A stretch of DNA of 40,520 bases. Source: Dehalococcoidia bacterium (lineage in GTDB: Bacteria > Chloroflexota > Dehalococcoidia > Lucifugimonadales > SHYF01). The translations under genes were made by a program, and so were the position numbers. The notes beneath the pieces were generated by a model that saw nothing but the letters and a program-made list of their open reading frames with translations, searched no databases and was not told the DNA's origin. Numbering within the stretch: position 1 is the first letter of the stretch; every line of letters starts with the position of its first letter. The stretch covers positions 1 through 40,520 of the forward strand of contig JAUSCR010000116.1 of the NCBI GenBank assembly GCA_030651175.1, given 5' to 3'. Below, one piece after another: positions 1 through 40,520 of the stretch.

Positions 1-956
1 AAGTTCTCAAAGGTGAGGGACTGCGCTCCATCGGAGAGGGCCTTGTCAGGATTGGGATGCACCTCCACGATGAGGGCATCGGCCCCCACCGCCGCCGCCG
101 CCATAGCCAGCGGGGTCACCAGATACCACTTGCCCGTCCCATGGCTTGGGTCGGCCACTACAGGCAGATGGCTCAGCCTCTTGATCACAGGGATGGCCGC
201 TAGGTCCAGCGTGTTCCGAGTGAAGTGTTCAAATGTGCGGATGCCTCTCTCGCACAGCATAAGCTGTCTGTTCCCAGTGGCCATGACGTATTCGCCCGCC
301 AGAAGCCAGTCCTCGTAGGTGGCAGAGAAACCACGTTTCAACATCACTGGCTTGCCTGCCCTACCCACCTCCTCCAGGAGGGCGAAGTTCTGCATGTTCC
401 TCGCACCTATCTGGAGGATGTCGGCGTACCTGCTCACCAACTCCACATCCTTGGTATCCATCACCTCGGTTATGACTGGCATTCCCGTCTCGTTGCGGGC
501 CTTCTCCAGGAGCTTCAACCCCTCTTCTCCCATGCCACGGAAGCTGTAAGGGGATGTCCTGGGCTTGAAAGCGCCCCCGCGTAGGACGGTGGCGCCAGCG
601 GCCTTCACCGCCCTGGCGGTGGCCATCAACTGCTCCTCAGATTCCACGGCGCATGGCCCGGCAAACACAACCAGCTCCCCACCACCTATGGTTACACCTC
701 CAACCCTAATTACTGTGTTGGACGGCTGGAACTCCCTGCCGGTCAGCTTGTATGGCCTGCTGATGCGCACCACCTCCCGCACCCCGGCCAAAACCTCCAG
801 CTCATCCTGAAGCTCAGGATAGGTCTGCCCCACAACCCCTATGACGATACGCTCCACCCCTTTCGACAGGTGTCCTTGCAGTCCTCGCTTGTCCAAGTGC
901 TCTTGCACGCCTTGAATCTCCTTGGCAGTACATTCCAACTGCATTACGACTATCAT
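1..956 (-). CDS. aroF: 3-deoxy-7-phosphoheptulonate synthase (AroF/KDOPS-like type), 3' end outside window
   Basis: Reverse translation from ATG at 956 gives [27 protein letters not shown]...[20 protein letters not shown]...[16 protein letters not shown]...[12 protein letters not shown]; open to window edge, so missed by the ORF track. Confidence 0.93.
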
Positions 957-1087
957 GATTGTTGCCCCCAATGTTTCGTTATGATTGTAGAGAACGCCAG
1001 CCTGCCCCTTTCACGAAGGGACTGTTCCGTGCGGTAAAAGTAGAAGGGCGCCCCCAAGGAGAACCGGCCTGGCCTTGCTTCGTTCAA

Positions 1088-1462
1088 TTACCTTTCCTCC
1101 GTTCCCCGCGCCCGCAGATTGACAGCGCCCCTGAGGTAGACGTTGACCAGCTCGTGGGCCTGCTTGTCTGTATTTACCAGAACCAGGGCCCGAATACAAC
1201 TGGGTAGGCCGTCCGGCACATCCATTTCATGGGTGTCCAAAAGGGCCACGTCTATCCAGCCCATCAGACGGGCCGCCACTGCTGGAAACTCGGCGTTCAG
1301 GTCGCGCGTGGTGGTGAAGATGGCTGCGGCTATGCTGTCCTTCTGCAAACCGTTGGCCTTCACCAACTGCTCCAGCAACTCCCGCGTAGCTTCCAGGATG
1401 GCCTCCTTGGTGTTTGCCCTGGCAGTGGTGGCGCCTCTAAGGCCCCGGCATACAAGAGTCAT
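1088..1462 (-). CDS. aroH: chorismate mutase, AroH type
   Basis: 124 aa, starts MTLVCRGLRGATTARANTKEAILEAT; start overlaps trpA stop by 4 nt (1459-1462). Confidence 0.9.
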   Translation of the reverse strand: MTLVCRGLRGATTARANTKEAILEATRELLEQLVKANGLQKDSIAAAIFTTTRDLNAEFPAVAARLMGWIDVALLDTHEMDVPDGLPSCIRALVLVNTDKQAHELVNVYLRGAVNLRARGTEER

Positions 1463-2280
1463 CCTGCACCTCTATTCAATGGCTCGGGCGCATCGCGCAG
1501 TTCAGAGAGGAACCTGGTCGCCCGGGCCACCGCCTCTCCTTTCGGCGCGCTATCTATGGCGTTGATAAGGGCGCTACCCACCACAACAGCATCCGCGTAC
1601 TTTCCTATCGCCTCCACTTGCTCCCGGCGCGACACGCCAAAGCCCACCGCTACGGGAAGGCTGGTGCAGGCGCGGACCCGCTCCACCAGACGGAAAGCCT
1701 CCTGGGACAACTGGGCGCGGACACCCGTCACTCCCGCCAGGCTGACGCAATAGATGAACCCGCTGGCCACGGCACAGGCGGCGGCGATGCGCTGCTCCGT
1801 GCTGGTGGGAGCAAGCAGAGGAATCACATCTATGCCCCGGTGCAAGCACTCCTCCCGGAGAGGCCCGGACTCCTCTGGGGGCAGGTCGGCAACAATTATA
1901 CCGTCCAGGCCCGCTCGCTGCGCCTCCACCGCAAAGGTCTTCAGGCCAAGGGCGAGCAGTGGGTTATAGTATCCCATGAAAATCAGAGGCGTGCTGAGGC
2001 CTGCCCCGCGGAGGCTGGCGCAGGCTTCCAGGCAGCGCCTCAGGGTTATCCCCTGGCGCAGGGCATGGAAGCTCGCCTTTTGTATTGTAGCCCCATCGGC
2101 CAGCGGGTCGCTGAAGGGCACCCCCAGCTCTATGATGTCCGCTCCGACCTTTGCCAGGGCTGGCACCAGGGCCAGAGTGGTGGGCATATCAGGAAAGCCC
2201 ACGGTGACAAAGGGTATGATACCCGTCCTGCCGCGGGCGGCCAACTCCTGAAACGTCTTCTGCAATCGGCGTGACCCCAT
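1459..2280 (-). CDS. trpA: tryptophan synthase alpha subunit
   Basis: 273 aa with ELGVPFSDPLADGATIQ, IVADLPPEE, YCVSLAGVTGVR, VAVGFGVSRREQV. Confidence 0.96.
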   Translation of the reverse strand: MGSRRLQKTFQELAARGRTGIIPFVTVGFPDMPTTLALVPALAKVGADIIELGVPFSDPLADGATIQKASFHALRQGITLRRCLEACASLRGAGLSTPLIFMGYYNPLLALGLKTFAVEAQRAGLDGIIVADLPPEESGPLREECLHRGIDVIPLLAPTSTEQRIAAACAVASGFIYCVSLAGVTGVRAQLSQEAFRLVERVRACTSLPVAVGFGVSRREQVEAIGKYADAVVVGSALINAIDSAPKGEAVARATRFLSELRDAPEPLNRGAG

Positions 2281-2289
2281 GCTGATTCC

Positions 2290-2988
2290 TCAGACCGAAA
2301 TGGCTACGGCAAAGGCCAAGGCGTTTTGCGCGGCGTGTGCCAGGCAGCAGTTCCACAGCGAACCAGTGCGGCGATACAGCCACGCCAGCAACATCCCCGA
2401 CACAAAGGCCGGGAGCAGGACGCCAGGCGCCAGGTGGGCCATGGCAAAGAGCACCGACACAAAGCTGGCTCCTACCCAGAACCCCCACCGATCTGCGAGC
2501 ACAGGCAGCAGAAACCCCCGGAAGAAAGACTCCTCTGCCACGGGCGCTACTACTACTATCAGCACAAAAGCGGCAATGCGCTCAGGGTACGTCTTCATCA
2601 GCTCATCGGGTATGGAGGGCGGAGTCAGGCTGGCTAGCCCCAGCACCTTCACCGCCGCTGTGTAGAGGAGGACAAAGACCAGACTGGCTAGCAATACCAG
2701 CAAGGCCAGAAGAGCGCCGCTGCCGAGTGTTGTACTTAGTCCCAGGGCCCTCCAGGACTGGCCGTATCTCCACGGCCCAAACCTCCAAACAGCTACAAGA
2801 AGCATCCCCTCCAATACAGCGGAAAAAAGGAACCTACTTCCTGGAATAGCTCCCCTCGACACAAAGAGTACCAAAGCAGCCACAAAAGCGAGAAGGGCAG
2901 CTACTCCGACCACCAGGGCCACGGCCTTAGCTGCGTCTCGGAGTGTCCAGGGAACTGCCATTCTGGGGCGTGCATCCGTTGAATTCAT
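2290..2988 (-). CDS. CPBP-family intramembrane metalloprotease (Abi/CAAX protease-like)
   Basis: Multiple TM segments plus EESFFRGFLLP and a downstream FAMAHL motif; start set at MNSTDARPRM (start uncertain). Confidence 0.85.
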   Translation of the reverse strand: MNSTDARPRMAVPWTLRDAAKAVALVVGVAALLAFVAALVLFVSRGAIPGSRFLFSAVLEGMLLVAVWRFGPWRYGQSWRALGLSTTLGSGALLALLVLLASLVFVLLYTAAVKVLGLASLTPPSIPDELMKTYPERIAAFVLIVVVAPVAEESFFRGFLLPVLADRWGFWVGASFVSVLFAMAHLAPGVLLPAFVSGMLLAWLYRRTGSLWNCCLAHAAQNALAFAVAISV

Positions 2989-3188
2989 TGCTGCACTTGC
3001 CAATGTTGGTATGTAGAGCCGTATGTTAGCATGGCCGCTGTGGAGTGACAATAGAAGCTGGGCGCCAAGGCCTTTCGCCAGCTTGGGGACGGCAGCTCCG
3101 AATTCCGTTGCATCGGGGCTTGCTGAACCGTTGGCCACGGCACATACTGGGAAGCGTTCATCCAGCATTCCAGGACAGGAGCGTACTC

Positions 3189-5663
3189 ATGGACACCGAT
3201 TCCCTAAAAGTACCAGCCGAACGTCTGACTGCTTATTGCGATCCTGAAAGCCTGGGGTTTGAGACCACCGAGGAGATAGGCCCCTTGGAAGTGACAGTGG
3301 GCCAGGCCCGCGCCGTCAGCGCCCTGGGGTTTGGGCTGAGCGTGGATGCCCCCGACTACAACATCTATGTGGTTGGGTACCCAGGCTCGGGCCGCGCCAC
3401 AACCCTGGGTACCTTCCTCAATCAGGCCGCCGCAAAGCGCCCGGTCCCCGACGACTGGTGCTATGTCCACAACTTCCGTGACCCGTTGCAGCCCGTGGCC
3501 GTGCGCCTCCCTGCCGGCACAGGCCGCCAACTGGTCCAGGACATGCAGGAGCTGATCCGGGACAGCCTGCGAGACATACCTCAGGCCTTCGAAAGCGACA
3601 ACTATCGGACCCGGGTAGAGGAGTCCTTGCAGGAGTTCCAACAGAAGCGCGAGGGGATCACCAAAGAAATAGAGGCATCCGCCCGGCAGGAAGGATTCAT
3701 CGTGCAGCCTTCACCCCTGGGCATCGTCACCACGCCGCTGAAGGACGGCCAACCCATCACCCGGGAGCGGTACAACCAGCTTCCCGAAGAGGAGAAAACG
3801 GCCCTGCGGGAAAAGAGCGAGGCCCTCCAGAGTTTCGTTGACCAGCATCTGGCGGCGCTCCGTCGCCTGGAGAGGGAGGCCACCAAGCGCAGGACAGAGG
3901 TGGACAGAGACGTGGTGCGGGCAGTAATCAACCCTGCTATCAACGAGCTTAAAGAGAAGTTCAGTGACATTCCCGCCCTGATCCAATACCTGGATGACGT
4001 GCGTCAGGACATTGCGGAACACGTGGACGACTTCCGAACCACCGATGACCAGCAGCCCCAGCAGCAGACCATGGAAGCTGTCATGGCCCGGGAAATAGCC
4101 GATGCGGAACGGTTCCTCCGGTACAAGGTCAACGTGCTGGTGGACAACAGCCATGCCCAGGGAGCGCCGGTTATCTTTGAGTACAGCCCCACGTACTACA
4201 ACCTGTTTGGCCGGGTAGAGTACCGGCCCCGCTTCGGCACCGCCGCCACGGACCTGTCCATGATCCGCCCGGGCGCCATTCACCTGGCCAGCGGAGGCTA
4301 CCTGGCCCTTCAGGCGCGGGACGTACTATCAAGTCCCCTGGTCTGGGAGACTCTCAAACGGGTGTTGCGCAGCCGCGAGGCCAGGATAGAGAACATAGGC
4401 GAGCAGTTCAGCGCCATTCCAACCGCCACCCTGAGGCCCCAACCAATTCCAGTGCAGACCAAGATCATACTCATGGGGACTCCCATGCTGTTCAACATCC
4501 TACAGCGAGTGGAAGAGGACTTCCGGAAGTTCTTCAAGGTCAAGGCGGATTTCGACCTGTCCATGGAGCGTACCCCGGAGAACACACGCTTCTACGCCTC
4601 CTTCATCCGCAACCAGTCCAGAGACGCCGGCGTGCGTCCATTTCACAAGAGTGCAGTGGCCAGGCTGGTGGAGTACGCCTCTCGTCTGGTGGAGCACCAG
4701 GGCAAGCTCACCACCCGCTTCATAGATATCGCAGACCTTGTCACCGAGGCGGACCACTGGGCTAAAAACGACGGCGACAGCAGGCTGGTGACAGCACAAC
4801 ACGTGGCCAAGGCAATCAAAGAGCGCATCTATCGCTCCAACCTGCCGGAGGAGCGCCTGCAGGAGTTCTTCAACGATGGCACCATCAAGATTGACACCGA
4901 TGGAGCCGTGGTGGGCCAGATCAACGGCATGTCGGTAATAGACATGGGGGACTACGCCTTTGGCCGTCCGATACGCATCATCGCCCGCACCGCGCTGGGG
5001 CGGGGCCAGGTATCCATAGACCGGGAGGCCCAGATGACCGGCCGTACCCACAACAAAGGCTTCTTCATCCTGACTGGATACGTCATGGGCAAATACGGCC
5101 AGGACAAGCCTCTGAGCTTCCGCAGCAGCATAGGATTCGAGCAGACCTATGATGAGGTGGAGGGCGACTCAGCCTCTTCCGCGGAGTTGTACGCCCTGCT
5201 ATCCAGCCTGGCTGGCATCCCCATCCAGCAGAGCATCGCCGTAACTGGCTCAGTGAACCAGCGGGGCGAAATCCAGGCCATAGGCGGGGCCATCTACAAG
5301 ATCGAAGGCTTCTTTGACGTGTGCAAGGCCAAGGGACTGACTGGACGCCAGGGTGTGATTATCCCCAAGGACAATATCAGGAACCTGGTGCTCCGTGAGG
5401 ACGTGATCCAGGCGGTCCGCGACGGTCTTTTCACCGTCTACGCAGTGGAGACTGTGGAGCAAGGGATAGAAATACTGACCGGGATGCCGGCGGGGGAGCC
5501 CGACGCCGGCGGACGCTACCCCGAAGGCACGCTGAACCACGCCATCTGCAAGAACCTGGATCACCTGGCCACAAAAGCCAGGGAGGTGGAAGGCAGAGAC
5601 CGTGATGGGGATAGCCGAAACGGCGCTAGCGACCAGCCTGGTGGCCCAAGCGCTATCCCCTAG
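3189..5663 (+). CDS. Lon-family (LonB-like, AAA_32/Lon_C) ATP-dependent protease
   Basis: Ser-Lys dyad region GDSASSAELYALLSSLAGIPIQQSIAVTGSVNQRGEIQAIGGAIYKIEGF; AAA region GGYLALQARDVLSSPLVWETLKR; ATG 3189 preferred over 3045. Confidence 0.92.
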   Translation: MDTDSLKVPAERLTAYCDPESLGFETTEEIGPLEVTVGQARAVSALGFGLSVDAPDYNIYVVGYPGSGRATTLGTFLNQAAAKRPVPDDWCYVHNFRDPLQPVAVRLPAGTGRQLVQDMQELIRDSLRDIPQAFESDNYRTRVEESLQEFQQKREGITKEIEASARQEGFIVQPSPLGIVTTPLKDGQPITRERYNQLPEEEKTALREKSEALQSFVDQHLAALRRLEREATKRRTEVDRDVVRAVINPAINELKEKFSDIPALIQYLDDVRQDIAEHVDDFRTTDDQQPQQQTMEAVMAREIADAERFLRYKVNVLVDNSHAQGAPVIFEYSPTYYNLFGRVEYRPRFGTAATDLSMIRPGAIHLASGGYLALQARDVLSSPLVWETLKRVLRSREARIENIGEQFSAIPTATLRPQPIPVQTKIILMGTPMLFNILQRVEEDFRKFFKVKADFDLSMERTPENTRFYASFIRNQSRDAGVRPFHKSAVARLVEYASRLVEHQGKLTTRFIDIADLVTEADHWAKNDGDSRLVTAQHVAKAIKERIYRSNLPEERLQEFFNDGTIKIDTDGAVVGQINGMSVIDMGDYAFGRPIRIIARTALGRGQVSIDREAQMTGRTHNKGFFILTGYVMGKYGQDKPLSFRSSIGFEQTYDEVEGDSASSAELYALLSSLAGIPIQQSIAVTGSVNQRGEIQAIGGAIYKIEGFFDVCKAKGLTGRQGVIIPKDNIRNLVLREDVIQAVRDGLFTVYAVETVEQGIEILTGMPAGEPDAGGRYPEGTLNHAICKNLDHLATKAREVEGRDRDGDSRNGASDQPGGPSAIP

Positions 5664-5767
5664 CGCAAGTCGTGTCAAGAACTCCTCTGGGACGGCGCTG
5701 GTTGCTTGAGGAAGGCCCCTGCATGCTGCCCTTCGGCAAACCCTTCGCTGCGATCGAGGGCTTCGGC

Positions 5768-6352
5768 TCAGGGCGACAGGAGGGCCTGACCTACGCACCC
5801 ATAATAAGCGCCTGGGGGGGTGAGCTGGCTTTCCATCAGGCTCAATGCCGCCACAGGCAGCGCCAGGGGCTTCGCCGTCCGCAGCCCTTCCATATCCTGG
5901 GCCAGCCTCTCCAGCGTCGTGGGCGACAGCCGGCCATTCACCCGCCCCAGAGTCAGATGCGCCGAGAACGCCCTGGCCTCTCTGGCGAACCCCTGGGCTT
6001 CCAGAGCCTCCTCCAGCCGCCCATGTATCTGGAGGAGCGGCGCTGTATCGCCCTGAACACCCAGCCATAGTACCCTGGGGGCGCGCATGTTAGGGAAAGC
6101 GCCAGCGCCTTGGACGTGGAGCACAAAGGGCGGTGTTCCGACCGCAGAGTCCCGCATGGAGGACAGTATGCCCGCAACCTGCTCTTCAGATGTATCCCCC
6201 AGAAACTTCAGCGTCAGGTGAACACCCTCTCCCCTGACCCAGCGGATTCCGGTAATCCCCTGCCGACGGAGATCCCCTACGGTCTCGCCGATGTACCCCA
6301 GGACATCCTCCGGCAGCTCAACGGCGATGAATAGTCGAAGGGTGCTAGCCAT
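5768..6352 (-). CDS. thpR: RNA 2',3'-cyclic phosphodiesterase (LigT/ThpR family)
   Basis: Two HxTx motifs: GVHLTLKFLGDT and SAHLTLGRVNG; start MASTLRLFIAVELPED. Confidence 0.93.
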   Translation of the reverse strand: MASTLRLFIAVELPEDVLGYIGETVGDLRRQGITGIRWVRGEGVHLTLKFLGDTSEEQVAGILSSMRDSAVGTPPFVLHVQGAGAFPNMRAPRVLWLGVQGDTAPLLQIHGRLEEALEAQGFAREARAFSAHLTLGRVNGRLSPTTLERLAQDMEGLRTAKPLALPVAALSLMESQLTPPGAYYGCVGQALLSP

Positions 6353-7208
6353 TTCCCTCGGCATCCTCCACAATTCCCAGCAGCTTCATGGCATTGCCGC
6401 CCAGGATGGCTTCCTTCTCTTCCTCGGAAATGGAAGCAGCTCTGATCTGGCGGATGATGCGGCCCGGCTTCACCAGGGGATAGTCCGAGCCAAACAGTAT
6501 GGAGCCGGGACGGGCAAGGCGCGGCACAGTTGAGAATATGGACGCCCGGTACAGGAACGGCGAGGCCGCGGTGTCGAAATAGACGTTTTTCAGGGCGGTG
6601 TGCACCTCCGGCATCAGGTTGTAGAAGGGCAGCCCGCCACCCCAGTGGGCGCAGACGATTGGGACGTCCTGGTACCGCTCAACAAACTTCATCAGCGCCG
6701 GAGGCGTAATAGACCCCTTGCCTGGATACTGGTGGCCCACGGGTTCCGAGGAGTGGGTCAGGAGAATTAGCTTAAGAGACCGCTCCGCATCCATGAACGG
6801 CCCCATGACCTCCTGCGAGGATAGGTCGAAGCCCTGGGTGTCCGGATGGAGCTCCCCCACGCCCCTGGCTCCCAGGCGGGCGCACCGCTCCACCTCACGC
6901 AGCGCCTGGTCTCCCCAGGACGGGTTCACCGAGCAGAACGGCGCCAGCCGCCGTGGGTATCTAGCCGCCGACTCCAGCAGGTAGTCGTTGGCCCGGCGGG
7001 CCAGCTCCGGGTTGGTCCAGCCAATGCCCAGCGTCACCGCCATATCCACCCCGGCCTCGTCCATGGCGGCTATCAGCTCCTCGGCTGTGGCCATGGGCGC
7101 TCGCGGGTCGGCGAACAGCGCAGCCAGAGTGCTGTCCTGAGCAAGGTGTGCGGCGCGGCCCTGGATAATGGCCGGCGGGAAGATGTGGGTATGGAAGTCA
7201 ATGATCAT
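6345..7208 (-). CDS. amidohydrolase family protein (TIM-barrel)
   Basis: MIIDFHTHIFPP...VDMAVTLGIGWTNPE...CAHWGGGLPFY...LFGSDYPL. Confidence 0.9.
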   Translation of the reverse strand: MIIDFHTHIFPPAIIQGRAAHLAQDSTLAALFADPRAPMATAEELIAAMDEAGVDMAVTLGIGWTNPELARRANDYLLESAARYPRRLAPFCSVNPSWGDQALREVERCARLGARGVGELHPDTQGFDLSSQEVMGPFMDAERSLKLILLTHSSEPVGHQYPGKGSITPPALMKFVERYQDVPIVCAHWGGGLPFYNLMPEVHTALKNVYFDTAASPFLYRASIFSTVPRLARPGSILFGSDYPLVKPGRIIRQIRAASISEEEKEAILGGNAMKLLGIVEDAEGNG

Positions 7209-7260
7209 GACGAGGGGTGATAGGCTAATGGCGGCTTAGCCGATGAGAATTGACGAGCCA

Positions 7261-7743
7261 CTATAGAAGTCTCGCGATTATCACTAGTCGCCTCATGTCC
7301 TCGCGCAACACCCCATACCACCTTTCCCGATCGGCTGGGGGCGTTGCACGCAGCGCCTCAATTGCAATGGAGTAGCGGCGTAGCCAACTGGAGATTTCTT
7401 TCAAGGGTACGTCCGGATCGCCTGCTGCTACGCGCAGGGCGAAGCGTACTGCTTCGTCCCGAGGGACATATAACACAATACCGTTGATTGTAAGAAATAC
7501 GAACACAGAGGTCAGGGCCAGACGCTTGTTGCCGTCCAGGAGAGGATGGTTCTTGATCAACGATCTGAAAAGAGCCGCTGCCTTGTCGTAAATGGTGCGG
7601 TGAAGGTATCGGCCAGCAAACTGCTGTTGAGGCCCCGCCAGGGCAGACTCCAGCAGACCCCGGCCGTGATCGCCGCCAAGAAACTGAAATGCTGGCATTG
7701 GGTCCGGATAGTCAGGGTAGAACTCCGCTGCCAGCGCATACAC
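7261..7743 (-). CDS. doc: Doc/Fic-family death-on-curing toxin
   Basis: Fic-type motif HPLLDGNKRLALTSVFVFL; GTG at 7743 is the only ordinary start found, but the frame is open and family-like further upstream. Confidence 0.85.
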   Translation of the reverse strand: MYALAAEFYPDYPDPMPAFQFLGGDHGRGLLESALAGPQQQFAGRYLHRTIYDKAAALFRSLIKNHPLLDGNKRLALTSVFVFLTINGIVLYVPRDEAVRFALRVAAGDPDVPLKEISSWLRRYSIAIEALRATPPADRERWYGVLREDMRRLVIIARLL

Positions 7744-7786
7744 GACCCTCTCTATGGTCGCAGGTTTGAGGAAAAGGTACTTTCGT

Positions 7787-7969
7787 CTAGTGACGTGCCA
7801 ACTCCTTCAACGCATCTTTGTGGAGTTCAATTCCCAGCTTGGCAACCTCATCTATCAGTCGCTCCTCTTCTTCCGGAGTCAGCTCCACACGCTTTCGGCT
7901 TACCCTTGCCGCCGTCGCCCCATTCTTGCCGCTTTTTGTTGAAACCTTGGTAATCTTGTTTGTGCTCAC
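7787..7969 (-). CDS. putative antitoxin partner of Doc
   Basis: About 60 aa, basic N-term and acidic ELTPEEEERLIDEVAKLG segment, immediately upstream of doc; AAGGAGG 5 nt before GTG at 7969. Confidence 0.65.
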   Translation of the reverse strand: MSTNKITKVSTKSGKNGATAARVSRKRVELTPEEEERLIDEVAKLGIELHKDALKELARH

Positions 7970-8026
7970 CACTGCCTCCTTCAATCTCTACCCCACAAGT
8001 ATAGCATGGATGCCCATCTCCTCTCA

Positions 8027-8056
8027 TGGACACCCCATCGGCGCTATTGGTATAAT
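8027..8056 (+). promoter_or_regulatory. putative sigma70-like promoter of split transketolase
   Basis: TGGACA (8027-8032) - 18 nt - TATAAT (8051-8056), upstream of ATG 8083. Confidence 0.55.
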
Positions 8057-8082
8057 CTGCTGAACCCTTAAAAGGATACGCA

Positions 8083-9126
8083 ATGGCAGTAGTCCCTCGG
8101 AAGATGCAAAACACGCGCACTATTTCTCAAAGCACCGCCTCCACGGCCCTGAAGGCTCCGCAGGCCGTGTTTTCGCCCAACGGCTCGCTGCCTACCACGC
8201 GCTCCGAATACCAGCAGCTACGCCGCACCGCCAGGATGCTGCGCAGAGACATCCTTCTGGCCATCACCGAGGCGGGCAGCGGCCATCCCGGAGGCTCCCT
8301 TTCCGAGTTAGAAATCCTGACCACCCTGTACTACTGCGTGCTCCGGCATGACCCCCAAAATCCTTCGTGGCCAGATCGCGACCGGTTCATCCTCAGCAAA
8401 GGCCACGCCTGTCCAGGCCTGTACGCCGTCCTGGCTCATCGGGGCTACTTCCCGCTGAAAGACCTGAGCACCTTTCGCAAGCTCGGAAGCCACCTGCAAG
8501 GGCACGCCCACATCGGAACACCCGGCGTGGAGATGTCTTCCGGCTCCCTGGGCCAGGGGCTGTCCTTCGCCATTGGCGTGGCCCTGGCAGGCAGAGTGGA
8601 TGGCCGCTCCTATCGAACCTACGCACTCCTGGGCGACGGCGAGTGCGACGAGGGCCAGGTGTGGGAGGCCGCAATGTCCGCCGCCCACTATAAGGTGGAC
8701 ACCCTGACCGCCATCGTTGACCGCAACGGCATCCAGAACGACCGGTTCACCCACGAGGTGATGGAGCTTGAGCCTCTGGCCGACAAGTGGCGCGCCTTTG
8801 GCTGGCGCGTGCTTCAGCCGAATGGGCACAGCTTTCCTGCGCTGCTCCGGGCCTTCCACCAAGCCGGCGAGACCAAGGGCAAGCCTACAGTGATCATAGC
8901 CCGCACCGTCAAAGGCAAGGGCGTGAGCTTCATGGAGAACAACCCGGCCTTCCACGGTAAGGCGCCCACCTGGGAGCAGCTAGCCCAGGCGCTTCAGGAG
9001 TTGGGCTGCTCCAGCGCCGAGGTGTCGGATTCCATGACGGCCATCGGTTTCCCCTCGGAAAAGGTCGCTCAGGTGGCAGGCAACGTGAACAAGCTAGCCC
9101 TGGCCAACGCCGGGAGAACGTCCTGA
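8083..9126 (+). CDS. transketolase, N-terminal (TPP-binding) subunit
   Basis: SGHPGGSLSELEILTTLYY...GDGECDEGQVWEAAMSAAHYKVDTLTAIVDRNGIQNDR. Confidence 0.94.
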   Translation: MAVVPRKMQNTRTISQSTASTALKAPQAVFSPNGSLPTTRSEYQQLRRTARMLRRDILLAITEAGSGHPGGSLSELEILTTLYYCVLRHDPQNPSWPDRDRFILSKGHACPGLYAVLAHRGYFPLKDLSTFRKLGSHLQGHAHIGTPGVEMSSGSLGQGLSFAIGVALAGRVDGRSYRTYALLGDGECDEGQVWEAAMSAAHYKVDTLTAIVDRNGIQNDRFTHEVMELEPLADKWRAFGWRVLQPNGHSFPALLRAFHQAGETKGKPTVIIARTVKGKGVSFMENNPAFHGKAPTWEQLAQALQELGCSSAEVSDSMTAIGFPSEKVAQVAGNVNKLALANAGRTS

Positions 9127-10079
9127 TGGCAACTGCGATCACCCGTGAGGTTTTCGGGCAGACCCTCCTCGAACTGGGCCGCCAGGACCCAAACATCGTG
9201 GTGCTGGGTGGCGACCTGAACGCCTCCACCTTCGCCACTCTCTTCGCCAAGGAGTTCCCCCTGCGCTTCTTCGACCTGGGGCCGGCGGAGCAGAACATCA
9301 TGAGCATGTCTGCGGGCTTCGCCTCCACAGGCAAGACAGTCTTTGCCACTACATTCGCCGTATTTGGCACCAGCCGCCCCTACGACCAGATACGGATCGG
9401 CATCGCCCAAGCCCACGCCAACGTGAAGATAGTGGGCAGCCACGCCGGCATCATCACGGGGGAGGACGGAATCTCGGCCCAGTCCATTGAAGACGTGGCC
9501 CTGATGTGCGCCCTGCCGGGGTTCACGGTCATAGTCCCGGCGGACGGGCCTGAGACGGCGGAGGCTGTGCGCGCCGCCGCACGGGAGCACGGGCCTTTCT
9601 ACATCCGAGTTTCCCGTCCCGCCACGCCCGTAGTCCACGGCAACGGCTACCAGTTCCGCTTGGGAAAAGCGGAGACACTGCGCTCCGGCAACGACGTGTC
9701 CATTATCGCCTGTGGCATCATGGTGGCGACGGCGCTGGAGGCAGCGGATAACCTGGCCAAGGCGGGTGTCCAGTGCCGGGTCATCAACATGGCCACCATA
9801 CAACCTCTGGACGAGGAGGCGGTGGCTAAGGCCGCCGCCGAGACCGGGGCCCTGGTGACAGCGGAGGAGCACTACATCCATGGCGGCCTGGGGAGCCTGG
9901 TGTCCCAGGCAGCCAGTCGCACTGCCGCAGTCCCTATTGAGATGGTTGCCCTAGATCGGTACGCCGAGTCCGGACACGCAGAGCAACTGCTGGCCAAGTA
10001 CGGCCTTACGTCCAAGGACGTGGAACAGGCCGTGCGCCGTGCGCTGGCGAGAAAGACCGCTCGCTCCCCCAGACCCTGA
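9126..10079 (+). CDS. transketolase, C-terminal subunit
   Basis: REVFGQTLLELGRQDPNIVVLGGDLNAST...AEQNIMSMSAGFASTGKTVFATTFAVF; starts at stop of the N-subunit. Confidence 0.94.
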   Translation: MATAITREVFGQTLLELGRQDPNIVVLGGDLNASTFATLFAKEFPLRFFDLGPAEQNIMSMSAGFASTGKTVFATTFAVFGTSRPYDQIRIGIAQAHANVKIVGSHAGIITGEDGISAQSIEDVALMCALPGFTVIVPADGPETAEAVRAAAREHGPFYIRVSRPATPVVHGNGYQFRLGKAETLRSGNDVSIIACGIMVATALEAADNLAKAGVQCRVINMATIQPLDEEAVAKAAAETGALVTAEEHYIHGGLGSLVSQAASRTAAVPIEMVALDRYAESGHAEQLLAKYGLTSKDVEQAVRRALARKTARSPRP

Positions 10080-10160
10080 CACCCCACCCCAACGCGGTTT
10101 CTCCCACCCACCCCTACCCAAACTCCCTGAGATGGGATTGTCCTTTCGCCCAGTTGGGAG

Positions 10161-10724
10161 CTAGATGAATAGCGTGACGCTGGCCTTCGAGGCGTAGTGG
10201 AGGAAGGCGGCTGCTCCCTGGATATCGGCCGCTGGCAGGAGATCCTCCTGCTTAATATTCATGACCCCCATGGTGGTAGAGCAGGCGATCAGCTTCACAC
10301 CCATCTGGTCAGCCATGGTCAGGAACTCCTGGATAGGGGGGACCTTGGCTTTCTTCATCCAGGACTTCATGAGAGCCGTGGCTACAGTGGTCATGCCAGG
10401 AATAGCCGCCAGAATGACTGGCACGTGGAACGGGATGGCTTGAAAGGGGGCAGGCATGGCCGGATTGCCAAGAGGGGAAACCTTCAGGTTCTTGTACCTC
10501 TTCTTGTGAAGGGTATCCAGTCCGTAGAAGGTGAAGAATATACCCGCCTCCCAGCCCATGGATACCGCAGTGGTGGCGAGGATGAGGGCTGGATAGACCA
10601 TGTCCATGCTGCCCTTGGAAGCCACTATGGCCAGGCGCTTCGTCTCGGTTTCCTTGTGGGCGTCAGCGTGAAGGCGACTGAACTCCGCCAGAGATAGAGT
10701 CAGGTCTGCCAGTGTATCTACCAT
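10161..10724 (-). CDS. DsrE/DsrF/DrsH-like family protein
   Basis: RLAIVASKGSMDMVYPALILATTAVSMGWEAGIFFTFYGLDTLHK...KLIACSTTMGVM; start MVDTLADLTLSLAEF. Confidence 0.88.
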   Translation of the reverse strand: MVDTLADLTLSLAEFSRLHADAHKETETKRLAIVASKGSMDMVYPALILATTAVSMGWEAGIFFTFYGLDTLHKKRYKNLKVSPLGNPAMPAPFQAIPFHVPVILAAIPGMTTVATALMKSWMKKAKVPPIQEFLTMADQMGVKLIACSTTMGVMNIKQEDLLPAADIQGAAAFLHYASKASVTLFI

Positions 10725-10741
10725 GCTCTCCTCCTCTTCTT

Positions 10742-10993
10742 CTATCTTTTCTGGACCCAGTAGGTGAAGAGGCCGTCCTTTGCCTCGTGTTTCAGCAGGC
10801 GGTGTCCCAGGGACTCCGCCCAGGCCGGGAAATCGGCCTTGGAGCCCGGGTCGGTGGCCAGGATCTTCAGCACCTGCCCCGAGGCAAGCGCCTTGATGGC
10901 GCCGTAGGCCTGGATGACAGGCATGGGACATAGCTTGCCTCGGGCGTCCACGACGCTGTCTTCTTTTATTGGCTCTCTAATCTGTTGAGTCAT
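10742..10993 (-). CDS. TusA/SirA-family sulfur-carrier protein
   Basis: 83 aa with DARGKLCPMPVIQAYGAIKAL (CPxP motif). Confidence 0.92.
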   Translation of the reverse strand: MTQQIREPIKEDSVVDARGKLCPMPVIQAYGAIKALASGQVLKILATDPGSKADFPAWAESLGHRLLKHEAKDGLFTYWVQKR

Positions 10994-11030
10994 CTTTTGC
11001 TCCTTGCCGTGGGAATTCCGCTAAAACAAA

Positions 11031-11060
11031 ACCCTCTCGTAGAATGTGTCTCCGAGAGGG
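11031..11060 (-). terminator. Rho-independent terminator downstream of cysM
   Basis: Minus strand CCCTCTCG-GAGACACATTCTA-CGAGAGGG followed by TTTTGTTTT; 8-bp perfect stem. Confidence 0.75.
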
Positions 11061-11235
11061 GTCTAGAAGCAGGTAAAGGTTGGGTCTACGGGAACCCCTC
11101 CCTGGGACATGTACAAGCGCAACAGCAGAGCGTGGCAGAGCCAACCATCTTTGTTTCCCTACACCTTGGTAAAACGATGATAAGTGACAAATGTGATGGT
11201 AGATGTATTGCGCCGGGTTGTCAATGCCACCAGCA

Positions 11236-12186
11236 TCACCACCACACCTTCCCCTCCGCCTCCAGCTCCAGCTCGGCGTAGCTTTTGCTCCACAGGCCGG
11301 TGCTCAGGTATTTCCAGCCGCCATCGGCCAGAAGGCAGACGATGTTGCCACGCTCCATCCGCTGGGCCACTCGAAGGGCACAGGCTACCACAGCGCCTGA
11401 GGAGACTCCGGCAAAGATGCCTTCCTTGTGCAGTAGCTCCTTTGTCATCTTGAAGGCCTCTTCGCTGGAGATCAGGATGCGGGCGTCCAGCAAGGACAGG
11501 TCCAGAATAGGAGGAACGAACCCCTCCTCCAGACTGCGTAGACCCGATATGGAGTCGTCGGGCTGGGGAACTGCGGCCACCACCCTTATCTTTGGGTTAT
11601 GCTCCTTCAGCCTGCGTCCGGTGCCCATCAGGGTGCCCCCCGTGCCCAGGCCCGCCACAAAAACGTCAACATCGGGAAGAGCCTCAATGATCTCTTTCCC
11701 CGTTCCATCGTAGTGAGCCCTAGGATTGGCCGGATTGCCGTACTGGTAGGGCATAAAGTAGGGGCCTTCCCTGGCCATCATCTGCTTCGCTACCACAATG
11801 GCGCCGTTGGTGCCTCGCCTCCAGTCGGAGAAGTGTATCTGGACGTCAAATGCCTGTAGAAGCTCGGTGCGCTCCTGGCTTACGTTCTTGGGCATCACCA
11901 CCTCCACCCGGTATCCCTTGAGCCGGCCAATCATAGCCAGGGAGATGCCTGTATTGCCGCTGGTAGGCTCCAGGATCACCTTGTCGGGCGTGAGTGTCCC
12001 GTCCGCCTCCGCCTGTTCGATCATGGTGAGTGCGATGCGATCTTTGACGCTCCCCGTGGGGTTGCTTCCCTCCAGCTTAGCGTACAGCCGGATCCCTGGC
12101 TTGGGCGAAAGGTGAGGCAGCTCCACCAGAGGAGTGTTCCCGATCAGGCTCAGAACGCCGGGCCTCGTCCCTTTTTCCCCATTCAT
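11236..12186 (-). CDS. cysM: cysteine synthase family protein (CysM-like, PLP-dependent)
   Basis: SLIGNTPLVELPHL...KLEGSNPTGSVKDRIA...EPTSGNTGISLAMIG...GTGGTLMGTGRRLKE; start MNGEKGTRPG. Confidence 0.92.
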   Translation of the reverse strand: MNGEKGTRPGVLSLIGNTPLVELPHLSPKPGIRLYAKLEGSNPTGSVKDRIALTMIEQAEADGTLTPDKVILEPTSGNTGISLAMIGRLKGYRVEVVMPKNVSQERTELLQAFDVQIHFSDWRRGTNGAIVVAKQMMAREGPYFMPYQYGNPANPRAHYDGTGKEIIEALPDVDVFVAGLGTGGTLMGTGRRLKEHNPKIRVVAAVPQPDDSISGLRSLEEGFVPPILDLSLLDARILISSEEAFKMTKELLHKEGIFAGVSSGAVVACALRVAQRMERGNIVCLLADGGWKYLSTGLWSKSYAELELEAEGKVWW

Positions 12187-12260
12187 CTTTGTGGAGTCCC
12201 CTGTCTCAGCGCGCCGCCCCGACAGCTTGCCCTGCTGCGTTGTTCCCTGGATACGCATCT

Positions 12261-13097
12261 CTAGTCACCAGCCGCCACGCTGACAGCGTGAGGCAGGCCG
12301 CAGAACTCCTCGTAGTCAATAAGCTGGGTTACAGTAGGATTCTCGCCGCACACAGGGCAGTTGGGATTGCGCCGCACCTTCACCTGCCGGAACTCCATGT
12401 TCAACGCATCGAACAGAAGGAGCCGGCCTGTGAGGGTCTCCCCAAGGCCCAAAATCAGCTTGATTGTCTCCACCGCCTGGATAGAGCCAACTATGCCAGG
12501 CAGCACGCCCAAGACCCCGGCCTCGGAGCAGTTGGGGACCATGCCCGGCGGAGGCGGCGTAGGATACAGGCACCGGTAGCAGCCTTGCCCCGGGACAAAG
12601 GTTGCAGCCTGGCCCTCGAAAAGGAAGATGCTGCCGTGGACGCAGGGCTTGTCCAGCATCACACAGGCGTCGTTCACCAAATAGCGGGTGGGGAAGTTGT
12701 CGCTGCCGTCCACCACTATGTCATAGGGGCGCAGCAACTCCAGGGCGTTCTCGGAGCTGAGCTGGACTTGGTGCTGGACAACCCGCACGTCCGGGTTGAT
12801 TTCTCCAATGGTCTCCGCGGCGGACACCACTTTGAGCCGGCCAATGTCGTGCGTGTGGTGCAATATCTGACGTTGCAGATTTGTGATGTCCACCACGTCG
12901 AAATCCACAATGCCCAGGGTGCCCACGCCCGCGGCTGCCAGGTAAAGGGCTACAGGCGAACCCAGTCCGCCCGCACCTATAAGCAGCACCTTGGCTTCCA
13001 GGAGCTTCCTCTGCCCCTTCCCACCAATCTGAGGCATGATGATATGACGACTATACCGCTTCGCCTGTTCCGGCGTGAAAATCGTTACCTGTGCCAC
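12261..13097 (-). CDS. moeB: HesA/MoeB/ThiF-family adenylyltransferase
   Basis: RYSRHIIMPQIGGKGQRKLLEAKVLLIGAGGLGSPVALYLAAAGVG...DGSDNFPTRYLVNDAC; zinc-type Cys pairs CYRC and CPVC; GTG start at 13097. Confidence 0.9.
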   Translation of the reverse strand: MAQVTIFTPEQAKRYSRHIIMPQIGGKGQRKLLEAKVLLIGAGGLGSPVALYLAAAGVGTLGIVDFDVVDITNLQRQILHHTHDIGRLKVVSAAETIGEINPDVRVVQHQVQLSSENALELLRPYDIVVDGSDNFPTRYLVNDACVMLDKPCVHGSIFLFEGQAATFVPGQGCYRCLYPTPPPPGMVPNCSEAGVLGVLPGIVGSIQAVETIKLILGLGETLTGRLLLFDALNMEFRQVKVRRNPNCPVCGENPTVTQLIDYEEFCGLPHAVSVAAGD

Positions 13098-13138
13098 TGA
13101 CGTCAACCCCCTTCTACTTTCTCTCTGTACTTGAGATG

Positions 13139-13156
13139 CCGTAGCGCCCGCTACGG
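13139..13156. repeat. perfect inverted repeat CCGTAGCG-CC-CGCTACGG upstream of moeB
   Basis: 8-bp arms with 2-nt spacer, 42 nt upstream of the moeB start. Confidence 0.7.
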
Positions 13157-13188
13157 TGCACCCCGTCCCTGACCTCTCACACATAGGA

Positions 13189-13250
13189 CACAAAAAACCC
13201 CGAACTCACCCGCTCAGTCGCTACCGACCAAGCAACGGTTCTCGGGGTTC
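13189..13250 (-). terminator. long structured terminator/attenuator-like element between Rrf2 and moeB
   Basis: Minus strand GGAACCCCGAGAACCGTTGCTTGGTCGGTAGCGACTGAGCGGGTGAGTTCGGGGTTTTTTG: outer stem AACCCCGA/TTCGGGGTT, inner stem GTTGCT/AGCGAC, then T-run. Confidence 0.7.
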
Positions 13251-13276
13251 CAAGGCGGTCTGGTAAGGAGGTGGCC

Positions 13277-13714
13277 TTAGATGTAGTACATCCCGCGGCT
13301 CGCCAGGTGCTGCTGGCGCACTGCCAGGTCAGCTATGGTAGTCCCGCTCAGGACGTTGTGAACCGTTGCTTCTACGGTCTGCCAAACCTCGCGTTGAGCA
13401 CATGCGCCAGAAAGCGTACACTCCTCCGGGTCCTCAATGCAAACCAAGGGCGCTCCCATACCTTCCAACTTCTCAATTACCGTCCCCAAGCTTATCTCGC
13501 TGGGAACCATTGCCAGGACGTGTCCTCCCTGAGGGCCACGCCGGCTCCGGATAAACCCCAACTTCTGAAGGGTGGACAGCACCTGGTCCAGGTAAGGCTC
13601 GGGGATAGACTGGCGACCTGCTATCGCAGAACTGGACACGGGGCCATCTCCGGTGTGCTGCGCCAGGTCCACCAAAGCCCTCACCCCATAGTCTACCCTC
13701 ATTGGCACCCGCAT
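13277..13714 (-). CDS. Rrf2-family transcriptional regulator with three-Cys cluster motif
   Basis: MRVPMRVDYGVRALVDLAQH...SIPEPYLDQVLSTLQKLGFIRSRRGPQGGHVLA; Cys motif C-x6-C-x5-C (CIEDPEECTLSGAC). Confidence 0.93.
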   Translation of the reverse strand: MRVPMRVDYGVRALVDLAQHTGDGPVSSSAIAGRQSIPEPYLDQVLSTLQKLGFIRSRRGPQGGHVLAMVPSEISLGTVIEKLEGMGAPLVCIEDPEECTLSGACAQREVWQTVEATVHNVLSGTTIADLAVRQQHLASRGMYYI

Positions 13715-13752
13715 CTTGCCACCCTTCTACCTACACTCAAACAGCATGGTGA

Positions 13753-13781
13753 ATTATACTATCGGTATTGAAGCAAATCAA
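13753..13781 (-). promoter_or_regulatory. promoter of the Rrf2 gene with operator-like dyad
   Basis: Minus strand TTGATT-N17-TATAAT; dyad ATAC-N5-GTAT at 13756-13768 overlaps spacer and -10. Confidence 0.6.
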
Positions 13782-13796
13782 GTTTCGTAGTATAGT
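13768..13796 (+). promoter_or_regulatory. putative promoter of L25 gene, overlapping the divergent Rrf2 promoter
   Basis: TTGAAG (13768-13773) - 17 nt - TATAGT (13791-13796). Confidence 0.45.
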
Positions 13797-13904
13797 CACT
13801 CGTTGTGGCGCCTTGCGGCCAGTCCCAGGCCACCTCCCTTGGTGGCGCGACGGACAGAGTTGGGCGCTGCCTGCAAAACTTTTGTTAAGGTGGACGACGC
13901 GACT

Positions 13905-14555
13905 ATGGACAGTTTAACCCTACAAGCCGAACCCCGGGCCGTGACCGGCAAGCAGGTCACCGCCCTGCGCCGCCAGGGCATTACGCCTATCCACCTGTAT
14001 GGAAAGGGCGTACCATCCACGGCTCTGCAAGCCAGTTCCTCTGTCTTACAGAGAGTGGTGGCACGAGGGGGAAGAAACGTGCCAGTTTCCCTAGCTATCG
14101 CCGGCAGCACGGAAACCCACCTTGCTTTCATCAGGGAAATCCAGCGCCACCCGCTCACGGAGGCCATCCTGCACGTTGACTTCTACCAGGTGTCCCTGGC
14201 CGAGCTCATGCGGGCACAGGTGCCTGTGTACCTCATCGGGGAGGCTCCGGCCACACGCACGCTGAGCGGAACCCTGTTCCCAGCCCTCCGCTTCATTGAG
14301 GTGGAGTGTCTGCCGCTGGACCTACCCCAGTACGTTGAGGTAGACGTGTCGGGGCTGATAGACTTTGAGCAGGCCATATACGTCTCCAGCATCAAACTGG
14401 GTGATGCAGTGACCGTTCTTACCGACCCCAGTGAGCTTATCGCCCGCGTCAACCCGCCCAGGGTTGTGGTGGAGGAGGTTGCGGCTGCGCCGGCGGAGGA
14501 AGGCGCAGAGGTGGCGACCGAGACAGCAGAAGGGGAACCGGAGAAAGAGGCGTAG
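13905..14555 (+). CDS. rplY: 50S ribosomal protein L25/general stress protein Ctc
   Basis: LQAEPRAVTGKQVTALRRQGITPIHLYGKGVPSTALQAS...VDFYQVS; acidic C-terminal tail. Confidence 0.93.
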   Translation: MDSLTLQAEPRAVTGKQVTALRRQGITPIHLYGKGVPSTALQASSSVLQRVVARGGRNVPVSLAIAGSTETHLAFIREIQRHPLTEAILHVDFYQVSLAELMRAQVPVYLIGEAPATRTLSGTLFPALRFIEVECLPLDLPQYVEVDVSGLIDFEQAIYVSSIKLGDAVTVLTDPSELIARVNPPRVVVEEVAAAPAEEGAEVATETAEGEPEKEA

Positions 14556-14586
14556 AGACTATTCCAGGACCCTCATCTCCTCGTTA

Positions 14587-14622
14587 ATAACAAACACCCG
14601 ACTTAAGTCGGGTGTTTGTTAT
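14587..14622. terminator. perfect 36-bp palindromic bidirectional terminator
   Basis: ATAACAAACACCCGACTTAAGTCGGGTGTTTGTTAT is identical to its reverse complement; lies between convergent rplY and fmt. Confidence 0.8.
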
Positions 14623-14666
14623 CTCTTGGACCCGCCTAGGGCCGTAGGCGGGCGGCATTCGCTGCT

Positions 14667-15608
14667 TCACGATGGTAGCTTTACCCCCACAAACCGCGGG
14701 TATCCCCTAAGAAACTCCTCCGCAGCCTGCGCCTTCCGGCCTTCCAGTTGAACCTCCGCCAAGCCCAGGAGGCCCTGGCCTGCGGCCACAGCCAGGGCGA
14801 AGGCGCTGCCCCTGGGCAGGGCCACAACCTGACCAGGGGGAGCTGTGGACACTTCGCCGGCGGCAGCGCCGTCCAGGACCTTCAAGAGCTTCCCTTCCCA
14901 GCGTGTGTAGCAGCCAGGCCAGGGTTGAAGGGCGCGCAGTCGCCTCTCCAGGACGGCGGCGGGCAGCGACCAGTCCATGTCACCGTCTTCCTTGGTGTAA
15001 AGCCTGGTAATGGTGGCCATCGCCTCCTCTTGAGGGACGGGTTTCAGTTCGCCGGCCGTCCACTTGGGCAGCACCTCCAATAGGAGCTCGGCTCCCAACC
15101 GGAATAGCCGGTGGGTAAGCTCCCCAGCGGTCTCGTGGGGCAGGATGGCTGTCTGCCGTTGAGCCAGAATGTTGCCCGTGTCCATGCCTTCGTCCAAGAG
15201 CATCACGGTGACGCCGGTAACGGACTCTCCATCCAGAAGAGCTGTTATCACCGGGGAAGGGCCGCGATACTTGGGTAGCAGCGAAGGGTGAATGTTCAAC
15301 ACGCCCCGGGGAGGGACGGCCAGCGCCTCCGGCGGCAGGATTCTGCCGTAGGCCGCCACCACGATGACCTCCGGTTGCAGCGACGCCAGTTCCCGCACCG
15401 CCTCCTCGCGCCTTAAGGAACGGGGCTGGAACACCGGCAGCCCCCGACTCAAGGCATAGGTCTTCACTGGGGGCGGCGCAGGCTGGCGACCACGCCCAGC
15501 AGGCTGGTCCGGCCTGGTGTATACCCCCACCAGTTGGTAGTCGCCGGTAAGCAGGCCCTCTATCACCGGAAGGGCGAATTCGGGAGTACCCATGAAGACA
15601 GTTCTCAT
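14667..15608 (-). CDS. fmt: methionyl-tRNA formyltransferase
   Basis: MRTVFMGTPEFALPVIEGLL...GVLNIHPSLLPKYRGPSPVITALLDGE.TGVTVMLLDEGMDTG. Confidence 0.96.
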   Translation of the reverse strand: MRTVFMGTPEFALPVIEGLLTGDYQLVGVYTRPDQPAGRGRQPAPPPVKTYALSRGLPVFQPRSLRREEAVRELASLQPEVIVVAAYGRILPPEALAVPPRGVLNIHPSLLPKYRGPSPVITALLDGESVTGVTVMLLDEGMDTGNILAQRQTAILPHETAGELTHRLFRLGAELLLEVLPKWTAGELKPVPQEEAMATITRLYTKEDGDMDWSLPAAVLERRLRALQPWPGCYTRWEGKLLKVLDGAAAGEVSTAPPGQVVALPRGSAFALAVAAGQGLLGLAEVQLEGRKAQAAEEFLRGYPRFVGVKLPS

Positions 15609-15801
15609 AGCTCACCTGGTGCCTATTCTATGGGAAAAGTGCGTTTGCAAACAACGGTTCGACTCGGCCAAAAACAGTCGGAAAACCCGTCAACTCCCCC
15701 CTTGCACCCCCCCAATGCCCTGGGTGGTATCGTGTCCCTGTTTTGAGTCTTACCCCTTTCGCAACACGCCGCGGGCAGGCGGCTCCAAAAGAAGAGGATG
15801 C

Positions 15802-17187
15802 ATGGCTTTAGGCCCCCAGCAAATTTGGGAGACGAGTCTCGGACAATTCCAGCTCCAAGTTCCTCGATCCAGCTACGACACCTGGTTTAGAGGGACTCAA
15901 GGAATCACCCTAGGGGAGGATTCGCTGACCGTCGCCGTGGCTACTTCATTTGCCGCGGAATGGTTGGAGCGGCGCATGTCCCCTCTCATTCACAAGACAG
16001 TTGCCGAGGTGGCGGCTCGGCCTCTTCGTGTCAGCTTCCAGGTCGTATCGGGCCAGGAGAGGCCGATCCCGGCCAATGGCGCTAAATCAGACCTGGCGAG
16101 GCCACCTTTGCTTTCCGAGGACGAGGCCCCCATCATACCGCTGTACGGCGAGGTGTTGGGGAACCATGTACTCAACCGCCGCTACACCTTCGCTAACTTC
16201 GTCGTTGGAAAAGACAACCAGCTAGCCCACGCCGCAGCTGCCGCTGTGGCCGACCATCCCGGCCAGCAATACAACCCTCTCTTTATCTACTCCGGCGTGG
16301 GCTTGGGCAAAACCCACCTCCTGCACGCTATTGCCTCTCATGTGACGCAAAGGAACTTGACACCAGTCTACGTTACGGCAGAGCAGTTCACAAACGAGTT
16401 CATCCTGGCAATCCGGGAACGGAAGACCGAAAGCTTCCGAGCCAAGTACCGCAGCGCCGACGTGCTCCTCATGGACGACATTCAGTTCCTGGCGGGCAAG
16501 GAGCAGACCCAGGAGGGGTTCTTCCATACCTTCAACGAGCTGCACAACGCCAACCGGCAGATAGTTATCACCTGCGACCGGCCTCCCAACTCCGTTGCGC
16601 TCCTGGCGGACCGGCTGCGCTCCCGCTTCGAAGGCGGGCTCATAGCCGATATTCAGCCACCCCAGCTAGAAACAAGGCTTGCCATTCTGCACTCCAAGGC
16701 CAACTCTTTGGGGGTTGATCTCAGTAGTGATGTGGCCATGAACATTGCCCGGCGTGCCGCGCACGGCATCCGGGAGCTAGAGGGCTATCTTAACCGTGTT
16801 GTGGCCATGGCGCAGTTCCTGGGCAGAGCCGTCTCTCCCGAGGTTGTAGACATCGCGCTTGCCTCCGTCGGCCAGGAGCCGAACACCAAAGCCGTTACCG
16901 CTACCGATGTGATCCAGCATGTTGCGACGTACTACAAAATCTCCCCAGATCGCCTTTGCTCCCGCCCTCAGGACAGGAAGACAACGCAACCGCAAAGGGT
17001 CACCATGTATATCCTTAGCAACGTGCTCCACCACACGCCACGGGAGATTGGAGTTCTATTGGGCAAATGGCATGAGAGGACAGTACGGAACACAGTAAAA
17101 CAAACGGGTGTTGCAGTTGCTCAAGGCAACCCTGTCGCCACAGAGGTTCGACAAATCCTGGCGGGCCTCTCAGTCCCGCTTGGCTAG
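15802..17187 (+). CDS. dnaA: DnaA-family replication initiator (divergent domain IV)
   Basis: Domain I IWETSLGQFQLQVPRSSYDTWF; NPLFIYSGVGLGKTHLLHAIA; DVLLMDDIQFLAGKEQTQEGFFHTFN; LRSRFEGGLIADIQPP; domain IV REIGVLLGKWHERTVRNTVKQ. Confidence 0.9.
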   Translation: MALGPQQIWETSLGQFQLQVPRSSYDTWFRGTQGITLGEDSLTVAVATSFAAEWLERRMSPLIHKTVAEVAARPLRVSFQVVSGQERPIPANGAKSDLARPPLLSEDEAPIIPLYGEVLGNHVLNRRYTFANFVVGKDNQLAHAAAAAVADHPGQQYNPLFIYSGVGLGKTHLLHAIASHVTQRNLTPVYVTAEQFTNEFILAIRERKTESFRAKYRSADVLLMDDIQFLAGKEQTQEGFFHTFNELHNANRQIVITCDRPPNSVALLADRLRSRFEGGLIADIQPPQLETRLAILHSKANSLGVDLSSDVAMNIARRAAHGIRELEGYLNRVVAMAQFLGRAVSPEVVDIALASVGQEPNTKAVTATDVIQHVATYYKISPDRLCSRPQDRKTTQPQRVTMYILSNVLHHTPREIGVLLGKWHERTVRNTVKQTGVAVAQGNPVATEVRQILAGLSVPLG

Positions 17188-17321
17188 CCAGCATCCTGCC
17201 TGGGACATTCCAGCACAATTCCCATCTGTTCCTCCTGCAACAACTCAGGCACAAGGCTGATTCTCTCATTTCCACCAACACCCCTATTACCTCTATTGTT
17301 AAACTAAAGTAATCTATATAT

Positions 17322-18587
17322 ATGTATGACATTCATGTAATTACCATCTCTGGAGGGAAAGGTGGAAATGGAAGCGTTGGCTTCCGTAGGGAGAAATATA
17401 TACCAAGAGGTGGTCCTGATGGAGGCGATGGTGGGAAAGGCGGCGATGTCCTTTTCATTGGGACTAGTTCAGTCAATGACTTATCTCATCTAGTTAGTGT
17501 CCCAAAGGCAGAGGGTGAAAATGCAGAGGGAGGATCTGGGAGGAAACGCAGTGGCCGGGATGGACAGGCGCGAAGCATACGTGTACCACTGGGGACAGTA
17601 ATCTGGGAAAGGAATGATTCCGGAACAACATGGTTAGGCGAAATTGTTAGCGAGGGAGACATTGTTGTAGCTGCACGTGGAGGGCACGGAGGCAGCGGCA
17701 ATAAACGGTTTGCCACACCCACAAACAGGACACCTTGGTTAGCTGAGGAGGGACTTCCTGGTGAGTTGAAGGAGGTTGTCTTAGAGCTGCGCATGAAAAT
17801 AGACGTTGGCATGATTGGAATGCCCAATGCGGGTAAGTCTCAGCTTCTTCAGAAGATCTCCATGGCGCGGCCGGAAGTTGCCAACTATCCTTTCACAACA
17901 ACTGAGCCTGCACCTGGCGTGGTAACGCACGGATGGAAAGAGTTTATCATCGCCGAACTACCCGGTATATTGCCGGAAGCAAATAAGAGCACCAGCCTGG
18001 GCCGCAGCTTTCTGCGGCACCTCTGGCGTGCCAGGGTAGTAGTCCATCTCCTTGACGGCTCTGTGGAAGAACCAACGGCAACGATTACCGGGGTTAACAC
18101 AGAGGTGGCTGCATTTGAGGCATCCTTTCTGCAAAAGCCGCAGGTCATTGTTGTGAACAAAATAGACCTACCAGAGGTTCGGAAGCGTATTCCAGTGCTC
18201 CGGCGCCAACTGGCTCACTATGGTGTAGCCAGACACTTCATCTCGGCGCAGACGGGAGAAGGGGTGGATGAGCTGGTGGAGTACCTTACCAAGCTGCTTG
18301 AGGAGACGCCGCCCGTGCCAAGTCCACTTCCTCCGCCTGTGGTGGTCCCTGTGCTTCACCAGGCTCGCCCAGCCGAGCCGCAGGTAGTCAGAGATGGGCA
18401 AGTGTTTGTGGTATTATCCCCCCAAGCCGAACGAATTGTCAGGCTTCCAGACCTAAGACGTTTCCAGGCAAGGCTACAGCTCCGCAGACAGCTGGCGCGA
18501 ATGGGAGTGACAGGAGCGCTAGAGAAAGCCGGGGTGCAGCCAGGAGACACGGTTAGGATAGGGGTGGTGGAGATGAAGTGGGAATGA
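17322..18587 (+). CDS. obg: GTPase Obg/CgtA
   Basis: ISGGKGGNGSVGFRREKYIPRGGPDGGDGGKGGDV; GMPNAGKSQLL; C-terminal OCT-like region. Confidence 0.95.
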   Translation: MYDIHVITISGGKGGNGSVGFRREKYIPRGGPDGGDGGKGGDVLFIGTSSVNDLSHLVSVPKAEGENAEGGSGRKRSGRDGQARSIRVPLGTVIWERNDSGTTWLGEIVSEGDIVVAARGGHGGSGNKRFATPTNRTPWLAEEGLPGELKEVVLELRMKIDVGMIGMPNAGKSQLLQKISMARPEVANYPFTTTEPAPGVVTHGWKEFIIAELPGILPEANKSTSLGRSFLRHLWRARVVVHLLDGSVEEPTATITGVNTEVAAFEASFLQKPQVIVVNKIDLPEVRKRIPVLRRQLAHYGVARHFISAQTGEGVDELVEYLTKLLEETPPVPSPLPPPVVVPVLHQARPAEPQVVRDGQVFVVLSPQAERIVRLPDLRRFQARLQLRRQLARMGVTGALEKAGVQPGDTVRIGVVEMKWE

Positions 18588-18588
18588 T

Positions 18589-19215
18589 ATGCGAGTAGGC
18601 GTTCTGGGCGGCACATTCGACCCCATACATATCGCCCACCTTATCCTGGCGGAGGAGGCGAGGGTATGCCTGGCCCTGGAGGAGGTGGTGTTTGTTGTCG
18701 CCGGAGCGCCGTGGATGAAGGCCGACTACGCCGTCTCTCCAGCAGACCTACGCCTCCAGATGGTACGCCTGGCAGTGGCATCCAACCCCTTCTTCAGAGC
18801 CTCGGCAGTAGAGGTAGATCGGCGTGGGCCAACCTACACCGTTGATACGCTGGAAACCCTCCGGCAGGAGTGGGGCTCCGAAGCGGACGTCTTCTTCCTT
18901 CTGGGCACGGATGTCCTGGTGGACCTGCCCCGGTGGAAAGACCCAGGGCGCTTTCTGCAACTTTGTACGCCGGTAGCCTTTGCCCGGCCAGGGCTTGGTA
19001 TGTCTGTCCTGGACGAGGTGGAGGTTCAGTTGCCGGGCCTGAAGAAAAGGGTAAAGGTGCTGGAAGGCCCGTCCCTGGGAGTCAGCAGCACGGATATACG
19101 CCGCCGCATTGCCCTGGGCAAGAGCGTCCGTTACTTGGTTCCGGCGACGGTGGAACGGTTCATAGCGGAGCACGGCCTGTACCGTAGCCAAGGGAACAAA
19201 CAGGAGCAGGTCTAG
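18589..19215 (+). CDS. nadD: nicotinate-nucleotide adenylyltransferase
   Basis: MRVGVLGGTFDPIHIAHLILAEEA...LLGTDVLVDLPRW...SSTDIRRRIALGKSVRYLVP. Confidence 0.96.
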   Translation: MRVGVLGGTFDPIHIAHLILAEEARVCLALEEVVFVVAGAPWMKADYAVSPADLRLQMVRLAVASNPFFRASAVEVDRRGPTYTVDTLETLRQEWGSEADVFFLLGTDVLVDLPRWKDPGRFLQLCTPVAFARPGLGMSVLDEVEVQLPGLKKRVKVLEGPSLGVSSTDIRRRIALGKSVRYLVPATVERFIAEHGLYRSQGNKQEQV

Positions 19216-19257
19216 TGGGGTGCCGCAGAGAGTCGGCACATCTTTCTGGGGGATTGC

Positions 19258-19339
19258 TAAGGGGGCACGCCCCCTTAGCTGAGGGTCTGGGGGACACCCC
19301 CAGATTTCCTCTTTTCCCCCTCTCCTGCAGGAGAGGGGG
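19258..19339. repeat. three-hairpin intergenic repeat, copy 1 (variant)
   Basis: CTAAGGGGGC-AC-GCCCCCTTAG; TCTGGGGG-ACA-CCCCCAGA; CCCCCTCTCCTGCAGGAGAGGGGG. Confidence 0.75.
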
Positions 19340-19451
19340 CCAGGGGGTGAGGTGTCTAACCCCAAAGGGCAGTACTCTCCCATGCAAGGAGCATCCATTT
19401 TGTAGAGGACTGTAGAGGACTAAGGTGTCAGGACACTAGGGAGAACTCAGC

Positions 19452-20123
19452 GTGACATCTTCAAAACAAATGCAGCAGAATACCAACACCGCCCGTGAAG
19501 TGGCGGGCATCCTCCTGGCCCAGGGAGCCGTGAGCATCAACGCAGCCCAGCCCTTCGTGTACGCATCAGGGGCCACCGGCCCCATCTACTGCGACCTGCG
19601 GCTCCTTATGGCATACCCAAAGCTGCGGGAGCGAATCACGGAGCTGCTGGTAGCGCGCATCCGGGAGAGCTGCCGGATGGAGGCGCTGGACGTTGTAGCT
19701 GGGGTTGCCACGGCGGGCATCCCTTGGGCGGCCTGGGTAGCCGACAAGTTGACCAAGCCCTTGGCCTACGTGCGGGACGCGCCCAAAGGCCACGGAAAAG
19801 GCCAGCAGGTGGAAGGGGGAGTCGTGTCCGGCCAGGGGGCCATAGTGGTGGAGGACCTGACAAACCTCGGTGGCAGCGCCCTTGCGGCGGCGGCAGCCCT
19901 GCGGGACGTGGGGGCCAGAGCGGACCACTGCTTCAGCATCCTCACGTATGAGTTTCCCCAGGCGGGAGAGGCATTCCGCGCGGCGGGAGTAGAACTGCAC
20001 TCCCTGTGTGGCCTTTCCACCCTGCTGGGGGTGGCTACTGCCAGCGGTCAGATAGATTCCGAGGCGGAGCAGGCAGTGCGGGCATGGTGGAGGAAAGGGT
20101 CCGTGGTGGCAAAGCGCGAATAG
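19452..20123 (+). CDS. pyrE: orotate phosphoribosyltransferase
   Basis: FVYASGATGPIYCDLRLLMAYPKLR...VVAGVATAGIPWAAWVADKL..YVRD..KGHGKGQQVEG...VVEDLTNLGGSALAA. Confidence 0.93.
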   Translation: MTSSKQMQQNTNTAREVAGILLAQGAVSINAAQPFVYASGATGPIYCDLRLLMAYPKLRERITELLVARIRESCRMEALDVVAGVATAGIPWAAWVADKLTKPLAYVRDAPKGHGKGQQVEGGVVSGQGAIVVEDLTNLGGSALAAAAALRDVGARADHCFSILTYEFPQAGEAFRAAGVELHSLCGLSTLLGVATASGQIDSEAEQAVRAWWRKGSVVAKRE

Positions 20124-20205
20124 CCGTTGCCCCAAGCCAGTCCAAAACGTCTGGCCTGGTGCTAATGCTTGCAAAGACCACGGCGCCCGGCTCTGGGGAG
20201 TCCAG

Positions 20206-20283
20206 GGGGGCGAAGCCCCCTTGGCGGGGGAACTGGGGGTGTCCCCCAGAGGTTTCTCAATCCCCCTTCCTGAAGGAAGGGGG
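20206..20283. repeat. three-hairpin intergenic repeat, copy 2
   Basis: GGGGGC-GAA-GCCCCC; CTGGGGG-TGT-CCCCCAG; CCCCCTTCCT-GA-AGGAAGGGGG. Confidence 0.8.
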
Positions 20284-20357
20284 ACAAAGGGGGATGGTTC
20301 GTTGCTCATGATGCTATACTTCCAATGTTCGCCATCCAGCCATTCGAGGAGGAACCA

Positions 20358-21008
20358 ATGATTGGGCTGATAGGTGGAACGGGACCCGAAGGCCGCGGCC
20401 TAGCGCTGCGCTTTGCCCTGGCGGGGGAGAAGGTGTTCATAGGCTCCCGCAGCCAGGAGCGCGGCCAGCAGATAGCCCAGGAGCTTGGCCAGCTTGCTCC
20501 TTCCGTCGCCCGCTCCATAAGCGGCGGCGCCAACGAGGATGCCTCTTCCCTGGGTGACTTAGTGCTCATCACCACACCCTACGAAGGGCAGAAGGAGACT
20601 CTGGAGGCCCTGCGGCCAAGGCTGACAGGCAAGATAGTGGTCAGCGTGATAGCTCCTATGGCCTTCGAAAGGGGGCGTGCCCGGGCAATCGAAGTGCCAG
20701 AGGGGTCGGCGGCATTGCAGGCCAAGTCGCTTCTGCCAGAGGCGACGGTCGTCGGAGCCTTCCAGAACATGTCCGCCGAAGACCTCCTGGTGCCGGACAA
20801 GTCTGTGGACTGCGATGTCATCGTCTGCGCCGATAGCGCGGAGGCAAGGCAGGCAGTCATGGCGCTGGCCGAGAAGATCAAGGGCGTTAGAGCTGTGAAT
20901 GGGGGCGGGTTGGCCAACGCCCGCTACGTCGAGGAGTTGACAGTATTGCTTGTAAGCATCAACCGTAACTACAAGATCCATTCATCCATCCGCATCACGG
21001 GACTGTAG
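20358..21008 (+). CDS. npdG: NADPH-dependent F420 reductase-like protein
   Basis: MIGLIGGTGPEGRGLALRFALAGEKVFIGSRSQERGQQIAQEL...VVGAFQNMSAEDL. Confidence 0.88.
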   Translation: MIGLIGGTGPEGRGLALRFALAGEKVFIGSRSQERGQQIAQELGQLAPSVARSISGGANEDASSLGDLVLITTPYEGQKETLEALRPRLTGKIVVSVIAPMAFERGRARAIEVPEGSAALQAKSLLPEATVVGAFQNMSAEDLLVPDKSVDCDVIVCADSAEARQAVMALAEKIKGVRAVNGGGLANARYVEELTVLLVSINRNYKIHSSIRITGL

Positions 21009-21034
21009 GGACGAGGCATGCCTCGTCCCTACAG
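21003..21034. repeat. perfect 32-bp palindrome overlapping the npdG stop codon
   Basis: CTGTAGGGACGAGGCATGCCTCGTCCCTACAG equals its reverse complement; npdG TAG at 21006-21008 lies inside. Confidence 0.8.
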
Positions 21035-21043
21035 AGGGCTAGC

Positions 21044-21988
21044 TTGTTCAAAGCAAAGGTATCCAGCGCCAGGAAGCCTTACGACCGCACAGCCGCCAAG
21101 CGTGCGGTGCGCATTAGCCTGGGCATCTCGGCCGTTTTCTTTCTCATCGAGGCCATTGGCGGGTGGCTGACCAACAGCCTGGCCTTGCTGGCCGATGCGG
21201 GGCACGTGCTGACCGATGTGGGGGCCCTGGGCATGACATTGCTGGCCTTCTGGTTCGCGGCTCGGCCTGTTAGCCCGGCCCGTACCTACGGCTACTTCCG
21301 GGCGGAGGTTCTGGCCGCTCTGGCCAACGGCCTCAGTGTGTGGCTGGTGGCGGCGTTCATACTGCTCCAGGCGTACCGCCGCCTCATGGACCCACCGGAG
21401 GTCCTTAGTGGCCCCATGGTCGTCATTGCTTTCCTGGGGTTGCTGGCCAACTTGGCCGCAGCCCTGGTGCTGTACGGCTCATCCAAGGAAAGCCTCAACG
21501 TCCGCGCTGCCTTTGTCAATGTGGCCACCGACGCCGTGCAGTCCGTGGGTGTGATCATCGCGGGGTTCCTAATGCTTTTCTTCGGGTGGTACATCACAGA
21601 CCCCGTCGTCAGCGTGATCATCGCCGTGCTAATCACCTATTCGGGGGGCAGGATAGTGCTCCAGGCAACGCACGTTTTGCTGGAGGGGACGCCTGCCGGC
21701 ATAGACGTGGTGGGTCTTCAGGATGCCCTGCGGCAGGCACCGGGGGTGCGCGCCGTTCACGATCTACATACCTGGAGCATCACATCCGGCTACAACGCCA
21801 TGAGCGCCCACGTTACCTTGAAGGACGAAGTCAGCCACGAAGAGGAACAGGGGGTCCTGAGCCATCTACGAGAGGTGGCAACAACCCAGTACGGCATAGG
21901 CCATGTAACCATTCAGCTTGAAAGCGGCTCCATGGCTGGCGAAGAGGACCATGAACCTGCGACTGGCCGTGCCAAAGATAGCCGGTAG
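21044..21988 (+). CDS. cation diffusion facilitator family transporter
   Basis: FLIEAIGGWLTNSLALLADAGHVLTDVGALGMTLLAFW...NVATDAVQSVGVIIAG; TTG start proposed at 21044. Confidence 0.94.
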   Translation: MFKAKVSSARKPYDRTAAKRAVRISLGISAVFFLIEAIGGWLTNSLALLADAGHVLTDVGALGMTLLAFWFAARPVSPARTYGYFRAEVLAALANGLSVWLVAAFILLQAYRRLMDPPEVLSGPMVVIAFLGLLANLAAALVLYGSSKESLNVRAAFVNVATDAVQSVGVIIAGFLMLFFGWYITDPVVSVIIAVLITYSGGRIVLQATHVLLEGTPAGIDVVGLQDALRQAPGVRAVHDLHTWSITSGYNAMSAHVTLKDEVSHEEEQGVLSHLREVATTQYGIGHVTIQLESGSMAGEEDHEPATGRAKDSR

Positions 21989-22009
21989 CCTGCTTTGGAG
22001 CTTCCCCGA

Positions 22010-22702
22010 ATGACCGACAAAGCGAACACGCCTCGCGTTACGGGCCTCTTCGTTGTCTTGGCGGCCCTGTTTGTTACCATGCTCATCGCCTCCAACGTCA
22101 TCGCCGTCAAGCTCATCCAGGTGTGGGGCCATCCCTTGTTCGCGGCCATCGTCGTGTTTCCCATCACCTACATCCTGGGCGACATCCTGACGGAGGTGTA
22201 CGGCTTTCGCTTTGCCCGCCGGGTCATCTGGCTAGGGTTCCTTTGCAATAGCTTGGCGGTGTTGGGCTTCTGGCTTGGGGGACTCCTTCCGCCGGCGGTT
22301 TTTTGGCAGGGCCAGGAGGCCTATCAGACGATTCTGGGATCCACTCCCCGCATCCTGGCTGCCTCCTTGGCCGCCTACCTGGTGGGCGAGTTCACCAACT
22401 CTTTGGTCCTCTCCCGCATGAAGGTTGCCACGCGGGGGCGATGGCTCTGGACACGCACCATCGGCTCCACCGTTGTGGGCGAAGGCGTGGACTCCCTGGT
22501 CTTCGCCACGGGAGCACTGGCAGGCACTCTACCTGGTAGCGTCTTGCTGGATGTGTTGCTGACCCAGTGGATTGCCAAGGTGCTGTACGAGACGGCGGCG
22601 ACTCCCTTCACATACGCTGTTGTAGCCTGGGTGAAGCGCCACGAGGGCATTGACACCTATGACCGGCAGGTCTCCCTGAACCCCCTGGCATTTCTAAGGT
22701 AG
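22010..22702 (+). CDS. yhhQ: queuosine precursor transporter (YhhQ/VUT family)
   Basis: LIASNVIAVKLIQ...VFPITYILGDILTEVYGFRFARRVIWLGF...YLVGEFTNSLVLSRMK...GEGVDSLVFATGALAG. Confidence 0.9.
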   Translation: MTDKANTPRVTGLFVVLAALFVTMLIASNVIAVKLIQVWGHPLFAAIVVFPITYILGDILTEVYGFRFARRVIWLGFLCNSLAVLGFWLGGLLPPAVFWQGQEAYQTILGSTPRILAASLAAYLVGEFTNSLVLSRMKVATRGRWLWTRTIGSTVVGEGVDSLVFATGALAGTLPGSVLLDVLLTQWIAKVLYETAATPFTYAVVAWVKRHEGIDTYDRQVSLNPLAFLR

Positions 22703-22731
22703 GCAGGCTGCTGAAAATGGGGGAGTCCAGA

Positions 22732-22747
22732 GGGGGCGGAAGCCCCC
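22732..22747. repeat. left-arm fragment of the three-hairpin repeat (copy 3)
   Basis: gagtccagaGGGGGC-GGAA-GCCCCCttggcagg matches left arms at 20201 and 29696. Confidence 0.65.
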
Positions 22748-22797
22748 TTGGCAGGCCGCAGTTACCTGAGGACAACCCCTGCGCCCTTACTGGCTAG

Positions 22798-23010
22798 CTA
22801 GCCCTTGATGTATTGATTTAGGGTTTTCTTCCAGTACCTTCGGACTTTGGTTCCATCTTTCCAAGTAAAAGTGGTGTCGTCGCAGTGGTTGATTAGTTGA
22901 GAAAAGTCCTGGATAATCTGGATAATATCCCTTCGCGTAGAATTGGCCTGTTGAACTGCATCCATCCTTGTGTGCTCTGCGTTTGCTATTGCATACCAAT
23001 GATGTGGCAT
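22798..23010 (-). CDS. small hypothetical protein (~70 aa)
   Basis: MPHHWYAIANAEHTRMDAVQQANSTRRDIIQIIQDFSQLINHCDDTTFTWKDGTKVRRYWKKTLNQYIKG; A+T-richer than flanks; no family recognised. Confidence 0.5.
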   Translation of the reverse strand: MPHHWYAIANAEHTRMDAVQQANSTRRDIIQIIQDFSQLINHCDDTTFTWKDGTKVRRYWKKTLNQYIKG

Positions 23011-23158
23011 TGAATTACTCCTTTCCGTGAGATTCCTCACCCCATAAAGCTTACGATTATGCTTGGCGAGCTTCCAAGACTGCGCTGGACCCAATTTGCC
23101 TCGGAGCGTTGGTTCAAGAGTCAGGAAGGTGCAGGGAACCTTGGTTCCCGCTGGGGGT

Positions 23159-23210
23159 CTGGGGGTATCCCCCAGATTTCTTTCTTCCCCCTTCCTGGCC
23201 AGGAAGGGGG
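23159..23210. repeat. right two hairpins of three-hairpin repeat (copy 4)
   Basis: CTGGGGG-TAT-CCCCCAG and perfect palindrome CCCCCTTCCTGGCCAGGAAGGGGG. Confidence 0.75.
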
Positions 23211-23246
23211 TCGGGGGGATGGTCGAAGAAGTGCTTTAGGAACCCC

Positions 23247-23471
23247 CTACCCCTTCCGCGCCGTCTCCACTATGGGCTGCGCTATTATCCACAAGCTCAC
23301 CATGGTGTACCCCACCATCAGCGCCAGCATGGGGTACTGGCTCCGCAAGGCGGCCTTCCTGTCCTCCAGCGTTCTCATGGCCACCACGTGGGCCACGTAC
23401 ACCGCAATTATGTGGCCGGTCACAATGGCGGCCACCGCCGTGAACCAGGCGATGCGGGCGCAAATGAGACG
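23247..23471 (-). pseudogene. C-terminal remnant of a polytopic membrane protein
   Basis: Minus-strand frame reads CARIAWFTAVAAIVTGHIIAVYVAHVVAMRTLEDRKAALRSQYPMLALMVGYTMVSLWIIAQPIVETARKG*; two TM-like segments, no proper N-terminus, abruptly joined to the XRE gene 3' end. Confidence 0.5.
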
Positions 23472-23481
23472 GGACCTATGA

Positions 23482-23871
23482 CTATGCTTTCAACTCTTCT
23501 ACCGCGACTATATATCGTATAAATTGGAGATATTTCTCCACCTCAGCAAACTCACTCTCGCTGACCAAAAGTGTGTAAGGTTCATGCACCGGCAAAGCTT
23601 TAATACTCGGTAAAGGCGCGAGATATCGCGTGAGGGCAGCGGGAAGTAGTAGGTAATCGGGGTGAGTGTCAAGTGCCTTAGCTAACTTGAGCAGTACTCC
23701 TGGACGTGTTGGTGTCAGCGTTCCGCACTCAATCTTAGAAAGGGTCTTATAAGGTACTCCCGCTTCTTTGGCTAGGCGCGTGACTGTCCAATCCCTTCCC
23801 AGTCTGAGCTGCTCGAGCTTCTTGCCAAGTTCGGTTTGCCTAGGTTTAGTTCGCCGCCCTCTTTTTGCCAT
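23482..23871 (-). CDS. XRE-family HTH transcriptional regulator
   Basis: GKKLEQLRLGRDWTVTRLAKEAGVPYKTLSKIECGTLTPTRPGVLLKLAKALDTHPDYLL. Confidence 0.9.
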   Translation of the reverse strand: MAKRGRRTKPRQTELGKKLEQLRLGRDWTVTRLAKEAGVPYKTLSKIECGTLTPTRPGVLLKLAKALDTHPDYLLLPAALTRYLAPLPSIKALPVHEPYTLLVSESEFAEVEKYLQFIRYIVAVEELKA

Positions 23872-23877
23872 CGCTCA

Positions 23878-23907
23878 ATAATAAAGCGATGGAGTCTTGA
23901 CAGTCAA
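23878..23907 (-). promoter_or_regulatory. XRE gene promoter (probably leaderless)
   Basis: Minus strand TTGACT-N18-TATTAT, -10 ends 6 nt before the XRE ATG. Confidence 0.55.
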
Positions 23908-23935
23908 CAATATATCTCATACACTGGCGATATAT
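23897..23935 (+). promoter_or_regulatory. promoter and operator-like dyad of the small-protein/HD operon
   Basis: TTGACA (23897) - N17 - TACACT (23920); inverted repeat ATATATC (23910-23916)/GATATAT (23929-23935) brackets the -10. Confidence 0.6.
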
Positions 23936-23983
23936 GAAGCCTCTTGCACATCCGAGTGAATGCAGTTAGGATGGAGGCTCTCA

Positions 23984-24406
23984 ATGGCTATATCAGGTGG
24001 GAAAATGAGTATGTCTGGCGATTATTGGGACTATGTCAATGCACTGTCGTATGCCTTGGCAAAGGGAACGCCTAAAACACCACAACGTTTCACTGGCGAT
24101 CCGATGCAATGGCATCAAGCCATGTATGAGCTGCTACCACGATACAAAGATCGCCTTCCGGTTTTCCGCCACATTGTTTTTGATACTACCCCAGGCAGGC
24201 AGCCATTCAGCGCTGAGGTGGATCATTTCCTACACGTCCTTGCCCAATCGAGGTTACTGAGCGCTCTTAATACGGCATATGCGGTATTTGAATTTAGCGA
24301 TAAGCAAAAAGAGACGATAATCCGCCTGAACGAGAAGCGAGTAAAGCAATACGAAGGCGTTTTGGAGGAGTTAGGAAGGGAGTTGGCTGCGAAGGTTCTG
24401 GTATAA
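23984..24406 (+). CDS. hypothetical protein, first gene of XRE-controlled HD operon
   Basis: ~140 aa MAISGGKMSMSGDYWDYVNALSYALAKG...; GGAGG 6 nt before ATG 23984; no family recognised. Confidence 0.7.
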   Translation: MAISGGKMSMSGDYWDYVNALSYALAKGTPKTPQRFTGDPMQWHQAMYELLPRYKDRLPVFRHIVFDTTPGRQPFSAEVDHFLHVLAQSRLLSALNTAYAVFEFSDKQKETIIRLNEKRVKQYEGVLEELGRELAAKVLV

Positions 24407-24415
24407 GGCGAGGCC

Positions 24416-25966
24416 ATGCCACTCCCTAGTTCGACGGTTACTGTGGAGAGTCTTAGAGCGGAGATTTCAGACTACGTCAGTGAACGGTTCGATGGGTTCG
24501 TTCCAAATCCCCAGAACTCCAATCACCACGCAGATGGAAAGGTAATTCGAGACCCAATTCACGGGTTTCATCACCTGAAAGCATGGGAGGTCGAGGTCGT
24601 AGACTCCCCTCTCTTACAGCGGCTCCGGTCAATTCACCAAAATGGCCTTGTCTTCCTCGTTTATCCTAGCGCGAATCATTCGCGTTTTGAACACAGCCTC
24701 GGTGTGGCGAAGGTAATTCAAGACGTCGTTGGGGAATTAAACACCCCGGGCTTGTTCAGTGAAACAACCGTTGGGGAACTACGGCTAGCGGCACTTCTCC
24801 ACGATTCAGGACATGGTATCTTTTCTCATCTGTCTGAGACACTAATCTATGAGCGGTGGTACGACAATTTCCAGCCCATTAGGCAGATTGCTCCGTTCCA
24901 AGGAAAGACTGTGGGAGAGATAGTGTCGTATCTCCTTGTGACAAGTCCACGATTCCGAGCATTTCTTGAGGATATTAACTCTCGCTACAACCAGAATTTC
25001 AATGTTGATCGTATAGCTGGGTTGATTGTGGGCAACGTGCAAAATCCAACTATGGAGGCCTACCAGCGAGACCTAATCACAGGACCCCTTGATGCAGACA
25101 AACTCGACTATATCGCACGCGATTCTTGCTTTACAGGTATTAGAGCCGAGGTTGACGTTCCACAGATTATTCGCTCCATGAAAGTGTGGGATAGAAGCGG
25201 TTCAAGGTTCCCACGGTCTCTAGTAGTAAAGGTGCAGGGGGTTAGCTTCATCGAGCAGATGCATTTTGCGCGACTGTTATTGTACCCAGCCATGTATCAT
25301 CACCAAAAGGTGCGTGCTATAGAGTGCATGGTGCGGGGAATTTTCGACACTATCTGGGCGGCACCCGATGAAATCCGGGAGCCTGTTCTGAAATTTAGCC
25401 GTATTACTGACTTCCTGCGGCTGACTGAGGGTGAATTCCTTGCCCTTGCCTCCCGAGAACCCTTAATACGCCAACAAATCGAAAAGTTACAGAATCGGAC
25501 TCTTTTTCGTAGGGCCTTACAGGTTTCGGCGTCTTTGATTAGAGGAGAGGTAGAATCAACTCGTTACAGCGACCTCGTAGGGTTGGGCAAGTTCACCCCA
25601 GAAGCCTCAGCCCGACTTAACGAAATACGTAAGACAATCTACGATTTAATCCCGGCGGCGGCGAAGACTGATAGGACATTAAACGACATCTGGGTAGACG
25701 TACCGGATCAGCCTAGTGCCAAAGACATGGAGCTTTGTAAAGTCGATACTGGGGAGTCTGAGCCGGTTCCACTAGACACATTGTTCCCCTTGGCCTCCTG
25801 GCTTAAGGGTTATGCTGAAAACAAATGGACTGCTCATGTTTACGGCTATCCGGACGAAGCTTTTCTCACTAGCCTTAATCGCGCCACCACTGAATATTTC
25901 AACAGTGAGTACAGTCTTACATTCCAAGATAGAGCTACCACTGAATGTAAGCTGACCCTTAGATAA
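24416..25966 (+). CDS. HD-domain phosphohydrolase, SAMHD1/dNTPase-like
   Basis: KVIRDPIHGFHHLKAWEVEVVDSPLLQRLRSIHQNGLVFLVYPSANHSRFEHSLGVAK...LAALLHDSGHGIFSHLSE...DADKLDYIARDS: H..HD..D metal site intact. Confidence 0.92.
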   Translation: MPLPSSTVTVESLRAEISDYVSERFDGFVPNPQNSNHHADGKVIRDPIHGFHHLKAWEVEVVDSPLLQRLRSIHQNGLVFLVYPSANHSRFEHSLGVAKVIQDVVGELNTPGLFSETTVGELRLAALLHDSGHGIFSHLSETLIYERWYDNFQPIRQIAPFQGKTVGEIVSYLLVTSPRFRAFLEDINSRYNQNFNVDRIAGLIVGNVQNPTMEAYQRDLITGPLDADKLDYIARDSCFTGIRAEVDVPQIIRSMKVWDRSGSRFPRSLVVKVQGVSFIEQMHFARLLLYPAMYHHQKVRAIECMVRGIFDTIWAAPDEIREPVLKFSRITDFLRLTEGEFLALASREPLIRQQIEKLQNRTLFRRALQVSASLIRGEVESTRYSDLVGLGKFTPEASARLNEIRKTIYDLIPAAAKTDRTLNDIWVDVPDQPSAKDMELCKVDTGESEPVPLDTLFPLASWLKGYAENKWTAHVYGYPDEAFLTSLNRATTEYFNSEYSLTFQDRATTECKLTLR

Positions 25967-26063
25967 GCTAGTCTTGTGTACGACATCTCAGCCGGAAGGC
26001 CATTTCCCCTTTCGTTTGATTGCCATTGTTACCGATGCCTCCGGCCCGAAATATGCAACACGC

Positions 26064-26927
26064 TCATTTTACAGCATTGTGGAACCGGCGCAGGGCATCC
26101 AGGTGTTGCTTTAGGGAGGTGAAGCCCGCGCGCATGGTGTTCACCGACAGGTGGGTAGCCCCTAGCTTCTGCCAGTCTGCCGCTGTCTTGGCCCAGTCTT
26201 GCGGGATGGAGTCCTGAACGCCGATTCGCGCCTCCACTCCAATTTTGGCCGGGTCCCGGCCAGCCTCTTGCGCATAGCCACGCATACGCTCCAGCATTTG
26301 CTGGACCTCCTCGGTGGGGGGCATTTGCGGGAACCAGCCGTCCCCCAGCCGGCCCACTCTTTTGAGGAGCGGTTCCGCCCTTCCGCCAAGCCAGATGGGT
26401 ATGGGGCGCTGCACTGGCAGAGGGTTAATCCCTGCCGCCGTAACCTTATCCCACCGGCCCTTGAATGTGACGACCTCCTGAGTCCATAGTGCCCGCATGA
26501 GAGCTATCTGCTCCTCGCTGCGGCGGCCCCGGGTGTGGAAGTCCTGGCCCAGGGCTTCGTACTCTATTGTGTTCCATCCGGTCCCTATGCCCAGGCGCAG
26601 CCGCCCGCCTGTGAGGACGTCTACCTCTGCCGCTTGTTTGGCCACCAACACTGTTTGGCGCTGCGGCAGGATGACGATGCTTGTCACCAGCTCCAGCCTC
26701 TTCGTGAGGGCCGCCAGGTATCCGAACAGCACAAAAGGCTCGTGGAACTGGGACTTGTGGTCGTAAGGCCCACGGTAGCCCTCATGCTGGGCCGGATCAG
26801 CCCCTACCACGTGATCGAAGATCACAAGATGGGCATACCCCATTTCTTCCACGGCCTGGGCGTACTCCCGTACAACCGCCGGGTCGGGGCCAAGCTCTGT
26901 TTGGGGGAAGACAACACCTAGTTTCAC
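26064..26927 (-). CDS. LLM-class F420-dependent oxidoreductase
   Basis: MKLGVVFPQTELGPDPAVVREYAQAVEEMGYAHLVIFDHVVG...LVTSIVILPQRQTVLVAKQAAEVDVLTGGRLRLGIGTGWN. Confidence 0.94.
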   Translation of the reverse strand: MKLGVVFPQTELGPDPAVVREYAQAVEEMGYAHLVIFDHVVGADPAQHEGYRGPYDHKSQFHEPFVLFGYLAALTKRLELVTSIVILPQRQTVLVAKQAAEVDVLTGGRLRLGIGTGWNTIEYEALGQDFHTRGRRSEEQIALMRALWTQEVVTFKGRWDKVTAAGINPLPVQRPIPIWLGGRAEPLLKRVGRLGDGWFPQMPPTEEVQQMLERMRGYAQEAGRDPAKIGVEARIGVQDSIPQDWAKTAADWQKLGATHLSVNTMRAGFTSLKQHLDALRRFHNAVK

Positions 26928-27054
26928 GGTCGCCTCCGATTCGTCAACAGATAATGGGTGGTATTATACACGCCTACTGGAACATTCCATATAATGCCAA
27001 GTACGTCAGGGCCGGTGTGCGGCGGGGCCGCCAAGCCCCACTCTCTGGGCTGCC

Positions 27055-27477
27055 TTAGCCGGCCCTCAGCTCCTCTTCCGTCACCTGCCCGTCCGTGATC
27101 CTGTAGGCCCGTACTACCGGGTTATCGTGGTCCATCAGCGAAATCAGGACGTAGTAGGTGTCCGGCCAGGTGGACACACCATCCCAGGTGGCGATCCGCA
27201 CATCAGTGGCCGAAGGATACGCTGGAGAGTGTGTATGGGAGTGGTAGATGACCAGCGGATCAGGGTCCCATCTGTTCTGGCGTGCCTCTTGCAAGACCTC
27301 ATACACCTTTTTGGGATCCATATCGTACCGGTATGGGCTCGCAGCCGTATTGGTCATGCGATAGAGCTTGGTTGCCTTGCCCTTCCGTCCAGTAATGAAA
27401 CCGCAGCACTCGTTGGGGTTGTCCTCCAGCGCGTGAGCTATCATCTGGTCAACGTACTGCTTCCCTAGCTCCAGCAT
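27055..27477 (-). CDS. M67-family (JAMM/Mov34, Mec-like) metallopeptidase
   Basis: NECCGFITGRKG...YHSHTHSPAYPSATDVRIA: JAMM HxH-x7-SxxD motif. Confidence 0.9.
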   Translation of the reverse strand: MLELGKQYVDQMIAHALEDNPNECCGFITGRKGKATKLYRMTNTAASPYRYDMDPKKVYEVLQEARQNRWDPDPLVIYHSHTHSPAYPSATDVRIATWDGVSTWPDTYYVLISLMDHDNPVVRAYRITDGQVTEEELRAG

Positions 27478-27534
27478 GGCTTCATGGAACTCCTGAGCGG
27501 TTATGTATCTAAACCCCCGCTGGTCGGCAGGATC

Positions 27535-28581
27535 CTACGGAAGCACCTGAATGGCCCCGGCGCTTCTTTGGGATACCTCGCCAATGATTGCGACGCCAGC
27601 AACGCCGTGTTTCTCCAGCTCCTCCAAGAGCCGGTCCAAGCGCTCCCGTGGCACTGATATCAACAGCCCGCCGGAGGTCTGCGCATCGCTGAGGATAACC
27701 TTTGCCTCTTTGGAAAGCGATTCATGGTAGTTCACCTTGGGCCCCAGAGAGGCCAGATTTCTATGGGTGCCCCCGGGGGCGATTCCCGCTTCGGCCAGCT
27801 CCAGTAGGCCAGGTAGCAAAGGTATTTTGGACCAGAAGACTCGGGCGGCGGTGCCGCTGGCTGTCATCATAGGTTTCAGGTGGCCCAGCAGCCCGTAGCC
27901 TGTTACATCCGTGCAGGCGTTGACGCCCACGTGCATCATGGCCTCCGAGGCGCCCTTGTTCAGCATTTCCATGACAGCGATGGCGTTGGCCAGCACCTCT
28001 TCCTTCACCACGCCGTTCTTTCCAGCGGTGGTGATTATGCCCGTGCCGATGGGCTTGGTGAGCACAAGCACATCTCCGGGCCTGGCGTTGCGGTTAGTCA
28101 CCTGGTCGCCGGGTCGGATTATGCCTGTTACGGCCAGGCCGTATTTTGGCTCCTTGTCGTCTATGGTATGGCCGCCCACGATGAGGAGGCCGGCCTCGGC
28201 GGCTTTTCTGTAGCCGCCCTTCAAGATATTGGCCACAATGTCCTTGGACAGCTCCATGGGAAATGCCACTATGTTCAGCCCAAGCAGGGGCCGTCCGCCC
28301 ATGGCGTACACGTCGCTTACAGCGTTGGCCACCGCAATAGCGCCAAAGTGGTCAGGGTCGTCTACTATGGGAGGGAAGAAGTCAACCGTTTGCACCAGGG
28401 CAAGGTCATCCGTCAGGCGGTAGACGGCAGCGTCATCGCCTGTCTCAGTCCCGACCAGCAGGTTCGGGTCGGTGATCGTTGGTAGCTGGCGCAGAACCTG
28501 CGCCAGGTCCTCAGGACTGTACTTGGAGGCTCAGCCCGCGCAATGGGCCAGGCTGGTGAGGCGGATAGCTTCCTGGGGCAT
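27535..28581 (-). CDS. selD: selenide, water dikinase; predicted selenoprotein (Sec at codon 17, TGA 28531-28533)
   Basis: From ATG 28581: [96 protein letters not shown]...; downstream ORF 27535-28395 is clearly SelD and the family N-terminus continues in frame across one TGA. Confidence 0.92.
28486..28506 (-). promoter_or_regulatory. putative bacterial SECIS hairpin
   Basis: Minus strand CUGGCGCAG-GUU-CUGCGCCAG, 9-bp perfect stem, loop 33 nt after the in-frame UGA; apical part reads GCA-GGUUC-UGC. Confidence 0.7.
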
Positions 28582-28664
28582 AGACTCCTTCCTGTGTCAG
28601 GTTGGGAACAGTACCTATTGTAGCATGGGTTGTTGCACGGCTCGCGGGCGTGCGGCCAGGAGCT

Positions 28665-29606
28665 TCACAGGTTCAGCATGGGATACCGCTCGCCTGTATC
28701 GGGCAGCACAGTTACCACCACCTTGCCCTCGCCCAGTCGCTGCGCCACCCGCAAGGCAGCCAGGACGTTGGCCCCAGAAGAAATGCCCACCAGTAGCCCC
28801 ATCTCCTGGGCCAGCCGCTTGGTGGTGGCTATGGCATCCTGAGTGGTGACTGTGACTATCTCGTCAATGATGGCGCGGTCCAGCAGGGTGGGTATGAAAT
28901 CGGCCCCAATGCCCAAAATACCGTGGTCGCCCGCGTGGCCCTGGCTCAGCAGCGGAGACGTAGCTGGTTCCACGGCCACCACCAGCACTGATGCGCTAAC
29001 GGCTTTCAGCGCCTCGCCCACGCCTGTGATGGTGCCGCCCGTTCCAACACCAGCCACGAAGGCATCCACACGGCCAGAGGTCGCATCCAGGATCTCCCTT
29101 CCTGTGCCTTCTCGATGCGCCTTCGCATTGGCGGGGTTGGTGAACTGCTCCAGCATCACCATCCCGCGGTCCTGGTCAAGCATGCGCCGGGCTGCCCGCA
29201 TGGCCCCCTCCATGCCCAGGTGAGCCGGCGTGAGATGTACCGTCGCTCCGAAGCGCGCCACCAGACGCCGCCGCTCCAGGGGCACGCTCTCTGGCATGGT
29301 TATGGCCACCCGGTATCCCTTGGCTGCCCCCACCAGCGCCAGAGAGATGCCCATGTTGCCGCCGGTAGGCTCAACAATAGTCATGCCAGGCATCAGCCTG
29401 CCCTGAGCTTCAGCGTCCTGGATCATGGCCAGGGCCGCGCGGTCTTTGGTGCTGCCGCCGGGGTTCAGGCTCTCCAGCTTGGCCAGCACCTGCGCCGAGC
29501 CGGGCGTCTCCAGGGCGCGCAGGCGCACCAGGGGCGTGTTGCCTATGAGTTCAAGGACGGATTCGGCAATCCTGGTCAAGGTAGGTCTCCTCAGCAGATG
29601 GCCCAT
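28665..29606 (-). CDS. cysK: cysteine synthase (O-acetylserine sulfhydrylase family)
   Basis: VLELIGNTPLVRLRAL...KLESLNPGGSTKDRAALAMI...EPTGGNMGISLAL...GTGGTITGVGEAL. Confidence 0.92.
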   Translation of the reverse strand: MGHLLRRPTLTRIAESVLELIGNTPLVRLRALETPGSAQVLAKLESLNPGGSTKDRAALAMIQDAEAQGRLMPGMTIVEPTGGNMGISLALVGAAKGYRVAITMPESVPLERRRLVARFGATVHLTPAHLGMEGAMRAARRMLDQDRGMVMLEQFTNPANAKAHREGTGREILDATSGRVDAFVAGVGTGGTITGVGEALKAVSASVLVVAVEPATSPLLSQGHAGDHGILGIGADFIPTLLDRAIIDEIVTVTTQDAIATTKRLAQEMGLLVGISSGANVLAALRVAQRLGEGKVVVTVLPDTGERYPMLNL

Positions 29607-29702
29607 TGTGGCATGGGTGGTTGGGAGCGTCAAGGAAAGAGGAGCGTGGTAACATATGCTATCTCACGCACCTAGCAGGTTGCTGAAAAAGGGAAGTCCA
29701 GA

Positions 29703-29780
29703 GGGGCGAAGCCCCTTTGGTGGGGGTCTGGGGGTATCCCCCAAATCTCTCTCTTACCCCCTTCCTGGCCAGGAAGGGGG
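29703..29780. repeat. three-hairpin intergenic repeat, copy 5
   Basis: GGGGC-GAA-GCCCC; TGGGGG-TAT-CCCCCA; CCCCCTTCCTGGCCAGGAAGGGGG (24-nt palindrome identical to that at 23187). Confidence 0.8.
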
Positions 29781-29838
29781 CTAGGGGGATGGTCGAAGAG
29801 ATCGTACATCATGAACCTATATTATCAGGAGGTACTAA

Positions 29839-30258
29839 ATGGGAGCTTTGGAAGAAATGGAGGAGAAGCTCCGGGCGTCGCGGGCGCGGCTTCAGGAGCA
29901 GCTAATAGACGTGAAGGAAGAGCAGATGACCCTGCCGGTAGCCGGGCGCGTTCCCAGGACTGTGAGAGCCATGTTCTATCTTCTCATTTCGCACGAGGCG
30001 GAGCACACCGTCCAACTGGTGAAAACACTGGCGGCCTTGGGGATCAACCAGAGCGAGGCCCAGCTTATCCTGCACAGCTTGCGGAGGTCTCGCGGCGAGC
30101 TGGAAGGGTTGCTCCTCGGTCTCACTGACGATGACCTGGACCGGGTGCCTGCCGAAGGCGAATGGTCGCCACGCAAAGTCCTGGAGCACATCATTGCCGA
30201 TGAGGTGCTCTTTGGGGATAGGATCAAGGAGGCCGTCCAGCAAGGGGCGGCTTCCTAG
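29839..30258 (+). CDS. DinB-like (DfsB family) protein
   Basis: HEAEHTVQLVKTLAALG...LLGLTDDDLDRVPAEGEWSPRKVLEHIIADEVLFGDRI; AGGAGG before ATG. Confidence 0.82.
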   Translation: MGALEEMEEKLRASRARLQEQLIDVKEEQMTLPVAGRVPRTVRAMFYLLISHEAEHTVQLVKTLAALGINQSEAQLILHSLRRSRGELEGLLLGLTDDDLDRVPAEGEWSPRKVLEHIIADEVLFGDRIKEAVQQGAAS

Positions 30259-30268
30259 CCGTCCGCTG

Positions 30269-30784
30269 CTATTGGGCTGCACCGGGCGTGGGGCTGATTA
30301 GGAGCGACAGCACGATCATGAGCACGGCGTATGGAATGAAGCCTACCACCACCACGCCGATGGCCCGCCATGTGGATGTGTAATCCAGACCTTGCCGCAC
30401 GGCAATCACCATGGCCGCAAGCTGCCACACCGAGACGATAAAGAAGATAGCTGGTCCGACACCGGGTATAGAGCCAAGCACTCTTAGCACCCCAGGCGCC
30501 TGAGCGAAGCCCAGCACCCGTGCCATCTCTCCCCAGTTGGCCTTGGTCTCTGGTGTCTTGAACAGTGTCGTTCCTATGATGAACGTAAGCCAGGCCCAGA
30601 GCGCCCAACCCAAAAGGCCAACCACAAACCCGCCCACAAGGCCCTTGACTCCGCCCGTTGCTAACGTGCCCAGCCCTGTTGCCAGCGCCACAATGGCTAC
30701 CACCAGCATGGCTTGCACGGTAGCCTTGGTATCAGCCTCTACCTCTTCGTAGGTGCCAACTTTCAGCATTGCTGCTCCAAGCAT
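30269..30784 (-). CDS. YIP1-family membrane protein
   Basis: MLKVGTYEEVEADTKATVQAMLVVAIVALATGLG... several TM helices; start uncertain. Confidence 0.78.
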   Translation of the reverse strand: MLGAAMLKVGTYEEVEADTKATVQAMLVVAIVALATGLGTLATGGVKGLVGGFVVGLLGWALWAWLTFIIGTTLFKTPETKANWGEMARVLGFAQAPGVLRVLGSIPGVGPAIFFIVSVWQLAAMVIAVRQGLDYTSTWRAIGVVVVGFIPYAVLMIVLSLLISPTPGAAQ

Positions 30785-30852
30785 TCGATTGATCAAGGCT
30801 TTCCTCCCAATTGCTAATTGTCCGCATGGTGAACAACGGAAACTCACTGCCC

Positions 30853-31413
30853 TCACCGGCGATCCTTCGACCGCCGAGAGCGTTTGGCCCCCTGCTTGCC
30901 CGTGTCTGTGGGTTCGGTGAGTTGCTGAAACACGCTTACCTGCTGGTTTATCAGATCCTTGGTAACCTCTCGCTCTTCGATGGGCATTCGTTCCTCTGCC
31001 CTTAGCGACGAGTCAGAAATCTTGCCCTCGGACAATGGTGCTTTGTTACCCAGCGCCCGCTCCACCCTAGACGTTAACTGCTTCAGGGTGTAGGGCTTCG
31101 TCATGTAATCGTCGGCGCCGAGCCTTAGAGCCTGGGTTGCTAAGCTACTATCCGCTAGGGCGGTGAGCATTATCACGCGAGTCCGGGGATGGTCGGCCCG
31201 TACTCGTCGCAGGACATCCAGTCCGGACATCCCTGGCATACTGATGTCAAGCAGGACAAGACCAACCCCCTGCTGGGCTAACCGTGCCAGGGCATCCTGG
31301 CCGTTGGATACAGTCACGCACCGATACCCAAGCTCCTTCAATTGTTCGGAGAGGAGGTGGCGAATGGAGCGATCATCGTCCACTACCAATATGGTCTTAG
31401 GCTGGCTGCTCAT
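30853..31413 (-). CDS. response regulator receiver protein (orphan in window)
   Basis: KTILVVDDDRSIRHLLSEQLKELGYRCVTVSNGQDALARL..VLLDISMPGMSGLDVLRRVR...IMLTALADSS...DDYMTKPY. Confidence 0.92.
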   Translation of the reverse strand: MSSQPKTILVVDDDRSIRHLLSEQLKELGYRCVTVSNGQDALARLAQQGVGLVLLDISMPGMSGLDVLRRVRADHPRTRVIMLTALADSSLATQALRLGADDYMTKPYTLKQLTSRVERALGNKAPLSEGKISDSSLRAEERMPIEEREVTKDLINQQVSVFQQLTEPTDTGKQGAKRSRRSKDRR

Positions 31414-31582
31414 CCGGCTCCTTAGTATGACCGTGACAGATGGACCGGCGAATACTATTCTGTCTACTGCTGCCAGTTGTGTCAAGGTTTCGGCGAGGGA
31501 CACGGCGGCCTTGGCGATACAGCGCTGACGCCTTTGGGGTGCCCTTGACCCTGCTTGCTATGGGAGGAGAGGGCTGTGTATA

Positions 31583-32305
31583 TTGACTGGCGCTAGCACG
31601 GTACCGGAGGTTCTCTTGCCCAACTCCCTAGGCTCCTCTCGCTTGACCAGTCGCGCCGCCCTTGCAGGCACGGGGCTATTGCTGGCGGTTGGGCTGGCGC
31701 TCTCCGTGGCGGCAGCTCTTGAGCCGCGCCTTCCAGGGGACATGCTTGTTGCTCGGTGGGTGCAGTCGTTGGCCACTCCCTGGCTGGATACACTCATGAA
31801 GGCGGTGACTCTCCTTGGCATGACCTACGTGGCGGGCGCGAGTATCTTGGCTGCGGCAGCCGCCTTTGCGCTGGCGCGGCGCTGGCCGGAGGTTGCTGCG
31901 TTCATTGGAGCGGCGGTCATGGAAGGAGCCGTTCAGGTGCTCAAGTCTTTGATTGGCCGCCCGCGCCCGCCCGAGGAGCTTCTGCGCATACTGGAGAGCG
32001 GCGCCAGCGGCAGCTTTCCCAGTGGCCACGTCTACCACGCCGTTGTCTTTGGAGGACTATTGCTGGCGCTGGTAGTACCTGGCATACGTCCCGACCTGTC
32101 GGGACTTCGGCGCGCCGTGGCGGTGCTGGTGCTATTGCTTGCCGTTGCCATCGCGGTCTCCAGGGTGTACCTGGGGGCGCACTGGCCCAGCGATGTGTTG
32201 GGGAGCGTTGCCTTGGGCATCCCGTCCCTGGCCATGCTGGTGTACCTGTGTCGGAGGCTTGGGGGTGGGGAATCTTCACCTCAGGAAGACGGCCCACGAC
32301 AGTAG
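31583..32305 (+). CDS. PAP2-family phosphatase
   Basis: KSLIGRPRPPEELL...GSFPSGHVYHAVVFGG...VSRVYLGAHWPSDVLGSVALG: three PAP2 motifs. Confidence 0.93.
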   Translation: MTGASTVPEVLLPNSLGSSRLTSRAALAGTGLLLAVGLALSVAAALEPRLPGDMLVARWVQSLATPWLDTLMKAVTLLGMTYVAGASILAAAAAFALARRWPEVAAFIGAAVMEGAVQVLKSLIGRPRPPEELLRILESGASGSFPSGHVYHAVVFGGLLLALVVPGIRPDLSGLRRAVAVLVLLLAVAIAVSRVYLGAHWPSDVLGSVALGIPSLAMLVYLCRRLGGGESSPQEDGPRQ

Positions 32306-32519
32306 GTGGGTGTTCTGTCGGCACTGAGTTGGGGAGTTGTAAGACAAGGCGCAGGCCCATCCGCCTGCGAAGCATACGAGCGGTGATATGGCCCAGGAAA
32401 CAATGCCAGTGTATTTTCCTGATGGCCATAAGTGCCGGGTTTAGGTTTAGCTAACCCCCGACTTTAGCCGGGGGGCTGGGCACCCCTGACAAGCAAGCAG
32501 AACCGAAGTGCCCTGCGCA

Positions 32520-32548
32520 TTGACAGGTCGGTGCGCAGCGAATACAAT
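32520..32548 (+). promoter_or_regulatory. strong promoter upstream of the secreted repeat protein
   Basis: TTGACA (32520-32525) - 17 nt - TACAAT (32543-32548); inverted repeat CTGCGCA/TGCGCAG (32513-32519/32532-32538). Confidence 0.65.
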
Positions 32549-32664
32549 CCGCTCCGATTTCCGTATACAAAAAGGTGTTCTCAAACGAAGCAATACAAGC
32601 AAAAAGAGCAAATGGGTGCAATCAGTCCGCACCCTACCGCTTTTCGTACTGGAGGAGAAGCAAG

Positions 32665-35253
32665 ATGAAACTCGGAACACGACTGCTCAGAAGGCTGGTT
32701 TACTTCACCACACTTGCGGCGGCACTCATTCTGATGGCGGTAGCCACAAGCGCCCTGCCGTCCATACCCCTAGCCCATGCCGCAGGGAACACGTGGGCCA
32801 CCACGGGCAGCATGGCTACGAAATGGCGCAAATGGCATAAAAAGAGCTTCCTTCTTGCCGCATCTGGCCTGGGCTTGCTTCTCTTGCTCATACCTTTGTC
32901 ATTGGCCATTGCCTCGCCATCGGCTGCCCCCGGAGACCTGGACACCACCTTTGACACCGACGGCAAGTTGACCACCAACTTCGGAGGCAGCGATATCGGC
33001 TACTCCGTGGCCATCCAGGGCGACGGCAGGATCGTTGTGGCAGGATACTCCGACGTGGGAGGCACCTACGACTTCGCCCTGGCGCGGTACAACGCCAACG
33101 GCACCCTGGACACCACCTTTGACGCCGACGGCAAGTTGACCACCGACTTCGGAGGCAACGATGCTGGCTACTCCGTGGCCATCCAGGGCGACGGCAAGAT
33201 CGTGGTGGCAGGGGAGACCTACCTAGCCAGCGCCTACAACTTTGCTCTGGCGCGGTACAACACTGACGGCAGCCTGGACACGTCCTTTGACGCCGACGGT
33301 AGGGTGACCACCAACTTCGGAGGCGACGATATCGGCAAGTCGGTGGCCATCCAGAGCGACGGCAGGATCGTTGTGGCAGGATACTCCAACGTGGGAGGCA
33401 CCTACGACTTTGCCCTGGCGCGGTACAACGCCAACGGCAGCCTGGACACGTCCTTTGACGCCGACGGCAAGGTGACCACCGACTTCGGAGGCAACAATTT
33501 CGGCCAGTCGGTAGCCATTCAGAGCGACGGCAGGATCGTGGCGGCAGGGCGCTCCGGCGCGTTCCCCAACTACGACTCCGCGCTGGCGCGGTACAACGCC
33601 GACGGCAGTCTGGACGCCTCCTTTAACACCGGGGGCAAGGTGACCACCGACTTCGGAGGCAACGATTTCGGCTACTCCGTGGCCATCCAGGGCGACGGCA
33701 GGATCGTTGTGGCAGGACACTCCGACGTGGGAGGCACAGCCGACTTCGCCGTGGCGCGGTACAACGCCGACGGCACCCTGGACACCACCTTTGACGCCGA
33801 CGGCAAGGTGACCACCGACTTCGGAGGCAACAATTTCGGCCAGTCGGTAGCCATTCAGAGCAACGGGAAGATCGTGGTGGCAGGGTATTCCGGCGAGGGC
33901 GTCGCCTACGACTTCGCCGTGGCGCGGTACAACGCCGACGGCAGCCTGACCACATCCTTCGGCGCCGGTGGCAAGGTGACCACCGACTTCGGAGGCTACG
34001 ATATCGGCCAGTCGGTAGCCATTCAAAGCAACGGAAAGATCGTGGTGGCAGGGTATTCCGGCGATGGCGTCGCCTACGACTTCGCCGTGGCGCGGTACAC
34101 GGCGGAGGTGCCCCCGCCCTACGCCTACGTGGCCAACCTGGGCTCGGACAACGTCTCCGTCATTGACACATCCACCGACACGGTGATAGCAACCATCGCG
34201 GTGGGCGACCTGCCGTATGGGGTGGCAGCCAACCCTGCCGGGACACGGGTGTACGTGACCAACTTCGTTAGCAACACCGTCTCGGTGATTGACACATCCA
34301 CCAACACGGTGGTGGCAACAATTGCGGTGGGTACCGGGCCTAACGACCCGGTTGTCAGCCCGGATGGGTCGCGGCTGTACGTACCCAACGGGACGTGGAC
34401 GTCGGGCGGGGGCACTGTGTCGGTGGTGGACACGTCCAACAACACGGTGATAGCCATCGTAGGGGGCGTGGGGGACGCCCGGGACACGGCAATCACGCCG
34501 GACGGGAGCAGGGTGTACGTGTCCAATGCCTACGGCCCCCCCGCCGTGATCAACGTGATCAACACAGCCACCAACACGGTGGCTGCCACGGTGGACGTGG
34601 GCGGTAACTGGAGTGCCGGGATCGCGCTCAGCCCCAATGGGATGCGTGCCTACGTGTCGGTGTGGGATGCCGCCAACGGGTATCTGAAGGTTGTGGACAC
34701 GGACCCCTTCAGCCCTACCTACCACACAGTGGTCGCCTCGCTCCTGCTGGCCGCCGCTCCGTCCGGCAACCCGATAAGTGTGACCGTCTCGCCGGACGGG
34801 AGCCGTGTCTATGTGCACGACAACTCCAGCTACAACATCTATGTGGTCAAAACCGCCGACACCACATTGCTGACGACCCTGGGCGGCTTTATTGGAGGAA
34901 GCGGGAAGATGGCGTTCACCCCGGACGGGAAGAGGGCGTATGCGACCACGAGCCTCGGCTTGGGCGTCAAGGTGGTGGACACCGATCCCGCCAGCCCCAC
35001 CTACCACTCGGTCATCGCCACTATCCCGGTCCCGATCGGGGGCGCCGGCGGCGTCGCGATCGTGAGCTTAGGGGGTTCGCCCGTGCCACCCACGCCAACT
35101 GCGACACCCGTCCCGACGGCCACGCCTACACCCGTGCCGCCTACGCCTACTCCCACTCTCGTGCCCGGCGTCTCCACCCTCGGCATGGTGGCGCTATCAG
35201 TAATGCTGATGGCCGCCTACCTCTGGGCCAGACGCCGCCGGCTCGCGGACTAG
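32665..35253 (+). CDS. secreted surface protein: 7 delta-60-type repeats + YVTN beta-propeller repeats + Pro/Thr stalk + C-terminal anchor/sorting-like tail
   Basis: Repeats GxLDTTFDADGKVTTDFGGNxxGxSVAIQxDGRIVVAGYS...FALARYNAD; then NVSVIDTSTDTVIATIAVGDLPYGVAANPAGTRVYVTN; PTPTATPVPTATPTPVPPTPTP; GVSTLGMVALSVMLMAAYLWARRRRLAD. Confidence 0.88.
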   Translation: MKLGTRLLRRLVYFTTLAAALILMAVATSALPSIPLAHAAGNTWATTGSMATKWRKWHKKSFLLAASGLGLLLLLIPLSLAIASPSAAPGDLDTTFDTDGKLTTNFGGSDIGYSVAIQGDGRIVVAGYSDVGGTYDFALARYNANGTLDTTFDADGKLTTDFGGNDAGYSVAIQGDGKIVVAGETYLASAYNFALARYNTDGSLDTSFDADGRVTTNFGGDDIGKSVAIQSDGRIVVAGYSNVGGTYDFALARYNANGSLDTSFDADGKVTTDFGGNNFGQSVAIQSDGRIVAAGRSGAFPNYDSALARYNADGSLDASFNTGGKVTTDFGGNDFGYSVAIQGDGRIVVAGHSDVGGTADFAVARYNADGTLDTTFDADGKVTTDFGGNNFGQSVAIQSNGKIVVAGYSGEGVAYDFAVARYNADGSLTTSFGAGGKVTTDFGGYDIGQSVAIQSNGKIVVAGYSGDGVAYDFAVARYTAEVPPPYAYVANLGSDNVSVIDTSTDTVIATIAVGDLPYGVAANPAGTRVYVTNFVSNTVSVIDTSTNTVVATIAVGTGPNDPVVSPDGSRLYVPNGTWTSGGGTVSVVDTSNNTVIAIVGGVGDARDTAITPDGSRVYVSNAYGPPAVINVINTATNTVAATVDVGGNWSAGIALSPNGMRAYVSVWDAANGYLKVVDTDPFSPTYHTVVASLLLAAAPSGNPISVTVSPDGSRVYVHDNSSYNIYVVKTADTTLLTTLGGFIGGSGKMAFTPDGKRAYATTSLGLGVKVVDTDPASPTYHSVIATIPVPIGGAGGVAIVSLGGSPVPPTPTATPVPTATPTPVPPTPTPTLVPGVSTLGMVALSVMLMAAYLWARRRRLAD
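32932..34107 (+). repeat. 7 tandem 168-bp coding repeats (56 aa each)
   Basis: Repeat 1 begins 32932 (GGAGACCTG), repeat 2 at 33100 (GGCACCCTG), same spacing through repeat 7. Confidence 0.88.
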
Positions 35254-35314
35254 GGCCGCTCATTCCCTCCCTTCTCCCCTCGTGGGAGAAGGTTAGGATG
35301 AGGGTGGTTTGTAC

Positions 35315-35342
35315 TAAACCCCCGACTTAAGTCGGGGGTTTA
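35315..35342. terminator. perfect 28-bp palindromic terminator
   Basis: TAAACCCCCGACTTAAGTCGGGGGTTTA, same CCCGACTTAAGTCGGG core as 14587-14622. Confidence 0.78.
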
Positions 35343-35394
35343 TGATTCCCCCATTTTCTTTGCCCGCATGTACCCCCTATGCTATTATCTGCGG

Positions 35395-35970
35395 GTGAGA
35401 ACAGTTGCTATAACAAGGCGGCGCATCGCCACGCGGCGCATTGATGTCCAGGTGTTTCCGGCATTTCGCCGGCAGCTCACCGTGCCCTGGCTACGCCGAG
35501 TGGCGAAGGAGGCGCTGGCTGCCGGGGCCTCCTCTGCTCCTGGCGAGGACACACCCAGAGCCGCCTACCGCAGCCTGAGCCTGGTCATAGCCGATGACGC
35601 CACCATCCTGCGACTGAACCGCGACTACCGCGGCCTGAACGAAACCACCGATGTCCTGGCCTTCGCCTCGGACCACGCCGGTGAGTACGAAGGCGATGGC
35701 ACACCTCCGCCTTCCGAAAGTAACGAACAATTCATCACCGCTCCTGAAGAGGAGGGGTTTGCAGGCGAGGTCATTGTCTCCTATCCCCAGTGCCTCCGTC
35801 AGGCCGCCGAGCATGGCCATTCCGCATCCCAAGAGCTGGCACTCCTGATCACGCACGGCGTGCTGCACCTGCTGGGATATGACCATGCCACACCGGAGGA
35901 GGAGCAGGCGATGAATGCCAGGACGCAAACAGCCCTTGCGACGCTGGGTTTGGCCGAGGTGGTCCAGTGA
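35395..35970 (+). CDS. ybeY: endoribonuclease YbeY (rRNA maturation factor)
   Basis: LNRDYRGLNETTDVLAFA...GEVIVSYPQCLRQA...LITHGVLHLLGYDHATPEEEQAM (HGxLHLxGYDH); start uncertain. Confidence 0.94.
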   Translation: MRTVAITRRRIATRRIDVQVFPAFRRQLTVPWLRRVAKEALAAGASSAPGEDTPRAAYRSLSLVIADDATILRLNRDYRGLNETTDVLAFASDHAGEYEGDGTPPPSESNEQFITAPEEEGFAGEVIVSYPQCLRQAAEHGHSASQELALLITHGVLHLLGYDHATPEEEQAMNARTQTALATLGLAEVVQ

Positions 35971-37676
35971 CCAACCAGGTCTACTACCGCCGGTGGAGAC
36001 CCCAGCGACTGGCTGACCTGGTGGGACAGGAGCCTGTGGCCCGCACCCTGAAACAGGCCATCCTCAGGAAGCGGATAGCCCACGCCTATCTGTTCTGCGG
36101 CCCCAGGGGCACGGGCAAGACAAGCACGGCCAGGATCATGGCGAAGGCTGTCAACTGCCTGAATCCCCAGGACGGCGAGCCATGCAACGCCTGCCGCCTT
36201 TGCCAGGCCGTCAACGAAGGTCGTGCCCTGGACCTGGTGGAGATAGACGCCGCCAGCAACCGCGGTATAGACGAGGTCAGGAGCATCCGGGAGAAGGTGA
36301 ACTACGCCCCTGCCGAAGGCGCATACAAGGTCTACGTCCTGGACGAAGCCCACATGCTCACCGATGCCGCCGCCGATGCCCTCCTGAAGACACTGGAGGA
36401 GCCGCCGGCCCACGTCATATTCATCCTGGCCACCACGGAACCCCATAAGCTTCCCGGCACCATTGTCTCCCGCTGCCAGCGGTACGACTTCCACCGCATC
36501 ACGCCGGCGGCCATGGCCGAGCGGCTGGCGCAAATATGTCAGGCGGAGGGCATCGTCGCTGACCCTGCCGCATTGCATGCCCTGGCCCGCAACGCCGCAG
36601 GAAGCCTCCGGGACGCGGAGAACCTACTGGAGCGGGCCGTCACATCCCTTGGGACTCCCCTGGGACTGGAGCAGGTGCGACTGCTCTTGGGGCTGGCCAG
36701 CGAAGAGCGCGTCCGTGCCCTGGTGGGCCACATCCTGCACGGGCGGGTCCCTCTGGCCCTGACACTGCTCAACGCCATGGCCGCCGAAGGACTGGACCTG
36801 CGCCAGCTTCACCGGCAGATGGTGGACGAGCTACGGGAGCTTCTTCTACTCAAGTCCGGCGCTCCCGAGATGGTGCCCCAGGCAGAGGAGGTGTTGCGGG
36901 AACAGTCCGCCCTCATAGCCCAGGTAACTTTGGATCGCCTGCTCCACACCATGAGACTCATGGGCCAGGTCAACTTCCGCAACGATACGCCCACATCTCT
37001 TCCCCTGGAGCTGGCGATGATAGAAGCGGCCCAGGGCGATGCCCCCAGGGAGAGCAGCGCCTCTAACGCGGCTCGTCCTGCCACTGGCGGCATGGCAGCC
37101 GCATCATCGTCTGTGGCGTCTGCGGCCCGCCGTCCCACTGCCAGTGCGCCAGCGGCACAGCAGGCGGCTCGCCGGCCCGTGCCAGCGGCTCCATCGGCCC
37201 GCTCTCAGCCTCCCGCTGCTCCGGCGCCATCCCCACTTCCACCAACGCCATCTCCGGAGGCAAGTCCGGCCAGGGCGCAAACCAGCTCTGACCCAGCGGT
37301 TCGCCTGGAACAGGAGTGGGATGGTATCATCAGGACGCTGAGTCGGCTGAGTCGCCAGAAATATCGCAGGTTTAACCCGGGTGCCCTGCTCCGCAATTGC
37401 CGCCAGCGCCGCCTGGAGGGCGATACCCTGGCCCTGGAGTTTACTCACCGCAACTACATGGAGCGCATGAAAGAGGAGATGGACAATCCGGAGAGCCGCC
37501 GGAATGTTCTGGATGCGATAATCGCCGCCCTAGGTATCACCACTCCTCTGAACCTAACGTACACAGCTCCCAACGGGCCGGATAGCACCGATAAGCCCCG
37601 TCAAAGCCCGCTGGTGCAAGCCGCTCTGGGAATGGGTGGTAAGATATTGGAAGAAGCCGAGGAGCGTCATGAATAG
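35967..37676 (+). CDS. dnaX: DNA polymerase III subunit gamma/tau
   Basis: YYRRWRPQRLADLVGQEPVARTLKQAI...AYLFCGPRGTGKTSTARIMAKAVNC; GTG start overlaps ybeY stop. Confidence 0.96.
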   Translation: MTNQVYYRRWRPQRLADLVGQEPVARTLKQAILRKRIAHAYLFCGPRGTGKTSTARIMAKAVNCLNPQDGEPCNACRLCQAVNEGRALDLVEIDAASNRGIDEVRSIREKVNYAPAEGAYKVYVLDEAHMLTDAAADALLKTLEEPPAHVIFILATTEPHKLPGTIVSRCQRYDFHRITPAAMAERLAQICQAEGIVADPAALHALARNAAGSLRDAENLLERAVTSLGTPLGLEQVRLLLGLASEERVRALVGHILHGRVPLALTLLNAMAAEGLDLRQLHRQMVDELRELLLLKSGAPEMVPQAEEVLREQSALIAQVTLDRLLHTMRLMGQVNFRNDTPTSLPLELAMIEAAQGDAPRESSASNAARPATGGMAAASSSVASAARRPTASAPAAQQAARRPVPAAPSARSQPPAAPAPSPLPPTPSPEASPARAQTSSDPAVRLEQEWDGIIRTLSRLSRQKYRRFNPGALLRNCRQRRLEGDTLALEFTHRNYMERMKEEMDNPESRRNVLDAIIAALGITTPLNLTYTAPNGPDSTDKPRQSPLVQAALGMGGKILEEAEERHE

Positions 37677-37974
37677 GAATCTGATCCGTCAAGCCCAAGA
37701 GCTACAGCAACGCCTTGCCAAGGCCCAGGAAGCCCTGGAGCATGAGACTGTGGAAGGCACCTCAGGAGGAGGCGCTGTGAAAGTTGTAGTTAACGGGAAG
37801 CAGAAGGCGCAGTCCGTGAAGATAGACCCAGAGGCGGTGGACCCCCAGGACGTGGGTATGCTGGAAGACCTGGTGCTGGCCGCAGTGAACGACGCCATGG
37901 ACAAGGCGCAGGAGCTGGCCGCAAAGCGCATGAGCGCCATCACCGGCGGCATGAAGATACCGGGGCTGATGTAA
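37669..37974 (+). CDS. ybaB: YbaB/EbfC-family nucleoid-associated protein
   Basis: MNRNLIRQAQELQQRLAKAQEALEHETVEGTSGGGAVKVVVNGKQKAQSVKIDPEAVDPQDVGMLEDLVLAAVNDA. Confidence 0.95.
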   Translation: MNRNLIRQAQELQQRLAKAQEALEHETVEGTSGGGAVKVVVNGKQKAQSVKIDPEAVDPQDVGMLEDLVLAAVNDAMDKAQELAAKRMSAITGGMKIPGLM

Positions 37975-37998
37975 TTCTCATAAGGCAACCCATTCACC

Positions 37999-38871
37999 AT
38001 GACCACGCTAGCCACTCTGGAATACGCTCCGATAGAGCTTGCCCAGTCCTCCATCTCGGAAGAGCTAAGCAAGCTTAAGCCGCGGAGGTCTTCAAAGCAT
38101 GGCGCTGCGCTGTTTGAGGCGTTACAGTCGGCAGATGTTAGCATTGAGGAGCTACGTTCTCTTTTGCATGATCCTGCAACAGCCCAACTGCCTGCCCATA
38201 TCCAAGGGCTTGCATGGGCTCTGTTTGGCTACGCTCTAGACCGAGAAGGGTTACATGCAGAAGTGTTGGAGGCCTTTGAGCGGGCCACAGAGCTACGGCC
38301 TGAGTACCCAGATGCCCACTTCAACCGAGGCATGGTTCTGGGGCAAATGGGCCGCTACCAGGAGGCCATAGAGGCCTTTGAGTGGTACAGTCAGCTACGC
38401 CCCGATGACCCAGAAGCCCCATTCAATCGTGGCGTGGCTCTAGCGCAACTAGGCCGTTATCAGGAGGCGCTGGAGGCCCTGGAGCGAGTGTACCCTTTGA
38501 GGCGTACATCATCGGCCGTTGGGCAAGGAATCTACTTGGCAGCATCATACATATCCCTCATGTTCGGTCTCGCTGCCCTCAAACGCCGCTGGTTACCGGA
38601 CTATGAGAAAGCCACCGATGCCTTTATCAAGTGGCGTGCCCGTGCCCGCCGGGACAAGCAAACGGCGGCTTTCAAGCAGGCCGTAGAAGAGGTCAAAAAC
38701 GGGCTTCCAAAGGAAGATATTGAGACGTTTGAAGACTTCATGTTGGGCGTTAGGCTGATGTCCATTCGAGACCCATTCAAAGGATGGAAAGCCCTGGGGA
38801 AAGAGATTAGCAAGGACTGGCCTAAAGACGTATCTGCTGTGGAAGCAGTCCGCGAGCAGCGCCGATGGTAG
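37999..38871 (+). CDS. tetratricopeptide repeat protein
   Basis: Tandem TPR units: FERATELRPEYPDAHFNRGMVLGQMGRYQEAIEAFEWYSQLRPDDPEAPFNRGVALAQLGRYQEALEALERV. Confidence 0.88.
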   Translation: MTTLATLEYAPIELAQSSISEELSKLKPRRSSKHGAALFEALQSADVSIEELRSLLHDPATAQLPAHIQGLAWALFGYALDREGLHAEVLEAFERATELRPEYPDAHFNRGMVLGQMGRYQEAIEAFEWYSQLRPDDPEAPFNRGVALAQLGRYQEALEALERVYPLRRTSSAVGQGIYLAASYISLMFGLAALKRRWLPDYEKATDAFIKWRARARRDKQTAAFKQAVEEVKNGLPKEDIETFEDFMLGVRLMSIRDPFKGWKALGKEISKDWPKDVSAVEAVREQRRW

Positions 38872-39284
38872 AAGAAGTGGTGGTGGATGCTAGCGTTCTT
38901 GTAGCCTCTTTTCTTGATTATGAGGACAAGCATGTCGAAGCGTTGGAGTACATCAGGCTGTTGGAGGCTGGTGACTACCTTTTTCATCTGCCACGCTTGG
39001 CGTTGGTAGAGACACTAGCTGCCGTCAACCGTAGAGCACAGCGCAGAAGCCCCATTTACGTGTTGCGAGCCAAGGCTTACTTTGAACAGTGGCAGGCTGA
39101 GGGGAAGATTGCCTTCTACGACATGGAAGAGAGTAGAGCCAGGCGCGCCGTGGATGTCGCTCTAAGGGACCGTCTCCGTGGTGCCGACGCCGTATACGCT
39201 GCGTTGGCCGAAGAGCTTGGTCTGGAATTGAAAACCTTTGACCAGGAGCAATCCCAGCGCTTTCAAGGGCGAGTCTCGTCATGA
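38865..39284 (+). CDS. PIN-domain protein (VapC-like ribonuclease fold)
   Basis: VVVDASVLVASFLDYEDKHVEALEYI...LALVETLAAVNRR...LRGADAVYAALAEELGLELKTFDQE: conserved acidic positions. Confidence 0.87.
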   Translation: MVEEVVVDASVLVASFLDYEDKHVEALEYIRLLEAGDYLFHLPRLALVETLAAVNRRAQRRSPIYVLRAKAYFEQWQAEGKIAFYDMEESRARRAVDVALRDRLRGADAVYAALAEELGLELKTFDQEQSQRFQGRVSS

Positions 39285-39895
39285 CCACGCACGACTTCCA
39301 TCCCACCGCTGCGCCAGTAGCCCGCCTGATAGAGGAGTTCCACAAGCTGCCGGGCATAGGCCCCAAGAGCGCCCAGCGCCTCACCTACCACCTGGTGCGC
39401 ATGCCTGCGGAGGAGGCCCGCGCCCTGGCCGAGGCTATCCTGGCGGTCAAGGAAAGGATCATACTCTGCTCTCAGTGCCAGAACCTCACGGAGGTTGACC
39501 CCTGCCCCATCTGCACCGACCCCAGCCGTGACCGCACCATCCTCTGCGTGCTGGAGGAGCCTCTGGACGTTTTGGCCCTGGAGCGTACCCGCTGCTACCA
39601 GGGGTTGTACCACGTGCTGCACGGAGCCATCTCGCCCATCAACGGCATAGGGGTCGAGGAGCTGAAGATCCGCGAGATGCTGGAGCGGCTGAGGGATGGC
39701 GTCGTGCAAGAGGTAGTGATGGCCACCAACCCCAATCTTGAAGGAGAGGCTACGGCAATGTACATCCAACGGCTGGTGTCGCCTCTGGTCAAACGGGTGA
39801 CGCGCCTGGCCAGGGGCCTGCCTGTGGGAGGCGACTTGGAGTATGCTGACCAGATGACCCTGACCCGGGCCATGCAGGGTCGCCAGGAGTTTTAG
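39281..39895 (+). CDS. recR: recombination protein RecR
   Basis: LPGIGPKSAQRLTYHLVRM; zinc finger CSQCQNLTEVDPCPIC; Toprim region CVLEEPLDVLALERT...YHVLHGAISPINGIG. Confidence 0.97.
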   Translation: MTTHDFHPTAAPVARLIEEFHKLPGIGPKSAQRLTYHLVRMPAEEARALAEAILAVKERIILCSQCQNLTEVDPCPICTDPSRDRTILCVLEEPLDVLALERTRCYQGLYHVLHGAISPINGIGVEELKIREMLERLRDGVVQEVVMATNPNLEGEATAMYIQRLVSPLVKRVTRLARGLPVGGDLEYADQMTLTRAMQGRQEF

Positions 39896-39896
39896 A

Positions 39897-40520
39897 GTGC
39901 CCAGGGTACGTATCTACAATACGGAGGCCATCGTTCTACGCGCCAGCCCTCTGGGCGAGGCGGACCGTCTTCTGACGCTCCTCACCCCAGGCCAGGGGAA
40001 GCTGCAAGCTACGGCGCGGGGCGTTAGAAAGCCCACCAGCAAGTTGGGCGGCCACCTGGACCTGTTGACTCGCTCCTCTCTGACTTTGGCCAAGGGGCGG
40101 AGCCTAGACACCGTTACTGGCGCCGAGGCTCAAGAGACCTTTCCATTGGTAAAAGGCAACCTGGAAAGGCTATCTAGGGCCATCTACCTGGCCGAGCTGG
40201 TGGATAGCTTCAGCCCTCTGGAAGCCCCCAGCCCGGCAGTGTACACGCTTTTTCTGGAGGGCCTGCGAGGGTTGGGGACCGAAACCGACTCGAACCTGCT
40301 TCTGCGCTACATGGAGCTTCAGCTACTGAGCCTTGCGGGTTTTCTCCCGGAGCTGCGATGGTGCGCGGAGTGTCACGGCCAACTGGCTCCTGCCCAGCAC
40401 CTCTGGAGTCCTGGGGTGGGAGGAGTGGTGTGCCCCGGCTGTAGTGCCTCTCATTCTGATGCTATCAACCTTTCCTTGAATGCCTTGAAGGTGCTGCGGT
40501 TTCTCTCCACCGCCACCGTA
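39897..40520 (+). CDS. recO: DNA repair protein RecO, 3' end outside window
   Basis: GTG start: VPRVRIYNTEAIVLRASPLGEADRLLTLLTPGQGKLQATARGVRKPTSKLGGHL...; Cys pairs CAEC and CPGC; open to window end. Confidence 0.9.
   Translation, partial: MPRVRIYNTEAIVLRASPLGEADRLLTLLTPGQGKLQATARGVRKPTSKLGGHLDLLTRSSLTLAKGRSLDTVTGAEAQETFPLVKGNLERLSRAIYLAELVDSFSPLEAPSPAVYTLFLEGLRGLGTETDSNLLLRYMELQLLSLAGFLPELRWCAECHGQLAPAQHLWSPGVGGVVCPGCSASHSDAINLSLNALKVLRFLSTATV

Follow-up and report, generated by a model that had tools for sequence, protein, structure and literature searches.

The window analyzed here is a 40,520-nucleotide stretch of a Dehalococcoidia bacterium contig (JAUSCR010000116.1, assembly GCA_030651175.1), and it contains a compact group of three genes in DNA that is visibly richer in A+T than its surroundings. 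A gene for an XRE regulator of 129 aa (23482-23871, minus strand) diverges from two plus-strand genes, a small ORF (23960-24406) and, 9 nt further on, an ORF for a 516-aa HD protein (24416-25966). The GC content is 0.49 across 23.5-26.0 kb, in contrast to about 0.58-0.63 on either side. Pfam searches identified HTH_3 in the regulator (E 3.7e-10) and HD (E 2.7e-7) plus HD_assoc_2 (E 2.7e-15) in the HD protein, whereas the small protein had no credible match. The small ORF encodes 148 aa from the ATG at 23960, but a start at 23984 giving 140 aa is more likely, since GGAGG lies 7 nt upstream of it, residues 1-19 of the longer form are the low-confidence part of the structure model, and relatives align from near this position. 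The original prediction had described this arrangement, including the 9-nt gap and the intact H..HD..D residues of the HD protein, and the observation was confirmed. It is also more than chance, because the small protein has detectable relatives in the same place in more than 30 other loci. In addition, a 98-aa ORF on the minus strand (22798-23094) without any family match lies inside the island and may be another cargo gene or spurious. A terminator-like hairpin follows the HD gene (25993-26014, plus strand), but this evidence is weak as the pattern scan did not score above shuffled sequences.

To characterize the HD protein, we compared it with proteins of known structure. The family profile matched SAMHD1 chains at E ~1e-52, and the AlphaFold model (pLDDT 91.6) matched SAMHD1 structures in Foldseek with E ~1e-16 and probability 1.00. 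The IRDPIHGF, RLRSIHQNG and SRFEHSLGV motifs named in the original prediction are present and align residue for residue with SAMHD1. The catalytic core residues of SAMHD1, R164, H167, H206-D207, H210, H215, D309, D311, K312, Y315 and D319, correspond to R90, H93, H129-D130, H133, H138, D226, D228, K229, Y232 and D236 in the window protein (codons within 24683-25123), and all are invariant in 24 clade members except H133 (23/24). The residues of the allosteric GTP site, K116, D137, Q142 and R145, correspond to K42, D63, Q68 and R71 (codons within 24539-24628), which are kept in 24/24, 21/24, 24/24 and 22/24 clade members, respectively; nucleotide binding itself was not assayed. One deviation is the equivalent of SAMHD1 R333, which is Q250 in the window although it is R in 22/24 members. 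The roles of these residues are established for SAMHD1, and the activity of the window protein is inferred from them, as neither dNTP hydrolysis nor nucleotide-driven oligomerization was measured. It remains possible, though unlikely, that the enzyme acts on another substrate such as a nucleotide signal, an oligonucleotide or an NTP, since the HD superfamily is broad and a sister lineage includes a member with a fused PRTase-CE domain, hinting at other nucleotide chemistry; against this, all SAMHD1 substrate- and metal-binding residues tested are conserved.

The original prediction had named two findings that would count against it, namely that the pair is not conserved elsewhere, or that the HD homologs are solitary housekeeping enzymes without any link to mobile or defense regions. 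To examine the first, we searched for relatives of both genes; the genomes and loci examined are denoted below by G and L numbers, respectively. Only 8 of 294 genomes of the class have an HD relative at E<=1e-30. Six of the seven other than the window have a 127-157-aa gene of the small family immediately upstream (in G072 across a contig break), and the seventh, G281, has a YwgA-like partner instead. A scan of 84,980 bacterial and archaeal species genomes with the HD alignment returned 80 loci, and an iterated profile of the small protein found it next to the HD gene in all members of one clade of the HD tree and nowhere else, 34 of 34 against 0 of 48. This distribution required 2 changes of state against about 26 in shuffles, and 0 of 500 shuffles were as clustered. 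Three unpaired rows (L047, L052, L053) branch at the base of that clade, and L053 ends at a contig edge. The members come from about ten phyla, Chloroflexota, Acidobacteriota, Thermodesulfobacteriota, Myxococcota, Planctomycetota, Hydrogenedentota, Electryoneota, Bacillota, Actinomycetota and Pseudomonadota, and the Chloroflexota copies are scattered among those of other phyla. The small gene is nearly always directly upstream, with gaps that usually run from a 16-nt overlap to 43 nt and a few longer overlaps that depend on the start codon chosen. The exceptions are an opposite-strand copy (L042), a downstream copy (L046) and a broken HD gene (L080, 1410-3025), in which two ORFs lie beside an intact small gene, consistent with loss of a costly effector or with an assembly error. 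The distances of the two proteins correlate at 0.883 in a mirror-tree analysis (permutation maximum 0.23), so the partners travel together. A phylum-wide search with the small-protein profile found only one genome besides that of the window, G479, and its locus also carries the HD gene, with an excisionase-type HTH nearby. A sister lineage of the pair has longer HD proteins of 726-985 aa (L019, L042-L046, L048-L051), and the one scanned (L049, 7866-10577) has a C-terminal PRTase-CE domain (PF24390), possibly linking dNTP hydrolysis to phosphoribosyl chemistry.

The small protein belongs to a new family. Thirty-one members share S84, N104-P and a few hydrophobic positions and have no credible Pfam, PADLOC, PHROG or PDB match, and the window protein has no NCBIfam match either; the other sequence and structure look-ups gave nothing solid. 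Its AlphaFold model is good (pLDDT 87.6) and the predicted fold is winged-helix-like, but Foldseek gave only weak winged-helix hits, the best being the DarTG complex 7yk3 (E 0.22), followed by RTP, TubR and PadR-like structures. We noticed a parallel arrangement in archaea, Chloroflexota and viral contigs, in which a SAMHD1-like HD gene is followed by a YwgA-like gene, usually overlapping (L020, 5295-7210; L091; L104-L107; L113, L121, L123). A profile of these YwgA-like proteins aligned with the small family over the same motif in hhalign at 73.9% probability (E 2.8e-5), whereas shuffled, reversed and unrelated (XRE and HD) controls gave at most 1.7%. This probability is below the usual certainty and does not settle membership; a remote common origin is likely but not proven.

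In G600, a genome of the same genus, the VUT transporter and luciferase-like genes that flank the island are 212 bp apart, with 79-82% nucleotide identity to the window on both sides, whereas they are 3,361 bp apart in the window. Similarity stops and resumes near 22748 and 26057, which, together with the GC dip, define the approximate extent of the recently inserted island. G600 has no HD relative, though it is only 71% complete. G644 has the closest relative within the order (53%) while G622 of the same genus has none. An identical palindromic CCCCCTTCCTGGCCAGG repeat occurs at 23187-23210 and 29757-29780 of the window, and most of it also lies between the flanking genes at the empty site of G600; it is a dispersed intergenic repeat that may have mediated the insertion. 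On viral contigs, the pair sits next to an integrase (L110) and among tail genes (L111). Three different small-protein queries found no match on any of 72,556 plasmids, and HD matches on plasmids and in annotated phages are distant and never cover 80% of the query. A selfish addiction module that stabilizes mobile DNA, with phage defense only a by-product, would fit the small upstream gene, the XRE regulator, the mobile contexts and the remote kinship of the partner to YwgA-like proteins, but addiction modules abound on plasmids, where this pair was not found, and we consider this reading unlikely.

To further examine the link to defense, we inspected the neighbors of the pair. In L028 (2928-17524), an HmaC-type DUF499 ATPase gene is followed by the small gene, the HD gene, a DUF1156 methylase gene (HmaB) and a helicase gene (HmaA), all on one strand, as if the pair had been recruited into the Hma-type operon as an extra effector. 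In L034, from Geobacteraceae, the pair lies between ABC-3C (CTD12 and DUF2326) and type III Mod and Res genes. In L040, from Lachnospiraceae, it lies between CBASS genes, a CD-NTase (E 6e-79 to a solved one) and Cap2, and a transposon-type integrase, and in L051 it is beside ApeA. Thus, neither of the conditions named against the original prediction was fulfilled, and its interpretation as a candidate defense system is supported, with two corrections concerning the regulator and the genomic neighborhood. About four of some 31 genomic loci have clear defense neighbors, and others lie beside ordinary genes or replication genes. Neighbors of unpaired HD genes gave mainly generic families, but the PADLOC comparison covered at most 25 families per set and was not a formal enrichment test. 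The pair is beside gyrB or dnaA/nadD/obg in L024 (G208), L017/L018 (G072), L029, L021 and L032, which belong to Chloroflexota and one Acidobacterium, and within about 5 kb of nadD/obg in the window (15592-19215). Whether this reflects a hotspot near the origin or a functional link is unexplained, and a horizontally spread dNTP-homeostasis or replication-control module acting around replication initiation is not excluded. However, this alternative appears improbable given the very patchy distribution, the empty site in the same genus and the carriage on phage contigs and in Hma, CBASS, ABC-3C and R-M loci.

The other correction concerns the XRE regulator, which is not part of the core. XRE genes are adjacent to the pair in five Chloroflexota loci, the window, L021, G208, G072 and, as a fusion of HTH and an M78 (ImmA-like) peptidase, G059 (L027, 1759-2832), and were not found beside the pair in other phyla. 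The 88-bp divergent region (23872-23959) has promoter-like sequences on the plus strand (TTGACA-17-TACACT, 23897-23925) and the minus strand (TTGACT-18-TATTAT, 23907-23878), with a perfect 7-nt inverted repeat ATATATC/GATATAT (23910-23916 / 23929-23935) over the plus-strand promoter. This is a candidate XRE operator, but the evidence comes from consensus scans only and is suggestive.

Based on these data, the locus is probably a small mobile anti-phage cassette that has not been characterized, with a probability of roughly 0.55. In this view, the HD protein is a SAMHD1-type deoxynucleoside triphosphate triphosphohydrolase that, once active, would empty the dNTP pool and stop phage DNA replication, and the small winged-helix-like protein translated just ahead of it would bind and control it, while in this lineage an XRE repressor over the divergent promoter would keep expression low. 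Restraint in uninfected cells, as an antitoxin would act, is the more likely direction (about 60:40 over activation or sensing), because upstream, translationally coupled small genes before a potentially toxic enzyme are typical of antitoxins and because in Clover a dNTPase needs a partner to suppress its toxicity (PMC12265719); toxicity and its relief by the small protein were not examined here, and the argument rests on gene order and this precedent. The opposite control, in which the small protein is the sensor or activator that switches the HD enzyme on during infection, for example by binding phage DNA or protein, is the main rival but a tentative one. It is favored by the winged-helix-like fold of the partner, by an allosteric GTP site that may make an inhibitor unnecessary, and by the partner gene never being lost from the clade; alone, the HD enzyme would then be idle or need only GTP/dNTP. 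What our analysis demonstrates is the intact family active site and GTP-allosteric residues, the conserved and co-inherited gene pair, the absence of the island from the same site in a same-genus genome, the carriage by phages and other mobile elements, and the repeated placement in defense loci, whereas dNTP hydrolysis, a physical complex, the direction of control, an infection trigger, the XRE operator and phage protection, on which no experimental data were collected, are deduced. SAMHD1 restricts HIV by draining dNTPs, and how such a dangerous enzyme is held in check is a general question. Here a whole clade of bacterial SAMHD1 relatives comes with a constant, unannotated partner, and if confirmed, this would provide a new two-gene immune system, a new way of gating dNTPases and a possible prokaryotic parallel to SAMHD1 regulation.

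Literature searches for a SAMHD1-like or HD pair in defense returned only Clover and a review mention, the main text of DefensePredictor does not mention HD or dNTP enzymes, and no name for this pair was found in the papers searched, although others could still hold one, or in PADLOC, Pfam and NCBIfam. Among known systems, SAMHD1 and the bacterial COG1078-type dNTPases (PDB 2hek, 2q14, the Enterococcus HD protein 2o6i/3irh, and human SAMHD1) share with the window protein the HD core, HD_assoc_2, the catalytic and GTP-site residues and the overall fold, but the window protein has no SAM domain, shows about 20% identity and is of a kind always paired with the small protein. The stand-alone defense dGTPase (PADLOC dGTPase; Tal et al. 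2022 as cited in PMC12409349) is of the same superfamily with expected dNTP depletion, but it is single rather than paired and its model gave only a weak local match (E 2.3e-4 over 57 residues) instead of a full-length one. The HD and YwgA-like pairs have a partner of about 190 aa with a YGPyS..v...l..L...G.l motif, encoded downstream instead of upstream, and the one such HD protein placed in the tree (L091) lies outside the paired clade. Panacea (DUF4065) antitoxins (PMC8832971) are likewise small proteins that neutralize varied enzymes in two-gene modules, and the YwgA-like relatives have a similar LQK..Y...YGP motif; however, none of 31 members of the small family nor two YwgA-like proteins matched Pfam SocA_Panacea, and HD enzymes are not mentioned in the main text of that paper. 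The HTH-M78 fusion in G059/L027 is reminiscent of CapH/CapP regulation of CBASS, in which XRE and M78-peptidase regulators lie beside a nucleotide-acting effector, but the XRE protein of the window has no M78 domain and the effector is an HD dNTPase relative with no CD-NTase. Clover (CloA dNTPase and CloB nucleotidyltransferase; PMC12265719) is also a two-gene cassette of an HD dNTPase and a co-encoded regulator in defense contexts, but membership was rejected because no nucleotidyltransferase was found among the adjacent genes and the small protein, as a rule 125-157 aa, has no such match. It is about as likely as not that the pair represents a widespread, unnamed class of bacterial immune system, spread across about ten phyla and by phages in a compact (about 500-580 aa) and a long (about 730-985 aa) lineage, in which a SAMHD1-type dNTPase is gated by a dedicated winged-helix-like protein; it would then be a protein-gated counterpart of the nucleotide-gated dNTPase of Clover.
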